DNA of 64,000 nucleotides from an uncultured Halomicronema sp. (lineage in GTDB: Bacteria > Cyanobacteriota > Cyanobacteriia > Phormidesmidales > Phormidesmidaceae), in contig CALCCA010000073.1 of NCBI GenBank assembly GCA_937899725.1, positions 1-64,000 of the forward strand. The letters are read 5' to 3'. This document shows positions 1 to 64,000 of the stretch, one piece after another. A model generated the notes under the pieces. The model ran no database searches, had not been told where the DNA came from, and worked only from the letters and a program-made list of their open reading frames with translations. The position numbers and the translations under genes are program-made. Numbering within the stretch: position 1 is the first letter of the stretch; every line of letters starts with the position of its first letter.

Positions 1-75
1 CTGATGCTCAAGCGCCTAGCCGCCACTGCTTAGAGATCTCAAATAGGTTCTATAGCAATCTGCGGATAGATCTGG

Positions 76-402
76 TCAGTTAATGAAGGCTTGGTCAACG
101 ACTTGTCGAAACGGTTGGCCGGATTGAATCTGTTTTCGCATCCGATGCTTCAAAACGAACCACTGATGTTCGATCGGATTCAAATCGGGGGAATAAGGCG
201 GGAGAGACAAGAGATCACAGCCGGCCTGTTGAATCAGCGCTTCAATGCGCCCGCCTTTGTGAAACGAGGCATTATCATAAATGATGGCACTCCCGTAGGG
301 CAGCGCTGGATTTTTAGCATGAACCTTTGGCCTCAGGCGGCGGTGCAATTGATGGCCCTCAAGCCCCACAAACGGCTCTTTTTTCAGCGGGGGCTCCAGG
401 CT
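76..402 (-). pseudogene. IS630-family transposase, C-terminal remnant
   Basis: The reverse-strand frame encodes the C-terminal third of an IS630/Tc1-type DDE transposase: the DNASFHK block with the second catalytic Asp, then LPPYSPDLNPIEHQW with the last catalytic Glu. The frame is closed upstream by an in-frame stop at 405-403, and the N-terminal half with the helix-turn-helix and first Asp is not recognisable further upstream, so this is a dead fragment. I could not define terminal inverted repeats. It lies just upstream of the channel gene and its decayed sequence overlaps the non-coding 5' extension of that gene's reading frame. Confidence 0.8.
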
Positions 403-581
403 CTATCCCTGATGCAGCAAGCCTTTTAGTTAGGTTGTCACCCGTTGAGCTCATTCTGTCTATTGGGGATGAGACGATATGGCTCGGCGATCGCCAACGC
501 TCAGCAGCAATCAATTCGAGCAGAACTAGAGGGGCTTGCCATCTACCATGGTCAAGGCAACCTTCAGCGCCCCGGTCTTGT

Positions 582-2741
582 ATGCGGCTCCCTTTTCTAA
601 ATGACTTAAACCGACGCTTCCGCAAACTTGTCGCTGGCTACTGGACAGCCCGAATCTCCCGACTGCTTTGGGTTGTACTTGGTTTGGTATTGGTCTGCTG
701 GCTACAAGGTATGCCGCGCAGTCACGCCGCTACCACCATCAATATGGCTCGCCCCACGTGGGATACCGGCTGGTTTCAAGCGGAAGTTTATCGAGAGTTA
801 TTGACTCAGTTGGGCTACTCGGTGAATGCGCCCAAAACCCTGAGTAATGAGCAATTTTACGAACAAGCCGCCGCTGGCGAAATGGATCTGTGGGCGAGTG
901 GTTGGTTTCCGCTACACAATCGCTACTTAGAGCAGCCAGACATCGCTGGAACCGTAGAACCCGTCGGGTTTGAGGTGCCAGATGGCGCTTTGCAGGGGTA
1001 TCTGGTCGATAAAGCCACGGCTGAGCGATTCAACATTCAGAGCCTCGCCGACTTGGCCCGGCCCGAGGTGCTCGCCGCGCTCGATAGTGACGGCAATGGC
1101 AGCGCCGATCTGATTGGCTGCAATGCGGAGTGGGCCTGTGCCGAAGTCATCGACTACCACTTGCAGGAATATGGTCTGAACGATGTTGTTGACCACAGGC
1201 AAGGGGACTACGCGCCTTTGATGGCCGCCGCGATCGCTCGCCTGCGGCAAGGTGAGTCGATTTTGTTCTACACCTGGACGCCGAACTGGACGGCCAAAGA
1301 GCTGCCGCCCGGTGAGGATGTGGTATGGATCGAAGTCCCCTACGCCAGCCTGCCACCGGGTCAAAAAGCCCTGGAAAGTGAAACCGTCATGACCGGCATC
1401 ACTGGCTGCGTGGCGGATCCCTGCACATTAGGATTCCCGCGCAACGACATCCGAGCCGTGGCCAATAGTGAGTTTTTAGCGGCCCATCCCGCCGTGCGAT
1501 CGCTGCTCGAACAGGTCACCATTCCCTTAGCTGACATCGCTGCGCAAAACGCTCTCATGCTTTCCCGAGAGGGAGACGAAGACGATATTCGCCGCCATGC
1601 TCAGGACTGGATCGCGGCTAACCGCTCGACCGTGGATGACTGGTTGGCCACGGCCCGCGCCACGGGTGAGATTGCCCCCTCGGCGTCTCCCGAACCCGCC
1701 GCCACGCCCTTGGTGCCCCCGCCGCTCGACCCAGTTCGTATTGTGACCCAGCGCTTTGAACCCTTTGTGATCTATGAGGATCACGAATATCAGGGGTTTA
1801 GCATCGATCTCTGGCAGGCGATCGCCCGCGAACTCAACCTCCCTTACGAATTAGTGGGGGTTAACTCAGTGGCCAAACTGCTGGATGAAGTCGAGCGCGG
1901 GGCGGCAGATCTGGCGATCGCGGGCATTGGCATCACGTCTCAGCGCGAAGCCCGGCTGGACTTTTCTTACCCCTATTACGAATCCGGCCTGCAGGTCATG
2001 GTGCCCAGCGACCAGAGCGAACTAGGGAAACTGCTATCGGTGGTCGGCGCGGTGCTGCGATCGCCGCGACTGTACTACGGCATCGGCATTCTCATCCTCA
2101 TTTTGCTGATCGTCGCTCACCTCCTCTGGCTATCTGAGCGCAACCATAACAGTGAGTTTCCCGATGGGTATCTGCATGGCATTTGGGAAGCCTTTTGGTG
2201 GGCTGCGGTGACGGTAACGACGGTCGGCTATGGCGACAAAGTCCCCACCCGAGCCGCCGGTCGTTTCTTTGGCCTGATTTGGATGTTTTCGGGCTATTTT
2301 GTGTTTGCTTACTTTACAGCCAGCATTGCCACCACCTTTACCGTGCAAGAACTGCAGGGAGTGATCAACGGTCTCGAAGATCTGCCCGGCAAGCGCGTGG
2401 CCACCGTCGCCGAAAGCGCTGCCGCTGAGTTTCTGGATGGGCAGACCAATCTCCTATTTCGTAATTACAATACCCTCGAAGATTTGTACATCGCGGTGGA
2501 GGCCGAACAAGCGGTGGATGCCGTCGTCTATGATGCGCCGGTGTTGCAATATTTCGTTTCTCACCAGGGGCAGGGCAAATATCAAGTAGTGGGTGATGTC
2601 TTTAAATCCTTGAACTACGGTATTGCGCTGCAGCCGGATAGTCCTTATCGCGAGGCGATTAATGCCGCGCTGCTCAGACTGTATGAAACGGGCCAGTATG
2701 AGGATATTTATCAAGCGTGGTTTGGTTTGGGGCAAGGGTAA
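582..2741 (+). CDS. ProX-like betaine-binding domain fused to GluR0-type potassium channel
   Basis: A 719-residue membrane protein. The frame stays open upstream to about 327, but that part overlaps the IS630 remnant, and ATG 582 gives a normal basic N-terminus plus signal/anchor helix (residues 30-50). Residues about 50-365 match ProX, the glycine betaine substrate-binding protein: GWFPLHN, GCNAEWACAE and YTWTPNW carry W108, W184 and W232, spaced like the three-tryptophan betaine cage of E. coli ProX. After a proline-rich linker (365-383) comes a prokaryotic glutamate-receptor channel: S1 lobe (about 384-476, with the ligand-type Arg in SQREARLDFSYPYYESG), TM1 (498-519), pore loop with potassium filter TTVGYGD (546-552), TM2 (562-585) and S2 lobe (about 598-715, YDAPV Asp). 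Inferred role: ligand-gated potassium channel sensing an osmolyte. The parts are clear; the ligand and gating are not shown. Confidence 0.9.
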   Translation: MRLPFLNDLNRRFRKLVAGYWTARISRLLWVVLGLVLVCWLQGMPRSHAATTINMARPTWDTGWFQAEVYRELLTQLGYSVNAPKTLSNEQFYEQAAAGEMDLWASGWFPLHNRYLEQPDIAGTVEPVGFEVPDGALQGYLVDKATAERFNIQSLADLARPEVLAALDSDGNGSADLIGCNAEWACAEVIDYHLQEYGLNDVVDHRQGDYAPLMAAAIARLRQGESILFYTWTPNWTAKELPPGEDVVWIEVPYASLPPGQKALESETVMTGITGCVADPCTLGFPRNDIRAVANSEFLAAHPAVRSLLEQVTIPLADIAAQNALMLSREGDEDDIRRHAQDWIAANRSTVDDWLATARATGEIAPSASPEPAATPLVPPPLDPVRIVTQRFEPFVIYEDHEYQGFSIDLWQAIARELNLPYELVGVNSVAKLLDEVERGAADLAIAGIGITSQREARLDFSYPYYESGLQVMVPSDQSELGKLLSVVGAVLRSPRLYYGIGILILILLIVAHLLWLSERNHNSEFPDGYLHGIWEAFWWAAVTVTTVGYGDKVPTRAAGRFFGLIWMFSGYFVFAYFTASIATTFTVQELQGVINGLEDLPGKRVATVAESAAAEFLDGQTNLLFRNYNTLEDLYIAVEAEQAVDAVVYDAPVLQYFVSHQGQGKYQVVGDVFKSLNYGIALQPDSPYREAINAALLRLYETGQYEDIYQAWFGLGQG

Positions 2742-3140
2742 GCGCAGCTCCGCAGCTCCACTGCAGCCCTCCGCAACTGTTGGTGCAAACAACGGTGGGT
2801 GATCAGTGAATGAGATGAAGATGCGTGGCTACGGGGAGTGGGGAGCGCTTTACCGATGATGGAAGGAGCGCTGTTGACTCACCTTCACGTTGGCCAAGAG
2901 CCGCTCTTCTGTTCGGCAATGGTTTATACCAATTGGCTGAATTTGGACTACACATCCAAAACCCGTGTAGCCCCTTCGACAAGGGGGCAACCACAGCGAG
3001 GGATCTCCGATCTATAGCACTACTTTGCAGAATTAGTATTAGCCTGATCGCTCCATAGTCGGCATCGTGCTGGAGACAATGCCTCGCTCAGGTTACCTGG
3101 CTCCTCGGGCGTCAATGGAGAGTTGAATGAAGCATCGTGA
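2742..3140. other. Gene-free spacer with one small hairpin
   Basis: No convincing gene. A short hairpin CCCCTT-CGAC-AAGGGG lies at 2971-2986 inside sequence resembling dispersed cyanobacterial intergenic repeats. Short open frames here lack ribosome sites and recognisable domains. Confidence 0.5.
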
Positions 3141-3149
3141 TTCAAATTT

Positions 3150-3209
3150 TCCGGCTAGGGGGCAAAAAAATCCGGCTAGGAATCCTCTTGATGACTATTT
3201 CCGCCTAAT
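3150..3209 (+). promoter_or_regulatory. Tandem 21-bp-spaced operator, site A
   Basis: Two identical half-sites TCCGGCTAGG begin at 3150 and 3171, exactly 21 bp apart, each preceded by an A/T tract. A third weaker copy (TCCGCCTAAT) begins at 3200. The same arrangement precedes three other units of this island (6268, 11169, 15870). Two-turn spacing of direct repeats is typical of AraC-type activators binding one DNA face, so this is inferred to be the AraC site for the ABC gene that follows. Confidence 0.65.
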
Positions 3210-3244
3210 CTACGGACTGAGTTGTCGTGCAGAGTGATGGCTGT

Positions 3245-5194
3245 ATGAGTGCATCGGGCCAGTCGTATCGAGACGTTTTAATTACCTACCTGAAGCCTCA
3301 ACGTGGGCGAGTGACCTGGCTCGCGATCGCCCTATTGAGCAGCATTGCCCTGCAGGTGCTCAACCCGCAGATTCTGCGCTACTTCATCGATACGGTCATA
3401 GCCGGTGGACCGCAGCCAGTGTTGACGCTAGCCGCCTTGGGATTCGTGGCGATCGCCTGTCTGCGCCAGGGCTTAGAAATTATCGCCACCTATTGCAGCG
3501 AAACGGTGGCCTGGACGGCCACCAACGATCTGCGCCTGGACTTAGCCCATCACGTACTCCACTTGGATCTGGCCTTCCATAAAGCCCATACGCCCGGCGA
3601 ACTGGTCGAGCGCGTCGATGGTGATGTGGATGCCCTTTCTCGGTTCTTCTCGCAGTTCATTTTGCAAGTGGTCGGCAACGGCCTGCTGGTCATCAGCGTC
3701 TTAGGCATTCTCTGGATAGAAGATTGGCGTGCCGGGTTGAGCCTTAGCCTGTTTGCCTTGGCGGCTTTAGGGATTCTCGGTCGTTTGCAAGCCTTAGCCG
3801 TCCAGCCCTGGCGGGTTTATCGCCAGATCAGCGCGGAGTTCTATGGCTTCATCGCTGAATACCTGAGCGGTCTGGAAGATATTCGGGCCAATGGGGCCGT
3901 TGGCTATGTGATGCGCCGCTTCTATCAGCTCCTGCGACGCTGGCTGGCAGCCTTTCACAAAGCTCGTTTCACGAGTACTTTGCTATGGGGCGGCACGGTG
4001 GGGTTGTTTACCGTCGGCAACGCGATCGCGCTAACTGTCGGCGCCTATCTTTGGCAGCGTCAGGCCATCACCATCGGCACCGTCTATTTGCTCTTTTATT
4101 ACGCTACGCTGCTGCAAGATCCGATCGAACGCATTCGCGAAGAGTTAGAGCAATTTCAACAAGCGATCGCCAGCCTCCAGCGCATTCAAGATCTACTCAG
4201 CCATCACAGTCAGCTTCATCCCAGCGGCCAGGCCGTACTCCCCAACAGACCTCTGTCGGTCGAGTTTGATGGCGTTTGGTTTAGATATGAAAAGGACGGT
4301 GGAAAGCAGAGGGTAGAAGCTTTAGGGAACAGGGAGCAGGGAACAGGGAATAGGGAAGAGAAAGGGCCAAAGGCAGAAAACTCAAAATTCAAAACTCAAA
4401 ATACTCTCCGAGAAGGGCAAAGCCCTACAAAGTTCAAAACCGCAGTCTCTACAACTCCTTTATCCACCCACGCACTCCCCCACTCCCCCACTCCCCTACC
4501 CAACTACACCCTCCAAAACCTCACTTTCGATCTCCTCGCTGGTCAAACCCTCGGCTTGCTCGGTCGGACGGGGAGCGGCAAAAGCACTTTAGCCCGACTG
4601 CTGTTGCGGCTGTATGACATTCAACGCGGGCAAATTCGTTTAGGGGGCATTAACCTGGTCGAGATACCGTTGCGGGAACTGCCTCACCATATCGGCTTTG
4701 TCACCCAAGATGTGCAGCTGTTTCAAACCTCGGTGCGGCATAACCTGACATTTTTCAGTTCCCACATTTCCGATGAGGCCATTCTACAAACCCTTGCGGA
4801 ACTGGGACTCACCCCTTGGCTGGAAGGACTGCCTCAGGGCTTAGATACCGAACTGGGAGCCGACAGTGGAGGGCTTTCGGCGGGGCAGGCGCAACTTTTG
4901 GCGTTTGCCCGCGTGTTTCTAAAAGACCCCGGTCTGGTGATCTTGGATGAAGCTTCGTCACGCCTTGATCCATTAACAGAACAGTTGATTGAGCAGGCCG
5001 TGGAGCGGTTACTTGAGAATCGCACGGTCATTATCATCGCCCATCGGCTCAAAACTATAGAGCGGGCGGAGCAAATCTTGATTCTGGAACAGGGACGAAT
5101 AGTGGAATATGGCGATCGCGCTACTCTGGCCCAAGATCCTCACTCCCACTTCGCCAGTTTGCTGCAAACCGGAACAGCTACTGAGCCCCGCTAG
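3245..5194 (+). CDS. ABC half-transporter (exporter fold), first of two
   Basis: About 649 residues: six-helix ABC exporter membrane domain (about 10-300) then an ATPase domain. ATG 3245 is chosen; GTG 3227 in the same frame is possible. Walker A GRTGSGKST (K446), signature LSAGQ, Walker B LVILDEASS with catalytic E569, and switch His in IAHRLKT are all visible. Between the first ATPase strand and Walker A there is a roughly 70-residue insert made of translated intergenic repeat DNA (about 350-418). The gene follows operator A and precedes the first AraC gene by 73 bp. With its partner at 15978 it probably forms a heterodimer moving a siderophore or its iron complex across the inner membrane. 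Direction is open: the fold is shared by siderophore exporters and by the YbtPQ and IrtAB importers. Confidence 0.85.
   Translation: MSASGQSYRDVLITYLKPQRGRVTWLAIALLSSIALQVLNPQILRYFIDTVIAGGPQPVLTLAALGFVAIACLRQGLEIIATYCSETVAWTATNDLRLDLAHHVLHLDLAFHKAHTPGELVERVDGDVDALSRFFSQFILQVVGNGLLVISVLGILWIEDWRAGLSLSLFALAALGILGRLQALAVQPWRVYRQISAEFYGFIAEYLSGLEDIRANGAVGYVMRRFYQLLRRWLAAFHKARFTSTLLWGGTVGLFTVGNAIALTVGAYLWQRQAITIGTVYLLFYYATLLQDPIERIREELEQFQQAIASLQRIQDLLSHHSQLHPSGQAVLPNRPLSVEFDGVWFRYEKDGGKQRVEALGNREQGTGNREEKGPKAENSKFKTQNTLREGQSPTKFKTAVSTTPLSTHALPHSPTPLPNYTLQNLTFDLLAGQTLGLLGRTGSGKSTLARLLLRLYDIQRGQIRLGGINLVEIPLRELPHHIGFVTQDVQLFQTSVRHNLTFFSSHISDEAILQTLAELGLTPWLEGLPQGLDTELGADSGGLSAGQAQLLAFARVFLKDPGLVILDEASSRLDPLTEQLIEQAVERLLENRTVIIIAHRLKTIERAEQILILEQGRIVEYGDRATLAQDPHSHFASLLQTGTATEPR
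4320..4500 (+). repeat. Intergenic-type repeat DNA translated in frame inside ABC gene
   Basis: The stretch holds GGGAACAGGGA-type tandem units, CAAAATTCAAAACTCAAAA-like sequence and CCCCCACTCC-type units, all typical of non-coding repeats between cyanobacterial genes. Here they keep the frame open and add about 60 low-complexity residues in a surface loop between conserved ATPase motifs. Confidence 0.7.
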
Positions 5195-5211
5195 TCTAAG
5201 GCAACAACATA

Positions 5212-5228
5212 TTGAGAAGAATTCTCAA
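5212..5228. promoter_or_regulatory. Fur-like box upstream of first AraC gene
   Basis: TTGAGAA-GAA-TTCTCAA is a perfect 7-3-7 inverted repeat, 40 bp before the AraC start. It is one mismatch from the 7-1-7 form TGAGAATNATTCTCA, close to Fur boxes. A 17-bp sequence matching at 14 positions sits at 10139-10155 before the second AraC gene. Fur binding is inferred. Confidence 0.5.
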
Positions 5229-5267
5229 CTGCTGCTAAAATTTTGTGCAGCGATCGCCCCAACCCCC

Positions 5268-6263
5268 ATGACCATCACTCTCTCTCAGCAAGACCATCAG
5301 GACTTATTCGATGAGTCTCAACACCGTAGTCAATCTGATGACACAGAGTCTTGCGATGTGGTTGTGCCTTATCCAGAGCAGTTGGGGCAGGGATCCACAA
5401 GAGAGATTCAACTGCGAGAGGGGATGGTGCTGGAGATTGCCAACTTTCGACTTCATCAGGATGTGACATTGGAAGTGCCAGAACGATCGCATCCCCTGGA
5501 ATTTGAGTTTTCAGTGGTTCGAGAGTATCCGCGGCAGCGAACGGGTTCTGACTTAGAGGATTACTTCTTTTCGGGGAGCGGCATGGCCGCTCGGAAGTTT
5601 TGTCAATATCTGGCAGGCACAGAGGTCCTCGATGTGAGTTTTCATTTAGAGCCGACAGTGTTTTGTAACTGGATGGGCGATCGCTTAATGAAAGCTCCCC
5701 TCTGTGTCCAGCAATTAGTTAGAGCAACCCATCAAGGGCGTCACACCCAGTCCATGCCGATGCCCCTGGCAATGCGAACGACTGTACAGCAAATTTTGCA
5801 GTGTCCTTATAGCGGGTTAACTCAGCAAATCTATCTAGAAAGTAAGGTTTGGGAGTTGATGGCTCTGCACATGGAGCAGGTGCTGAACACACATCCAGGC
5901 GATCGCGATGCCAGCCGCATTAAGCCAGACGACCTTGAGCGCCTTCACCATGCCAAAGAGATTCTCAGGAATCAGCTCAGCGATCCACCGTCTCTCAACA
6001 GTCTGGCCCGTCAGGTTGGACTCAACGAATTCATCCTCAAACAGGGATTTCGCAGCGTGTTTGGCACCACGGTATTTGGCTGTTTACACCATTACCGCAT
6101 GGAATATGCCAGAGAATTACTGGCAGACGGAGGTTTCAATGTGAGTGAAGTAGCTCGGCAAGTGGGATTTACCAATCGCGGTCACTTTGCCGCTGCCTTT
6201 CGCAAAAAGTTTGGCACCAACCCCAAAGCCTATGCCCAAGCTATTCAGCAGCAATCTGAGTAG
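5268..6263 (+). CDS. AraC-family regulator (PchR-like), first copy
   Basis: 331 residues. The start is ATG 5268, because the sequence from just before it aligns with the start of the paralogue at 10188. The C-terminal third (about 230-325) is an AraC double helix-turn-helix ending in VSEVARQVGFTNRGHFAAAFRKKFG, split by the family's usual linker helix. The N-terminal part is an effector domain like PchR, the siderophore-responsive activator of Pseudomonas. A Fur-like box precedes it, and the stop codon is followed 4 bp later by operator B of the TonB receptor gene. Inferred role: activates the island when iron is short and its siderophore is present. The first 45 residues are nearly identical to the paralogue and the rest of the sensor is divergent, so the two may recognise different ligands. 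Confidence 0.9.
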   Translation: MTITLSQQDHQDLFDESQHRSQSDDTESCDVVVPYPEQLGQGSTREIQLREGMVLEIANFRLHQDVTLEVPERSHPLEFEFSVVREYPRQRTGSDLEDYFFSGSGMAARKFCQYLAGTEVLDVSFHLEPTVFCNWMGDRLMKAPLCVQQLVRATHQGRHTQSMPMPLAMRTTVQQILQCPYSGLTQQIYLESKVWELMALHMEQVLNTHPGDRDASRIKPDDLERLHHAKEILRNQLSDPPSLNSLARQVGLNEFILKQGFRSVFGTTVFGCLHHYRMEYARELLADGGFNVSEVARQVGFTNRGHFAAAFRKKFGTNPKAYAQAIQQQSE

Positions 6264-6265
6264 AA

Positions 6266-6300
6266 ATTCCCGTTCTGGATCAGAAAATTCCGACTAGGGA
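6266..6300 (+). promoter_or_regulatory. Tandem 21-bp-spaced operator, site B
   Basis: Half-sites TCCCGTTCTGG (6268) and TCCGACTAGGG (6289) stand 21 bp apart, each after AAATT/AAAATT and each followed by ATC(A). This is the weakest pair in the first half-site but has the same geometry as sites A, C and D. It lies between the AraC stop and the TonB receptor gene. Confidence 0.6.
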
Positions 6301-6342
6301 TCAAAGCGATCGCCCACACCCCCATGCCTGCTCCTAAGATAC

Positions 6343-6363
6343 TTGAGAATCAATAGCAATTAG
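6343..6363 (+). promoter_or_regulatory. Conserved promoter-proximal element before TonB receptor
   Basis: A 21-bp stretch starting TTGAGAATCAATAGCAA matches 16 of 21 positions with 11247-11267 before the second receptor, at nearly the same distance from the AraC half-sites (54 and 57 bp). A looser TTGAGA...TAGCAA version occurs at 15922. It may be core promoter plus a degenerate Fur box. Confidence 0.4.
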
Positions 6364-6441
6364 AGATTCAGAGCGATGCCGGAAGCCGCAACCGCTTTCT
6401 GGTGCAGGTCTGAATCTCTGCGGTAGGAGTGGGAAGCGATA

Positions 6442-9015
6442 ATGAATTTATTGTGGCAATCAACGGGGTTGACGGGTATTTTGCTGGTGCTGGCGGCGGG
6501 GGCAGCGGGTGCCGAAGCTGAGTCAGAGCATCGTTCCCAGAGAGCAATCGCAGAAGCGCCACGTGGCAGAGTGATCAACCTTCAGGAAAGTTCAGAAGAG
6601 ACGGGGTCCCCGTTGAACCAGACAGAGCAACCAGCAACGACTGTGGATGCATGGCTAGCCCAGATGGAAGCGGTGATCGTCCAGATTACGGGCGTACGGG
6701 TCGAAGCAACTGAGGTGGGATTGCAGGTTGTTTTAGAAACCACTGCTGGAAACCTGCCTGAGCCCGCCACCATGACATCAGGAAACGCCCTAATTTTAGA
6801 GATTCCTAACGCGGCGCTGGCGCTGCCCGGTGGCAACGAGTTGCTGGAGTTTGAACCAGTTGAGGGTATTGCTCTGGTACAGGTGACGCAGTTGGCAGAT
6901 AACCGAGTGGAGGTCGCCATTACGGGAACTGATGCCATCCCTTCGGCGGATATTGCCGCCGGTGCAGGGGGCCTGACACTGAGCGTGATACCGGGGCTAG
7001 CCCAAGCCGTCGAAGAGGAAGAGGCAATTCAGGTGATAGTGACGGGGGAAGAGGATGCAGGATATGCGGTGAATGATGCTACGACCGCCACGCGGACCAA
7101 TACGCCCCTGCGGGATATCCCCCAATCCATTCAGGTGATTCCCCAGCAGGTGATTGAAGATCAGCAAGTGACTGAACTGCGAGATGCGTTGCGCAACTTT
7201 AGTGGAGTTCAACAGGGCAATACGGTTGCGGGTACATCTGAATTCCCAATTATTCGAGGCTTTCAGCAATTTAACTTCTTCCGAGATGGGTTTAGGGAAA
7301 CTTTAAATACTCGTAGAGATGTTGCCAATATCGAACAGATTGAACTTCTGAGAGGCCCAGCTTCTGTTTTATTCGGGACGTTAGAGCCGGGTGGAATTGT
7401 TAACTTAGTTACTAAAAAACCCTTGTCAGAGCCGTTTTATGAGGCCAGCCTGCGGGGCGGAAACTTGGGCTTTTTCCGCCCGACGATTGACCTCTCAGGC
7501 CCGGTAAACTCAGAGGAAACGGTCCTTTATCGGCTGAATGCGGCCTATGAACGCAGCGATGGCTTTCGCGATTTTGATCAAGGTATTGAGCGTGCCTTTA
7601 TTGCACCCGTTATCGCTTTAGAACTAGGAGATCGCACCGACTTGAGTTTCGACTTTGAATACCTGAGTGATGAACGCCCCTGGGACCGAGGGCTGGTTGC
7701 TTTGGGTGAAGAAGTTGCCGATATTCCGTTGGATCGTGTTTTGGGAGAATTAGATGACCGTGCTGCTACTGATGCCTTACTGGTTGGATATAGACTGGAG
7801 CACCGCTTCAATGAAGATTGGACATTGCGAAACCGGTTTCGCTTTTCCTTTAATGAACGCTCGGTGCAAAATGCTGAACCTGGCAGCCTGAACGAAGAAA
7901 CGGGTGTGCTCACGAGAGTCTGGGAAGATAGCGAGAGCGAAGCAACTATCTACGAGCTGCAGACAAATCTATTAGGAAGTTTTACTACCGGCTCAATTCG
8001 GCATAACTTGCTTATAGGTATTGATTTGCTGCGAGATACATTTGACTTTACAAATAGAAGTGGTGATGCTCCAAGCATTAACATCTTTGAGCCAGTGTAT
8101 GGGTTTTCTCGACCAGCCCGAGATGAACTGTCTGGAGCTTTCATATTCGAAACTGAAACAGATTCTTTGGGAATTTATCTACAAGATCAAATTACCCTGC
8201 TCGATAATTTAAAGCTGCTGCTAGGAGGTCGACTTGATATCGTTGATGGCTCAACGGTGAGTGGAGATGATATTGAAACAACCCGATCTCAACAGCAGGA
8301 TGAGGCTTTTAGTCCACGGGTTGGCATTGTCTATCAGCCAATTGAGCCTTTATCGCTCTACGCCAGTTTTAGCCAATCCTTTGCACCCAATTCTGGCGTT
8401 CAATCCGATGGCTCACCGCTTGAGCCAGAGCGCAGTACTCAATATGAAGTTGGGGTACGGGGCGAATTTTTTGATGATCGACTGATTGCCAACCTAGCCG
8501 TGTATGAAATTACTAAACGCAACGTTGCTACCACCGATCCAGATGATACAAACTTCAGCATTCCCGTGGGTGAACAGCGGAGCCGAGGCATTGAGCTAGA
8601 TGTCATTGGCGAGATTCTTCCGGGCTGGGATGTGGTTGCCTCCTACGCCTACACCGATGCGGAAATTACTGAAGACAACGACTTGCCGGCAGGAAATCAG
8701 CTGACTGGCGTGCCCTTCCACGCTGCTAGCCTATGGACAAGCTATGAAATTCAGCAGGGTAATTTACAGGGTTTGGGATTTGGTGTCGGCTTATTCTATT
8801 CCGGTGAACGCCAGGGAGATTTAGCGAACTCGTTTGAAGTCTCCGATTATTTACGGACAGATGCAGCGCTCTTTTACCGTCGAGATAATTGGCGAGCCGC
8901 GATCAATGTCAGGAACCTGTTTGATGTGGATTATATCGAAGCCACTCAGCGGCGCAACCGGATCAATCCGGGCGCGCCATTGACGGTGATTGGCTCATTT
9001 TCAATTGAGTTTTGA
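6442..9015 (+). CDS. TonB-dependent siderophore receptor with AMIN domain
   Basis: 857 residues. A GGGAAG ribosome site supports ATG 6442. A signal peptide (1-24) is followed by an AMIN domain (about 60-160, envelope or peptidoglycan binding), a TonB-box-like segment (AIQVIVTGEED, near 193), the plug domain (TPLRDIPQSIQVIPQQV to RGPASVLFG, about 215-315) and a 22-strand-type barrel ending in the outer-membrane signature IGSFSIEF with terminal Phe. This is the FhuA/FpvA-like class for ferric siderophores, and the AMIN fusion is usual in cyanobacteria. The binding-lipoprotein gene starts 15 bp after the stop, so the two are one operon, under operator B. The paralogue at 11295 shares its whole architecture, so the pair arose by duplication of an AraC-receptor-lipoprotein cassette. 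Confidence 0.93.
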   Translation: MNLLWQSTGLTGILLVLAAGAAGAEAESEHRSQRAIAEAPRGRVINLQESSEETGSPLNQTEQPATTVDAWLAQMEAVIVQITGVRVEATEVGLQVVLETTAGNLPEPATMTSGNALILEIPNAALALPGGNELLEFEPVEGIALVQVTQLADNRVEVAITGTDAIPSADIAAGAGGLTLSVIPGLAQAVEEEEAIQVIVTGEEDAGYAVNDATTATRTNTPLRDIPQSIQVIPQQVIEDQQVTELRDALRNFSGVQQGNTVAGTSEFPIIRGFQQFNFFRDGFRETLNTRRDVANIEQIELLRGPASVLFGTLEPGGIVNLVTKKPLSEPFYEASLRGGNLGFFRPTIDLSGPVNSEETVLYRLNAAYERSDGFRDFDQGIERAFIAPVIALELGDRTDLSFDFEYLSDERPWDRGLVALGEEVADIPLDRVLGELDDRAATDALLVGYRLEHRFNEDWTLRNRFRFSFNERSVQNAEPGSLNEETGVLTRVWEDSESEATIYELQTNLLGSFTTGSIRHNLLIGIDLLRDTFDFTNRSGDAPSINIFEPVYGFSRPARDELSGAFIFETETDSLGIYLQDQITLLDNLKLLLGGRLDIVDGSTVSGDDIETTRSQQQDEAFSPRVGIVYQPIEPLSLYASFSQSFAPNSGVQSDGSPLEPERSTQYEVGVRGEFFDDRLIANLAVYEITKRNVATTDPDDTNFSIPVGEQRSRGIELDVIGEILPGWDVVASYAYTDAEITEDNDLPAGNQLTGVPFHAASLWTSYEIQQGNLQGLGFGVGLFYSGERQGDLANSFEVSDYLRTDAALFYRRDNWRAAINVRNLFDVDYIEATQRRNRINPGAPLTVIGSFSIEF

Positions 9016-9030
9016 ATCTAAGCTGAGTCT

Positions 9031-10032
9031 ATGCTGAATCGTTTCTGGCATCATTTTCTACTGTTTTGGCTGGCGGTTTTGACAGTGATCGCAATTCCTG
9101 CCTGTGATATTAGTTCTCAGCGCCAGACTGACTCTGGCGAACTGTCAGCTCAAACCGATACACAGCTATCTCCCTGTCACGTGGTTCAGCACGCAATGGG
9201 TGAAACCTGTGTGTCAATGCACCCCCAGCGCATTGCTTTGCTAGATTTTCACAGTGCCGGTAGTCTCCTCTCGTTGCAAGTAAAGCCAATCGGCGTACCT
9301 AACAACATTTTGCCAGCGTTTGCAGATGAGCTAGCTGACGTAGAAAGAGTGGGAAATAGCGATCAAATTAACATGGAGAAGCTACTGGCGCTACAGCCCG
9401 ATTTGATTTTGGTGAGCTCATGGAATGCTAGCGAAAACTACGATCAACTTTCCCAAATTGCCCCTACTGTTGTAGATGACTCTAAGACAACAGGAGATTG
9501 GCAAAAAAGATTTGCACTACACGCTGAAGCGTTAGGAATGTCTGAAAAGGCTGATCAGTTGATGAAAGACTATGAACAGCGCCTTGCAGAGGTTAGAGAT
9601 CGGCTGGGCGCAGAGTGGGTTGAGAATACTAAAATTTCCCTGGTGCGGGTCGGATCGGATCTCAGCAACGTTGCCCTTTATTTAAAGAATTCTTTTGGCG
9701 GTACCATCCTTGAAGACATTAGCTTTTCTCGCCCAGCTAGCCAGGATGAAGGCACGATCGATCAGCCGCCCTTTCAAAAACAGATCAGCAAAGAACGGCT
9801 TCAGGAGGCGGATGGCGATGTCATCTTTGTCTGGTCATTTGGCGCAACCCCAGAAATTGCCCAAGCCAATCAAGCCGGGCTGGCGCAAATGAAAACCGAT
9901 CCGCTTTGGCAACAGCTAAACGCAGTTCAGCAAGGCAACGTCTATGAAGTTGGGCACTACTGGAACTCTGGTAGCCCCCTAACGGCGAATCTGGTTTTGG
10001 ATGATTTGCTCGAATACTTAGCTGACAAGTGA
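9031..10032 (+). CDS. FecB-type iron-siderophore binding lipoprotein, first copy
   Basis: 333 residues. A lipoprotein signal peptide ends in IPAC (Cys about 26), then comes a periplasmic-binding fold of the FecB/FhuD class joined by one long central helix. The N-terminal motif SPCHVVQHAMGETCV, with two cysteines, is shared with the second copy. It would capture the ferric siderophore after passage through the receptor and pass it to an inner-membrane transporter. No FecCD-type permease or FecE ATPase is present in this window, so the partner is either elsewhere or one of the exporter-fold ABC halves. The start ATG lies 15 bp after the receptor stop. Confidence 0.9.
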   Translation: MLNRFWHHFLLFWLAVLTVIAIPACDISSQRQTDSGELSAQTDTQLSPCHVVQHAMGETCVSMHPQRIALLDFHSAGSLLSLQVKPIGVPNNILPAFADELADVERVGNSDQINMEKLLALQPDLILVSSWNASENYDQLSQIAPTVVDDSKTTGDWQKRFALHAEALGMSEKADQLMKDYEQRLAEVRDRLGAEWVENTKISLVRVGSDLSNVALYLKNSFGGTILEDISFSRPASQDEGTIDQPPFQKQISKERLQEADGDVIFVWSFGATPEIAQANQAGLAQMKTDPLWQQLNAVQQGNVYEVGHYWNSGSPLTANLVLDDLLEYLADK

Positions 10033-10138
10033 TTATCGATGTTGAGGAGTTTCTGTGAGGAGCGGGTCAATAGGGTAAGCAATGGCAACCCCACCACGCC
10101 GATGTAATCGGACGTGCTTGACTTGCCATCCTGCTTAG

Positions 10139-10155
10139 TTGAGAATAACTTTCAA
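10139..10155. promoter_or_regulatory. Fur-like box upstream of second AraC gene
   Basis: TTGAGAATAACTTTCAA matches 14 of 17 positions of the inverted repeat at 5212-5228 and sits at a similar distance (33 bp) from the AraC start. It is a less perfect dyad. Role inferred. Confidence 0.45.
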
Positions 10156-10187
10156 CTAAAGCATCCTCAGAGATCGCCCCAATCCCC

Positions 10188-11177
10188 ATGACCATCACCC
10201 TCTCTCAGCAAGACCATCAGGACTTATTGGATGAGTCTCAACGCCGTAGTCAATCTGATGACACAGAGGCTTGCGATGTGGTTGTGCCGTATCCAGAGCA
10301 GTTGGGTCAGGGTGAATGCCGCATGATTGACCTCCGTGAAGGGGTAGACCTGTTCATTGGTGATTATCAGCTGCACGACAATATCGTGACGGTATTACCA
10401 GAGCGATCGCATCTCATAGAGTACGTGTTTTACCTGACGGGCAAAGGGTTTCAGCCGAATGCGATCGCGGCGGGTCAATATGCTCTATACGGTAGCGGCA
10501 TGGCGCCGGCTGAAATCGGCGGGGATTCGGCGGATGAACCGATTTTAGAGGTCAACGTTCATATTCCACCCGCCGTCTTAAAAACCTTTTGGGGAGAGTC
10601 TTTCGACTTGGCGGGTGGGGGACTGGAGCACCTGTTTCGGTCCACTGAGCAGCCTTATTACGAACGGCTAGGTGCGACCACTGCGACCATGCGCACAGCG
10701 CTGCACCAGCTGTTGCACTGCCCGTTTACTGGCATCATCAAAAAAACTTATTTAGAAAGTAAAGTATGGGAACTCATGGCCCTGCTGCTTGACCAAGAGT
10801 TACAGCGACGAGAGGGCAAACCTATCCTGAATCCATTGAAATTGGATGATATTGAGCGCATCCACCAAGCGAAAAAGATTCTGCTACAGCGGCTAGATAA
10901 CCCACCCTCTTTGCTTAGCCTGGCTCGCCAGGTGGGGTTGAATGACTGTGCGCTCAAGCGAGGGTTTCGACAGGTCTTCGGTGAAACGACCTTTGGCTAT
11001 TTACACAACCACCGGATGGAAACCGCCCGCCAGTTACTGATCGAGGGTGAAGTCAATATTACCGAAGCGGCTCGTCACGTGGGCTTTGCCAACCGCAGCT
11101 ATTTTGCCGCCGCGTTTCGAAAAAAATACGGTGTCGCGCCGAGTGAATACCTCCGTCAGACCAGAAAATCCGGCTAG
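10188..11177 (+). CDS. AraC-family regulator (PchR-like), second copy
   Basis: 329 residues. It starts with the same MTITLSQQDHQDL opening as the copy at 5268; about 145 bp around the two starts differ at only a handful of positions, after which the sensor domains diverge strongly. The C-terminal double helix-turn-helix (ITEAARHVGFANRSYFAAAFRKKYG) is well conserved, so both proteins could bind the same TCCGNCTAG operators. The stop codon lies inside the first half-site of operator C. It has its own upstream gap of 155 bp with a Fur-like box. Inferred role: siderophore-responsive activator of the second receptor cassette and perhaps of the whole island. Confidence 0.9.
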   Translation: MTITLSQQDHQDLLDESQRRSQSDDTEACDVVVPYPEQLGQGECRMIDLREGVDLFIGDYQLHDNIVTVLPERSHLIEYVFYLTGKGFQPNAIAAGQYALYGSGMAPAEIGGDSADEPILEVNVHIPPAVLKTFWGESFDLAGGGLEHLFRSTEQPYYERLGATTATMRTALHQLLHCPFTGIIKKTYLESKVWELMALLLDQELQRREGKPILNPLKLDDIERIHQAKKILLQRLDNPPSLLSLARQVGLNDCALKRGFRQVFGETTFGYLHNHRMETARQLLIEGEVNITEAARHVGFANRSYFAAAFRKKYGVAPSEYLRQTRKSG

Positions 11178-11200
11178 CGTTCAAACTTTTCCGCCCAGCA
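11167..11200 (+). promoter_or_regulatory. Tandem 21-bp-spaced operator, site C
   Basis: Half-sites TCCGGCTAG (11169) and TCCGCCCAG (11190) are 21 bp apart and preceded by AAAA and TTT tracts. The first overlaps the stop codon of the second AraC gene. It precedes the second TonB receptor gene. Confidence 0.65.
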
Positions 11201-11246
11201 TTCACCCCTAGTGATCACAGCGAAATCACCTTTGATAAGCTCTCAA

Positions 11247-11267
11247 TCAAGAATTAATTGCAATAAG
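11247..11267 (+). promoter_or_regulatory. Conserved promoter-proximal element before second receptor
   Basis: Matches 16 of 21 positions with 6343-6363, located 28 bp before the receptor start. See that entry for its placement relative to the operator. Confidence 0.4.
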
Positions 11268-11294
11268 GGCGCGATGCGCTGGGTGTGAGGACGA

Positions 11295-13817
11295 ATGTTG
11301 AATCGACTATCGCAAACGCTGGCGATCGCTAGCCTGCTTTCTGTACCAATACTGCCTGCCTGGGCAGAGGCGGAAACCGAATCAACTGCAGCGAGGCCAC
11401 TGGAAACGAGTCCGGCGATCGCGGAACAACCTGCTACCACTGTCAGCGAGTGGCGGGCCCAAGTGGAATCTGCTTTAGTGCAAATCACGGCAGTTCGTTT
11501 GGAATTCACAGAGTCCGGTTTGCAGGTCGTGTTAGAAACGGCGGCTGGTGAGCTTGCCACCCCGACGACCCAGACAGTCGGTAATGCGCTGATTGCCGAT
11601 ATTCCCAATGCGGCGTTGGCGCTGCCAGAGGGCGGCTCATTTGAGCAGTTTGCGCCTGCCGAGGGCATTGCCTTGGTAAGTGTTACCAACGAATCCGGAG
11701 ATCAGGTGCGGATCGCCATTACCGGTACCGATGCTCCCCCCGTTGGGGCAGTGACGGCAACTGGCTTGGCCGTGACTTTGGGTGAGGTTGTGGCCGGAGC
11801 TGAGGATGACGCCATTCAAGTCGTGGTGACGGGGGCAGGCGACGAGGGTTACGCTCCGTCAAGCGCCAGCACAGCGACGCGCACCGATACCCCCTTACGC
11901 GATATCCCTCGCTCGATTCAAGTCGTCCCTCAGCAGGTGTTTGAAGATCAAGCGGGCAACCGCATCGACGACGCCACCCGCAACGTCAGCAGTGTGGTGC
12001 AGAGTGGGGGCTTTGCCGGTACCGCCGATCAGTTGGCCATTCGCGGCTTTGCCACCTTCGAGATTTTTCGCGATGGCTTTCGCGATCCGGCTGCTGGGGG
12101 CATTTTTGAGACGTCTAACATTGAGCAGTTTGAGGTATTAAAGGGGCCAGCCTCTGTGCTCTACGGCAACACCGAGCCAGGCGGCATCATCAACCTGGTG
12201 ACAGAGCAGCCTTTACCCTTCCCCAACTATGAGTTTGATCTGCAGGTAGGTAGTTTTGGTTTTTTGCGCCCGACGGTTGACCTATCGGGGCCATTGACCG
12301 CATCTGCTGATGTGCGCTATCGAGTCAACTTAGCCTATGAGCGCTCTGACACGTTTCGAGATTTTGATCAGGACGTGAGACGGGGATTTATTGCTCCCGT
12401 CCTAGCGTGGGATATTAGCGACGACACGAGCCTGACCGTCGATTTCAGCTACTTGGACGATGAGCGCCCCTTTGACCGAGGGTTTATTGCCACTGGACGA
12501 GACATCGTTGATGTCCCTCTAGACCGCATTTTTGGTGAGCCGGACGACTTTCGAGAAATCGAAGAAACGGCTTTTGGCTATCGCCTAGAGCACGAGTTCA
12601 GCGATAACTGGAGCATTCGCAACGCCTTCCGACTGGTCTCCGCTGAGCAGCTTGACTTTCGAGCTGAGCCGCTGGAGTTGGACGAAGACACCGGTATCTT
12701 GACCCGTAACTTTCGCTCCAATGACGATACCAGTGAAAGCTATGCCTTCCAAACACAGCTAGAGGGGCAATTTGCCACGGGCTCCATTGAACATAATCTC
12801 CTGCTGGGCATCGACCTCGATCGCACAACGTTTGCCGGCACCCAAAGCCGTGCCCCCGATGGGCTAACCCCAGATATCAACATTTTTGATCCTGTTTATA
12901 ACCAAGTAATTCCTCCGACCTTCGATCAGCTGACCAATGTTGTACGCGACAGCATTTCTCGGACTGATAGTCTAGGGATTTTTGCTCAGAATCAAATCGA
13001 TCTGACGGACAACTTTAAGCTGCTGTTAGCCGGACGTTGGGACTTTGTTGAGCAGCGTAATGACAACAATTTGGGAGACGATTCAATTCAGTCTCCTGAT
13101 GCGTTTAGCCCCTCTATTGGACTGCTCTATCGTCCGATTGAGCCGCTCTCAATTTATGCCAACTATGCGCGCTCGTTTCAGCCCAACTTCGGTACCGCCG
13201 TCGATGGTTCATTTTTAGAACCGGAGCGAGGCACCCAGTACGAAATTGGACTGCGGGGTGAACTCTTTGACGGCAATCTGATTGCGAACTTAGCGGCCTA
13301 CACGATTACCAAAACCAACCTGGCGACGACTGATCCTGACAATCCTGACTTTTCGATTCCCGTTTCTGAGCAGCGCAGCCGGGGCATTGAGCTAGATATC
13401 GCGGGCGAGATTTTGCCGGGTTGGAATGTGATTGCCTCCTATGGCTATATCGATGCCGAATTTACAGAAGAAAATTTTGGGGTAGAGCCGGGTGGTCGAA
13501 TCCAAAACATCCCAGAAAATACCTTCAGCTTGTGGACGACCTATGAAATTCAGACCGGTAGCTTGCAAGGGCTGGGGTTGGGGGCCGGTGTGTTTTATGT
13601 CGGCGAGCGAGCGGGTGATTTTGAAGACACGTTTGATTTGCCGAGCTACTGGCGCACCGATGCCACTGTGTTTTACAGTCGCGACAATTGGCGCGCTGGT
13701 CTCAATGTGCAAAATTTGTTTGATGAGCGCTACTTCAAGTCCAACAACTTTGGCCGCGTCGCCATTGAGCCAGGAGAACCGCTAACCATTGTGGGCACCT
13801 TCTCGATCGATTTTTGA
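11295..13817 (+). CDS. TonB-dependent siderophore receptor with AMIN domain, second copy
   Basis: 840 residues. GAGGACGA just before ATG 11295 is a good ribosome site. The domain order equals the first receptor: signal peptide (1-24), AMIN domain (about 45-140), TonB-box-like AIQVVVTGAGD, plug (TPLRDIPRSIQVVPQQV to KGPASVLYG) and barrel ending IVGTFSIDF. Sequence identity to the first copy is high in the plug and barrel strands but the extracellular loop regions differ, consistent with another ferric siderophore being taken up. It forms an operon with the lipoprotein at 13835 (17 bp gap) and the DUF1636 gene. Confidence 0.93.
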   Translation: MLNRLSQTLAIASLLSVPILPAWAEAETESTAARPLETSPAIAEQPATTVSEWRAQVESALVQITAVRLEFTESGLQVVLETAAGELATPTTQTVGNALIADIPNAALALPEGGSFEQFAPAEGIALVSVTNESGDQVRIAITGTDAPPVGAVTATGLAVTLGEVVAGAEDDAIQVVVTGAGDEGYAPSSASTATRTDTPLRDIPRSIQVVPQQVFEDQAGNRIDDATRNVSSVVQSGGFAGTADQLAIRGFATFEIFRDGFRDPAAGGIFETSNIEQFEVLKGPASVLYGNTEPGGIINLVTEQPLPFPNYEFDLQVGSFGFLRPTVDLSGPLTASADVRYRVNLAYERSDTFRDFDQDVRRGFIAPVLAWDISDDTSLTVDFSYLDDERPFDRGFIATGRDIVDVPLDRIFGEPDDFREIEETAFGYRLEHEFSDNWSIRNAFRLVSAEQLDFRAEPLELDEDTGILTRNFRSNDDTSESYAFQTQLEGQFATGSIEHNLLLGIDLDRTTFAGTQSRAPDGLTPDINIFDPVYNQVIPPTFDQLTNVVRDSISRTDSLGIFAQNQIDLTDNFKLLLAGRWDFVEQRNDNNLGDDSIQSPDAFSPSIGLLYRPIEPLSIYANYARSFQPNFGTAVDGSFLEPERGTQYEIGLRGELFDGNLIANLAAYTITKTNLATTDPDNPDFSIPVSEQRSRGIELDIAGEILPGWNVIASYGYIDAEFTEENFGVEPGGRIQNIPENTFSLWTTYEIQTGSLQGLGLGAGVFYVGERAGDFEDTFDLPSYWRTDATVFYSRDNWRAGLNVQNLFDERYFKSNNFGRVAIEPGEPLTIVGTFSIDF

Positions 13818-13834
13818 CGACATTAAGGTGAGCT

Positions 13835-14830
13835 ATGAAGCAGAAATTGCGTAAATGGCTAGTGGCGATCGCAGCGATCACAGCTTTGGTCGTATCCGTT
13901 GCCTGTGGGGGAGGTTCCTTGCAGCAATCCCTACCGGCAACAGGGGAGGATACGACTTCGCCCTGTCACATGGTTAGCCATGCAGCGGGTGAAACTTGTG
14001 TGCCTGATAATCCGCAGCGAGTCGTTGATTTGGTCGGGCTCGATTATGCGTTGAGCTTAGGCATCAAGCCGATCGCCAGTGACGGCCTATATCAAGCCAA
14101 TCTTTACCTAAAGGAAGAGACTGACGGGATTGAAAATGTTGGCAAGAATGATGTTCCCAACCTTGAGCGGATTGTAGAACTCAAGCCAGATCTCATCATC
14201 GGCGGCAGCTATGTCGATGTGAACTATCAGCTTTTGTCCGATATTGCGCCCACAGTGATCCTTCCGTATGACTATAGCGGCCAGTGGAAAGACGTCTTTA
14301 TGCAGTATGCGGCAACACTTGGGCTGACGGAGAAAGCTGAGCAGGTGATGGCGCGATACTACGATCACACCCAAGAATTTCAGCAGCAAATGGGATCTCG
14401 CGCCGCTGAAACCGAGGTTTCAATCGTGCGAGTGTATCCGACTCAGACCAATCTCTATCTCAAAGAGTCGTTTCCCGGCACCGTCATCGCTGATGTGGGC
14501 CTATCGCGTCCGCCTTCTCAAAATTTCACGGCCTCGGACGCCCAAACCGTCTTTGGCAATTACATTCAATACACAATCAGTCAGGAAAAAATACCAGATA
14601 TCGATGGTGATGTCCTGTTTCTGTGGACGTTTGGACATCGCGATGACATTGCTCAAGATGCGAAGTCCGCCAAGGAAGCGCTCAAAGCCGACCCGCTGTG
14701 GTCAACGCTATCGGCGGTGCAACAAGACCGAGTCTATGAAGTTCCCGGTGAATATTGGATTGGCGACGGCCCTATGGCGGCCAATCTAATCATTGACGAC
14801 CTCTTCAAATATCTGATTGAGGAGAACTGA
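13835..14830 (+). CDS. FecB-type iron-siderophore binding lipoprotein, second copy
   Basis: 331 residues. AAGGTGAG precedes ATG 13835. The lipoprotein signal ends VSVAC (Cys about 24). The body is a FecB/FhuD-class binding protein with the paired-cysteine motif SPCHMVSHAAGETCV, as in the first copy, and the typical EKIPDIDGDVLFLWTFG segment of the C-lobe. It is the third element of the second cassette and is followed 4 bp later by the DUF1636 gene. It likely hands iron-siderophore to an inner-membrane transporter that is not adjacent. Confidence 0.9.
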   Translation: MKQKLRKWLVAIAAITALVVSVACGGGSLQQSLPATGEDTTSPCHMVSHAAGETCVPDNPQRVVDLVGLDYALSLGIKPIASDGLYQANLYLKEETDGIENVGKNDVPNLERIVELKPDLIIGGSYVDVNYQLLSDIAPTVILPYDYSGQWKDVFMQYAATLGLTEKAEQVMARYYDHTQEFQQQMGSRAAETEVSIVRVYPTQTNLYLKESFPGTVIADVGLSRPPSQNFTASDAQTVFGNYIQYTISQEKIPDIDGDVLFLWTFGHRDDIAQDAKSAKEALKADPLWSTLSAVQQDRVYEVPGEYWIGDGPMAANLIIDDLFKYLIEEN

Positions 14831-14834
14831 TCGC

Positions 14835-15209
14835 ATGGCAAAGCACGTTCTAGTTGTCTGCGAAGCTTGCGGCGCTAATGCCGAAAAGAATGCCTCAAAT
14901 CACGAGACCGGTGGCGATCGCTTGCTCAATCAGCTTAAGGAGCTGCATAAAAAATGGCCCCGGAAAGATGAGCTGGCAATTGAGACGACCACCTGCTTAT
15001 GTATCTGTGAAAGGGCATGTGCTGTTGCCTTCGTTGGCGCTCACAAACCCACTTACCTTTTTGGCGATCTAGACCCGGCGGCCTGTGCCGCCGACCTACT
15101 CACTGCTGGTGAACTGTACCTCGATAGGGAAGACGGCATGGTATCTGCTCACAAGTTGCCTGCTCAACTGCGTCCTCGCCGCATCGCCCGGATTCCCCCT
15201 GCACCGTAA
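14835..15209 (+). CDS. DUF1636 ferredoxin-like small protein
   Basis: 124 residues, cytoplasmic. ATG 14835 is chosen because GGAG at 14820 is well placed and the stop of the lipoprotein gene ends 4 bp before. Cysteines in VCEACG and CLCICERAC fit the thioredoxin-fold [2Fe-2S] or metal-binding pattern of DUF1636 proteins, which often occur beside TonB receptors and metal uptake genes. In this operon a role in releasing or reducing iron from the imported siderophore is plausible but only inferred. Confidence 0.75.
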   Translation: MAKHVLVVCEACGANAEKNASNHETGGDRLLNQLKELHKKWPRKDELAIETTTCLCICERACAVAFVGAHKPTYLFGDLDPAACAADLLTAGELYLDREDGMVSAHKLPAQLRPRRIARIPPAP

Positions 15210-15236
15210 AGGTTGGATGAGCGGACGAGTGGAGGT

Positions 15237-15812
15237 TTAGAGGATGTCAGTGAGGTTCAATTGGAAGCCTGGAAGTATTGGGTCTGCGGAGAGTGTTGTT
15301 GGAGCATCCAGTATTTCAGCGGTTTGGCTGGGGCGATAAATTTCCACCTGTTGATCTTGAGGATTAATGAGCCAACCCAACTGCAGCCCATTCTCCAGAT
15401 ATTCCCGCATCTTGGCCTGGACGTCAGTAAGGGTATCACTGGAAGATCGCAACTCAATCGCAAAATCAGGACAGAGCGGCAAGAACTTATCTGGATCAGG
15501 ATTTAGCGCTTCCAGCCTGTCACGCTTTACCCAAGCGGCATCGGGAGATCGGATAGCTCCGTTCGATAATTTGAAGCCAGTCGAAGAGTCAAATCCGAGC
15601 CCCGTTCCATCAGCATCGGCCCAATTGCCCAATTGCTGAGCAATTCTAAAATTCCGATTGCCCGTTTCCCACCCGGTTGGCGGCATGATGATCAACTTTC
15701 CTTCAGCGGTGCGCTCTAGTCGCAAATCACGATTCGCCTGAGCCAGCCGGTAGAACTGCTCATCACTCAGGTCAATATCCGCCGATTGCAGTTCTAACGT
15801 AAGAGACATCAT
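15237..15812 (-). CDS. Uma2-family (DUF820) putative endonuclease
   Basis: About 191 residues on the reverse strand. Start taken at the ATG-ATG pair (15812/15809); a TTG at 15830 is less likely. The PD-(D/E)XK-like core is visible: SPDAAWVKRDRLEAL, then PDFAIELRSSSDTL and the downstream Lys in DVQAKMREYLENG, followed by LGWLINPQDQQVEIYRP, the hallmark of the very large Uma2 family of cyanobacteria. Its cellular role is unknown. It sits in opposite orientation between the second siderophore operon and the second ABC gene, as if inserted there. Confidence 0.8.
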   Translation of the reverse strand: MMSLTLELQSADIDLSDEQFYRLAQANRDLRLERTAEGKLIIMPPTGWETGNRNFRIAQQLGNWADADGTGLGFDSSTGFKLSNGAIRSPDAAWVKRDRLEALNPDPDKFLPLCPDFAIELRSSSDTLTDVQAKMREYLENGLQLGWLINPQDQQVEIYRPSQTAEILDAPTTLSADPILPGFQLNLTDIL

Positions 15813-15867
15813 GGTTTGAGTTCGCCGCAAACTTCCCCAATTCTAAACCACCCGGAAAGGACTTAAA

Positions 15868-15901
15868 ACTCCGTCAAGTAGCCAAAAAATTCCGTCTGGG
15901 A
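15868..15901 (+). promoter_or_regulatory. Tandem 21-bp-spaced operator, site D
   Basis: Half-sites TCCGTCAAG (15870) and TCCGTCTGG (15891) stand 21 bp apart, the second after an AAAAAAT tract, 87 bp before the second ABC gene. This ties that gene to the AraC regulon although the Uma2 gene separates it from the rest of the island. Confidence 0.65.
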
Positions 15902-15977
15902 GTCCTTCTAAAAGCCAGAAATTGAGAGAGTTGTAGCAAGCATTAATGAAGCTATTCCTCAGCTACCTTTCCTCCCC

Positions 15978-17942
15978 ATGCCCTCTATCTGGCAACTGTT
16001 CTGGCAAATGATTTGCTATGCCCAACGCCTCTACTGGGTCGATACCCTGCTGTGGCTGTTGATTCTGGGGCTGCCCGCAGTGCCGGGGTTGCTGATTCAT
16101 GAATTTTTTAACAGCCTCACAGTTCCCTCGCCGGTGGCGTCACCGTGGGTATGGATTGGGCTGCTGTTGGCCACCGGCTTGGCCAGGGTTATCGCGATTT
16201 TTGTGGGACGCATTACGAAAACCCAGCATCGGTTTTTGATGAGCGGGTTGATTCGCCACAATTTGTTGTCCGAACTGTTGAAACGTCCGGGGGCAGAGTT
16301 AGCCACTGGGGGAGCTAACGGGCAAACTTCATCACCGGGTGAAATCCTCAGCTACTTTCGGGATGATGCCTTCCAAATTGAGGATGTGGTGGTGGGCACC
16401 AACGAAATTCTGGCCGCTGGGGTGTTTGCGATCGCGTCGATGGCCCTGCTCCTTAGCGTGAATGCCACCCTGACGCTATTGGTGTTTCTGCCGCTATGTG
16501 CGATAGCTATCCTCGTTCACCAGGCCGAACACCGCCTCAAACGCTATCGCCGCGATAGTCGTCAGGCCACGCAAAAGGTCACCGGTCTGATTAGCGAAAT
16601 GTTCACTGCTTGCCAAGCCGTCAAGGTCGCTGGGGCCGAGGTTCAGATGTTGGCCGAATTGAGGAGGAGGTGCGATCGCCGTCGCCAAAAGATGGTGCGT
16701 GACCAAGTCTTTAGCGCCCTCCTCGACTCTGGTTTTGAAAACATGGTCAGCTTGGGCACTGGCCTGATTTTGCTCGTTATCGCCCACAGCCTCAACACTC
16801 AGACAACGTTCACCGTTGGCGACTTTGCCCTATTCATTTACTACCTGACCTTCGTCACCTATTTTCTTGGCTTCTTAGGTAGCTTTGTCGCCATCACCAA
16901 GCAAAGTGAAGTGTCGTTTGAGCGCATGGCTGGACTTGTCGGAGAGTGGGAGAGCGAGAGTGCAGGAGACCCTAACCCACCTACCCATCCACCCACTTCC
17001 TCATCCACCGTTCGGCTGGCTTCGACGATGAGCTCAGCCGAATCGAGTGCTCACGCCGAAGCCCATCCACCCATCCACCCTCTCACATACCCCCATCCCC
17101 TCCATCTCAAACCCGTTCTCGGCACTCAATCCCCATTGCCGCCACTGCCACCCTTAGTTCGGGCTGAACCGCTACAGACATTGCGGGTAGACAGTTTGAC
17201 TTACCAATATCCTGGCAGTCAGAACGGCATCACTGATATTAGTTTGACGCTTCAGCGCGGTAGCCTAACCGTCATTACCGGGCCAGTCGGTGCGGGTAAA
17301 ACTACCCTGCTGCGAGTGCTTTTGGGATTGCTGCCTAAGCAAGCCGGGCGGCTGTATTGGAATGAGCAGGAAATCGCCGCGCCGGGTAATTTTCTCGTGC
17401 CCCCTCAGGCGGCTTATACGCCTCAGATTCCGCAGTTGTTTAGCACCTCACTGCGGGACAATTTACTACTCGGGATAGACGTAGAAACCCCCGAAAAATT
17501 GCAAGCAGCGATCGCCACCGCCGTCTTTGAGCAAGATATCGCTGCCATGCCCGATGGCCTTGAAACCATTGTTGGCACCCGAGGATTTCGGCTTTCGGGC
17601 GGCCAAAAGCAACGGACTGCCGCCGCCCGCATGCTGCTCCGTCAGCCTGAACTCTTGGTCTTTGATGATCTTTCCAGCGCATTAGATGTTGAGACCGAAC
17701 ACCGTTTATGGCAGCGGTTATTTGATATGAGAAGGGAAGACCCGCCCATCCGCCCAGATGCAGCAATCATCCATCCCCCCATCTCCCCATCCTCCCATTC
17801 CCCTACCTGCCTGGTAGTCTCCCACCGGCCTGATGTCTTAGCACGCGCTGATCAGGTGATTTTGTTGGAAGCTGGAAAGATAAAATTCTTAGGTGATTAC
17901 TTGGCGTTTCAGCAACGATTTTTCGACCGCAACGGCGATTGA
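15978..17942 (+). CDS. ABC half-transporter (exporter fold), second of two
   Basis: 654 residues: six-helix membrane domain (about 20-310) plus ATPase. Walker A GPVGAGKTT, signature LSGGQKQR and the switch His in VVSHRPDVL are intact, but Walker B reads LLVFDDLSS, with D564 where the catalytic Glu should be. That defect is typical of one partner in heterodimeric ABC exporters, and the partner at 3245 has the Glu. Two low-complexity inserts of translated repeat DNA lie at about residues 328-395 and 586-612. No clear ribosome site is seen before ATG 15978. Operator D and the shared regulon argue that the two half-transporters act together on a siderophore. Confidence 0.85.
   Translation: MPSIWQLFWQMICYAQRLYWVDTLLWLLILGLPAVPGLLIHEFFNSLTVPSPVASPWVWIGLLLATGLARVIAIFVGRITKTQHRFLMSGLIRHNLLSELLKRPGAELATGGANGQTSSPGEILSYFRDDAFQIEDVVVGTNEILAAGVFAIASMALLLSVNATLTLLVFLPLCAIAILVHQAEHRLKRYRRDSRQATQKVTGLISEMFTACQAVKVAGAEVQMLAELRRRCDRRRQKMVRDQVFSALLDSGFENMVSLGTGLILLVIAHSLNTQTTFTVGDFALFIYYLTFVTYFLGFLGSFVAITKQSEVSFERMAGLVGEWESESAGDPNPPTHPPTSSSTVRLASTMSSAESSAHAEAHPPIHPLTYPHPLHLKPVLGTQSPLPPLPPLVRAEPLQTLRVDSLTYQYPGSQNGITDISLTLQRGSLTVITGPVGAGKTTLLRVLLGLLPKQAGRLYWNEQEIAAPGNFLVPPQAAYTPQIPQLFSTSLRDNLLLGIDVETPEKLQAAIATAVFEQDIAAMPDGLETIVGTRGFRLSGGQKQRTAAARMLLRQPELLVFDDLSSALDVETEHRLWQRLFDMRREDPPIRPDAAIIHPPISPSSHSPTCLVVSHRPDVLARADQVILLEAGKIKFLGDYLAFQQRFFDRNGD
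16965..17160 (+). repeat. Repeat DNA with hairpin, in frame inside second ABC gene
   Basis: CCCACCTACCCATCCACC-type units flank a hairpin with arms TTCGGCTG (17011-17018) and CAGCCGAA (17035-17042). Both are of the kind found between cyanobacterial genes. Here they encode a Pro/His/Ser-rich loop between the membrane domain and the ATPase. Confidence 0.65.
17735..17812 (+). repeat. Second in-frame CCATC-type repeat in ABC gene
   Basis: A run of CCCATCC/CCCCATC units encodes a Pro/Ser-rich loop between the D-loop region and the switch His strand of the ATPase, a position that is short in ordinary ABC proteins. Confidence 0.6.
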
Positions 17943-18175
17943 TGCTTCACAATGCTTCTGCCTTTTGCATAGTCTGAAATTCAACACCAGAGTGAAATAT
18001 CGTCGCAATGCAAATTCTGCTTATCCCCTATATCGCTAGCCGCAGTTACGTTTGGACACTTTCAATCGCCAGATTGCTGGCGGCAAGGCTCTTCCCTGCA
18101 CCTTTCACCCCTCTGCTATACCTGAACCCCTCAACCCAGGAGTTCGGGGACAGTTCGGGGAAATAATGGCGTAGG

Positions 18176-18793
18176 CTATGGCGCCTCAGCGATCGCCGCC
18201 AGACCATAGACGCTTTCCCAGGCGGTGACAGTGCCTGTGCCGATCTCACTGTCGATGGTTTCGCCACTTTCGCTGACCAGACGAATGCTGATGATCGCGT
18301 CGGGGGCGTTTTGCAGGGCCATGGCTAAATCATCCTCGACGAAAAACGTGCTGCCCTGCCCAGCTAGCTGAAAGACGTCGTCCTCGATTTTGATAAACAG
18401 TTGCGTGATGTTTCTGGCATTGCTGAATTCTGAGCAGCTACGAGCCGGAATCACGCCGGAAGGTTGGCTCAAGCAGTCGCGATCGCGAACGATCGACAAC
18501 ACCCGAATAAAGTCTTGCGTCCACAGGCTCTGCACTTCAACATGAACGTCCGTATTGAGAATGCGATCAGAAAAGGAATGTCGATCAAAGACGCCGACAA
18601 AGCTGCCCTCAAACGGATCGTTGATTTGCACCGTTTCTGACCAAGGCAGATCGGGATTGGTGCCTAAGGCCACGGACTCGACAATCATCATGTCACCAGC
18701 CGCATCCTCTGCATCAGGGCTAGCGATCGCCGGCAGGCTACCCAGCGAGATGCCCAGTACGGTGCTAAGACAGAATGTCAGTGGTCTCAACAT
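18176..18793 (-). CDS. Secreted protein of unknown function
   Basis: About 205 residues. The frame is open further upstream, but ATG 18793 has GAGG at good spacing and opens directly on a Sec signal peptide (MLRPLTFCLSTVLGISLGSL, cleavage near AIAS). The rest is a soluble acidic domain with two cysteines near its middle, and I recognise no family. It stands alone, reverse to its neighbours, with AT-rich sequence containing TTGAGAA upstream. Probably periplasmic or cell-surface. Confidence 0.7.
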   Translation of the reverse strand: MLRPLTFCLSTVLGISLGSLPAIASPDAEDAAGDMMIVESVALGTNPDLPWSETVQINDPFEGSFVGVFDRHSFSDRILNTDVHVEVQSLWTQDFIRVLSIVRDRDCLSQPSGVIPARSCSEFSNARNITQLFIKIEDDVFQLAGQGSTFFVEDDLAMALQNAPDAIISIRLVSESGETIDSEIGTGTVTAWESVYGLAAIAEAP

Positions 18794-18891
18794 GGCTGAC
18801 CTCAACTTTATTGAGAATTTTTCTTGACAGTAGCACAATAGAAAGTATTGATGATTGCCCGGCATTTGGCCTAGATTCATGACCGTGAACC

Positions 18892-19341
18892 ATGGAGAAC
18901 ACCCTCACCTATTTGCCCGTTGTCGAGACTGATCGCGATCGCCTGTTTGACTTGCACAAGGTCTCGCTAGGCCCCGATGTCGAGAAGCTATTCGGCTGGG
19001 AAGATGATCGGCAAAGACGATTATTCAACCAGCAATTCACTTCTAAGAACTGTTATTGGATATGCACTAATCAATTTCGCTTGGGTGTGGTGAGCTATCA
19101 GATTTACCCTGATCATTGATATCTAGAAAGAATTGCAATTTATCCGGGGTTGCAAAGGCAAGGCTACGGCTCTCAAGTGATTGGCGACATCATTGCTCAG
19201 GCTGATGAAAAAGGCCTCCCAGTCGAGCTACAAGTTGTCAAAATCAACCCGGCGATCGCCCTCTATGAACGTCTAGGGTTTGCTTAAATCGGCGAAACGG
19301 ACTTTCACATTCAACTGCGGCGATCGCCCAAAAGCCCGTAG
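18892..19341 (+). pseudogene. GNAT acetyltransferase broken by two stops
   Basis: Starting at ATG 18892 the frame reads as a GNAT N-acetyltransferase, but TGA at 19117-19119 interrupts it just before the core motif. Reading through gives YLERIAIYPGLQRQGYGSQ, the acetyl-CoA binding motif A, then NPAIALYERLGFA, a second stop TAA at 19285-19287, and the final strand before TAG 19339. Both stops lie in the same frame with no indel, so the gene decayed recently by point mutation, or the assembled bases need checking. Confidence 0.8.
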
Positions 19342-19360
19342 GAATTAAGGTGTTTGAGAC

Positions 19361-20011
19361 ATGAAAATCTTGCTCACGGGGTTTGAACCCAATGACGATG
19401 GTTTGAATGCATCCGAAATTGTGGTGCGATCGCTCAATGATGATCTGCCAACCCTGCTGCGCAAATATCATCACGATATTCATTGCAAAATCATGCCGGG
19501 GGATACTTATGCGCTCAGTCAAGTGGTGGATGAAACCTTGAGTCAAGATTCTCCTGATATCTATTTAGGCATTGGGCAAGCGCGAGGTTATAACCGCATT
19601 GCGCTGGAGCGGATGGCCAAAAACCTCCGGTATTTTGTGACCCCTGATCGGGCAGGCAATACCCCGAAGGGCGAACCTATTGTCCCCAATGCGCCGCTGG
19701 CTTATTTGAGTTCTCTGCCAGTCCAGAGTGGCCTCGTCTCACGGCTAGAACAACACCTGATTCCCGCCCGAATTGCGAACGACTGTGGCACGCATTTATG
19801 TAATCAAGTTTTCTATCAAGTGCTGCACTGGAGTGCTCTGCAGCGACCAGAGATGCGAGTGGGGTTTGTGCATATCCCCATCCTGCCGGAGCAGGTGATT
19901 CAACAATGGCCCGACTCGCCCTTTATGCCTTTAGAGATGACGCGAACGGCGATCGCCCTGATTCTCGATCACCACATCAGCAACGACCGCTCAACGACTG
20001 CACTCGATTAA
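19361..20011 (+). CDS. pcp: Pyroglutamyl-peptidase I
   Basis: 216 residues, a cytosolic cysteine peptidase of family C15 that removes N-terminal pyroglutamate from peptides. The family's triad can be placed: Glu in ALERMAKN (E83), Cys in THLCNQVFY (C147), His in VGFVHIPILPEQ (H171). MKILLTGFEP is the usual first strand. Length is normal. ATG 19361 is the only sensible start. It lies 20 bp after the broken acetyltransferase and convergent with coaT. Confidence 0.92.
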   Translation: MKILLTGFEPNDDGLNASEIVVRSLNDDLPTLLRKYHHDIHCKIMPGDTYALSQVVDETLSQDSPDIYLGIGQARGYNRIALERMAKNLRYFVTPDRAGNTPKGEPIVPNAPLAYLSSLPVQSGLVSRLEQHLIPARIANDCGTHLCNQVFYQVLHWSALQRPEMRVGFVHIPILPEQVIQQWPDSPFMPLEMTRTAIALILDHHISNDRSTTALD

Positions 20012-20034
20012 GGCTACAAGTCTGCGGACATGAG

Positions 20035-22029
20035 TCATCCTCGCAGCAACCTTAACCCGTTCAAGGTGACTAACAGTGTTGAACCTTCATGACCCAACAC
20101 CCCGGCGGGCAGCGTCAGTTCACCCAGAAAGTTAGCGATCATCAGCAGGATGATGGAGGTCAGGGCGATCGCGATATTTTGGCGAATGATCCGCCGAGAG
20201 CGCTGGCCAATGCGAATCGCCTGCTCTAGTTTTTCTAAGCGATCTCCCATCAGCACAATGTCCGCAGTTTCTAAGGCCACATCGCTGCCCGCGCCGCCCA
20301 TGGCAATACCCACGGCAGCTTGGGCCAGAGCGGGGGCGTCATTAATGCCATCGCCGACCATGGCGACGGTGCGATACTGCTGTTGCAGGTGTTGAATGAC
20401 GCTTACCTTGTCTTCGGGTAGGAGGTTGGCGCAGACCCGATCAACCCCGACGGTTTGGGCGACGGTTTGGGCGGTGGCATCGTTGTCGCCGGTGAGCATG
20501 ACGGTAGTGGTGATGCCCAAGGGACGGAGGGTTTTGAGTAAAGGGGCAGCCGTTGAGCGTACTTGATCCGCCACGGCCAGCAGCCCCAAAACCTGTTGGT
20601 GCTGGCTCACCCAAATCACGGTTTTGCCCGCCTGTTCGAGCTGCTGACTTGTCTGGAGGAGCGTGGATGGGAGGGGCGGCGGCAGGGGAGTTTCTGGGCG
20701 GGAGGCTCCAGCGGGAGAAACCCCAACCGCCACGGCTGGCTCCGCCATCACGAACGTCGGTTTCCCCAAGCGCACGGGTACCCTGTCCAGCATTCCGGCG
20801 ATGCCCTGACCAACTGCCGCCTGCACCGACTGCAGCGGCAGCAGAGAGAGGTTCTGGCGTTGTGCCGCTTGCACCACGGCCTTGGCGATGGGATGTTCGG
20901 AGTAGCTTTCTAAAGAAGCGGCGATCTGAAGGAGCTGGTCGGGCTCCACGCTAGGAGCCGGAATCAAGTCACTCACCTGAAGGAGGCCGGTGGTCAGGGT
21001 GCCGGTTTTATCGAAGGCGATCGCCTGCACCTGCCCCATGGTTTCTAACTGCGCCCCATCTTTGAACAAGATGCCCTGGCGCGCGCCGCGAGCAATGCCC
21101 GCCAGCAGCGTCGGCATGATCGCCGCCATCAAGGCACAGGGAGAGGCCACCACGAGGAACACCAGCATCCGGTAAAGGGTGGTTTCCCAACTCCACTGCC
21201 ACAGCAGCGGCGGCAGGAAGGCCAGCAACAGCGCCACCCCGACGATGATTTTGGCGTAACCGCGCTCAAAGGTTTCTAAAAACTGCTGGGAAGGTGGGGC
21301 GGTGCTTTGGGCTTGCTCCACCAGGCGAATCACCCGCTGAATCAGGCTGCTCTCGGGGGGCTTGTGGAGTTCGACGGTCAATGCGCCAGTGCCGTTGATG
21401 CTGCCCGCAAATACCTCATCACCGATCGCCTTCTCCACCGGAATCGACTCCCCCGTAATCGGCGCTTGATTCACGGTGCTGTGTCCTGACTGGATCAGGC
21501 CATCGGTGGGAATCAGCTCCCCCGGCTTAATCAAGATGCGATCGCCCACCTGTAACTGAGACGTGGGCACTATGCGCTCTGAGCTCTGGGTAATGATTCT
21601 GGCGGTATCTGGGGTCAACTGCATCAAACTGCGAATGTTGCGCTCTGTGCGCTGCATGGCAATACTTTCCAGTGCCCCACTGGTGGCAAAAATCAAGATC
21701 AGCACCGCGCCATCCACCAGCAGGTAATATTGCTGCTGCCACAGACCCAGAATGGCCGCCCCCAACGCTGCCACAATCATCAGCAGATCCACGTCCAGCT
21801 CCCGCTCTTGCCAGAGCGTCGTCAAGCCTTCGCGGGCACTGTCAAACCCGCCAATCACATAAGCCGCTAACAACACCCAGATGCCTACGCCAACCCAATT
21901 GCCGCCCAGAGCGAGCCAGCCCAGCAGCGTTAGCAAGCCACAGGTAGCCGCCGAGATCGCTTCAGGAAAGGTGGGCAACCAGCGCCACCAGGGTTGTTGA
22001 GTTTGGGGAGCTAGACCGGAAGTCACCAT
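20035..22029 (-). CDS. coaT: Cobalt-exporting P1B-type ATPase
   Basis: 664 residues. P-type ATPase motifs: TGES in the actuator domain, phosphorylation site DKTGTLTTG, and GDGINDAPALAQA in the hinge. The membrane metal site has SPCAL in the sixth helix and HEGST near the C-terminus, the combination of the P1B-4 subgroup that exports cobalt. There is no N-terminal Cys-x-x-Cys metal domain, also typical of that group. Divergent coaR and a MerR promoter directly upstream match the Synechocystis coaR-coaT pair, so the name is well supported. Role: pumps excess Co(II) out of the cytoplasm. Confidence 0.9.
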   Translation of the reverse strand: MVTSGLAPQTQQPWWRWLPTFPEAISAATCGLLTLLGWLALGGNWVGVGIWVLLAAYVIGGFDSAREGLTTLWQERELDVDLLMIVAALGAAILGLWQQQYYLLVDGAVLILIFATSGALESIAMQRTERNIRSLMQLTPDTARIITQSSERIVPTSQLQVGDRILIKPGELIPTDGLIQSGHSTVNQAPITGESIPVEKAIGDEVFAGSINGTGALTVELHKPPESSLIQRVIRLVEQAQSTAPPSQQFLETFERGYAKIIVGVALLLAFLPPLLWQWSWETTLYRMLVFLVVASPCALMAAIMPTLLAGIARGARQGILFKDGAQLETMGQVQAIAFDKTGTLTTGLLQVSDLIPAPSVEPDQLLQIAASLESYSEHPIAKAVVQAAQRQNLSLLPLQSVQAAVGQGIAGMLDRVPVRLGKPTFVMAEPAVAVGVSPAGASRPETPLPPPLPSTLLQTSQQLEQAGKTVIWVSQHQQVLGLLAVADQVRSTAAPLLKTLRPLGITTTVMLTGDNDATAQTVAQTVGVDRVCANLLPEDKVSVIQHLQQQYRTVAMVGDGINDAPALAQAAVGIAMGGAGSDVALETADIVLMGDRLEKLEQAIRIGQRSRRIIRQNIAIALTSIILLMIANFLGELTLPAGVLGHEGSTLLVTLNGLRLLRG

Positions 22030-22062
22030 GCCGTTTTCAGTCTCTGGGTCACGTCATGATCG

Positions 22063-22094
22063 AGGATAAACCTTGACATTGATGTTAAGGTCAA
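22063..22094 (-). promoter_or_regulatory. MerR-type coaT promoter with CoaR operator
   Basis: On the reverse strand, -35 TTGACC (22094-22089) and -10 TATCCT (22068-22063) are 20 bp apart, the stretched spacing of MerR-activated promoters. The spacer carries the inverted repeat ACCTTGAC-N6-GTTAAGGT (22070-22091). The untranslated leader of coaT would be about 27 nt. Confidence 0.85.
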
Positions 22095-22098
22095 GCCT

Positions 22099-23199
22099 AT
22101 GCTGACCATAAAACAACTCACCCAAGCCGTCGGCCAGGGCATCACGCCTCGGATGGTGCGGCACTATCACCAAATCGACCTGCTGCCGCCGCCGGAGCGT
22201 TCCACCAGCAACTATCGGCTTTACAGCGAGGCGGATATCCAGCGTTTGCAGCGCATTGTGGCCCTGAAACAGCAGGGGTTTCAGCTAACCCATATCAAGC
22301 ACATGCTGTCTGACTCAGCCGCATCGCAAGGCCCGGAGGCGCTACTGCCGCAGTTTCAGCAGCAGTATCAAACTGTGTTGCAGCAGTTGATTAAATTGCG
22401 GCAAACGGCCATGGCGCTGGAGGGTTTGTTGGGGCGCGATCGCGGCTGTCAGTCTACGCAGGCGGCGGCGATCGCCCAGCTCCGGCTGTTAGCCACGGAA
22501 ACCCAAGCCGCCCAATCCATCAGTGAAGCCCTCTGGGCACAGTTGGATGCCACCACCGCCGACCATCCCGAAAATTTCTCAGAGGCGCTCCAACGCTTGC
22601 TACCCGATTTGTCTCAGCGACCCGAAATTGAGGTGGATGTTTTGTCTCACCTGGTGCTTGCCTGCGGGGATGTGAGCTTGGCCGCGTTTGTGAAATTTAG
22701 CCGAGATGCCATCAAAGCCGCCCGTGAATCCTTGCAGGCAGGCTGCACCGTCGTCAGCGACGTGCCTGCCGTGACCAATACGCTTGATCAAACCCGGTTA
22801 GCCCATCTCGGCTGTCAGTGGACGACCCTGATCGACAATCCCCATGTCAACGATGCGGCTGAGGCTGAGCACACCTTTTGGCAGTCAACCGACTGGTCAG
22901 CCCGGCTGATGCCGTTGATTGACGGCAATATCTGGGTGGTCGGCTATGCCCCGTCGGTCTTGATGAAGCTGTGTGAGGCGATCGCCCAGCACCGCTATCG
23001 CCCCGCTCTAATCATTGGCTTGCCGATTGGCTTTAGCCATGCCCCAGCAGCGAAGCGCCAACTCATGCAGCTTGATATTCCTTACATCACTGTAGAAGGC
23101 ACCCTGGGCGGTGGACTCCTGGCCGCCGTGGTCTTAAATCGACTGGCCGCTTCCCTCATCGAAAAGCCGGACTGTCATTGCTACTTGCAAGGCCAATAG
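22099..23199 (+). CDS. coaR: Cobalt-sensing MerR regulator with precorrin-isomerase-like domain
   Basis: 366 residues. Residues 1-70 are a MerR helix-turn-helix (TPRMVRHYHQIDLLPPPER), followed by the dimer helix. About 150-350 resembles precorrin-8X methylmutase (CobH/CbiC), a fusion known only from CoaR. The C-terminus carries Cys-His-Cys (C359-H360-C361 in DCHCYL), the motif needed for cobalt sensing in Synechocystis CoaR. It should bind the operator at 22070-22091 and underwind the coaT promoter when Co(II) is high. ATG 22099 lies only 8 bp from the operator, so coaR expression is likely affected by its own binding. Confidence 0.92.
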   Translation: MLTIKQLTQAVGQGITPRMVRHYHQIDLLPPPERSTSNYRLYSEADIQRLQRIVALKQQGFQLTHIKHMLSDSAASQGPEALLPQFQQQYQTVLQQLIKLRQTAMALEGLLGRDRGCQSTQAAAIAQLRLLATETQAAQSISEALWAQLDATTADHPENFSEALQRLLPDLSQRPEIEVDVLSHLVLACGDVSLAAFVKFSRDAIKAARESLQAGCTVVSDVPAVTNTLDQTRLAHLGCQWTTLIDNPHVNDAAEAEHTFWQSTDWSARLMPLIDGNIWVVGYAPSVLMKLCEAIAQHRYRPALIIGLPIGFSHAPAAKRQLMQLDIPYITVEGTLGGGLLAAVVLNRLAASLIEKPDCHCYLQGQ

Positions 23200-23225
23200 C
23201 TGCAGTAAAAACCAGTTCGGGGCTA

Positions 23226-23267
23226 GGGGGCATTAGACCTCTCGCATCAATTCTGATGCCCCCTTTT
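23226..23267 (+). terminator. Terminator after coaR
   Basis: Arms 23226-23237 (GGGGGCATTAGA) and 23252-23263 pair over 12 bp with one G-T wobble, loop 14 nt, followed by TTTT at 23264-23267, 27 bp after the coaR stop. Confidence 0.7.
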
Positions 23268-23385
23268 CCTGTCTGCCCGGAGGGCTTTAAGCCCCCAATT
23301 CGCAGGGACTTTCGAGCCTCTATCTAGAGCAAGGCAGCATCGGCAGGAACAGTTTCCCCCAAATTTTGGGGGACGGCAGGGGGCC

Positions 23386-23757
23386 TTATTTTATTCGTGC
23401 AGCTTTGGTAAAGGTCAGGCGGTTGCCAAAGGGATCATTAATCGACATATCGCGGCTGCCCCAGGGCATGTCTTCAATACCGGGTCGCGAAGACGGATAG
23501 TCTTTGCCCAGCAGCTCGGCCTGTAAGCCATCCAGATCATCCGCCTCAATTCTCATCGCGGCGCCAGGAGTGCAGTCGCCATGATGTTCTGATAAGTGGA
23601 GAACACAGTGGTCTCTGGAAACTTGGCAATACAGCGGCATACCGGGCTGAAACCGATGCTCCCAGTCCACCTGAAAGCCCAGGAAATCAACGTAAAACTC
23701 TTTGGCTTTCGCTTCGTCAAAGATCCGCAGGATCGGCGTTGTTTTGGCGAGACTCAT
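23386..23757 (-). CDS. Glyoxalase/bleomycin-resistance superfamily protein
   Basis: About 123 residues. ATG 23757 is chosen for its AGGGGG ribosome site. It has a vicinal-oxygen-chelate fold of the kind found in bleomycin-binding proteins: ILRIFDEAKAKEFYVDFLGF at the first module and DPFGNRLTF at the end of the second. LHLSEHHGD supplies the His cluster in the middle. Substrate unknown. It may be a metal-dependent lyase or dioxygenase or a drug-sequestering protein. A palindromic operator covers its promoter, so it is probably inducible, but no regulator gene is adjacent. Confidence 0.8.
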   Translation of the reverse strand: MSLAKTTPILRIFDEAKAKEFYVDFLGFQVDWEHRFQPGMPLYCQVSRDHCVLHLSEHHGDCTPGAAMRIEADDLDGLQAELLGKDYPSSRPGIEDMPWGSRDMSINDPFGNRLTFTKAARIK

Positions 23758-23780
23758 GATTCCCCCTGCCCGAGGCAAGA

Positions 23781-23810
23781 ATTATATGGTATATTTGTAC
23801 CATATTTCAA
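23781..23810 (-). promoter_or_regulatory. Promoter with palindromic operator in its spacer
   Basis: On the reverse strand -35 TTGAAA (23810-23805) and -10 TATAAT (23786-23781) are 18 bp apart. A perfect 8-bp inverted repeat with 6-bp centre, ATATGGTA-N6-TACCATAT (23784-23805), fills the spacer. A bound repressor would block polymerase directly. Confidence 0.65.
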
Positions 23811-23894
23811 GGATGTCTACTAGATGCCTGCGAATACAACCTGCGTTCGAGATCAGGGCATCAGGCACGCTGACCCGCTAGTTGAGACGAAAAT

Positions 23895-23986
23895 CCCCTC
23901 TGGAGAGGGGTGCTAAAGGCGGGGCGGGTGTCGATCCTACCGCTGAGAGGGGTTCAACTCACCCCATTAGCCCCTCCCCAGAGGGG
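23895..23986. repeat. Foldback element with long inverted arms
   Basis: The left arm 23895-23916 (CCCCTCTGGAGAGGGG then TGCTAA) pairs with the right arm 23967-23986 (TTAG then CCCCTCCCCAGAGGGG), leaving a GC-rich centre. Each arm is also partly self-complementary. It resembles dispersed cyanobacterial intergenic foldback repeats. No gene inside. Confidence 0.6.
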
Positions 23987-24089
23987 CAAGCAACGGGGTT
24001 TAGCTTAACCCGAACTAGCGTTAATACAGATTGGCTTAGCAAGCATGAATGAACCCGCGCCCGCAGATCGCTTCAGCTTTCTGCAGATG

Positions 24090-25064
24090 CTAGCCCGTTT
24101 TGCGCTCTGACCAATGTGGGGTGTCGAGTTCGCGTTGAGATTCGACAACATAGTCAACCACTTGGTGATGCCGAATATCGGCAAGGCAGCGCTTTAAGGC
24201 CTGATTGGGTAACTGAAAGCAGAGTTCTACCTGATGTTGTTTTTGGGTGTCATCACAGCTCAAAATGCGCCCTGCCACCGAGGCGGCAAACCAACGCCAG
24301 CCGTATTGATGTAGCAACTTAGCTTCCAAAAGTTGAAGCGGTTTGGGCAAAAAACTCCAGCCGCGATAGGTAGCGAGCAAAGGCGCAATATCACCTTGCG
24401 ATTGCAGTAGAGCCCGTAAAGACAGCTCATTCAGATTGCCGTAATAGCGACCCTGGGGAAAATCAATCAGCGTCGGCGCAAAGCGGTGGCCGCCAATGTG
24501 GGTGATTTGCCAAGGTTGCACCTGCGGCGTTAGCCCCCACTGTTGAACGTGGGCGATCGCCGCTTGATAAAACGGATAGCCATAGGCCCCGCAGCACTCA
24601 TTGTGGCTGGCGTGGGTACAAATCATCAGGTGCCGCTGTTGAGAGCGATGCCATAAGCCGCTGGACTCATTCTGTGAACGACGATCAAAAAAACTGTCTA
24701 GGGCCGGAGCCATCTCGGCGGGCGTGGCCACTTGGGTTTCCCAAGCGACATATTGGCGGCTGAGCTGACTGTTAACGGCGGCATGGCCCTGAGGCGGTGC
24801 TGGTCGGCGCTCTTGCTGAAAAATCAGCACGCGGCGCTGAGTCTGGGTCGAAGTCTGCTCATTGGCGATCAGATGCACCCTGACCTTAGCTGGCAACTCT
24901 AGCAGCGGCTTAATGACTTGTCTCAAGCTTTCGGGCACCCCGGTTGAGAGCAGAGCCGGTTTATCCCAAGGCGGTGGCACCTCTAGCAACACAAAGGTTG
25001 CAGCCGGAACCGCCGTCCCGATCAAGGCGGCTGATGATGTGGTTGAGACGATGGACGCATTCAT
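24090..25064 (-). CDS. Sucrase/ferredoxin-like family protein
   Basis: About 324 residues from ATG 25064; an open 5' extension exists. Two hallmark segments of the sucrase/ferredoxin-like family (thioredoxin-fold 2Fe-2S type) are present: CTHASHNECCGAYGYPFY and THIGGHRFAPTLIDFPQG. In this family the cysteine and the two histidines of such motifs bind the cluster. Physiological function in cyanobacteria is not established; a redox role is likely. Alone between spacers, reverse strand. Confidence 0.75.
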   Translation of the reverse strand: MNASIVSTTSSAALIGTAVPAATFVLLEVPPPWDKPALLSTGVPESLRQVIKPLLELPAKVRVHLIANEQTSTQTQRRVLIFQQERRPAPPQGHAAVNSQLSRQYVAWETQVATPAEMAPALDSFFDRRSQNESSGLWHRSQQRHLMICTHASHNECCGAYGYPFYQAAIAHVQQWGLTPQVQPWQITHIGGHRFAPTLIDFPQGRYYGNLNELSLRALLQSQGDIAPLLATYRGWSFLPKPLQLLEAKLLHQYGWRWFAASVAGRILSCDDTQKQHQVELCFQLPNQALKRCLADIRHHQVVDYVVESQRELDTPHWSERKTG

Positions 25065-25456
25065 CGGACAAACCCTTATTGCAAAATGACCTTGAGGACA
25101 GAACCCAAAGCCAGCCATGCGGTGATCGCGCTAACTCCAACGGGTAAGAGACGATGCAAACCCGCAGCGATCGCTACGGGCTTAGCTTCATCACCCTCTA
25201 AATCTTAATTCGTTAATGATATAAGTTCTCATCTAGAAAAGCAAATTCTCAAAATGGCTTTTGCTCACAGCCTCAGCGCAAAAGCCTCTCTCTGCCTCAA
25301 AAAAGCCTTTTAATGCAGGCTCTGAGGGATTCCCTCAGATTCACGCTTAAATAGAGTCTCGTTGCTTTTGCGAATAGTTCTCAAGCGGCTAGAATATGGC
25401 ATCGCTGCTTATTTCCACCAGTTCTGGCAGCGAGGCTAAACATCAGGTGTATTGCT
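25065..25456. other. Divergent intergenic region
   Basis: Nothing beyond possible promoters for the two divergent genes. It is AT-rich around 25200-25400, and no clear repeat or RNA gene was seen. Confidence 0.4.
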
Positions 25457-26620
25457 ATGACTGATCAGGTGACGAACTCCCTGATGGGCCAGTACCATTT
25501 CGGCATTGAGCACGAAGTGGCGTTCTGGAATTTACAGACCCATCAGTTTGCGGACTTTACTAATACGGCCTTCGACCAGTTTGATCGGTTGATTGCCCAG
25601 CTCCCCGAATACGCGTCTGATTATCCTCAGCTGCGCGTTGGGGATATGAATATTAAACGAAAACGCTGGTATATCGAAGGTTACGAGCGGTTTTCTGAAA
25701 CGGGAGCACTGTTGGACTGCACGCCTAAAGGCATTGAAATTCGCACGACCATCCAGCCGACGATCGCGGGCACCATTCAAGAATTGCGGGAAAGTTTTGC
25801 CCGACTCTGTGAGGTGGCCACCCCGGCCCATTGGCTGCCCGTGCTGACCAGCTTCAACCCCATACAGACAGATTTTCTGCCCCAGCCGCCCTTAAACCGC
25901 TACGAAAGTGCCCGTCGAGAAGCGTCTCCCGAAAAACGCACGGCCCATATTCCGATGCTGACCTATGGCCCCGATCTCAACTTTTCGGTAGCAGGGCTTT
26001 CGCCTGAGTCATTGATTCGGGTGGGCCAAAAGCTGACCTATTACAGTCCGGCAATCGTGCCGTTTAGCTTTAGTTCGCCCTTTTATGGCGGGCAACTCTG
26101 GTCGGGGTTGTCAGTCCGCACTCACCGGCGCACGGGGCAGCGGCCAGCCGTCATGGTGTTTTTAGAGCGGCCAGAAGATTTGATCGCGAGTACGCCTTCG
26201 CTTACCAAAATTGCCCGCTTACCCGCCGAGGTGGGGCGGATTGAGTTTAAAGCATGCGACAGTTGTGGCGATTTTGCCCTCTATGGCAGTTTACTGGCGC
26301 TGATGAAAGGACTGGTGCTAGATCAAACGCTGCCAGGGCTAGCCCTGGTGCCTGATGCCGCTGCCCATCAGCGATCGGCGCTGGCTGGATTTCAAGATGC
26401 GGCACTGCGCGATCAGGCGATTTTGCTGTTGAGTGCCGCTGAGCAAGCCCTGACCGATGATTCGGAGCGATCGCTGCTGCAGCCCCTCTGGCAAATGGTG
26501 CAGCAAGGCACCACCCCGGCTCAGGCACTGCGCGATCGCTGGCAACCAGGGGCCGATTTGGCCCAACTGCTCAGCGCGGGTTACGCGCCAGAGACTCTGG
26601 CCCAGTCAGTTATTTGCTAG
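25457..26620 (+). CDS. Glutamate-cysteine ligase-like protein (GCS2 superfamily)
   Basis: 387 residues. It opens with FGIEHEVAFWN, the Glu-rich first strand of carboxylate-amine ligases, and has GIEIRTTIQPT and RIEFKACDSCG further on, the second and later metal/ATP strands expected for the glutamine-synthetase-like fold. It is not close to the YbdK-type protein at 49043. It likely joins glutamate, or another gamma-carboxylate, to an amine or cysteine with ATP, and so could serve glutathione or a related thiol; the real substrate is uncertain. Stand-alone gene with normal codon use. Confidence 0.65.
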   Translation: MTDQVTNSLMGQYHFGIEHEVAFWNLQTHQFADFTNTAFDQFDRLIAQLPEYASDYPQLRVGDMNIKRKRWYIEGYERFSETGALLDCTPKGIEIRTTIQPTIAGTIQELRESFARLCEVATPAHWLPVLTSFNPIQTDFLPQPPLNRYESARREASPEKRTAHIPMLTYGPDLNFSVAGLSPESLIRVGQKLTYYSPAIVPFSFSSPFYGGQLWSGLSVRTHRRTGQRPAVMVFLERPEDLIASTPSLTKIARLPAEVGRIEFKACDSCGDFALYGSLLALMKGLVLDQTLPGLALVPDAAAHQRSALAGFQDAALRDQAILLLSAAEQALTDDSERSLLQPLWQMVQQGTTPAQALRDRWQPGADLAQLLSAGYAPETLAQSVIC

Positions 26621-26927
26621 GTCAGGGGCTTAAGCTGCAGGGTATCGGGGGCAAGATGTCAGGTTGGCCTGGAACCTGGAACCCGCAGCCTTTGCGTATC
26701 AGCAAAGTGACTCGGCAGTCTTAGCTTCACCGGCTTGGCGACCGTATTCATCGCGATCTCAATTGCAGTCGGCGATCGCCCTATTCCTAAGACCTACACA
26801 TCAGTCAGGCTTGGCATAGATGGGGCAGATGCCCCGCAATTCCCTAGCCTAGAGGTCTTTAATTCGGCATTGAGGAGCCGTTGAGGGCGTTCGAGTTCAC
26901 GCCATTCACGCGATAGTCGAGGCCTCC
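26621..26927. other. Intergenic region
   Basis: No gene, repeat or clear terminator recognised. Confidence 0.4.
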
Positions 26928-27452
26928 ATGATGTTAAGAGCCGCCACCCATGATGATATTCCGGCGATCGCGCGCGTCCATGTCGATGCGTGGCAAACGA
27001 CCTATCGAGGAATCTTGCCCGCTAAAGTCTTGCAGACTCTGACCTACCAGAAGAGTGAAAATAGCTGGCGGAGAATTTTTGCTGAGGCGCCAGGAGCTGA
27101 TCAATTCACCTACGTGGCGGAAAATCCACTAGGCCAGATTATTGGCTTTGCCAGTGGTGTTTTAGAGCGCGAAGGCCACTCAGTCTATCAAGGTGAACTC
27201 TATGCCATCTACATGCTGGCAGCCCATCAGCGGCAAGGTATTGGCCGTGAGCTGGTGCAGGCGATCGCCTGCCAACTCGCTCAGATAAACATTCAAACCA
27301 TGCTGGTGTGGGTTCTGGAAGATAATCCGGCTTGTCGATTCTATGAGGCGATCGGGGGACAAAAAGTTGAACAAAAAGCGATTGAGAGAGGCGGCGCAAT
27401 ATTCACCGAAGTTGCCTATGGTTGGACAGATATATCAAGGCTCTACGGTTAA
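26928..27452 (+). CDS. GNAT-family N-acetyltransferase
   Basis: 174 residues. Starts MMLRAATHDDIPAIARVHVD, the usual first strand and helix. Motif A is YAIYMLAAHQRQGIGRELVQ with the acetyl-CoA pyrophosphate loop RQGIGR, and the C-terminal part LVWVLEDNPACRFYEAIGG completes the fold. It is intact, unlike the one at 18892. Substrate unknown; the sequence resembles small-molecule or protein N-acetyltransferases of the RimI/phosphinothricin-like type. Confidence 0.88.
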   Translation: MMLRAATHDDIPAIARVHVDAWQTTYRGILPAKVLQTLTYQKSENSWRRIFAEAPGADQFTYVAENPLGQIIGFASGVLEREGHSVYQGELYAIYMLAAHQRQGIGRELVQAIACQLAQINIQTMLVWVLEDNPACRFYEAIGGQKVEQKAIERGGAIFTEVAYGWTDISRLYG

Positions 27453-28131
27453 GCATGACCCGTCATTAGTGCATTGCGGCGGACGAGAACTGACTAATGA
27501 TCAGGCGTGCAGAAATTAAGCGATCGCTAGTGCGCTGAATCACCCCGACAAGGGCGAGACCCGACAAAACGTGGAATAGGATGGGAGAGGCTGTGACGAC
27601 TCTAACGCCAGCAACGCTCGGAGCATCTACTTCATGCTGAAGACAGAAATCAGCCAACAGACGATCGCCACGATAACCCAAAAAAATCCCAGCAAACTCA
27701 GGAGCAGCAGCAGCCATCAAGGATGCCGCCGCCCCCGAAGATGAGGGTAATCGGGAATTTATTTTAATTGTTCTATGGGGGACATCGGCTGCTTGGTATT
27801 GAAACAACTCAGTCCAGTCTCATTTTTCTACGCTGGGATGAAACCACCCTGCTTTCGGGGAGAAGGGGTGGGGGGATGTTGAGCTACTCTACCCTTCGCG
27901 AATACTTTTGGCGAACGAGAAGCCGCTACGCGTCTAGTGCTCTTCCTGCAGGGTAGTGGGATGGCTCTCCCATTCGTCACCCTCATCCGCTGCAAATCGC
28001 TGCAGCGAGCCGATCATAAAGGCCACTGTTTGAATTGAGTGGGGTGGTCCACGAGCGCTAAATTGACATCGAGGTAGACGTCTTGCAATCTACCACCCCC
28101 TCATTATTCTCACAGAGTCAAGAACTCTGCA
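27453..28131. other. Gene-free region with repeat-like sequence
   Basis: No supportable gene. Around 27830-27960 the sequence (GGGGAGAAGGGGTGGGGGGA, then CTTCGCGAA and GAGAAGCCGCTACGCG) looks like degenerate dispersed repeats. Confidence 0.4.
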
Positions 28132-28764
28132 TTACAGCACTGAAGGATCGACAGAAGGAGGTATTAGGACAGCATCGATAACGTGGATGACACCGTTGCT
28201 GGCGGTAACATCAGTCTGAATGACAGTCGCCTCATTTACGGTCACGCCACTTTCATCAGCAACAATATTGAGGTCTTCTCCAGCCGCACTTGTTACCGTC
28301 CCCGTTGCCACATCACTAGAGGGAACCTCTGCAGAAATCACGTGATAGGTGAGAATTTGTGTGAGCACCTGTTGATTTTCAGGCAAAAGCAGCGCTTCCA
28401 CAGTTCCTTCGGGCAAGGCGGCAAAAGCGTCATCAGTCGGAGCGAAAACCGTATAAGGGCCTTCCTCGCTGAGGGTTGCTGCCAAGCCAGCTGCCTGTAC
28501 CGCAGCCACCAAAGTATTAAATGAACCGTTAGCCATGGCCACATCGACAACGGTTTCGCCTTCAGTCGGCATAGGGTCAGCTGCTGCGGGCACTTCAGTC
28601 TCTGCGGGCACTTCAGTCTCTGCGGGCATTTCGGTCTCTACGGGGGCTTCAGAGGTCGTGTCAGCAGCTTGATTTCCACAAGCTACAGCTACTGGCACAA
28701 TGACTAGTGCTGTTGCCAAGCCAGCTAGCTTATTGAAAGACTTGAACGAAATGGAAAATTTCAT
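28132..28764 (-). CDS. Fasciclin-domain lipoprotein
   Basis: About 210 residues from ATG 28764. The lipoprotein signal ends VAVAC (Cys about 29). A low-complexity spacer with AETEVP repeats (about 40-65) is followed by one fasciclin (FAS1) domain: GSFNTLVAAVQAAGL, the core YTVFAPTDDAFAALP, LTYHVISAEV and the closing NGVIHVIDAVLIPP. Such proteins are anchored to the outer face of a membrane and mediate adhesion or polysaccharide contacts; expression is often stress linked in cyanobacteria. Single gene; long AT-rich region upstream. Confidence 0.9.
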   Translation of the reverse strand: MKFSISFKSFNKLAGLATALVIVPVAVACGNQAADTTSEAPVETEMPAETEVPAETEVPAAADPMPTEGETVVDVAMANGSFNTLVAAVQAAGLAATLSEEGPYTVFAPTDDAFAALPEGTVEALLLPENQQVLTQILTYHVISAEVPSSDVATGTVTSAAGEDLNIVADESGVTVNEATVIQTDVTASNGVIHVIDAVLIPPSVDPSVL

Positions 28765-29831
28765 TGCGTTACTCAAATTAGAAAAACAATTTAAGAATCG
28801 AGCTCAATTCTTGCGGACACGTACGTTGCAGAAATATTCTCAAAACCCTGTAGATTGCGTTTGAGGAAAATCATTTTTGCCTTTCCTCATTGTAGAGTGA
28901 GAATTTAGAATTGCTGTTATTTTCAAAAAATTACTCATGCTCAATGCCAGAAGGTATAAAACTTATCGCACTCAATACTGGAGTGCATAAAACCTGGCCT
29001 GGCTTAAAAAATGATATTTTCAAAACTTGATGAATGAAGGCAGCTTTAACTTTATCTCTCCTTTGAGAGAGCACGGCATAGATTATCTTAACTGCCTATT
29101 AAATCCTATTTTCATTCAACAACTTTATTCGAACATCGCATTGAATTTAGGAGCAATCGCAGTCAGCTTTGGTGTGGCTTAAGCCACACCAAAGCTGACT
29201 TTTCCAAGGTGCTGTATTGTTCAAGAATGGAGAGAATTTATCATGTATCCTGCGAGGTATATTGATTTGGATATCGATTAGTGCAAAACGGGTACCCAGC
29301 CAGACGCAACAACCCGATAGTGCCTGAGAAAGCCTGGTGCCATATCAATCACCATAGGGTGCAACCATTATGTTCCGGCTGGTAGCGTCAAAAGCCCTGC
29401 CCTCGGATAACTGACCGGAGAAAACTGCTTTGCCAAACTTGGTCAAGCGGCTATTGGCAGTCTTGATACCGATGAGGGTGACTGATGCATCGGTGATGAT
29501 CAAGCAGATCATTGCTGCTGCTGATAGCGTTAGGACGCCGTTTGAAGGGTCGGGTATCGATAACTTGGGTTGGGCTAGATTAGACATGTCGACAGCCGTG
29601 AGCGATCGCCACTGCATATTGAATCGGTATCCCGCTACGAGTCTTGTAACTCATACCTGTTCTCCTACCCAGAGAACTGCCGTGGTGATTCTCCGAATCC
29701 CCTGTGGCCACCAGCCAGCTAACCCTGCATCGCCATAGCTGGGCACTAGCAGTTGATCGGGAGCCACAGTTACTGCCGCCGTTGCACTCCATCATTAGGC
29801 CGTATTGGCGTAGTTGTCTTTGGAGATCACA
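28765..29831. other. Long gene-free, partly AT-rich region
   Basis: More than 1 kb between divergent genes. It holds a short hairpin near 29053-29070 (TCTCTC-N4-GAGAGA type) and the perfect 40-bp palindrome at 29161. Open frames at 29345-29738 have no domain or ribosome site and were not accepted. A small RNA ending at the palindrome is possible. Confidence 0.4.
29161..29200. repeat. Perfect 40-bp palindrome
   Basis: Arms AGTCAGCTTTGGTGTGGCTT (29161-29180) and its exact reverse complement (29181-29200) abut without a spacer. TTTT follows at 29200-29203 on the plus strand. Confidence 0.9.
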
Positions 29832-30719
29832 ATGAAGATACCGATACACAAACCTGAGACAAAGTATGTTCGCGTGGGGAACGAGCGGCAGATTGCCTAT
29901 TGCGAATACGGTGATCCACTGGGAAAACCCGTGTTCTATTTTCATGGCACGCCAGGATCACGGTATGAACCCTCGTTTGGGGATCAAGCTGGAAAAGACT
30001 ATGGCTATCGAATCATTGCCTTAGATCGACCTGGAATAGGGCGATCAGATTACGTCAAAGCCAGGAGATTGCTGGATTGGACGCAAGATGTGAAAGCAGT
30101 CGCTAAGCAGCTTGACGTCAGAAAATTTGGCGTTATTGGGGCATCAGGAGGAGGCGCGTACGCGCTAGCGTGCAGTTATGCTATCCCAGAGCAACTTGAG
30201 TTTTCGGTCTTGATGGGCAGTTGGGGGCCAGTGGCTACCGAGCCTAAATTGCGGCAGGAGATGGCGCAATTAGATCGATTCTTTGCCAAGCTGGCTAAAA
30301 GCGTGCCTTGGGTATTTTATGCGCCCTTTTCTTTGCTGGGATATGCCGCTAAAAGGATGTCACCTCAGGGATTTATGAAAGTGATCGAAAGTTCGATGAG
30401 TGTGGCGGATAAACAGCTCATAGCCGATGAAGCGGTAGCTCAATTCTATGCAGACGACATCGCAGAAGGATTTCGACAAGGCGTGCGAGGGCCAGCGGAT
30501 GATGCCATCATTTTGTATGGGGAATGGGGTTTCGACGTTGCGGAGATATCAGTAGAAGTACACCTATTTCATGGCGAAGAAGACAGATTTGCCCCCTACA
30601 GCTATGCCATGTACTTTGACGAGCAGATCCCCCAAACCAAGTTATATGGGTATCCAAGAGAAGGGCATTTATTCATAGCACAGCTGTTTGATGAGGTATT
30701 TAAACAGATTTTGCCTTAA
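29832..30719 (+). CDS. Alpha/beta hydrolase
   Basis: 295 residues. ATG 29832 has GGAG 7 bp before it. Oxyanion motif FHGTPGSRYEP, nucleophile elbow GASGGG (Ser), likely acid in HGEEDRF and catalytic His in REGHLFI are all visible. Typical monomeric hydrolase of the haloperoxidase/esterase group, cytosolic. Substrate unknown; no operon partner. Confidence 0.88.
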   Translation: MKIPIHKPETKYVRVGNERQIAYCEYGDPLGKPVFYFHGTPGSRYEPSFGDQAGKDYGYRIIALDRPGIGRSDYVKARRLLDWTQDVKAVAKQLDVRKFGVIGASGGGAYALACSYAIPEQLEFSVLMGSWGPVATEPKLRQEMAQLDRFFAKLAKSVPWVFYAPFSLLGYAAKRMSPQGFMKVIESSMSVADKQLIADEAVAQFYADDIAEGFRQGVRGPADDAIILYGEWGFDVAEISVEVHLFHGEEDRFAPYSYAMYFDEQIPQTKLYGYPREGHLFIAQLFDEVFKQILP

Positions 30720-31152
30720 GCAATCGCTGTAGAGGGTGTTCCTGGAAGACAGCTTTTCCCACTTCATAAATAGACTTTTGAGAACACACCGTGCTGATGG
30801 ACGTTTGGCGTTGCTTAATTTCAGGATGAACTGAATTCCAAAAGCCAGATTTAGACGGTTTGGGGCGCAGGGTTCAAGATGTTAGGCTTCGGGGTCAGAC
30901 CTTGTACCTGAGGCCTTCTGACAGCGCCTCATCCCTCACTCCCCAGACCTCACTACCTGGCCCCTGACTAGAAACATAGGCATCTTTGGGTGGGCCAGTG
31001 GGCCCGGAATCGTCAGGAGCGATCGCCGCCCTCAAATTCCTCGTGCCATGAATGCTACGACCGGTGAATGCCAGAATCACAGGGGCAGAAAACGGGATTA
31101 AGATAAAGGATGGGCATTTGCAAAAACGCCCTCTGACTCTGGAGACGACACC
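30720..31152. other. Intergenic region
   Basis: No gene seen. GGTGTTC (about 30735) and GAACACACC (about 30782) form a loose inverted repeat of unclear meaning. Confidence 0.35.
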
Positions 31153-31476
31153 ATGTTAACGACACAAAACTCCCCCGTTGGACTGAGAAGCCGGGTGAAC
31201 GAGTTGATGGCTAACCCCAATGCCAAAGCCCTCGTCATTGGGGCCACTGCAGTAGCGGTGACGCCCTTCGTATTGCCACTAGTTAAGCCGGCGCTCAAGG
31301 CCACGATCAAAACGGGCGTCACCGCGTTTGAAAAGGCCAAAATCGCGATCGCCGAAACGGGTGAAGCGATCGCGGATGTGGCGGCTGAAGCGAGAGCCGA
31401 AGTGCAAGCTGAGTCGAGTAGTCATCACAGCCCTGCCCCCGTCGTCACTGCAGAAGCGACCAACGCTGAATCATAG
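31153..31476 (+). CDS. DUF5132-type small membrane protein
   Basis: 107 residues. GGAG is well placed before ATG 31153. A hydrophobic segment (about 26-50, ALVIGATAVAVTPFVLPLVK) is followed by KATIKTGVTAFEKAK and a charged Ala/Glu-rich tail (IADVAAEARAEVQAE), the pattern of DUF5132 proteins common in cyanobacteria. Function unknown; stress association is often suggested. A second, divergent protein with a similar head lies 120 bp downstream on the other strand. Confidence 0.65.
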   Translation: MLTTQNSPVGLRSRVNELMANPNAKALVIGATAVAVTPFVLPLVKPALKATIKTGVTAFEKAKIAIAETGEAIADVAAEARAEVQAESSSHHSPAPVVTAEATNAES

Positions 31477-31561
31477 TCGGTCGAGAATCAGCATCGCACC
31501 GACTCTTGAAAGAGGGCGGTCAAGTACGAGCACCAGGGGCAAACTGGCATGACAACGTTAC

Positions 31562-31589
31562 AGCCGGCCTCAAGTTTTTGAGCCCGGCT
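31562..31589 (+). terminator. Hairpin between convergent small genes
   Basis: AGCCGG-CCTCAA pairs with TTGAG-CCCGGCT around a GTTT loop, between the stops of two convergent genes. There is no T-run, so termination is only inferred from position. Confidence 0.35.
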
Positions 31590-31597
31590 AGCAGGTG

Positions 31598-31924
31598 CTA
31601 TGCCGCAAAGTCCTCTTTCTGCTCAGGTAAGATATGCAGCGGCATTGCTGATTGATCTTCACCTGGGTGAGAGGACATTTTTTGCTGTGCAGCATGGGTG
31701 GCCACCCATGCCGACAGACTCATGTGAGGCCGATAAGGCGAACTGGATACCCGTCGCTTCTGAGCCTTGGGGCGACGAGTAGTCGAGCCCCTAGAGAGCA
31801 GTTTTGGCCCGATGACCAGGGCTCCCAACCCAAATAGCGTCAGTGGCCCACCCAAATGACCATCTTCCAAAATCTCTTTGAAGTGGAAGGTGATGATTGA
31901 CTTATCTAGATGAATGAAAGACAT
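31598..31924 (-). CDS. Small membrane protein, DUF5132-like N-terminus
   Basis: 108 residues. After a short amphipathic head (FHFKEILEDG) comes one hydrophobic stretch GPLTLFGLGALVIGPKLL (about 25-42), similar to the start of DUF5132 proteins. The remaining two thirds is basic then acidic and shows no match to that family. It could be a truncated or frameshifted DUF5132 paralogue or a distinct small protein. It converges on the intact DUF5132 gene. Confidence 0.4.
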   Translation of the reverse strand: MSFIHLDKSIITFHFKEILEDGHLGGPLTLFGLGALVIGPKLLSRGSTTRRPKAQKRRVSSSPYRPHMSLSAWVATHAAQQKMSSHPGEDQSAMPLHILPEQKEDFAA

Positions 31925-32625
31925 AACGATACCGGGGTAATCGCCAAAACAGCAGGTTAAGTGAACGTTAACTGTTGCCTAAGAGTCTCAACTAACTAAG
32001 CCGTCAAAACCCTTCTGTTTCTTGCGCAAAGGCAGCTGACCAAAGTCGGTAGAGGCTTGATGCCAGGCTAACCAGCAGCACCGTTGCCTGATTTTACTGA
32101 CAACCTACTTCATCTTGCAAAAAGCGATTATTTGCTTTCCTTGAGGGTAGCAAGAAGTGTGACCTTGATGCTAGTGCTTTGCAATAAGCGGTAAAGGTCA
32201 GATCCAATTCGTCATCAGGTTGCCGGTTGATCGTGATGTGCATGGCAGGTCACCTTTTAAGCACGGACTTGCATACAACGAAGGGGCGGAGGGGGTTACG
32301 GGCAGCAGACAACGCGGCCTCAAGTTGTGGAGTCATCGCACACCTCTCTGCAACCGTAGCTTTACTCTAATTGTGAATTCAGGGCGATCGCTGAACGGCA
32401 ACTTTTTGCTTGGCCAAACGCGAGGGCGATCGCGATGTTTCTCTGCAAAGCCTACTGACGTTGCCCATCACCCGTCGCAGATATCCCCTGCACCGAGGCA
32501 CTTTGGCGGTCAGTGTGCATGGGTGTTGTTCGGCTATGACCGCTTGCCTCAGGAAATTTATGCGCACGGATGTGTCTCAAAGATCTATTTGTTGGGGTAG
32601 TAGAGTTGCAGAGTTAAGAGACTCA
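31925..32625. other. Gene-free region
   Basis: About 700 bp without a supportable gene or repeat. Short open frames between 32220 and 32661 lack domains and ribosome sites. Confidence 0.4.
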
Positions 32626-33672
32626 CTAGCTAGTGCGGAGATGGCCTGTGACACGATCTAGTATCCAATCACTCACAAAGGCTAAAACCCCATCTGCAAA
32701 AGCATCCTCCCCCAGCATATGGAGTTTTACAAGGTAAATGATTCCTGGGTTAGCTGTGTCAAAAAGGTGAGGCTTGAGCAGCCCGTGCTGAGCATTTTCC
32801 CAGGTCTTGATAGTAACGTCTGGATGTTGTGAGGTCGTGAGAATATCTCTATAAACTCTTGCACTTTCAGCTACATCAACATTTCTATCATCTTCGCCAA
32901 AAACGGCTAAGAATGGACTGCGAATAGACTCGATGCTTTCTCTACTATCTAACTGCCAGTTGCGTTTTGCAAACTGATATCGATCCTCACTCATGGGCTC
33001 ATCCTCTGAAGCCCCATGGGCGGTTAGGTAGTCCTCATAGCTACTGTCAGATTCAAACACCCAAAGTCTTTCGCGATTCTCTTCTATAGCTTGCTGTATT
33101 GCAACCTCAGACAGATCTTTTTCTCTCAGTCTGACACGCATCATATAGTCACCCTGATCGAGCCAGTTGACAGCACCAGACACGTTCACCATAAAGTCTG
33201 GATAGGCTGACTTTTGAGCGACCAGTGGCAGGACCCAACCCGCCTGACTAAAGCCGATCAGGCCAATACTATCAGGCTTAATATCATCATGCTGCTGCAG
33301 ATAGTCAATAGCCGCAATCACCTCTTCTGCACGCTCCTCCATACTTTGCGAAAGCCAGTTGCCGCTTGAGCTGCCTACCCCAGCTTTATCCCAGGCAAAT
33401 GATGCAATACCTCGTTTTGCCAGGTGATTCCAAAAAGGTCTGTAGTAGCCATAAGCATCGTATGGCAATGCACCGTCACCATGCACAAAAACAGCAGTGG
33501 GATGAGGAGGAGTATGATTTTTGGGAAGGATAAGCGTGGCACTAAGCTGTTCACTCTCAAATGCAAAGCTTAGTTTTTGCTCTTTATACTCTGATGAATC
33601 ATCCAGAACGAAGACTGCGATAAAAAATGTGATTAATGCTATCCCTAGCATTAAAAAAGGTTTCTTTCTCAT
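32626..33672 (-). CDS. Membrane-anchored alpha/beta hydrolase
   Basis: 348 residues. An N-terminal signal anchor (FLMLGIALITFFIAVFVL, 6-23) places the enzyme outside the cytoplasm. The body is a serine hydrolase of the dienelactone/acyl-peptidase-like group: AVFVHGDGALPYD near the oxyanion hole, GFSQAG nucleophile elbow, Asp in FGEDDRNVD, His in ENAQHGLLKP. DNA here is AT-richer than the neighbourhood. The gene follows the sterol-desaturase-like gene by about 70 bp on the same strand, so co-transcription under the TetR-type operator at 34758 is plausible. Confidence 0.85.
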   Translation of the reverse strand: MRKKPFLMLGIALITFFIAVFVLDDSSEYKEQKLSFAFESEQLSATLILPKNHTPPHPTAVFVHGDGALPYDAYGYYRPFWNHLAKRGIASFAWDKAGVGSSSGNWLSQSMEERAEEVIAAIDYLQQHDDIKPDSIGLIGFSQAGWVLPLVAQKSAYPDFMVNVSGAVNWLDQGDYMMRVRLREKDLSEVAIQQAIEENRERLWVFESDSSYEDYLTAHGASEDEPMSEDRYQFAKRNWQLDSRESIESIRSPFLAVFGEDDRNVDVAESARVYRDILTTSQHPDVTIKTWENAQHGLLKPHLFDTANPGIIYLVKLHMLGEDAFADGVLAFVSDWILDRVTGHLRTS

Positions 33673-33740
33673 GATGACAGTTTCTCTTAGATGCTGTAAG
33701 CAGATATATACTCAGCTACGATGAGATAGAAACGCTTACG

Positions 33741-34604
33741 TTATCTTCTAGTCCTAACATTTGGTTGCCAACCCGGTTTACCAAAGATATAGCCAAGAGC
33801 ATGAGTGAATCGTCTACAGTGCAAAATATCCTTGGCAATCTGCCAAAACTCATAGAAGTTTATGACAATTGGATTGACTGATCTAATCTGCTTGGTAAGA
33901 CCATATTCGATTTTTTTGTCCTCAGCTTGGTAGGTGTCAAATAGGTGATCCCAAACAATAAAAATTCCACCGTAGTTCTTGTCAATACACATTGGACTAT
34001 TTCCGTGATGAACACGATGAACGGATGGTGTATTAAAAATATGATCTACCCAGCCTAGCTTATCAATTCTCTCTGTGTGAATCCAGGTTTGATAAATCAG
34101 AACAATCACCAATGCAATTAGGGTCTGAATAACATCAAAGCCGATCAAAATCATAGGCACGAAGAAGATCCATTCAATCAACCCCTCGATCCATGCCAGT
34201 CGCAGTGATGTGGTGAGATTGTACTCGGGAGATGAGTGATGAACACTGTGATACGACCAGAGAATGCGTATTTCATGCTCCCATCGGTGCATCCAATAAT
34301 AGGTGATATCTGCCAGAACAAGAGCGAGCCCCCAACTCCACCAGGTCAAGGAAATTCTCCAGAAAATAAAGTTTTCGACGACAAATAGACCAAGAACGAA
34401 AACGAGCCCATAAACGGTGCGATCTAGTAGATAATTAACAAAGGCAATACCAAAATTGGCAAACGTTTGTCCTTTAGATCGGCGACCCGTGAAAATATCC
34501 CAAATCGCTTCAAGAATAATGGCGACGAGAAAGACAAGACTAATCAATTCGAGAATGTCAAATGCCTCTACAAATTCATTGAACCGAGTGAAATCAATAT
34601 TCAT
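33741..34604 (-). CDS. Sterol desaturase / fatty acid hydroxylase superfamily protein
   Basis: 287 residues. Several membrane helices (about 15-35, 60-85, 90-110, 155-180) surround the di-iron histidine boxes HRWEHE, HSVHHSSPEYN and HRVHHGNSP; all eight expected histidines appear present, so it should be an active membrane hydroxylase or desaturase. Substrate is unknown: sterol, fatty acid and carotenoid enzymes share the fold. It is probably first in an operon with the hydrolase at 32626 and sits downstream of a copy of the operator found at the adjacent TetR gene. Confidence 0.9.
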   Translation of the reverse strand: MNIDFTRFNEFVEAFDILELISLVFLVAIILEAIWDIFTGRRSKGQTFANFGIAFVNYLLDRTVYGLVFVLGLFVVENFIFWRISLTWWSWGLALVLADITYYWMHRWEHEIRILWSYHSVHHSSPEYNLTTSLRLAWIEGLIEWIFFVPMILIGFDVIQTLIALVIVLIYQTWIHTERIDKLGWVDHIFNTPSVHRVHHGNSPMCIDKNYGGIFIVWDHLFDTYQAEDKKIEYGLTKQIRSVNPIVINFYEFWQIAKDILHCRRFTHALGYIFGKPGWQPNVRTRR

Positions 34605-34757
34605 TTCAACCTATACTTTTTTACTGAAGATGAGGACCACGAAATTCATGAACAGGAAAGATAAAGACAGTTTCTGGTAACCCTTGACCCCGTTTTTTTT
34701 GATGTCGCCGTACTGAGTTGGCAGTGCCCTCCAATATGGTTCAACTTTAAATCTGTT

Positions 34758-34783
34758 TTTTTATATCGAGCGCTTGGTTTATA
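34758..34783 (-). promoter_or_regulatory. Operator copy upstream of desaturase-hydrolase unit
   Basis: 26 bp identical to 35405-35430, with core ATCGAGCGCTTGGTTTATA and a near-palindromic centre (CGAGCGCTTG). It lies 154 bp before the desaturase start. Inferred TetR site. Confidence 0.7.
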
Positions 34784-34829
34784 CAGGTCGAAAAAAACTG
34801 TGGAACTAATGGAGGGAATTCTTTGTATT

Positions 34830-35405
34830 CTACTTTGGAAAATGTTTCTCGAAGTAGGCAGTCAGCATTTGAGTGAGCAAGTGAATCTGTTCCTCAAATG
34901 AAAAGTTGTCATTTCCCTCTAATTGTTCAATCAAGATTCCGTTGATCAACGTCCAAACAAATCGAGCTAGCTTCAGATCTCTAAGGTTTAAAAACTCCGA
35001 AATCTCTTGCTGGCTTCTTTTGTCGATTTTTTGAAAGACTGGGTTTTTATCGATTTCCGCTATCTCGTGATGTTGATAAAAATCCATCCAAATCGCAGCT
35101 TGCTTAATAAAATGCTCTTCATTATCAATCAAAAGCTTCTCAAGCCCTTGAATTCGCTCTGAGAGCGTATGCCCACAGGTAGCCGCTTTGAATAGTTGAA
35201 ACTCCTGCATACTCATTTCCTCCACAAGTTGCTCAAACAAAGCTTGCTTGCTTGGAAAATAGTGATACATTGCCCCAGTTGAGATACCAAGCTCCTTGCA
35301 TAATTGCCTCGTTGTGACATTGGCGTAACCTTTTTCAGCAAACAAATCAAAACATTTGCTCAGAATTTCTTTGCGGTACTGCTCAGAGTTAACTAGCTTA
35401 GGCAT
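34830..35405 (-). CDS. TetR-family regulator
   Basis: 191 residues from ATG 35405 (MPKLVNSEQYRKEIL); an 11-residue extension from 35438 would be encoded by operator DNA and is unlikely. The helix-turn-helix is clear (TTRQLCKELGISTGAMYHYFPSKQALFEQL, shown in part, about residues 25-54). The rest is a helical ligand domain. Exact copies of a 26-bp operator at its own promoter and before the divergent-function desaturase gene point to autoregulation and control of that lipid-modifying unit. The inducer is unknown. Confidence 0.9.
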   Translation of the reverse strand: MPKLVNSEQYRKEILSKCFDLFAEKGYANVTTRQLCKELGISTGAMYHYFPSKQALFEQLVEEMSMQEFQLFKAATCGHTLSERIQGLEKLLIDNEEHFIKQAAIWMDFYQHHEIAEIDKNPVFQKIDKRSQQEISEFLNLRDLKLARFVWTLINGILIEQLEGNDNFSFEEQIHLLTQMLTAYFEKHFPK

Positions 35406-35430
35406 TTTTATATCGAGCGCTTGGTTTATA
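35405..35430 (-). promoter_or_regulatory. Operator copy at the TetR gene promoter
   Basis: Identical over 26 bp to 34758-34783 and directly touching the ATG of the regulator, so the transcript must have a very short or no leader if the promoter lies within it. Confidence 0.7.
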
Positions 35431-36104
35431 TTAGCCATCTCAAAGTCTCAGTGTCAAGTGCACCATGGCTCAAGAATTTTATTGCGACACTACTCATCTC
35501 GGAATTAGGCGTGGAGGGTCTCAAGTCGTCATCAGAAAACGGCTGACAAATTATTAGTTAGAGAGAATCTTTTTGTCTAGAGTGATGGACTCTCAAAGTC
35601 ATTGGATTGCTGACGATATCAGGTTTTCGATGGCTTTTAATCCCATTTGTATCTGAGGTGGTGTCGCTCCGGAAGACTTAATTAGGACGCTTGGAATTGA
35701 GGTGCCGCTGGCTGGGCTAGCGGAGACGGGAGCATCTCTCAGCCAGGCGCTTGCCGCTGGGGCGATTGGCAGCGGCGAAAGGCGGTCTTCATTCCATCGG
35801 TGGCAGCCCGTTCAACGACTGTCTTACATAGGGTCAACAAAACCATGAATTTTTCGTGGGGTCGTCGGAAATAAGTGATCCTGCAGCAGGCATCCACGTT
35901 ACGCTGGGAAAATCTGCAAGTGCCTACAGGCGGGTTTAGCGGCACCGCTCTTCACGCGGGTTAAAGGATCGCCAGTTGCCCTCTCGGTATGGGTCAAAGG
36001 GTCATGGGTCACACCACGAACTTCCATCACTTCAGGTTGTGTCTGAGCCTCAAGACCGGGCACACTTTGATACCTTAAAGCTCGCATTGCCTCCTAACTG
36101 TGCC
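35431..36104. other. Gene-free region before glucan phosphorylase
   Basis: About 670 bp without a supportable gene. The phosphorylase reading frame stays open back to 35976, but nothing there looks like protein sequence. Confidence 0.4.
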
Positions 36105-38339
36105 ATGAATCCCATTACTCAGCTCAAAGCCAAACTGCCCCAGCCCCTTCGTCGCTTAGCAGATTTGGCTTACAACTACTGGTGGAGTTGGACGCCCGAT
36201 CGCATGTCCCTCTTTCGCAGCATTGAGCCCACCATTTGGCAGACCTACTATCACAATCCGGTGGCGCTGCTAGAGGCCGTCACCTATGAGCGGCTCTCGC
36301 AAATTGCCGAAGACCCCGATTATCTGAAACGTTTGCAGGTGTTGGCTAACCAGTTTGACGCTTACATGCGTGAGCCCAATACCTGGGGCAGTCAGGTCGC
36401 GCCTGATCTCTCTGCGGAAGAGCCCGTGGCTTATTTTTGTCTGGAGTATGGCATTCACGAATCGCTCTATACCTATTGCGGGGGGTTGGGGGTGCTAGCC
36501 GGTGACTACCTGAAATCGGCCTCTGACTTGGGTATCCCGATGGTGGGCGTGGGGCTGCTATACAAGCAGGGCTATGTCTGTCAGCGGCTCAATCGCAGTG
36601 GCTGGCAAGAGGATTTTTATCGCGACAATGATTTTGAGCATATGCCGATAGAGCTGGTGCGCGATGAATACGGCCAGCCCGTCACGGTGAAAGTGACGGT
36701 GCGGCAGCGGACCGTGCGAGTGCAAGCCTGGAAAGTGCGGATTGGCCGAGTTGACCTGTATCTGTTGGATGCCGACCGCGCTGATAATGACCCGATTGAC
36801 CGCAAGCTCACGGGGCAGCTCTATGGCGGTAATCGAGAAACTCGCTTGGCGCAACAGATCCTGCTCGGTATTGGCGGCGTGCAGGTGTTGAATGCCCTCG
36901 AAATTGAGCCCACGATTTACCATCTCAATGAAGGCAGCTCGGCCTTTGCGTTGCTAGAAGTCGCCCGCCAAGAAATGGAATTTTCGGGCAGTACGTTCGC
37001 TGAAGCCCAAACCTGGGTGCGCGAGCACGCCGTTTTTACGACCCATACGCCGGTCTCAGACGGCAACAATGCCTTCTCCGCCGACATGATGGATTCTTTC
37101 TTTGGGCACTATTGGCCGCAGCTAGAGCTGACCCGAGAAGACTTTTTGCACTTAGGCGCCCGCCGCATCGGCGACCCGTGGGAGCCGTTTAGCCTGTCGG
37201 TGTTGGCGCTGCGTATGACCCGCCAGGCCAATGGCGTCAGCCGTCGCCATGGCGAAGTCTCGCGACAAATGTGGCAAATTTTGTATCCTGACCGCGCCGA
37301 AGCTGCGGTACCCATCGGTCATGTCACGAACGGGGCCCATCTCCGTAGCTGGACAGCGCCGCTCTTAGTCGATTTATATCGCCAGCATTTAGGCAAAGAG
37401 TGGGCACGGCTGTTTGACAGCACGAAGCCGTGGGAAGATGCGGAGTCGCAGCGGGCCAGTCAAACCCTTTGGCAAACCGTGGATGCTTTACCCGATCGCG
37501 AACTGTGGCGACGTCACTGTATTCTCAAAGAACGGCTGATTGCTTATACGCGATCGCGGGTGTTGGCTTCGCGGCTGGAGCGCCGTGAGGCCAAAGACGA
37601 CATCATGGCCGTTGAGCGACTGCTCGACCCCAACGTCTTGACGCTAGGGTTTGCCCGACGCTTTAGCCCCTACAAACGCGGGGCGCTGCTGTTCAAAGAT
37701 TTACAGCGGGCGATTCGGATTTTTTCCCACGCGCGGCGCCCGATTCAAATCATTTTGGCGGGCAAGGCGCGCCCCGGTGATGATGAAGGCAAGCGGATCA
37801 TTCAGCGGTTGATGGAATGGTGCCGTCATCCGGCGCTGCGCGATCGCGTGGCGTTTATCGAAGACTACGACCTGTTTACGGCCAAGCTGATGGTGCATGG
37901 GGTAGACGTCTGGTTGAATACGCCGCGTCGCCCCACTGAAGCCTGTGGCACCAGTGGCCAAAAGGCGGCGTTTAACGGCGTGATTAACTGCAGCGTTGAC
38001 GATGGCTGGTGGTGTGAAGCCTATCAACCGGGGCAGTTGGGACGACCCAGCAACGGTTGGACGATTGGCGAAGCCCTCGACAGCAGCGACCAAGAGCTGC
38101 AAGATCAAGTGGATGCGGATTCCCTTTATACGCTGCTAGAGCGCGAGATTTCGCCCTTATTTTATGAGCGCGATCGCCACGGCATTCCCCATAAATGGGT
38201 CGCCATGATGAAGGCCTCGATTCGCACCAATGCTCCGAACTTCAACAGCGATCGCATGGTCGCCGACTATGTGACCCAAAACTACCTGCCAGATGCGGCC
38301 GCTGATGCTGCCGCCCTCAAGGCGGGGCAGGTCGCTTAA
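36105..38339 (+). CDS. glgP: Alpha-glucan phosphorylase (GT35)
   Basis: 744 residues. ATG 36105 begins MNPITQLKAKLPQPLRRLADL, the DUF3417 head common in this phosphorylase subfamily; upstream in-frame codons do not look coding. It degrades glycogen by phosphorolysis to glucose 1-phosphate using PLP. CGTSGQKAAFNGV holds the PLP lysine (K620), and YFCLEYGIHESLYTYCGGLG, HLNEGSSAF and GFARRFSPYKRG are family landmarks. Most homologues read SGMKAA where this has SGQKAA. Cytosolic and without an obvious operon, though the Tab2 gene follows on the same strand. Confidence 0.92.
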   Translation: MNPITQLKAKLPQPLRRLADLAYNYWWSWTPDRMSLFRSIEPTIWQTYYHNPVALLEAVTYERLSQIAEDPDYLKRLQVLANQFDAYMREPNTWGSQVAPDLSAEEPVAYFCLEYGIHESLYTYCGGLGVLAGDYLKSASDLGIPMVGVGLLYKQGYVCQRLNRSGWQEDFYRDNDFEHMPIELVRDEYGQPVTVKVTVRQRTVRVQAWKVRIGRVDLYLLDADRADNDPIDRKLTGQLYGGNRETRLAQQILLGIGGVQVLNALEIEPTIYHLNEGSSAFALLEVARQEMEFSGSTFAEAQTWVREHAVFTTHTPVSDGNNAFSADMMDSFFGHYWPQLELTREDFLHLGARRIGDPWEPFSLSVLALRMTRQANGVSRRHGEVSRQMWQILYPDRAEAAVPIGHVTNGAHLRSWTAPLLVDLYRQHLGKEWARLFDSTKPWEDAESQRASQTLWQTVDALPDRELWRRHCILKERLIAYTRSRVLASRLERREAKDDIMAVERLLDPNVLTLGFARRFSPYKRGALLFKDLQRAIRIFSHARRPIQIILAGKARPGDDEGKRIIQRLMEWCRHPALRDRVAFIEDYDLFTAKLMVHGVDVWLNTPRRPTEACGTSGQKAAFNGVINCSVDDGWWCEAYQPGQLGRPSNGWTIGEALDSSDQELQDQVDADSLYTLLEREISPLFYERDRHGIPHKWVAMMKASIRTNAPNFNSDRMVADYVTQNYLPDAAADAAALKAGQVA

Positions 38340-38488
38340 GGCAATTTCGGAACCAGCTCCCGGTATTGCCAGGGCTGGTTGAGCCAGAAACCCTGAGTTC
38401 ACTGCGGTTGAGGTATCGATAAACCCCACCCCGACGGGAATTGTCGTTCGCCAGAAATCGCTTCACTTCACCCCGATGCCCCCTGACT

Positions 38489-39325
38489 ATGACTATTTGG
38501 GAAGCCGACTGTTATCGTCGTCCCTTGCGGGATGAAGCGCAAAACCCGCTGTGGGAACTGCTGATCTGCGATCGCGAGTTTCACTTTACCTATGGGGCCA
38601 CAGCCCCCCAAAAAGCGGTCAACAGCCAGTGGCTACAGCAGCAATTCGCCGCTGCCCGGCAAAAAGCGCCCCAGCCACCGACCGAAATTCGCGTTTTTCG
38701 GCCCCAATCCGTCTCGCTACTGCAGGCAGGGGCACAGCCCCTCGGCCTCGTGGTCAAGCCCACCCGATTTACCCCCACACTCAAACAGTGGCTGGTGCAG
38801 CGAGCGCAGTGGTATCAGTCGCAACCAACCTATTCTGGCGAACCCTACGAGCCCGTGGCGTTAGAGCGGCCCGCGCCGGTGCCGATTCCAGAATCACTGT
38901 GGGGTGAGCAATGGCAGTTTGCCAGTCTCTCAGCGCAAGATTTTCAAGAGAGTTTGGTACATGAGCCGATCCCGTTTCCAGCGATTCCGGCTGAGTGGCT
39001 GCCGCTGCGCCTGGGCCTCCCCAGCACCGCTGCCATTCCGGGCGTGGTGATTGACGCGGGGCGACGAGCCTTACCCCTTTGCCAGTGGCTACAAGCCCAG
39101 CAGCCCGTGGCGCTGAATTACCAGGCAGGCCCACCTGATGGCGTACTGCTCGAATCGGGACTGGTCGATCGCTGGGTGCTTACCACCTTTGAAGACGCGC
39201 AGGTCACCATGGCCGGTCAGACCTTTCGAGATCGCCAGCAGCAGGCCAAAGGTCTGCACTTTTTGCTGGTGCGGCCCGATGATTCGGGCATGACCTTTAC
39301 CGGCCTGTGGCTGTTGCGATTGTAG
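38489..39325 (+). CDS. Tab2/Atab2-family RNA-binding protein
   Basis: 278 residues from ATG 38489 (MTIWEADCYRRPL); the frame is open to 38441 but homologues start at this motif. Tab2 (DUF1092) proteins are restricted to oxygenic phototrophs; in algae and plants they bind psaB or other mRNAs and are needed for photosystem I and II synthesis. WELLICDREFHFTYGATAP, LGLVVKPTRFTPTLKQWL and the closing KGLHFLLVRPDDSG.TFTGLWLLR pattern identify the family. Confidence 0.88.
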   Translation: MTIWEADCYRRPLRDEAQNPLWELLICDREFHFTYGATAPQKAVNSQWLQQQFAAARQKAPQPPTEIRVFRPQSVSLLQAGAQPLGLVVKPTRFTPTLKQWLVQRAQWYQSQPTYSGEPYEPVALERPAPVPIPESLWGEQWQFASLSAQDFQESLVHEPIPFPAIPAEWLPLRLGLPSTAAIPGVVIDAGRRALPLCQWLQAQQPVALNYQAGPPDGVLLESGLVDRWVLTTFEDAQVTMAGQTFRDRQQQAKGLHFLLVRPDDSGMTFTGLWLLRL

Positions 39326-40161
39326 ATCTAGTCTGCGGGTACTGCCGGACGGCGATTGTCTGAGCGATCACCTTGAGGAAAAGCATGCTGAGTATGGGGT
39401 TTAGCATTGCCAAACCCTCACAGAAACCGTTGACGTTCTGAAATTTTACGGCAGTGCATGGCCCTAACACCTCAAAGTCCCTTCTTCAGTCTTGAAAAAG
39501 GGACTTTGCATGAGGTTGCCGCTAGGGTGGGGACTATTCAGTCCAGACCCTGTCCTGGTTCAATGCTCTCAGAGAAACCTTAGACAGGTGCAGAATGATG
39601 GGACTTTAGAAACCTTGGCGCGAGATCATCTTCTCAAGATCGGCCTGAGTTTGATGAAGCATATGCTCTCGACGATCGCTGTTTTGGGTTAAAGAAGGAA
39701 CCAAATTCTTGGCTTGAAGCGCCATGTGCAATTGCAGGTGAGCAACGTAATCACTACAGGCTTCGCGAGCAGACTCAGCGACTTCAGCAGAATGCTTGGA
39801 AGATGCCAACACAGTTGATTCTCTCCGTAACAGAACGCGGTATCTCAACACTACCGAACGTATCACGGCACCGGGGTTGGCCAGGGATGGATGCAACGAA
39901 CCGTAACGTTGGCCGGGATCGCCGCGATCGCCCTCATAGCGCGGAACGATGTCAGAGCGATTTCCACTCCTTTGTCAATCCAGTGAGTCGATTTAGTGAA
40001 CCGATGGCGCCCCGAGGCATGAAAAAATGCTGATGGGGCTCAACTTGCCCCGAAAAATACACTATCCTGTGGTGAAGCAAGGGCATCGGGCTCAGAAGTG
40101 ATACGAGGTTCACCCCTGCTCACTTTTAAGCCTATGGAGATATTTAGGATTTTATTGGCTT
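39326..40161. other. Gene-free region with one strong hairpin
   Basis: About 835 bp. An 11-bp hairpin CAAAGTCCCTT / AAGGGACTTTG lies at 39473-39508, without a T-run. A reverse open frame at 39606-39896 reads as plausible helix (ending LHQTQADLEKMISRQGF) but has no recognisable family or ribosome site. Confidence 0.4.
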
Positions 40162-40527
40162 GTGAATCAGCGACCTAAAATCGTCCATCTCGATATTTTA
40201 GATACCGACTACGCCAAAATGGCAGCCGGTGAGCGGATTTCGGCAGAACGGCAGCAGCGGTTGGACTGGAGTAGCCCCACGTTTAGCCGCCTTAGCAAAC
40301 AGATTGCTCGCTATCGCTACGACAGCCTTGACCAGCAAGGGCGGGACGATTTGCTGTGCAATATCGCCACCACAGCCGGACTGTTTACCCTGGCCGATAT
40401 GGAAGATATTAACGATCGCCTGCGCCGCACTGGGCAATTTTATCTAACTGAAGGCGAGCGCCTGCAAATCATCAACTGGCTGCAGGATGAGCTAGCGGTC
40501 AATTTGCAGGTCAACCCCGAAGAGTAG
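40162..40527 (+). CDS. Conserved-looking hypothetical protein
   Basis: 121 residues, GTG start, weak ribosome site (AGGA 12 bp upstream). Mostly helical and soluble; the second half (ATTAGLFTLADMEDINDRL, YLTEGERLQIINWLQDEL) reads like a real compact domain. No family recognised. A hairpin terminator follows 7 bp after the stop, which supports it being expressed. Confidence 0.6.
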   Translation: MNQRPKIVHLDILDTDYAKMAAGERISAERQQRLDWSSPTFSRLSKQIARYRYDSLDQQGRDDLLCNIATTAGLFTLADMEDINDRLRRTGQFYLTEGERLQIINWLQDELAVNLQVNPEE

Positions 40528-40533
40528 GGGCGA

Positions 40534-40554
40534 CCCCAGTTATCTTTGCTGGGG
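40534..40554 (+). terminator. Hairpin terminator
   Basis: CCCCAG pairs with CTGGGG around a 9-nt loop; GGCTTTACT follows. It stands directly after the gene ending at 40527. Confidence 0.55.
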
Positions 40555-40580
40555 GGCTTTACTGAGCCGAGTGTGACTCT

Positions 40581-40679
40581 TTGGGATTGCACCTAATTTT
40601 GGGGGCAGTGCTGGCGGGCTTTGCCTACTCCAGCCTGATGAAAGAACTCAGCGTCAAAACCGCAGCACCTAACCAATAA
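40581..40679 (+). pseudogene. Possible membrane-protein C-terminal remnant
   Basis: A 32-residue frame reads as one hydrophobic helix then KELSVKTAAPNQ and a stop. It lacks a start with ribosome site and may be the tail of a lost membrane protein. Very tentative. Confidence 0.25.
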
Positions 40680-40723
40680 CGACCAGCGTTGCATCATTAG
40701 GAGATGCACCAGGGTAATTTGCG

Positions 40724-41031
40724 ATGCCATGTCCAGAGTACGGACGACTCACATCCGTAAGCATGGCCACAGAACCGGTCAGCAGAACCACATCTGTGTG
40801 GCTTGTGGCCGCCAATTTATTGACGCCGATGAGCCTCACCGAGGGTACAGCGATGAGCTCAAACGAGAATACCTCACACTCTATGCCAACGGTCTAGGTT
40901 TTAGCGCGATCGAACAGGTGCAAGGGGTGCACCATACAACGGTAATCACTTGGGTAAAGCCGGTGGGCGATCGCCCAGGCCACCCCTCTACTGTTAGAGA
41001 TACTGCTCTCTCTGCTGATCGAGGTGTTTAG
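40724..41031 (+). pseudogene. IS1-family transposase N-terminal remnant
   Basis: ATG 40724 opens MPCPEYG, then a one-base shift leads into THIRKHGHRTGQQNHICVAC..GRQF and GFSAIEQVQGVHHTTVITWV, the zinc-finger and helix-turn-helix part (InsA-like) of IS1 transposases. The sequence then leaves the family near 40970; the catalytic half is absent. Its end overlaps the stop codon of the convergent topoisomerase gene. Confidence 0.75.
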
Positions 41032-42074
41032 GTGGAGAGCAGTTCTAACACCGCACATTCACCGGGGTCGAGGTAGGCGATCGTCTGCTCCGTAGATTGC
41101 ATGAGCGGCAGCAGTTGCCCCGCCAGATAGGTATCCGGTACTTTCGGATGCACATAATACTGCCGACAGGTGGCGGGGCGATTGCCGAGCCGTTGCGCCA
41201 CCAACTTGATGGCTGCCGTCACCTGCTTTGCCGTGGGCTGAGCGGTTACCTCAGGGGATTGCTGAGTCAGCGTTTGAGCCATCAAAATCGTGCCCGCCCA
41301 GGTGCGAAAATCCTTCGCGGTGAAGTCGCTGCCCGCCACGGCCTGCAGATAATCATTCACATCGCCAGAATCTACCGACTGGCGGTGACCATCCTCATCG
41401 AGATATTGAAATACCGCATAGCCCGGCAGCTCAGAGCAGCGCTGGATTAACTTCGCCAGGCGCTTGTCAGTGAGTTCAATGTGATGCTCAATGCCACTTT
41501 TGCCAGTGAATTCAAACTCGACCTGATGCCCCTCGACCGTAATATGGCGAGTTCGCAGGGTGGTGAGTCCGTAGGATTGATTGGCCTTGGCATAGGCGGT
41601 ATTGCCGACCCGAATTAACGTTTCCTCCAGCAGTTGCACCACCAGCGCTAACACCTTTTCGCGCGGCAGCCCCGGCAGCTTCAGATGGCGATCAGTCTGC
41701 TGTCGAATGTGGCTCAAGGCGTGGCCAAAAGGCAACAGGCGATCAAATTTGACGCGACTCCGAAGCTGCTGCCACTCGGGATGGTAGCGATATTGTTTGC
41801 GGCCTTTGGCATCGCGTCCCGTCGCTTGCAAGTGTCCCTGCTCATCAGGACAAATCCACACGTCTTGCCAAGCGGGAGGAATCGCGAGCTGCTTGAGGCG
41901 ATCGCGGCACTGGCGATCGTTAATCCGCTGCCCCTCCACATCAAAATAGCTAAACCCACGACCGACTTTTTGCCGCGTAAAACCGGGCTGCTGATCGGTC
42001 ACATACCTTAAACCAGACTGGCGGGCGAGCTGTTGATCTGACTTCTGCACGGTCAACGCAGCGAGTGATGACAT
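41028..42074 (-). CDS. DNA topoisomerase IB (poxvirus-like)
   Basis: 348 residues. Relaxes supercoils by a 3'-phosphotyrosyl nick without ATP. Catalytic landmarks: Arg in GRDAKGRKQYRYH, Lys in FTGKSGIEH, Arg in FTAKDFRTWAGT and the nucleophile Tyr in ATCRQYYVHPKV (Y307, before VHP). The length fits the short bacterial class. ATG 42074 is the natural start. Bacterial IB enzymes are scattered and often transferred; codon use here looks ordinary. It converges on the IS1 remnant. Confidence 0.93.
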   Translation of the reverse strand: MSSLAALTVQKSDQQLARQSGLRYVTDQQPGFTRQKVGRGFSYFDVEGQRINDRQCRDRLKQLAIPPAWQDVWICPDEQGHLQATGRDAKGRKQYRYHPEWQQLRSRVKFDRLLPFGHALSHIRQQTDRHLKLPGLPREKVLALVVQLLEETLIRVGNTAYAKANQSYGLTTLRTRHITVEGHQVEFEFTGKSGIEHHIELTDKRLAKLIQRCSELPGYAVFQYLDEDGHRQSVDSGDVNDYLQAVAGSDFTAKDFRTWAGTILMAQTLTQQSPEVTAQPTAKQVTAAIKLVAQRLGNRPATCRQYYVHPKVPDTYLAGQLLPLMQSTEQTIAYLDPGECAVLELLST

Positions 42075-42191
42075 CTCTTTATTTCTGACCGAATCAACGC
42101 TCTTTGCCTACTCGTCCAAAGGCATAAATTGGCGAGGCAGATTGATTCTCACCCGATCACTTTAGATCACTTTCTTCAGACACCGTTCATC

Positions 42192-42368
42192 CTACAGGCG
42201 CAATAATTTGATGGGAGCATCCCAAATTTGCAGTTTAGGGCTGACATCTTGCCCGCCGGCAGGACTATTCATCCCACATTGGGATGCACTCAATTTGAGC
42301 GACTCTAGCAGGGCAGACATGCGCTGCAATTCGGCATTGAGTTCATCAATCACCTTGCTGGCAGGCAA
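42192..42368 (-). CDS. Small hypothetical protein or C-terminal remnant
   Basis: 58 codons from TTG 42368: a coiled helix (KVIDELNAELQRMSALLESL) then a Pro/Gly segment and LQIWDAPIKLLRL before the stop. It reads like genuine protein, but no ribosome site is seen and an in-frame stop lies just upstream, so it may be the tail of a lost gene. Confidence 0.35.
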   Translation of the reverse strand: MPASKVIDELNAELQRMSALLESLKLSASQCGMNSPAGGQDVSPKLQIWDAPIKLLRL

Positions 42369-42502
42369 TCACCACAGAGCTATCGGCGCCCCGCCTCTTC
42401 TTCAGAGTTCCCCCTTTGGAAAGACGGAGGGCATATCTGCAGATAGATGCTTGGCAAAGCCTTTTTACCGATAATTGGCATGAACGTAAGAGATAATTAA
42501 AA

Positions 42503-42661
42503 ATGGATATTTTGAGATTAATTGCGGCAATTCTTTTACCCCCGCTAGGCGTATTTCTACAAGTCGGTTTGAGCGGACAGTTTTGGCTGAATTTGGTGCT
42601 TACGCTTTTCGGCTACATTCCAGGGATTATTCACGCAGTTTGGATCATTCTGAAGCGATAG
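42503..42661 (+). CDS. Pmp3/YqaE-family small membrane protein
   Basis: 52 residues. Two hydrophobic helices: LRLIAAILLPPLGVFLQVG and the segment LNLVLTLFGYIPGIIHAVWI, with the family signature LPPLGVFLQ and LGYIPGIIHA-like ending. UPF0057 (Pmp3/YqaE) proteins sit in the plasma membrane and are induced by salt, cold or other stress, affecting membrane potential and ion leak. AAGAG lies upstream at loose spacing. A strong terminator follows. Confidence 0.88.
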   Translation: MDILRLIAAILLPPLGVFLQVGLSGQFWLNLVLTLFGYIPGIIHAVWIILKR

Positions 42662-42690
42662 ACCTTTATTTTTCCCTTCAGCACGATTTG

Positions 42691-42722
42691 GCCAGGTATG
42701 TACTGACATGCCTGGCTTTTTT
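42691..42722 (+). terminator. Strong intrinsic terminator after Pmp3 gene
   Basis: GCCAGGTATGT / ACATGCCTGGC forms an 11-bp stem (one G-T pair) with an ACTG loop, followed by six T at 42717-42722. Confidence 0.9.
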
Positions 42723-42810
42723 AATTCAAAAGCAGAGAGCGCGAGTCATTTAAATGCATAAAAAGTTCTAGCTGTAGAACCGTTGAAAACTCTTTAATGA
42801 CTGTTTAATT

Positions 42811-42827
42811 ATCTTCTAAAAGAAGAT
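42811..42827. promoter_or_regulatory. Short inverted repeat upstream of CsbD gene
   Basis: ATCTTCT-AAA-AGAAGAT, 160 bp before the CsbD start, in an AT-rich gene-free stretch (42723-42985). Possible operator; nothing else supports it. Confidence 0.3.
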
Positions 42828-42985
42828 ATCAAAAACGTAAAACTATGACCCTGAACGAAGTCCACCTAGTCGATTCATACGGATGTATCTTTGGGACGAT
42901 GTTTATTTGGGTCGCGAATCTCACAATATTGATTGTTCGATGTTGTTGATTAATTTGACAGCATTATTTTTTAGGAGGTTGAATT

Positions 42986-43396
42986 ATGAAAATTTCAGCG
43001 ATCGCGTCAAAGCTTAAGCGTTCATTTTATGTTTGTCTGATGGCTTTACTACTGTGTTCTAGCCTAGTGATTGGCACGGCTCAGCCAGCTTTTGCGGGTA
43101 ATAGAGCTGCGAATATTGCCCAAAACCGAGCTGAGCAAGCGTTGGATGAAGTCGCTGGTGCGGGGACAGCAGAACAGATCAAAGGTCGTGCCGAAGGAGA
43201 TTTAGGTCGTGTACAACGCAAGGTGGGTCAAGTGACTGGCCAGCCTGCAGACCGCGTAGAAGGAGCCGCCAAGCAGGTTCAAGGCCGAGCTAAGAAAGAT
43301 ATTGGCCGGACTCAAGCGGCTGCAGAAGATGCCGCTGAGCAGATCGAAGATACCAGCGAAGGCTTGATTGATTCAGTCAAAGACTTCTTCAACTAG
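42986..43396 (+). CDS. Exported CsbD-family stress protein
   Basis: 136 residues. AGGAGG stands 7 bp before ATG 42986. A Sec signal peptide (1-37, cleaved near AFA-GN) precedes repeats of the CsbD type: AEQIKGRAEGDLGRVQRKVG and AKQVQGRAKKDIGRTQAAAE. CsbD proteins are small, disordered or helical, and belong to general stress regulons; most known ones are cytosolic, so the signal peptide is notable. The next gene, also exported and stress-like, starts 59 bp later. Confidence 0.85.
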   Translation: MKISAIASKLKRSFYVCLMALLLCSSLVIGTAQPAFAGNRAANIAQNRAEQALDEVAGAGTAEQIKGRAEGDLGRVQRKVGQVTGQPADRVEGAAKQVQGRAKKDIGRTQAAAEDAAEQIEDTSEGLIDSVKDFFN

Positions 43397-43455
43397 GACG
43401 AGTCTAAATCAAGCCAATTTTGAGCCGCATTTTTTGTAAAAGTAAGGAGTTAAGA

Positions 43456-43809
43456 ATGCAAACCTTGAATATTTTTCGCGCCCAATTTGTGAAAGCTTTT
43501 ATGGCTGTTGCGATGTGTGCTTTCATACTGCTGGGAACAGCCTATCCAGCGATGGCTTTTGGCAATAGCTCCAGCGATAGTTCTCAGGGATTGGTGGAGA
43601 TGAACGAGATGAAGGAAACCTCTAAGGATGCGGTTCGCAATGAGCCTCGCAACCTCCAGGAAGTGCAGAACAAAGCCAAGCAGGGTTCCAACGCCGTTCA
43701 AGGTAACGCCAATCTGGAAAAGATGAACGCGCCGGCCAATTCACAGCAGCCGAAAACAGTCGCAGAGCAAGCAGAAGACATTTTAGAAAACGTCATTCCC
43801 GGTCGTTAG
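43456..43809 (+). CDS. Low-temperature-induced-type exported protein
   Basis: 117 residues from ATG 43456 with AAGGAG 8 bp upstream; an in-frame start at 43420 is unlikely. Signal peptide with MAVAMCAFILLGTAYPAMA (about 16-35). The mature part is short, Asn/Gln/Lys-rich and probably disordered (NLQEVQNKAKQGSNAVQGN), resembling cyanobacterial low-temperature-induced proteins. Likely co-transcribed with the CsbD gene and ended by the terminator at 43840. Confidence 0.65.
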   Translation: MQTLNIFRAQFVKAFMAVAMCAFILLGTAYPAMAFGNSSSDSSQGLVEMNEMKETSKDAVRNEPRNLQEVQNKAKQGSNAVQGNANLEKMNAPANSQQPKTVAEQAEDILENVIPGR

Positions 43810-43839
43810 GTATTCTCCAACGGTCACTTGGCCACTTGA

Positions 43840-43861
43840 GCAGCCCCATTGTTGGGGCTGC
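43840..43861 (+). terminator. Intrinsic terminator
   Basis: GCAGCCCCA / TGGGGCTGC, 9-bp stem, TTGT loop, followed by TTGTTG; 31 bp after the stop of the exported protein. Confidence 0.75.
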
Positions 43862-44176
43862 TTGTTGCTGAAAACCCAAGATAAATTGATACGACTCTTT
43901 AAACTGGCCGCACTTTAGATTGCGAATTGTGTAAGGTTGGCCACTTGCTTAGCAAATGTTGTTTTCCTATCAAAGTATTTTTCTGCAGGTGTTAGGATAC
44001 CCAGTAGATCCCTAAGACGCACTATTTCTACTGCAGCGTTGCTAACGCTTGGTCAGGAGTTAGTCGTTATGGAAGCTGAAGCCACTCTGTTCAAGTGCTG
44101 TTGCACCACTTGAGGAATGCCTTTTCGAGCTGTTCTCGTTTAGGTTGATTGCTCTTACCTCAAGGCTTAAGGCTTC
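43862..44176. other. Intergenic region before receiver gene
   Basis: No gene or clear repeat; presumably holds the promoter of the response regulator. Confidence 0.4.
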
Positions 44177-44614
44177 ATGAATATGGAAACTTACAACATC
44201 GCTCTCGGCGACCGGGTTGCCGAGGCCTATCAGGCTTCCCCGACGGTTGTTGCCGTCGATGATGATGAGGACAGTCTGGTATTGCTGAGTTACATCATTG
44301 AAGAGCTACCCTGCTTCTTCTTTTGCGAAACGGACGGTAAAGCGGCGTTGGATATGATTTTGTCCCTCAAACCGAGCTTGATATTGCTCGATGTGCGACT
44401 GCCTAGTTTGAGTGGCTTTGATATTATCCGCAAGTTAAAGAGCTCGATAGAGACTGCTCTGATTCCCGTTGTTGCTATCACAGCGCTCGCTGGTAAGCAC
44501 CAACAGGAGAAATTGCTAGCAGCCGGATTTGACTATTACATTTGTAAGCCCTACAGCTTGGTCGATCTTCAAGCGGTGGTTGAGCGATATTTATTGGCCA
44601 GCAGCCCGATATAG
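44177..44614 (+). CDS. Single-domain response regulator
   Basis: 145 residues, almost all receiver domain: acidic pair in VVAVDDDEDS, phospho-acceptor D72 in LILLDVRLP, Thr in VVAITALAG and Lys in YYICKPYSL. There is no output domain, so it acts through a partner, as CheY-like or relay proteins do. No kinase is adjacent; the kinase block starts 7 kb away. Confidence 0.9.
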   Translation: MNMETYNIALGDRVAEAYQASPTVVAVDDDEDSLVLLSYIIEELPCFFFCETDGKAALDMILSLKPSLILLDVRLPSLSGFDIIRKLKSSIETALIPVVAITALAGKHQQEKLLAAGFDYYICKPYSLVDLQAVVERYLLASSPI

Positions 44615-44751
44615 GCATCTTGCAAAGAGAGCCGGGCCGCGATCGCGCTCTTGACTCAACAGCGAACGAGCCTGATAGAAGCCAGTTCGCTAGGCATAAA
44701 TTAATTTCTACCGACAAGAGAATTGGTGCGTTATTGCTTTCAAAGCAAAAA

Positions 44752-44775
44752 GCTGGCAGCGCTTCGCTGCCAGCC
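44752..44775 (-). terminator. Terminator of the DUF2294 gene
   Basis: GCTGGCAGCG / CGCTGCCAGC with a 3-nt loop. On the reverse strand it is followed by TTTTTGCTTT, 37 bp past the DUF2294 stop. Confidence 0.85.
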
Positions 44776-44811
44776 ATACACGACCAAAATTACAGAAGCC
44801 TCTAGCCAAAC

Positions 44812-45216
44812 TTATCGGTCGTTTGAGGTGAATTCAGGACTATCTGCCAGAATAGCGACGATCGCCGTTCTCCCCGTTTCAAGGGTGGTGTCGCTTAAAA
44901 CGTCAACGACATTAGTTGACAGCGTTTCTTGAATAACGTCAACGAACAAAGGGCGAATTGCGGTCTCAAGATCAGAGCGCACCTGCTCAACATCAACTTG
45001 CAAAGGCGTTAACTCATCTTTTTCACTTTCAAGTAAAAGCTGCTCTAGCTTGGTCAAAGAGTCTTCGGCAATGACCGTGATGGTATTGTCGATAATTTGA
45101 CATGTCACTTTGCCGGGAGAGTGGCCAATCTGATTTTTGTAGAGTCTCTGAACCTTTTGAGCTAATGCTCTTTGAGCTTTCCCGCGTGTATTGGTTTGAG
45201 TCGTTATGCTAGTCAT
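44812..45216 (-). CDS. DUF2294 protein
   Basis: 134 residues. Family landmarks: LYKNQIGHSPGKVTCQIIDN near the start, VIAEDSLTKLEQLLLE, RPLFVDVIQETLSTNVVDVL and LSDTTLETGRTAIVAIL. DUF2294 proteins are small soluble proteins of unknown function found in cyanobacteria and Firmicutes, sometimes described near ion transport genes. Reverse strand with its own terminator, thus monocistronic. Confidence 0.85.
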   Translation of the reverse strand: MTSITTQTNTRGKAQRALAQKVQRLYKNQIGHSPGKVTCQIIDNTITVIAEDSLTKLEQLLLESEKDELTPLQVDVEQVRSDLETAIRPLFVDVIQETLSTNVVDVLSDTTLETGRTAIVAILADSPEFTSNDR

Positions 45217-45820
45217 AATGATATATAAAAAGAGGGTGACTACTGGTTAAGAGTTTCAGAACCCTGAAAGTTTCAACCAATCGTGAACAAACAAGTGAAT
45301 CTGAGAGCGGCAAATCTAAACGGTTGAATCAAGTAGCTAAATTAGTCTAATCTGCTTAACTCAACTGCATATTGCATGATTCCAATCTATAAGTATCTTA
45401 TATTTTTTTCAGCTTCATTAAAAGGCTCTAAAGTCTAGTTTGAATGGCGGCAATATCAGTCCTTCGATAGAGGCGCAGGCTTGCGATGCCCGATGACGGG
45501 ATGGAGCGGTCATGCTGCCAGTCATGGATATAGGGTTTTCTGAGGAGTTCTCGATAGAGACACTTCCTTTCTCCTGCTGACCGATCGCCGGTAATCGCGA
45601 TGCGGTGTTCGCTTCTCAAAAGCCTTGGTTGCTGGAGCCAGGTGCCATCAGTGCCGGTGGTTGGGGTTGACCGATAGGCTAGCGAGCAGCGGGAAATTCT
45701 GCCCTGGTTGTATCGTAGGCGTGTCGTTAGGCCTCCAGCAAGACGTTGCGTCGGACCTGACGAAACCGACAGCGATCGCCTCCCTGGCCAGCACTGGTTG
45801 GGATTAGCCAATATCGCCCA
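45217..45820. other. Gene-free region
   Basis: AT-rich from 45217 to 45430, then about 400 bp without a supportable gene. A reverse frame at 45428-45811 has skewed composition and no domain. Confidence 0.4.
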
Positions 45821-45821
45821 T

Positions 45822-45848
45822 AAAAAAGCAGCCTGTTAAAGGCTGCTT
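45822..45848 (-). terminator. Terminator of the large repeat membrane protein
   Basis: AAGCAGCC / GGCTGCTT with a 7-nt loop. On the reverse strand a run of T follows. It lies 30 bp past the stop of the gene at 45878. Confidence 0.85.
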
Positions 45849-45877
45849 GAGAGCACGATTGGCTTGGGTGTTCAGGG

Positions 45878-48800
45878 CTAGCTAGCGACAGCTAAGCTGC
45901 CCGCGATCGCCGACACAATGGCGGAAATTGTCGCGGTCGAAAAAATCCACCAGGCGGCGGCTTCGGCAGCTTTGCGGGCCTCCTCGACCTGATTCTGAGC
46001 CTCTTGCTTGAGGGCAAGCACGCGGCTTTCGACCTGACGCTCTAGCTGCTCTGCCTTTTGCAAAGCGCCATCCCGCGCCGATTCCATCTGGCTGAGGACG
46101 CGATTAGCATCCGCGGCCGAAATGGCATCGTGGGAACTCATAATGGCGACTAAGGTGTCGCGATCGCACCGCGCTAGCCGCTGCTGCAGGGCGTCGAAGC
46201 CCGCTTGCGGGTCATCGAACAACGTACGCAGATCACGTCGGATGCCGTCATAGTTCAATTCAGGCCGTTCCAGAGAGTTGAGATAGGCTCGCACCCGTGC
46301 CAGCAGGCGATTGATGATAGCTTTGATTTGGGCCTGCACCTGCTCCAGCTTAGCCAGCATCTCATCGCGGACAGCGAGCACCTGGTCGACGGCCGCCGCC
46401 GCATCCTCACGAGTCATATCAGGCCGCTGGGCCAGCAACGCGATCACTGTATCGCGGTCAATGGCTGCCAGTCGCTGCCCTAGTCGCTGGCTACCCAATT
46501 GCGGATCATCCAGCAGCAGTCGGAGATCGCGCTTGATGCCCTCGGGGTGAAGCGCCGCTTTATCGGTATTGCGCAGATAATCTTCTAGAGCTTGCTCGAA
46601 GGAAATGACTTCACGCTGGGCGCGTTTGGCGAGCCGCTGGGGCGCTTTGAGCACCTGGCGAATCGTGGCCAGAATATCGTCAATAATTCGATTGACTTCG
46701 GCTTCGGTCAAATCTTCGCGCTGACTGAGTAGTTGTACCAGCGTGTCGCGATCCATCGTGGTGAGACGGGCCTTAATTGCTTCTGCCCCCGCCGCCGGAT
46801 CATTCATCAACGTCTGCAAATCACGCTGAATGCCGTCGGGATTCAGTTCGGGCTTGCCCGTTTGGCGCAGGTAGTTAGCGATCGCACTGGTGGCTTCGTC
46901 ATATTTGGCCTGGGCTTGAGCGGTCAAGCGGGCCGGTGCATTCACCACTTGATACCAGTTGCCTTCCACATCTCGTACGACGCGGCGTACCTCCTGCTCG
47001 CTCAAATCATTACGCTGACTCAACAGCTGAATCAAGGTTTCCCGGTCAAACTGCTCAAACCGCTGACGCAGGCGATGCAGGCCGACATTCGGCTCGTTCA
47101 GCAAGATCTTCAACTCGCGTTGGATGCCGTCAGGGTTGAGTTCAGAGCGGCCAGTATTGCGCAAGTGTTCCTGCACTTTATGCCACTGATCCTGCACTTG
47201 CAGCTTCACGCGTTCTTGCTGGTTGTGCGATTCTGTCAGCTGTTGGTTTTTGAGCTGTTCAAAACGGGCAACCAGCAGCTCAGCTTCGGCATCATTAAAG
47301 TCAGGGCGAGTCCTCAGATTGTGCGCCATCAATTCGGCATCAATTTCGGAATATCGCACCTGCAGATCATCAAAGCTGGCCGCCTCATCGGCAGTTAACG
47401 CCGAGAACGCTTGATTGCCCATTTCAGACATTAGCTCAGCTTTCGGGGTCTGCTGCAAAAAGACTTCGAGCTGGCTGCGCAGCTGTTTGGCTTTGACATA
47501 TCGATCAACGTCGATAATTTCCTTCAGCACTTGCCGCCGCACCCCTTCGAGAATTTCAGAAGTGCGCTCGATGTCGGTGGGTGTAAGCAACCCGCGATCG
47601 CTCAATACGGCCTCAAAGTCAGACCGCTGGAGCTGCTGGAGTTCTTGACGCAGCAGTTCGGTACTGGCATCGACGTCATAAATCACATCGCGAAACTGCG
47701 CCTGCAGCCGCTCGGTCTGCAGCTGCCAGGGATAAGTGTTTAGCAGATAATTTTCGACATCGGCCTTGACCACACGGTAGGGCTCAGACGGGTCGCTGAA
47801 CTGAGTCGCTAGGCTATTGCCTTGAGACACCAGCTCGGACTTCACCTGCTTGACCTTCGTAGTGATGGTTTCGGCATCTAGGTCAGACAGGTTGGCACTC
47901 CCCATCACGGCCCCCATCAGGGTATTTAAGCCTTGAGATAATAGCCCCGGCGAAGATTGCTGCGGCTGTCCACGACGGCGATACTCCTCTAAAAACTGAT
48001 CGAGGCGATCGCCCACTGTGGTCGCCATGCGATCACCCGGACGAGCTGATTTTACATAGTCCACCAGATCGACTAGCGGCTGCTGACCAGAAGCCTTGCC
48101 GATTTCTCGCTGCCAAATCCGGTATAAACGACCCGCCACGCGGTCGGATTCCTGCCGGGAAAGATCGGTGCGGCTGCGGACGAGTTCTTCAAAGGTGCTC
48201 TGATCAAGCTGATTGAGGGCTGCCGCATCGCCGAGGGTGCTGAGGTTAGACCCCTTGATCAAGTCTTGAAATACTTGCTCTAAGTCATCGGTCTGGAGTT
48301 GGGGCGATCGTAAGGTCGCGACGTAGTCTTGCAGAGAATCCAGCAGGTCGCTGTCATTGAGGCCATGGGCCAGCTCTTTGCGCACCGTGGCGGCCACGGC
48401 CTCAGCGGTTTCAAAGATTTGATTGCTAGCAGCTTTGGCCCCAAACGCGGAGGTAGCGGTACCCACTAACGAGTTAAAGCTGGCGGTCGCCGTCCGCACG
48501 ACGGAGCCCATCAGCGACCCCACTGTCGTGGAGCTAAACCAAAACAGCAGCGAAAAATAGGTGCCCCAAATGACGAGGCCGGTAATGGCTCCCAGCAGCG
48601 CACTGTTGTAAAGGCTCAGCTTGACGGCTAGCCAGCAGGCAAAAAACAGCGCCAAACTAACGGTAATCAAAGTCCAAAAGCCGACGGCCAGACTAATGCG
48701 TCCGAAGCTCGGCCCCCCCGAAGACTTGTCATTGGAGGCAGACGAGGAGGAATGACCCACGTAGGAAATGCCCGCCGCGAGCGATAGATTAGTCAGCAGG

Positions 48801-48955
48801 AGCTGAAAGCCAAAGGCCAGGACTAAGCCTGACAACAAGGCAATAAAAAACTGCGGCCCCGAAAAGATTAGGGCAGCTTCTTCGGGCGTATCAATACCGG
48901 GTTGGGCGAGTTGGGCGAGCTGACTGATCAGTGGCCCAGTGAAGATTTCGGACAT
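45878..48955 (-). CDS. Large membrane protein with 98-residue tandem repeats
   Basis: 1025 residues from ATG 48955, chosen for AAGGAGAAAATC before it. Three hydrophobic stretches lie near the N-terminus (about 32-65, 90-120, 122-145) and one at the C-terminus (AAWWIFSTATISAIVSAIAG). Between them is a long helical, charged region. Four tandem units with exactly 98 residues between equivalent positions begin near 604, 702, 800 and 898, each with ELNPDGIQRDL, DRDTLVQLLSQR and a long helix; degenerate copies precede them (about 230-320 and 460-540). I recognise no named family. Anchored at both ends, it could be a scaffold or a sensor at a membrane. A YbdK-type ligase gene lies 87 bp upstream on the same strand, perhaps the same operon. 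Confidence 0.85.
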   Translation of the reverse strand: MSEIFTGPLISQLAQLAQPGIDTPEEAALIFSGPQFFIALLSGLVLAFGFQLLLTNLSLAAGISYVGHSSSSASNDKSSGGPSFGRISLAVGFWTLITVSLALFFACWLAVKLSLYNSALLGAITGLVIWGTYFSLLFWFSSTTVGSLMGSVVRTATASFNSLVGTATSAFGAKAASNQIFETAEAVAATVRKELAHGLNDSDLLDSLQDYVATLRSPQLQTDDLEQVFQDLIKGSNLSTLGDAAALNQLDQSTFEELVRSRTDLSRQESDRVAGRLYRIWQREIGKASGQQPLVDLVDYVKSARPGDRMATTVGDRLDQFLEEYRRRGQPQQSSPGLLSQGLNTLMGAVMGSANLSDLDAETITTKVKQVKSELVSQGNSLATQFSDPSEPYRVVKADVENYLLNTYPWQLQTERLQAQFRDVIYDVDASTELLRQELQQLQRSDFEAVLSDRGLLTPTDIERTSEILEGVRRQVLKEIIDVDRYVKAKQLRSQLEVFLQQTPKAELMSEMGNQAFSALTADEAASFDDLQVRYSEIDAELMAHNLRTRPDFNDAEAELLVARFEQLKNQQLTESHNQQERVKLQVQDQWHKVQEHLRNTGRSELNPDGIQRELKILLNEPNVGLHRLRQRFEQFDRETLIQLLSQRNDLSEQEVRRVVRDVEGNWYQVVNAPARLTAQAQAKYDEATSAIANYLRQTGKPELNPDGIQRDLQTLMNDPAAGAEAIKARLTTMDRDTLVQLLSQREDLTEAEVNRIIDDILATIRQVLKAPQRLAKRAQREVISFEQALEDYLRNTDKAALHPEGIKRDLRLLLDDPQLGSQRLGQRLAAIDRDTVIALLAQRPDMTREDAAAAVDQVLAVRDEMLAKLEQVQAQIKAIINRLLARVRAYLNSLERPELNYDGIRRDLRTLFDDPQAGFDALQQRLARCDRDTLVAIMSSHDAISAADANRVLSQMESARDGALQKAEQLERQVESRVLALKQEAQNQVEEARKAAEAAAWWIFSTATISAIVSAIAGSLAVAS

Positions 48956-49042
48956 GATTTTCTCCTTGATATTTACGAATGAAGGGGGCAAAAGGGGGAT
49001 CACGATGCCGCTGGCACCGAGGGCCTGCACCACGGCGGAGCT

Positions 49043-50185
49043 TTAGACATAGGCCACAGGGGCAACGCCAGCCGCAGTTTGAGCGATGAGACCATCCACC
49101 ACTTGACGGATGCTGCCGGTTTCTTGCAGCCATTGCCGCTGACGCGTCGCGCCGTTGCCCTGTAGCAACACCTGATTGACCAAAGCGGTGACAGTATCCC
49201 AGTCACCTTCGGCTTCGAGGGCCGGACGCAGATAGGCCAAAAGTCGAGCGATGTGGGCGGGGGCAGGCACCGCGATCGCCTGCTTCAGGTCAATTAGCTC
49301 TGCCGACAGGCCGTAGCGGGCCGCCGTCCAGTGGGCGGCTTTGAGTAACTCTGATTTCACCGCTGGGTAAGGCTGCTCGGCCACCGCCTCGGCATAGCTG
49401 GTCCGCACTAACGCTTTCACCAATCCGGCGAGCATGACCGCCTCCTCGATCGTCATACACACATCGGGGATGCGGAACTCAATGGTGGGAAACGCCTCCG
49501 ACAGGCGGATGTCCCAATACAGCATGGTGGTGTCAGGCATCACCCCCGATTGAATCAGGCTTTGAATGAACGCCTCATAGTCACTAAAGTCTTGGAAATG
49601 GGGGGGTGGCCCGGCAGTGGGCAACCGACACCACAGCTCTGTGCGGTAGCTGTCATAGCCGGTGTCAGCACCCTGCCAAAAGGGCGAGTTAGCAGTCAGC
49701 GCCAGCAGGGGGCCGAGCCATAGCCGACAGCGATTGACGACCTCTAGGGCAATTGCGGGCTGTTGGCGAAACTGATCGCCATTTAGCCCCACGTGGACGT
49801 GGCACCCAAAAATGATCAGCTCGCGGATCACCTGCTGAAGATTCTGCGCTAGCTCCTGATATCGATCTTTGTCGGTCAGAGCTTGCTCTTGCCAGCAAGA
49901 AAACGGATGCGTCCCGGCGGCAACGACCGCTACCCCCTGCTGCTCAGCGGCGGCGATGACGACTTGGCGCGATCGCTGCAACTCTTCGCGCAGCTCGGCC
50001 AAATCGCCACAAACATCGGTGGCAATTTCAATCTGACAGCGGTGCATTTCGGGCTGCACGCGATCGCCCGCCGCCGCTTGCTGAGCCGCCGCGAGCACTT
50101 TGCCCGCGCGTCCGCACAGCTCACGGGTCTCGGGCTGCACGAGCTGATATTCTTCTTCAACGCCCAGCGTATAGGTATCCGACAT
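49043..50185 (-). CDS. YbdK-type glutamate-cysteine ligase family protein
   Basis: 380 residues from ATG 50185 (MSDTYTLGVEEEYQLV). GCS2 carboxylate-amine ligase landmarks: GVEEEYQLV, the strand HRCQIEIATDVC, GTHPF, FGCHVHVG (metal-binding His) and PTIEFRIPDVC. E. coli YbdK has weak glutamate-cysteine ligase activity, and its real substrate is unsettled; here too the product is unknown. Upstream on the same strand of the repeat membrane protein. Confidence 0.88.
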   Translation of the reverse strand: MSDTYTLGVEEEYQLVQPETRELCGRAGKVLAAAQQAAAGDRVQPEMHRCQIEIATDVCGDLAELREELQRSRQVVIAAAEQQGVAVVAAGTHPFSCWQEQALTDKDRYQELAQNLQQVIRELIIFGCHVHVGLNGDQFRQQPAIALEVVNRCRLWLGPLLALTANSPFWQGADTGYDSYRTELWCRLPTAGPPPHFQDFSDYEAFIQSLIQSGVMPDTTMLYWDIRLSEAFPTIEFRIPDVCMTIEEAVMLAGLVKALVRTSYAEAVAEQPYPAVKSELLKAAHWTAARYGLSAELIDLKQAIAVPAPAHIARLLAYLRPALEAEGDWDTVTALVNQVLLQGNGATRQRQWLQETGSIRQVVDGLIAQTAAGVAPVAYV

Positions 50186-50430
50186 CGTCAATCCAACAAT
50201 ACTGATGAGTTGACTTTGCCACTTTAGAAGGACTCGCGCGTCTTCCCTGGGGTAGGAAATTGCAGTCTATCTACAGAAAGATAGAGGTGCAGTTAATCGC
50301 TCAACTTTTAAGCTGCCAACTGAGTTTTAGATCAAGTCCCGATCAAAGCTTGCAGCTTTTTTACCGATGAAGCTGCAGGTCTGGACTTTGACAAAGTCAA
50401 ATGCCGGTGAGTGGGTGAAAAATCGATTTT

Positions 50431-51216
50431 ATGTGGCAACGTTCTCATCAAAAACTATCTTTAACGAATCAAGGCAACGGGCAGGTCACCCTGGTCTTTC
50501 TGCATTATTTCAGCGGCGCCGCTGCGAGCTGGCAGTGGGTCACCGATCATTTAAAGGCCGATTTTCACTGCGTGGCTTTAGACTTACCAGGCTTTGGCGA
50601 TGCGCCACCGTTAGCTGAGCCCAGCTTAGAAAATTACAGCGCTTTCATTCAAACCGCGTTATCGCAGTTAGGGATCGATCGCTTGGTGCTGATTGGTCAC
50701 TCGATGGGGGGCAAGCTGGCACTGCAGGTCGCGGCAGATGGGCCGGTGGCCGGTTTAGCGCAGGTGATTTTAGTGGCCCCCTCCCCCCCCACGCAAGAAC
50801 CGATGCCAGCGGAAGAACGCGATCGCATGCTTAAAGATCATCACCAGCCTGACGTCGCTAGCACCACCGTCGATAGTGCCGCCCAGCAAACTCTGCCAGA
50901 GCTACGTCGCGCGATCGCCATACGCACTCACACCCAAACCGAAGATCGCACTTGGCGCTGGTGGCTGCTGGACGGTATGAATCATTCAATCGCCGATCAG
51001 ATGAGCACCATCCAAGTGCCGGTCACGGTCATTGCCTCTGCGGATGATCCCGTCATTCCTTGGGCCACCATTCAGCAAGACGTGATGCAGTTGTTGCCGC
51101 AGGCTGAACTCATCGAGCTGTCAGAGGTCGGGCATTTGATCCCGCTAGAGGTGCCTGAGCAGTTGGCGCAAAGCATCCGCAGGGCGTTGCAGGTCAGTAC
51201 CCTTGAGGCTTCTTAG
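50431..51216 (+). CDS. Alpha/beta hydrolase
   Basis: 261 residues. FLHYFSGAAASWQWV around the oxyanion site, nucleophile elbow GHSMGG, acid in ASADDPVIP and His in SEVGHLIPLE. Typical of the broad esterase/BioH-like group; soluble. Substrate unknown. The stop codon lies at the edge of a perfect 20-bp palindrome (51215-51234). Confidence 0.9.
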   Translation: MWQRSHQKLSLTNQGNGQVTLVFLHYFSGAAASWQWVTDHLKADFHCVALDLPGFGDAPPLAEPSLENYSAFIQTALSQLGIDRLVLIGHSMGGKLALQVAADGPVAGLAQVILVAPSPPTQEPMPAEERDRMLKDHHQPDVASTTVDSAAQQTLPELRRAIAIRTHTQTEDRTWRWWLLDGMNHSIADQMSTIQVPVTVIASADDPVIPWATIQQDVMQLLPQAELIELSEVGHLIPLEVPEQLAQSIRRALQVSTLEAS

Positions 51217-51645
51217 CGCCTTAGCTAAGGCGCTCGGCCGACTTAAATGTTAGCCAGTCGCTGATTTCGACTCCGCTCAATCCGCTCAATGGCGGGCTAA
51301 GTAGGAAGTTGAGGCTTGAGCGGAGTCGTCAGCCCTACGGGCAGGCAAGACCACCGCGAAGCGTCTCTGCGAGGCGAAACCTCGTCGGCAAGAGATGGTG
51401 CCTGCCGACTCATCAACATCGGCGCATCGACCCGCCATCCTGCAATCAGAGACTCGTGCCAGCAGTCAATGCGATGATGGCGGTAGGCTGGGTCTCAAGT
51501 CTCCTAAACTGACGCCATTGCTGCCAGAGATGAGCCTCGGCCCTCAAATTGGGGGGTAAGCGGCTTCAACCGCCCCCAGCATTGAGGGATACCGAGGGCG
51601 AGGGCGTCAGTTCTATGCTCCTCATTATTGGCAACCCCTGACTGC
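51215..51645. repeat. Spacer with palindrome and inverted repeat
   Basis: AGCGCCTTAG-CTAAGGCGCT (51215-51234) is a perfect palindrome touching the previous stop. CGACTCCGCTCAA (51268-51280) and its exact complement (51316-51328) form a 13-bp inverted repeat; TAAGTAGGAAGTT beside it recurs near 60272, so part of this looks like a dispersed repeat. No gene. Confidence 0.55.
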
Positions 51646-54600
51646 ATGTCTAACTCCCCGGTAGTTGTACTTACGATCGCGTCTGATGCTCAGCAAGCGG
51701 CCCCGGCCTTTCTGAGCGAGTTTGTTGAGCGGAGCCAGATTGCGCAGCGGGTCACGTCTCCCACGGCAGCAGTGGCTGAGATGACTCAGCTTTGGGCTCG
51801 CCCGGTGGCGACGCTTATTCTCGACTGCGCGATCGCCTGCCCGCAACTGCTGGCGACCCTGGGGCATCTGACCGCCACCGGGACCGCCACACCGCCGGTC
51901 GTGATCGTGGTGGGTGCCAACGACGCTGAACTAGCCGTGCAAGCGATGAAAGCGGGAGCCCACGATTATTGGGTGCGCGATCGCGTCACCGCCGACCAAG
52001 TGAGGGCCGCCCTGGCCACGGGCGCACCCCAGCAGGAATCAGCGACCGCAACTCGGATGAATTCGGCGGCACCGACTGAGCAGCCACAGAGTGAACTCAC
52101 CGCGCCCCAGCAGCAACAGCGCTTTCAATTAATGACCGAAACCATTCAGGATGTGTTTTGGATTGCGGACTTTCGGATTCCGCAGGTTTTTTATGTGAGC
52201 CCGGCCTATGCCGATATCTGGGGGCGCTCGCCGGAGGCGATTTACCAAAATTACGACTTGTGGGCCGACACGTTGCATCCCGACGACCGCGAGCGGGTGC
52301 TTGCCACAGCGGCCCAGTCCATCTATCAGGATGTGGTAGAGCAGGAATATCGAATCATCCGGCCAGACGGCAGCATCCGGTGGATTCGCGATCGCGGGTT
52401 TGCCGTGAAGGGTGACGATGGCGCAGTTTCTCGCATGGTCGGCGTGGCTCAAGATATCACCGAGCGGCAGCATGCGGCAGCGGCTCTGGTAGCCAATGAG
52501 TCTCGTTTACAGGCCTTTGTAGAATCCAACGTGGTGGGGATTATCTACTGCGATATCCATGGCAACATCTTTCAGGCCAATGATGAACTCTTGAGGATGG
52601 TCGGCTATAGCTCAGATGACTTGGCGGCGAAGCGACTGCAGTGGATTGAAATGACGCCTCCAGAGTATCTGCCCCTTGACGAACAACGGATTGCCGAAGC
52701 CCAAGCGCGCGGGGCCTGCACCCCCTACGAAAAGGAATACATTCGCAAAGATGGGCAACGGGTACCGGTGCTGATCGGCTACACCCTGCTGGGCGAGCAG
52801 CGCGAAGAAGCCGTCGTATTTGTGTTGGACTTGAGCAGCCGCAAAAAAGCTGAACGCGCCTTGCGCCGCAGCAAAGACCGGCTCCGCATGGCCTTAGAAT
52901 CAGCCCAAATGGGCACTTGGGATTGGCACTTCGTTAATGACGAGCTGGTGTGGGACGACCGATGTAAGGCGATATTTGGTCTGGCCGCCGAGGCGACCGT
53001 CACGATTGAGATGTTTTTTCAGGCGTTGCACCGCGATGATCGTGAGCGGCTACAGCAAGAGATCGCCACCAGCCTGAATCCAGCCAGCGGGAACAGTTAT
53101 GCCTCAGAATATCGCGTCATCCGGCTTGACGATGGGGCCGAGCGCTGGATTATGGCTAAAGGGCAAATGTACTTTGCTCCCGACGGCACCGCGCAGCGCT
53201 TCATTGGCACCGTGATGGATATCACTGAGCGTAAACAGACCGAAACGGCCCTGCGAGACAGTCAAGAACGATTGCAGATGGCGATCGCCGGGTCGGGCAG
53301 TGGCTTTTGGGATTGGCAGATTACGACCAATGAGGACTACTTCAGTCCGGAATGGCTATACATGCTGGGCTTTGAGGCGGGCGAGTTGCCTGACAAATAC
53401 AGCTCATGGGAACAGCTCATTCACCCTGATGACAAGCCGATGGTGATGGAAAAGCTGTATGCCCATTTGCAAGATGAGCAGCACCCTTATCAATTTGAAT
53501 ATCGGCTGATGACGAAGTCAGGCGATTGGAAGTGGATCGCGAATTACGGCAAGGTGGTCAAACGTGATGAGGCGGGCAAACCGCTGCGGATGGCGGGTAT
53601 TCACTTAGACATCAGCGATCGCAAGCGCGCCCAAGCGCAATCACGGCTGAGTGAAACCCGTTACCGAACCTTAGCGAATGCGGTTTCTCAACTCATGTGG
53701 ATTAGCCAGGCCGATGGACAGATCGAATTCTTCAATGCGCAGTGGCATGACTATACCGGTCTCACAGAGCGCGATTTTGCCATCGGTGCGTGGCCCGAGG
53801 TGATTCATTCCGAAGATATAGGCACGATTCAGACCGTGCGGACGGCGGCGATCGCCGACAAAATTGCCTATGAAGTCGAAGCCAGAGTGAAACGCCATGA
53901 CCAGGTGTATCGCTGGCATCTGGCTCGGGTCGTGCCCCTGATGGACGACACTGGGGCCGTGGTTAATTGGTTTGGGACGGCGACCGACATTCACGATCGC
54001 AAGCTGGCCGAAGCAGAGCGTGAACAGTTCCTCGCGCAAGAACAGGCTGCCCGCGCCGCTGCCGAACAGGCCAATCGGGTCAAAGACGATTTTTTAGCGA
54101 TTTTATCCCACGAACTGCGATCACCCCTCAATCCCATTTTGGGCTGGTCACAACTCTTACGCACTCGTGAGTTAGACCGCGCGACCACGCTGCAAGCGGT
54201 GTCGACCATTGAACGCAACGTCAAGCTGCAAACCCAACTCATTGATGATCTACTAGATATTGCCAAAATTCTGCGTGGCAAGCTGAAGCTGGCACCGGCG
54301 CGGGTGGATTTAGCCTTGGTGGTGAATGAGGCGATCGAAACTGTGCAGACCGCCGCCGCCGCCAAAGCCATTACGATCAAGCTCGATCTGCAGGCGGTGG
54401 GCCATGTTTGGGGTGACGAGGGGCGGCTACAGCAGATTGTCTGGAATTTGCTGTCTAACGCGATTAAGTTCACCCCTGAGAAAGGGCAGATCACCATTTC
54501 ACTCACGCAAACCGAGGCGGTGGCCCAAATCCAAGTCATCGATACGGGTAAGGGCATCCAGCCAGAATTTTTACCCCACATGTTTGAATCTTTTCGTCAA

Positions 54601-55200
54601 GAAGACGTTTCCATCACGCGGGAGCACGGCGGTCTGGGGTTGGGGCTGGCGATTGTGCGATATCTGACCGAGGCTAATGGCGGCCAGATCACAGCCGACA
54701 GTCAGGGCGTAGGCAAAGGCGCGACGTTTACTGTCGCTCTGCCTTTGATGCCCGCGACGGTCGCAGCTACCCCCACCCAGCCAGCAGCAGACGCGTTTAA
54801 CTTGTCTCACGTGCGCATCCTCGCGGTGGATGATGACCCCGATTGTCGCGATTTGATGGCCACGATCCTCAAAGAGTATCAGGCCGAAGTGCTCATCGTG
54901 GCCTCCGCCAAAGAAGCCTTGGCGCAGTTTCACACCTTCAAGCCCGATATTCTCATTAGTGATTTGGGCATGCCCCAACTGGATGGCTATAGCCTGATCA
55001 AGGAAATTCGCTCATTCTCGGAGCAGAGCGGGGGGCACATCCCCGCGATCGCCCTCACCGCCTACACCCGTGCCGCAGACCAACAAAAAAGCTTGGCCCA
55101 TGGGTTTCAGCGCCATGTTGCCAAGCCAATTGAGATTGAGGGTTTGATCCAAACAATTTTTGAACTCGTCAACGCGCCCACTGATGATGCGCCCGCCTGA
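51646..55200 (+). CDS. Multi-PAS hybrid histidine kinase with C-terminal receiver
   Basis: 1184 residues from ATG 51646. Order: receiver-like head (1-120, degenerate: the usual acidic pair at the start is missing, ILDCAIA stands at the phospho site), five PAS/PAC modules (about 155-785, each ending in DITERK/DISDRK-type linkers), short helix, HisKA (SHELRSP, H822), HATPase (NLLSNAIKF, DTGKGI, GLGLGLAIV) and a true receiver (D1106 in LISDLGMPQ). No membrane helices, so a cytosolic sensor, probably of redox, light or small ligands through PAS cofactors that cannot be read off. It faces the NarL-type regulator convergently. Confidence 0.9.
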   Translation: MSNSPVVVLTIASDAQQAAPAFLSEFVERSQIAQRVTSPTAAVAEMTQLWARPVATLILDCAIACPQLLATLGHLTATGTATPPVVIVVGANDAELAVQAMKAGAHDYWVRDRVTADQVRAALATGAPQQESATATRMNSAAPTEQPQSELTAPQQQQRFQLMTETIQDVFWIADFRIPQVFYVSPAYADIWGRSPEAIYQNYDLWADTLHPDDRERVLATAAQSIYQDVVEQEYRIIRPDGSIRWIRDRGFAVKGDDGAVSRMVGVAQDITERQHAAAALVANESRLQAFVESNVVGIIYCDIHGNIFQANDELLRMVGYSSDDLAAKRLQWIEMTPPEYLPLDEQRIAEAQARGACTPYEKEYIRKDGQRVPVLIGYTLLGEQREEAVVFVLDLSSRKKAERALRRSKDRLRMALESAQMGTWDWHFVNDELVWDDRCKAIFGLAAEATVTIEMFFQALHRDDRERLQQEIATSLNPASGNSYASEYRVIRLDDGAERWIMAKGQMYFAPDGTAQRFIGTVMDITERKQTETALRDSQERLQMAIAGSGSGFWDWQITTNEDYFSPEWLYMLGFEAGELPDKYSSWEQLIHPDDKPMVMEKLYAHLQDEQHPYQFEYRLMTKSGDWKWIANYGKVVKRDEAGKPLRMAGIHLDISDRKRAQAQSRLSETRYRTLANAVSQLMWISQADGQIEFFNAQWHDYTGLTERDFAIGAWPEVIHSEDIGTIQTVRTAAIADKIAYEVEARVKRHDQVYRWHLARVVPLMDDTGAVVNWFGTATDIHDRKLAEAEREQFLAQEQAARAAAEQANRVKDDFLAILSHELRSPLNPILGWSQLLRTRELDRATTLQAVSTIERNVKLQTQLIDDLLDIAKILRGKLKLAPARVDLALVVNEAIETVQTAAAAKAITIKLDLQAVGHVWGDEGRLQQIVWNLLSNAIKFTPEKGQITISLTQTEAVAQIQVIDTGKGIQPEFLPHMFESFRQEDVSITREHGGLGLGLAIVRYLTEANGGQITADSQGVGKGATFTVALPLMPATVAATPTQPAADAFNLSHVRILAVDDDPDCRDLMATILKEYQAEVLIVASAKEALAQFHTFKPDILISDLGMPQLDGYSLIKEIRSFSEQSGGHIPAIALTAYTRAADQQKSLAHGFQRHVAKPIEIEGLIQTIFELVNAPTDDAPA

Positions 55201-55235
55201 TGCCTAGTCGCCAACTGTGGGCGAGATTCGCGCCC

Positions 55236-55946
55236 CTAATTCACTAGGCCAGCCCGCAAGGCTCGTACCGCAGCTTTGGTGCGATCGTCCACGCCTAACT
55301 TGTTCAAAATATTGCGTACGTGGGTTTTCACCGTGCCCACAGTAATGTAAGACCGCTCAGCGATTTCCGCGTTGCTACAGCCGCCGACAATCAGCTCTAG
55401 AATCTCTAGTTCCCGTTCAGTCAAGGGATAGTTGTCGAGGACTTGGGTGTATTCCGGATCGAGCGCATTGATCTCTACCGTCGACTCGACGCCGCCCGCC
55501 GCGACCGGACTCTTACGCATCTGGCGCAGCACGATGCTGGCGATCGCCGGATCAATCCAAGAGTTGCCCTCACAGGTCTCGCGCACGGCGATCATCAATT
55601 CAGACAGCTCCGTCTGCTTCATACAGTAGGAGTCTGCACCGGCAGCAAAGGCCGCCATCACGGAGTCTTCGCTGTCGTGCATCGTCAGCATCAAAATCTT
55701 GGTCGTGGTTTTCGCATCGGCAGGCGTCTGCTCACGCAAGCGGCGCACGACTTCGATGCCATCAATATCGGGCAAACCAATGTCTACCACCGCGACGTCT
55801 GGCTGTCGTGACAGCAGCAGCGACAGCCCGGCCTCACCACCAGCAGCCTCACCAACGAGTTCGATGTCGGATTGCTCATTAAAGGCAACCTTGAGGCCCA
55901 TACGAGTGAGATTATGATCCTCAATCAAGGCAATTCGGATAGACAT
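55236..55946 (-). CDS. NarL/FixJ-type response regulator
   Basis: 236 residues from ATG 55946 (AGGA upstream). Receiver with EDHN acidic site, D55 in VAVVDIGLP, Thr in LMLTMHDS and Lys in YCMKQTE, then a linker and a LuxR helix-turn-helix (LTERELEILELIVGGCSNAE, VGTVKTHVRNILNKL). A DNA-binding output regulator, probably served by one of the flanking kinases: it lies between two of them, convergent with the first and divergent from the second. Confidence 0.92.
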   Translation of the reverse strand: MSIRIALIEDHNLTRMGLKVAFNEQSDIELVGEAAGGEAGLSLLLSRQPDVAVVDIGLPDIDGIEVVRRLREQTPADAKTTTKILMLTMHDSEDSVMAAFAAGADSYCMKQTELSELMIAVRETCEGNSWIDPAIASIVLRQMRKSPVAAGGVESTVEINALDPEYTQVLDNYPLTERELEILELIVGGCSNAEIAERSYITVGTVKTHVRNILNKLGVDDRTKAAVRALRAGLVN

Positions 55947-56143
55947 GGTTAGGTTCCTAAGCATCAAGGCCGACGTCAATCCGCCATGCGGACGACATCA
56001 CCTTACATCAGTATTTTTACTATTCATTAGATTAGTTTAATATTCATACCTCTCAAGATAGAAATTCAGGCAGTTCGAAATCTACCTTAAGTCTAGGTAC
56101 GCTGTTCCCAACATTATCTATCTTGGTTGATTAGGATGCGCTC

Positions 56144-58351
56144 TTGACTGGCGATCGCCCAAAGCTATCGGTCAACGGCATCGACCCATCCGCATCCGAG
56201 TTCTCAGCCGTCATTAGCTCAGAGATAACTGTGTCAGGCCTATTTTTTAACGTTTCGACCGACTGGGGATTGAGTGATGCCGCATCAGTGCTAGCGCTCA
56301 ACTCATCCGCTCCCCAGGGAGATGACAATCTTGGGCAGTCGGGGCTGGTGGGGCTGCACGCGGTTTCTGACGGCACGACGGCGATCGCCTATTTTGCCAT
56401 CGCCGCAACCCTGCTTTACGGTGTTCAGCGGCGGCCAGACCTGCCTTTTAGAGGATTATTCTGGCTCTTGGGAGCCTTCATCGCAGTCGGCGGTCTGACG
56501 CATACCCTGGCGATGGGGACTCTCTGGTTTCCGCCATCCTGGGTGAGCGGCAGTGTAAAAGCGGTCACTGCCCTCCTGGCTGTAGTCACCGCCGTTGCCT
56601 TCGGGCCCCGCCTCCCCGCCGTTTTGGCCCGGCTCAACACCGCCCCGCTAGAGCCACTCCATCAGGCTGTCGCCCCAGAGAGCACCGAGGGGAACCTGGC
56701 CGAGATGAATGATCAGCAACTCGATGCTGAACTAGAAGGGCGGGTGGCACGTCGCACCGCCACCCTTACCCAGTCAAAACAAGCAGATAAACGTCTGTTA
56801 TATCAAGCGCAGGGAGCGCGCGCGGCACTTGAAGTCGCCCTACAAAACCAGCAGGACACTGCCGAGCGGTTGAAGATTGCGCTGAGTGCCGCCCAAATGG
56901 GCACTTGGGATTGGCGTCTCAGCGATGAGGCTTTGCACTGGTCGCCCAAAACCATCAGCATTTTGGGCTTCGACCAGAGAGCAGACGAGGTCAGCTATGA
57001 CAGCTGGCGGCAATGCGTTCACCCAGAAGATTTGGCCCGAGTAGAAGGGGCGATCGCTCACGCACAAAGCAGCCACGCCATTTTTTCTGAAGAGTATCGG
57101 GTGCAATGGCCTGACCAAAGTTGGCATTGGGTCCTCGCTCAGGGCCGGTTTTTATACGCGAATGATCAGCCCCATCAGATGATTGGGGTCATTCAAGAAA
57201 CCACCGAGGAGAAGCGAGCAATTTTGGCCCTAGCCGCTAGTGAAGCGCGGTTTCGCGCCGTGTTTGAGCAGGCTGCCGTCGGCATGGCCCGGCTGTCACC
57301 TGCTGGCCTGTGGCTGCAAGTGAATAACACCCTCTGCACCCTGCTGGGGTACGCCTCAGCAGAGCTGATTGACCAACCGTTTCAGCAATTTACCGAGCCT
57401 GCCGACCTGGCGCAAGATCAGGACTATTATCAGCAGCTCGTGGCCGGGCAGATCGACGTCTGTCGCTTTCAAAAGCGTTATCGCCATAAAGATGGCACCC
57501 CCATTTGGACAATGGTGACGGTATCGACGGAAACGGATGAACAGGGGAACCTGCTCTCCTTTATTGCCGTGATTGAGGATATTCGCGGACTCAAGCAAAC
57601 CACTGCGGAACTCAAGCAGCGCGCCGATGAGTTAGAGCGCGTCAATAGTTTGCTCGCCGTCACCAATGCCATGGTCGAAAACCGCAATGCCGAACTCGAC
57701 CAGTTTGCCTATGTCACCTCTCACGATCTCAAAGCGCCGCTGCGGGCGATCGCCAATCTTTCGGAATGGTTGGAAGAAGATCTGGGCAGCAACCTGCCAG
57801 CAGAAAACCGCCAACAGCTTACCCTGCTCAGAAGCCGAGCGCACCGCATGGAAGGACTCATCAACGGTCTGCTGGAATATTCTCGTGTTGGCCGCCGCGA
57901 GCAGCAGGTCAGCTGGGTCGATGTGCGCCAAATGCTGCTCGAAACCATTGACCTGATGGCCCCGCCAGAGTCGTTCATCATTGCCTTGCCGGAACAGATG
58001 CCCGGTTTAAAAACCAACCGCACGGCCCTCAATCAGGTGTTCTCTAACTTAATCAGCAATGCGATTAAGCACCATGATCGCGAGGATGGCCAGATCAACA
58101 TCACCGCGACCGAACAAGAGCAGTGCATCGAGTTCACGGTTCAAGACGACGGCCCCGGTATTGCCCCCCAGTATCACCAGAAAGTATTCACCATTTTTCA
58201 AACGTTAAAAGCCCGCGACGACTTAGAAAGTACGGGCATTGGCCTGGCGATCGTCAAAAAGACGGTGGAATCAGCTGGTGGCAGCATCACTTTAGAATCG
58301 GCCCCAGGCGATGGCAGCACCTTTCGATTTACCTGGCCGCGATCGCCTTAA
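56144..58351 (+). CDS. Histidine kinase with ethylene-receptor-like membrane domain
   Basis: 735 residues from TTG 56144 (AGGA 8 bp before); a GTG at 56231 is an alternative. Three helices at about 68-155 align with the ethylene-binding domain of plant ETR1: D76, Y83, I113 and H120 match D25, Y32, I62 and H69, but the copper ligand C65 is G116. Next come two PAS modules (about 250-360 and 370-490), a phytochrome-type HisKA (TSHDLKAP, H527) and HATPase (NLISNAIKHH, DDGPGI). The missing Cys argues against copper-dependent ethylene binding. Followed by an Rcp-like regulator and a hybrid kinase, a common relay order. Confidence 0.88.
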   Translation: MTGDRPKLSVNGIDPSASEFSAVISSEITVSGLFFNVSTDWGLSDAASVLALNSSAPQGDDNLGQSGLVGLHAVSDGTTAIAYFAIAATLLYGVQRRPDLPFRGLFWLLGAFIAVGGLTHTLAMGTLWFPPSWVSGSVKAVTALLAVVTAVAFGPRLPAVLARLNTAPLEPLHQAVAPESTEGNLAEMNDQQLDAELEGRVARRTATLTQSKQADKRLLYQAQGARAALEVALQNQQDTAERLKIALSAAQMGTWDWRLSDEALHWSPKTISILGFDQRADEVSYDSWRQCVHPEDLARVEGAIAHAQSSHAIFSEEYRVQWPDQSWHWVLAQGRFLYANDQPHQMIGVIQETTEEKRAILALAASEARFRAVFEQAAVGMARLSPAGLWLQVNNTLCTLLGYASAELIDQPFQQFTEPADLAQDQDYYQQLVAGQIDVCRFQKRYRHKDGTPIWTMVTVSTETDEQGNLLSFIAVIEDIRGLKQTTAELKQRADELERVNSLLAVTNAMVENRNAELDQFAYVTSHDLKAPLRAIANLSEWLEEDLGSNLPAENRQQLTLLRSRAHRMEGLINGLLEYSRVGRREQQVSWVDVRQMLLETIDLMAPPESFIIALPEQMPGLKTNRTALNQVFSNLISNAIKHHDREDGQINITATEQEQCIEFTVQDDGPGIAPQYHQKVFTIFQTLKARDDLESTGIGLAIVKKTVESAGGSITLESAPGDGSTFRFTWPRSP

Positions 58352-58518
58352 GGGTTGCTCACACTTAACGACTCACTTGTGCGTGTATGAGGCTCAATAT
58401 GTTACACACTCTTACTTATGGCTGACGGCAAAACATTGCCGGATGAGTATTATGAACTGGGTAATGTAGCCTCAGTTCGAGTAGTTTTTGATTAAGTTCA
58501 CCTGCCGGGGAGAAGCCA

Positions 58519-58950
58519 GTGGAGGAAAAAGTTGTCAACATCTTGCTGGTCGAAGACGACGAAGTCGATGTGATGAACGTTAGGCGAGCGTTTAAGCGCA
58601 ATCGCATCACTAATCCTCTTTTTGTGGCTGGTAACGGACTAGAAGCGCTCGCAATGCTGAGAGGGCAAGTTGAGGATAGGCCCAAGATGCCTGACACTCG
58701 ACGGATCATCCTCCTCGATATCAACATGCCGAAGATGAACGGCATTGAGTTCTTACAAGAATTGCGGCAAGACCCGGCATTAGCGCCCACTCCAGTGATT
58801 GTTCTCACCACTTCAGATGAAGATCAAGATCGGATTGAGGCCTATAAACTTAATGTGGCTGGCTACATTTTAAAGCCGGTAACCTTCTCAAGTTTTGCTG
58901 AGGTCATGGCTGCCCTCAACAACTACTGGACTCTGTGCGAAATGCCCTGA
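58519..58950 (+). CDS. Rcp1-like single-domain response regulator
   Basis: 143 residues, GTG start with GGGGAG upstream. Receiver of the phytochrome-partner type (Rcp1): LLVEDDEVD acidic site, D67 in IILLDINMPK, VIVLTTSDED and the Lys of YILKPVTF. Such proteins take phosphate from kinases with the HisKA form seen in the preceding gene. The next gene starts 6 bp after its stop. Confidence 0.92.
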   Translation: MEEKVVNILLVEDDEVDVMNVRRAFKRNRITNPLFVAGNGLEALAMLRGQVEDRPKMPDTRRIILLDINMPKMNGIEFLQELRQDPALAPTPVIVLTTSDEDQDRIEAYKLNVAGYILKPVTFSSFAEVMAALNNYWTLCEMP

Positions 58951-58956
58951 TTGGTC

Positions 58957-60213
58957 ATGACAAAACCTTCACCTGCTCTAATTTCCCAAGCCGTGATGAA
59001 TGAAACGTTGAATGTTTTAGTCATCGATGATGATGTGACCGATCGCATGGCGATTCGGCGGTATCTGGCCAAAACGCCGTTGCAGGCAACGATGACCGAA
59101 GCCGAAAATGCGCAGGTGGCCAGACAGTTGTTGGCGAGTGAACCATTCAACTGTATTTTCCTCGATTTCCGGTTACCGGATACCGATGGGCTCTCATTTA
59201 TCAAGCAGTTGCGCTTAGAAGGCAATCGTTTGCCCATCATTGTCTTCACTGGGCAAGGAGACGAGCAAACGGCAGTCGAGTTGATGAAGGCCGGGGCCTC
59301 TGACTACCTCTCTAAATCGCGATTATCGCCAGACACCTTAAGCAGCTTGATTCGCCACGCGATGACGGTCTATCGAGCGGAGCAGCGCACCAGAGCAGCT
59401 CAAGAGCAACTTAAGCAGACCAACCTGCTGCTGCGACAACAAAATCAAGAATTAGAAGATCAGCGGCAGCAGATTGAACAACAGAATCTACAGCTATTAG
59501 AGGCGAACCAGCATAAAGCTGAGTTTTTAGCGACGGTGAGTCACGAGTTAAGAACCCCCCTCAACTCAATTTTGGGGTTCTCTCAGATCTTGAAAAGCCA
59601 AACCAAAGGGCCACTCAACGACTACCAGGTAAAGATGGCAGACTGTATCCACACCAATGGCGCAAGCTTGCTGCATCTGGTCAACGATATTTTAGATATG
59701 TCTACAATTGAGTCAAATCGACTCCACCTGACGCCTCACTTTTTTGATGTAAAAGTTTTAATTCAAGAAGTGCTGTCAGAAATGCATTGGATGGTCAGCA
59801 AAAAAGAGCTGGCCATCCAAGCCCTTGTCAATTTAGAAGATGGCGTCGTCTACAACGATCGCCAACGGCTCAAGCAGATTCTGATCAATTTGCTCTCTAA
59901 CGCCATCAAATTTACCGATCAGGGCACTATCGATATCGAGGTGAATAGTCTTGCCCAAAACAGCCTAGAAATTTGCGTACAGGATACGGGTATTGGGATC
60001 GCCGACGAGCAACTTGCAAGTATTTTTCAACCCTTCCGCCAGGTTGACCAATCGATCATTCGCAAGCATGCAGGCACCGGTCTCGGGTTAGCCATTACGC
60101 ATTCTTTAGTGAGTATGATGCAGGGCTGGATTACGGTCAGTAGTCAGATCGGTCAGGGCTCAAGCTTTCGGGTTCAAATTCCTCGCCAAATTTCTGAGCC
60201 GACCACCCGCTAA
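58957..60213 (+). CDS. Receiver-histidine kinase hybrid
   Basis: 418 residues from ATG 58957, 6 bp after the Rcp-like gene. N-terminal receiver (D70 in FLDFRLPD; SKSRL carries the Lys), a coiled-coil signalling helix rich in Gln (about 145-185), HisKA (SHELRTP, H196) and HATPase (NLLSNAIKF, DTGIGI, GTGLGLAI). It probably continues the relay begun by the upstream kinase through the Rcp-like protein. No DNA-binding output. Confidence 0.92.
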   Translation: MTKPSPALISQAVMNETLNVLVIDDDVTDRMAIRRYLAKTPLQATMTEAENAQVARQLLASEPFNCIFLDFRLPDTDGLSFIKQLRLEGNRLPIIVFTGQGDEQTAVELMKAGASDYLSKSRLSPDTLSSLIRHAMTVYRAEQRTRAAQEQLKQTNLLLRQQNQELEDQRQQIEQQNLQLLEANQHKAEFLATVSHELRTPLNSILGFSQILKSQTKGPLNDYQVKMADCIHTNGASLLHLVNDILDMSTIESNRLHLTPHFFDVKVLIQEVLSEMHWMVSKKELAIQALVNLEDGVVYNDRQRLKQILINLLSNAIKFTDQGTIDIEVNSLAQNSLEICVQDTGIGIADEQLASIFQPFRQVDQSIIRKHAGTGLGLAITHSLVSMMQGWITVSSQIGQGSSFRVQIPRQISEPTTR

Positions 60214-60269
60214 GCCAAGCCCCTATGCTCAAGCCCTGAGAGGGTGCTTGTAAACTGAGGACAGGAGCC

Positions 60270-60380
60270 AGGTAAGTAGGAAGTTCCAATTAAACGTAAG
60301 ACGCTGTAGGTTGAGGTTGAGGTGCGAAACCCAACGCCCACATGGGTTACGCTATCGCTAACCCATCCTACATTTGAATT
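60270..60380. repeat. Dispersed cyanobacterial intergenic repeat
   Basis: Contains TAAGTAGGAAGTT (shared with 51298-51310) and GAAACCCAACGCC...GGGTTACGCTATCGCTAACCCA, a foldback of GGGTTA/TAACCC type common between genes in cyanobacteria. No coding content. Confidence 0.55.
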
Positions 60381-60465
60381 AGTCCAGCTACTTAGGCGCA
60401 GCGATGCACTCTGATGCGGCTCGTGGCGCGACCCTCAAACGTGTCGCTTATTTTCTTCGGAACGG

Positions 60466-61371
60466 TCAGGGCGATGCGAATTCCGGGATTTTTCCTAATT
60501 TGTGGATATTGACCTTGACCTCCATCCCCAGATAGTCGTCTGCCCCGCCCGTCCAAGCACCCGACAGGGGAATAATTTGCGCTGGATGCCGGGCGATCGC
60601 TACTTGAATTAAATCAAACCCCGCCGTAATCCGATTCGTTGGGTCGTAGCTGCGCCAACCCGCCCCTGGCAGATAGACCTGTAGCCAAGCATGGGTCGCC
60701 CCCGAGCCCGTCATGCCCACCGCCCCGCCATCGAGAGACTCATCATAAAGGTAACCACTGACAAACCGGCAAGCAAAGCCAAGTCGCCGTAATCCCTCAA
60801 TCATCAGCCAAGCATAGTCGCGACAGGTGCCAGACTGCTTTTGTAGCGTTTCGCCCGGCGATTGCGTACCCTCAACCTCCCTCGCTTGATAGCTCAGCGT
60901 GTTCCAGATATCGTCCATCATGCGGGTCAGCACATCCAGGGTCTCATCCTGGTCGCCCGCCACCAAGCGTTTGACCCATGCCGCGACCCGCCCGTCGGGG
61001 TCAGTGGCGTGGGGACGCATAAATAGAGACAGGTCGATCCATTCCTCGGGGGTGTACTGCACGGGCACCTCATCAGCCCGACTGGCCAGCGAAAAATTCT
61101 GAATGCTTTTGATCCCAAAATGCTCGCCGCGAAAGCGATACGTTACGGTCAGTTCGTCGCTCGGGTCTGGCAGCTCAATCAGAGCCACATTATTAGACAG
61201 GGTATCCGTCATCCAGCGGACTTTGGAGGGCACGTTGGTCTGCAGAGAATAATTCAAAACTCGGCCACCGTAGCCCACACTCGGTAAGAAAATCCCTCGG
61301 TGCTGCCCAAACTTGACGGGGTGGCGATAGCGATAGGTGGTGACATGTTCAAGGTCATAAATGACAGGCAT
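60466..61371 (-). CDS. Transglutaminase-like family protein
   Basis: 301 residues. The N-terminal beta domain (YDLEHVTTYRYRHPVKFGQH) and a transglutaminase core with Cys in SGTCRDYAWLM, His in GATHAWLQVYLP and Asp in WRSYDPTNR form the papain-like triad. Bacterial members with this head act as cysteine proteases or peptide-modifying enzymes; many sit near circularly permuted ATP-grasp genes, but none is here. Soluble, ATG 61371. Confidence 0.9.
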   Translation of the reverse strand: MPVIYDLEHVTTYRYRHPVKFGQHRGIFLPSVGYGGRVLNYSLQTNVPSKVRWMTDTLSNNVALIELPDPSDELTVTYRFRGEHFGIKSIQNFSLASRADEVPVQYTPEEWIDLSLFMRPHATDPDGRVAAWVKRLVAGDQDETLDVLTRMMDDIWNTLSYQAREVEGTQSPGETLQKQSGTCRDYAWLMIEGLRRLGFACRFVSGYLYDESLDGGAVGMTGSGATHAWLQVYLPGAGWRSYDPTNRITAGFDLIQVAIARHPAQIIPLSGAWTGGADDYLGMEVKVNIHKLGKIPEFASP

Positions 61372-61476
61372 CGGGGGGTTCCATCAAAAGCGGGTAGAGG
61401 CGCGAAGGTCATGTACCAGACGCCAGCTTCATTCTAGAGGTCAGCCTTGTCAGCCGGGCGGCGCGCTCTAACAATT

Positions 61477-61809
61477 TCAGCGCCAATCTTCACCTGCGGT
61501 TGGCGATGTCTGCCGATGACGGTAGCAAAGCTGAGGCTGACAGCCCGTGGCCGGTTCAAAATCGTCACAGCCAATCGCGTCTTCTGACAAAGCAGTCAGC
61601 GGATGAACAGGGCACTTCAAGTGATAGCTGCCGGTGTAGTATTGGCAGCGATCGCAGGGAATTTGATGCAATCGCTGCAAATGTCTGATCCCTTCTTGCA
61701 GGGCTGTGATCACCGACCAAAGAAAGGCCAGCATCACCGTCCAAATCAAGCCGGGGAAGAGTAAAGCTATGACCGCATTGGCATTGAGCTGAGAAACGTA
61801 GTGAACCAT
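61477..61809 (-). CDS. Small Cys-rich membrane protein
   Basis: 110 residues. One membrane helix (about 12-35, VIALLFPGLIWTVMLAFLWS) then a cytoplasmic Cys/His module IPCDRCQYYTGSYHLKCPVH ... GCDDFEP, likely metal binding. The module recurs in cyanobacterial small proteins of unknown function. Length is normal for that type. Confidence 0.7.
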   Translation of the reverse strand: MVHYVSQLNANAVIALLFPGLIWTVMLAFLWSVITALQEGIRHLQRLHQIPCDRCQYYTGSYHLKCPVHPLTALSEDAIGCDDFEPATGCQPQLCYRHRQTSPTAGEDWR

Positions 61810-61871
61810 AGCTAGTCCGTGGGTTGAGCGAGTCGCGTGATCAGCGATTGAGCGGTAACTAAGGACAACTT

Positions 61872-62324
61872 CTAGAACGGCGATCGCTCCGGCAACACTG
61901 CCATGTCAAGGGCCTGGACAATCGCCACCGAGCCGTAGCGCGGATCGATCGCTAGATTCAGAATCTTGACTTGATGATCGCGGCGATTGTCTGGCTGACG
62001 CACGGTGAAGCCAGCAAACTGGCCCGATTCGGCAGAGAGTCCGGCTTGAAAAATGCTGGATCGATCAGCAAACGGCAGAAACTCAGCTTCACCCACGATG
62101 TGGGTAGCCTGGTTCGCAAACGACAGCTGGCCATCGTGAGTGAGAATCGCGGCCGGAGCGTCGCAGCGATCGCACCAGCTAACCGCCAAAAACCAACGGG
62201 CATCCGCGATGCGATCGAACACTCGTTCGGGACGCGGATGCTGCAGCACCCGATAGCCACCTTCGACGGAGAAAATCGTGCCGCCCAAAAAGCCACAGGC
62301 GACAGAAATCGGTGAAGACATCAT
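61872..62324 (-). CDS. Hypothetical protein, PAS-like segment
   Basis: About 150 residues. ATG-ATG at 62324/62321 lies 2 bp after the stop of the methyltransferase gene, so translation is probably coupled. The middle reads AAILTHDGQLSFANQATHIVG, similar to a PAS-domain start, and the end is strand-rich; a small PAS-like sensor fold is possible. No firm family. Third gene of the micropeptide-methyltransferase unit. Confidence 0.6.
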   Translation of the reverse strand: MMSSPISVACGFLGGTIFSVEGGYRVLQHPRPERVFDRIADARWFLAVSWCDRCDAPAAILTHDGQLSFANQATHIVGEAEFLPFADRSSIFQAGLSAESGQFAGFTVRQPDNRRDHQVKILNLAIDPRYGSVAIVQALDMAVLPERSPF

Positions 62325-62326
62325 GC

Positions 62327-63145
62327 CTAAACCCGACTCTCTATCAGCAACGACGAGTTGCGAAGGGGGGGCAGTTTGCTGAGCCACGGCACCCAGCGAT
62401 AAACGCCGATGTGATCGCGATAATGGCACATTTCCTGAATCAGAGATCGCGCTTCTACCACCGTTAAACCCATGGCCGTCAGGTCTCGTTCATGGTTAAT
62501 AAACCACTTGAGGGGGGCATCCAAACTGGCTAACTGCTTAGCGGTCCGGCCTCGGGTGAGACCGCCCACCGCATCAAACACGAGAGTCGCTCCAGCAAAG
62601 CGCTGCTTTAGTTGAGTGATGAAGGTTTGAACTTCATCAGGCTCCAGATACATCAGTAGCCCCTCGGCCAAAATCAACAGCTGCTCAGGAGGGCCATCAG
62701 GTACTTCATCCAGCCAGCTCCAGTCCACAACTGAACGCGGAATCAGTCGATAGCGATCGCTCTCAGTCTCAAATTGCTGACGCAGGTGAATCACTTCTGG
62801 CAAATCCAGCTCTAGCCAATAGTGGCTCTGTTGACCAACGCGATAATAGCGAGTCGATAAGCCCGCGCCGAGTTCCACCACCACCGCCTGGGGCTGCACG
62901 GCCAGATGCCGCTGCACGATTTCATCAAAAATGTGGGCACGCAAGGCCCATCCCAATTGACTCAAGGGCTGATAGAGTCCATCCAAGACAGGATCCCATG
63001 TGAGCGCTGGCCACCACTCAGCAATCATCGGATCATGCAAAATACTGTGCAGTCGGTAATGCTCGTCAACTCGCGCCCGCGTAGTCAACAACAGGGTGCG
63101 AGGCACCCCCGAAAATACTGTCGTAGTCAGGGTCGAATGGTTCAT
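62327..63145 (-). CDS. LCM-family class I methyltransferase
   Basis: 272 residues from ATG 63145, which has AGGGAGG upstream and shares one base with the preceding stop. SAM motif VVVELGAGLSTRYYRVG, then WLELDLPEVIHLR and LILAEGLLMYLEPDEV are typical of the leucine carboxyl methyltransferase/PPM family, whose members methylate carboxylates of proteins or natural products. The tight coupling to a 39-codon frame upstream suggests the small peptide could be substrate or partner; this is inference. Confidence 0.88.
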   Translation of the reverse strand: MNHSTLTTTVFSGVPRTLLLTTRARVDEHYRLHSILHDPMIAEWWPALTWDPVLDGLYQPLSQLGWALRAHIFDEIVQRHLAVQPQAVVVELGAGLSTRYYRVGQQSHYWLELDLPEVIHLRQQFETESDRYRLIPRSVVDWSWLDEVPDGPPEQLLILAEGLLMYLEPDEVQTFITQLKQRFAGATLVFDAVGGLTRGRTAKQLASLDAPLKWFINHERDLTAMGLTVVEARSLIQEMCHYRDHIGVYRWVPWLSKLPPLRNSSLLIESRV

Positions 63146-63264
63146 CAACTTACCTCCCTAATGCGGATGTTGACCGCGACCAAAGGCGCACCCAAGGCGG
63201 CAGTGGTTTGGCAAGACCAGCCCAGCGATCGCATCAATGGCGTCCCCAAGAGTCCGTTGGTCAT
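63145..63264 (-). CDS. 39-residue micropeptide coupled to methyltransferase
   Basis: ATG 63264 has a strong AAAGGAG site 5 bp upstream. The peptide runs MTNGLLGTPLMRSLG to NIRIREVS, with one Cys and a hydrophobic middle, and its TGA overlaps the methyltransferase ATG by one base. It could be a real micropeptide, a RiPP-like precursor or a leader for coupled translation. No homologue can be judged by eye. Confidence 0.5.
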   Translation of the reverse strand: MTNGLLGTPLMRSLGWSCQTTAALGAPLVAVNIRIREVS

Positions 63265-63349
63265 AGCAGCTCCTTTCAATCAGGACAGATAGATTGCCAA
63301 AGCCGGCAGAACAGTCACCCGGTTCTGAGCCTCAGCACTGGCAAAAGGA

Positions 63350-63381
63350 CATTCTTAATGACTCAGATTCTCATTAGAATG
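63350..63381. promoter_or_regulatory. Imperfect dyad upstream of micropeptide unit
   Basis: CATTCTTAATGA (63350-63361) faces TCATTAGAATG (63371-63381), one base short of a perfect repeat, 86 bp before the micropeptide start, in AT-rich DNA that also holds GAGAATC-like units. Operator role is tentative. Confidence 0.35.
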
Positions 63382-63439
63382 ATTTGAGCATACTCTAGAA
63401 TCTTTCTCAATAAGCCGTCTGTTAACTTATATTGAAGAT

Positions 63440-63622
63440 TCAGGTTGACGACGACCCAACAGCCGGTAATTCATTGAGTTCGAACTGCTCAAAGGAGGTG
63501 AACTGCTCAGGAAATCCTCTCGAATAGGAGCTTTCAGAGCTTTCCTCTATGAGTTGACTATGTGCGTCCTTCGCTTCCTCTAGAGCCCTAATGAAGTCAG
63601 AGATTGTTGAGAAGCTGGTCAA
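63440..63622 (-). CDS. Small hypothetical protein
   Basis: 60 codons with TTG start and no good ribosome site. Acidic, Ser/Phe-rich (SYSRGFPEQFTSFEQFELNE), ending LPAVGSSST. The composition looks protein-like, and it precedes the micropeptide unit on the same strand, but support is weak. Confidence 0.3.
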   Translation of the reverse strand: MTSFSTISDFIRALEEAKDAHSQLIEESSESSYSRGFPEQFTSFEQFELNELPAVGSSST

Positions 63623-64000
63623 ATAGCGTCGTAAAGCTCTAAAGATCAGTTTTATAAATGCTAAAGATTCTCAATAGATTTAGGCCTGGTGATATGAAAC
63701 CTTAGCTAATAGGTCAGGGCGCTAGCCCTGGCGCTGCAGTTCTGAAACTCTGGCTTTCAAAGCATGTCAGCAATTCTAGCGACAGCTTTAGAACGTCACT
63801 GCTAATAGCTGTTGCCCAGTTGTGGCGCAGTCCCATCCTCGGGCAGCCGGTGCTCTTGACGAGTACCACCAAAATTTTCATGCTAGGGCTCGTGTAGCGA
63901 TCGCTGGCTTCCTCAATAGCGGCAAAGGCGTCCGCCCCGAGCAGTCCTCATAGAGTTACTGGTTCCCTTTGGCATCCAGCAGTTCTATTCCGAGCTTTGG
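63623..64000. other. Window end, no gene seen
   Basis: Only a small hairpin CAGGGC-GCTA-GCCCTG at 63715-63730 was noticed. Confidence 0.4.

Follow-up and report, generated by a model that had tools for sequence, protein, structure and literature searches.

A ProX glycine-betaine-binding domain fused to a GluR0-type potassium channel, with BCCT carrier genes beside it in most noncyanobacterial bacteria that carry it

A gene joining a ProX-type glycine-betaine-binding domain to a GluR0-type potassium channel lies near the start of contig CALCCA010000073.1 (GCA_937899725.1), assembled from an uncultured Halomicronema sp., a salt-mat cyanobacterium. The window analyzed here is the first 64,000 nucleotides of that contig, read on the forward strand. 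The open reading frame (582–2741, stop codon included; this and all features of the gene described below are on the + strand) encodes 719 residues without an internal stop, and the original prediction, which had placed both domains in one polypeptide, had its coordinates right. The start ATG at 582 is kept in a relative that is 96% identical, and the upstream DNA is alignable from window position 487. The translation begins with a signal peptide (aa 1–49, 582–728), recognized from a hydropathy peak and the start kept in relatives, which has a hydrophobic core at aa 23–41 and a cleavage-like ...RSHA/ATT sequence.

Because the contig ends 581 bases from the gene, the upstream neighborhood of the fusion is out of view. 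A fragment of an IS630-type DDE_3 transposase occupies the contig end just upstream (76–369, −), and in the close relative G389 an IS5-like transposase stands at the corresponding place (L062:199–999). Downstream is an ABC exporter adjoining an iron-uptake-like cluster. In the window lineage the fusion gene is isolated and the flanking genes vary among relatives; a functional tie to the window neighbors was accordingly rejected. The iron-uptake-like genes form a duplicated block (5109–14830) with two AraC-type regulators whose N-termini are near-identical, two TonB receptors, and two siderophore-binding-protein-like genes. Both ABC exporters of the window carry a low-complexity insert between the membrane and ATPase domains (4290–4510 in the first; within ORF 15978–17942 in the second), reading GNREQGTGNREE... 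and HPPTSSST...HPPIHPLTYP, which resembles a translated intergenic repeat; in G389, the first exporter carries a diverged insert at this position.

The N-terminal half is a ProX/OpuAC glycine-betaine-binding domain (aa 50–362, 729–1667), identified by Pfam (OpuAC, 6.6e-47 at aa 52–345), by the NCBIfam ProX equivalog NF008334 (343.5 bits against a cutoff of 215, above the curated threshold over the whole domain), by comparison with E. coli ProX (PDB 1r9l, E 1.5e-62), and by Foldseek. The betaine contacts tabulated for E. coli ProX, W65/H69/W140/G141/C142/W188 (PMC10087775), align with W108/H112/W184/A185/C186/W232, and the window protein therefore has exactly the E. coli contacts except for G141A. 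An alignment of 53 uninterrupted fusions from Cyanobacteriota, Actinomycetota, Deltaproteobacteria, and single MAG contigs of other phyla displays Trp at both W108 (903–905) and W184 (1131–1133) in every sequence, while W232 (1275–1277) is Trp in 46, Phe in 6, and Tyr in 1, so the cage is aromatic in 53/53. The carboxylate contact H112 (915–917) is His in 46/53 and Gln, Phe, Gly, or Val in the other seven; C186 (1137–1139) and C180 are invariant. Free ProX proteins keep the same cage, so part of this conservation is inheritance, and cage conservation is of no use for telling fused from free ProX; judged from the alignment, the fused ProX has simply kept its cage despite approximately 50% divergence.

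Residues 386–716 constitute a GluR0-type channel of S1-TM1-pore-TM2-S2 architecture, in which Pfam SBP_bac_3 is split around Ion_trans_2 and which, among solved structures, is closest to the Nostoc glutamate-receptor homologue 2pyy. The S1 lobe of the ligand-binding domain (1737–2051; SBP_bac_3 and Lig_chan-Glu_bd) carries R455 (1944–1946), found in 53/53 fusions. It is followed by TM1 (aa 495–519, 2064–2138; a predicted helix with a hydropathy peak at aa 500–518), the pore helix and selectivity filter (2169–2237, within Ion_trans_2), TM2 (aa 558–593, 2253–2360; a predicted helix with hydropathy peaks), and the S2 lobe (2367–2729; SBP_bac_3 to aa 715) with D651 (2532–2534), present in 52/53. 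R455 and D651 both line up with 2pyy and with the GluR0 probe sequences given in PMC2950845. The filter is TTVGYGD (aa 546–552), of which TVGYGD (aa 547–552, 2220–2237) is intact in 52 of the 53 fusions. Thus, the original reading of the gene, as ProX along the whole N-terminal half with W108, W184, and W232 as the betaine-binding tryptophan cage and a complete GluR0-like channel behind it, held throughout. In the fusion of Haloactinopolyspora alba (L095:3815–5947), FGAGN replaces VGYGD in the pore, and this channel is probably not K+-selective for that reason. The two halves are joined by a variable proline/alanine-rich linker (aa 363–385, 1668–1736; pLDDT < 50). Counted from aa 361 to 387, it spans 19–40 residues across the fusions, with 26 in the window protein and a mean conservation of 46%.

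An AlphaFold2 model built from the 53-row alignment of fusions had a mean pLDDT of 79 (ProX mostly 80–95; the linker and parts of the pore low) and a pTM of 0.64, at which neither the linker nor the relative placement of the halves is fixed. Foldseek retrieved the ProX-betaine crystal structure 1r9l as the top match (TM 0.90 by target length, 35% identity), followed by AMPA-receptor LBD-TMD chains; cage geometry was judged from the former match together with the residue alignment. Past the signal peptide, two transmembrane helices and a pore helix are predicted, and none more. Given these two helices and the topology of GluR0, in which the N- and C-terminal domains lie outside (PMC13099474), both ProX and S1S2 would be periplasmic.

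With Synechocystis GluR0 (slr1257) and the prokaryotic Group 1 channels, the fusion has in common a signal peptide, the S1-TM1-P-TM2-S2 order, a K+ filter, the S1 arginine, the S2 aspartate, and the expected periplasmic ligand domains. Unlike GluR0 (Ger 2010, PMC2950845; PMC13099474), it adds a complete ProX of about 310 residues N-terminal to S1; stand-alone GluR0 frames in our cyanobacterial survey measure about 360–440 residues, and OpuAC is absent from the domain architectures listed in a 2010 survey of prokaryotic glutamate receptors (PMC2950845). The fold and full betaine cage are those of E. coli ProX, the binding protein of ProU/ProVWX (1r9l), but the ProX of the fusion is covalently tied to an ion channel and serves no ABC transporter. 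A role as a ProU component was rejected, as the host has a separate ProVWX operon on another contig, with its ProX in another clade; no proV or proW lies beside the fusion in the window lineage. OpuA-type binding protein-permease fusions likewise join a betaine-binding domain to a membrane protein, although there the membrane part is an ABC permease rather than an ion channel.

The order of an N-terminal binding-protein-like domain, a ligand-binding clamshell, and a pore, along with the LBD-TMD fold match, is that of the AMPA, NMDA, and delta receptors. Unlike eukaryotic ionotropic glutamate receptors (iGluRs), the fusion keeps a K+ filter, is without a third transmembrane helix, and has a separate fusion origin. 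The N-terminal domain of eukaryotic iGluRs is a LIVBP-like ATD, a family other than ProX/OpuAC, and the parallel drawn in the original prediction, with its proviso of a different N-terminal family, is apt. Membership in the eukaryotic iGluRs themselves was rejected because the N-terminal domain is ProX, the transmembrane helices number two, and there is no M4 helix. A text search of the literature, mostly outside subscription papers, found no published fusion of ProX or another betaine-binding domain to a channel. Both halves are known families; their combination, its spread, and the BCCT linkage described below appear to be undescribed in the literature searched.

Four other cyanobacterial genomes contain the fusion, at identities of 96, 79, 77, and 56%, the last of them belonging to another genus of the same family. 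Within the window's genus, it was found in five of six genomes, one copy being disrupted by a change of frame within the pore helix; this copy (G386, L060:8371–10607; L070) comes from a two-contig assembly and reflects an assembly error or a decaying gene. Among 386 cyanobacterial genomes, a full-length match occurred in two only, both of the window's genus, the others keeping ProX and GluR0 separate. A wider scan of 84,980 species genomes with the motifs TWDTGWF and [IV]WEAFWW yielded about 50 full-length fusions, nearly all in a single uninterrupted frame; the coding region is split between frames by apparent frameshifts at L070, L120, and L122. The carriers are scattered among unrelated bacteria, with salt-lovers among the named species. 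They include cyanobacteria (Halomicronema, Leptolyngbyaceae, and Symploca), actinobacteria (Acidimicrobiia, Nitriliruptorales, Salsipaludibacter albus, and Haloactinopolyspora alba), deltaproteobacteria (Desulfosarcina-like and others, including an Olavius algarvensis symbiont), and single MAG contigs labeled Chloroflexi, Kiritimatiellae, and Bacteroidetes, labels that derive from binning and may be wrong. The class Acidimicrobiia has the fusion in 12 of 247 genomes. No second fusion turned up when the phyla of three carriers were surveyed (350 genomes for the Chloroflexi MAG, 345 for the Olavius symbiont, and 289 for the Kiritimatiellae MAG), and the distribution is therefore patchy.

Both halves are under purifying selection while the linker is relaxed. 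For pairs with unsaturated synonymous change, dN/dS was 0.10 for ProX, 0.05 for the channel, and 0.39 for the linker (G000/G389), and 0.07, 0.055, and 1.03, respectively (G170/G387). In the channel tree, a single branch (87/92; 88% of bootstrap trees) separates all fusions and two contig-truncated copies from the stand-alone GluR0s of cyanobacteria, actinobacteria, and others. The ProX tree places every fused domain in one group (98/95), which adjoins the BCCT-side free ProX of actinobacteria and the ProX of locus L126 (joint branch 92/86); the ProU-type ProX of the window genome lies far away, in a cyanobacterial clade (100/100). The simplest reading would be one fusion event followed by horizontal spread, with which both trees, read without a root, are consistent.

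The strongest functional clue is genomic linkage to betaine carriers, a feature invisible to the original prediction. A BCCT gene (PF02028; four were scanned, with E values of about 1e-184 to 1e-189) lies within 4 kb of the fusion at 41 of 54 loci overall and at 41 of the 48 outside Cyanobacteria. These linked loci belong to Actinomycetota, Deltaproteobacteria, and the single Chloroflexi and Kiritimatiellae contigs. The carrier gene is divergent from the fusion in 25 cases, upstream on the same strand in 7, convergent in 5, and downstream on the same strand in 3. Eight fusion genomes (G448, G449, G450, G452, G453, G454, G460, and G463) contain a single BCCT gene genome-wide, which is the neighbor of the fusion. 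By our estimate, the chance that a given gene lies within 4 kb is approximately 0.2–0.3% in a 3–6 Mb genome. Although the actinobacterial cases are not independent of one another, coincidence is an unlikely source of a linkage seen in several lineages and orientations. Four actinobacterial genomes chosen around stand-alone GluR0 contain zero BCCT genes and hence give a thin base-rate control. The cyanobacterial fusions, in the window's genus and elsewhere, have no adjoining BCCT. Many actinobacterial loci also encode a free ProX alongside the BCCT carrier. Three of them (L092, L098, and L113) display the order BCCT, ProX, fusion on one strand, with a four-base overlap between BCCT and ProX. 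The two genes directly adjoin at L083:796–3683 (−), L092:1959–4936 (+), L098, and L113. Binding proteins are not usually paired with BCCT carriers, and the arrangement may represent binding-protein-assisted secondary transport.

Bacteria under salt stress exchange K+-glutamate for compatible solutes, and how the availability of betaine is coupled to the release of K+ is an unsettled question, which a betaine receptor mounted on a K+ pore beside an importer would answer by linking the two directly. We favor, with some confidence, the reading that external glycine betaine, probably in concert with an amino acid at S1S2, gates or modulates the K+ channel of the fusion, and that the protein coordinates K+ flux with betaine uptake. 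The protein would be a GluR0-type K+ channel, presumably tetrameric, in the cytoplasmic membrane, with a distal periplasmic domain predicted to be a working ProX glycine-betaine receptor. Betaine would shut the ProX clamshell and thereby bias S1S2 so that the pore is opened or modulated, either alone or jointly with a coligand at S1S2, an amino acid and probably glutamate. K+ would then move once betaine arrives outside, presumably in the direction that allows betaine to replace K+-glutamate as the osmolyte. In most noncyanobacterial carriers, the BCCT importer beside the fusion suggests a switch trading potassium for betaine; in the window lineage, the fusion would act beside, not inside, the ProVWX transporter. 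We infer betaine gating, as did the original prediction, and cage conservation and BCCT linkage strengthen the case. In Synechocystis, GluR0 provides a plasma-membrane route for K+ and influences cell volume after a KCl upshock, and the authors of that work suggest that it is activated by glutamate released as K+-glutamate gives way to compatible solutes (PMC13099474); a betaine receptor on a GluR0-like channel would report the replacement solute. A switch from KCl to betaine has been documented in a halophile (PMC7042295).

The same mechanism could instead serve another quaternary or sulfonium ligand, such as proline betaine, choline, TMAO, or DMSP, which we regard as unlikely. Such a cage generally recognizes quaternary ammonium groups, and the replacement of H112 by Gln, Phe, Gly, or Val and of W232 by Phe or Tyr, each in 7/53 fusions, would fit a shifted specificity; against this, the window protein has the E. 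coli ProX contacts, G141A excepted, and a characterized marine Synechococcus ProX prefers glycine betaine alone (PMC10087775). We judge it improbable, too, that ProX is an assembly or spacing domain with vestigial binding and that the S1S2 amino acid alone gates the pore. The N-terminal domains of AMPA receptors retain a clamshell without ligand gating, and both the near invariance of the S1S2 arginine and aspartate and the non-His residues at position 112 agree with such a role, but the three aromatic cage residues in all 53 fusions, the strong purifying selection on the ProX half, and the BCCT linkage do not. Quite unlikely in our estimation is a ProX that binds betaine without gating, tethering or concentrating it for BCCT or ProVW while the channel provides a coupled K+ path. 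BCCT and free ProX genes do adjoin the fusion, and the L101 fusion (L101:3121–6362) is convergent with two ProW-like stretches and a ProV-like gene, with a truncated BCCT at the contig start; yet no BCCT carrier is known to require a binding protein, and the cyanobacterial fusion is under selection though no transporter is linked to it. That two adjacent genes were merged by sequencing or assembly error is extremely improbable despite the split frames of L120, L122, and G386, since the halves form a single frame in close relatives (one copy being broken in the pore), 53 uninterrupted fusions come from independent assemblies, isolates among them, the fusions cluster in each half's tree, and recurrence in four cyanobacterial genomes and dozens elsewhere excludes chance and frame error.

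Beyond a glycine-betaine-gated channel as such, we tentatively propose, at somewhat less than even odds, a family of such K+ channels spread horizontally in salt-exposed and host-associated bacteria. With BCCT and often a free ProX, the fusion would form an osmolyte-exchange module of two or three genes, sensing incoming betaine through ProX and outgoing glutamate through S1S2 and releasing K+, and would have arrived independently, in bacteria, at the three-layer architecture of animal glutamate receptors (N-terminal domain, ligand domain, and pore). A bacterial protein layered like the neuronal glutamate receptors, and carrying a receptor domain whose type of ligand is known, would be useful for learning how a pore is controlled by a distal clamshell and offers a possible scaffold for solute sensors.

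Two other arrangements of ProX were observed. In the Chloroflexaceae MAG locus noted above (L126:330–2465, +), whose ProX takes a tree position near BCCT-linked ProX proteins, the domain is fused to an amino-acid-type SBP_bac_3 without a channel. In Marinimicrococcus flavescens, at least six ProX-like genes or gene parts lie in tandem (L147:3878–10114).
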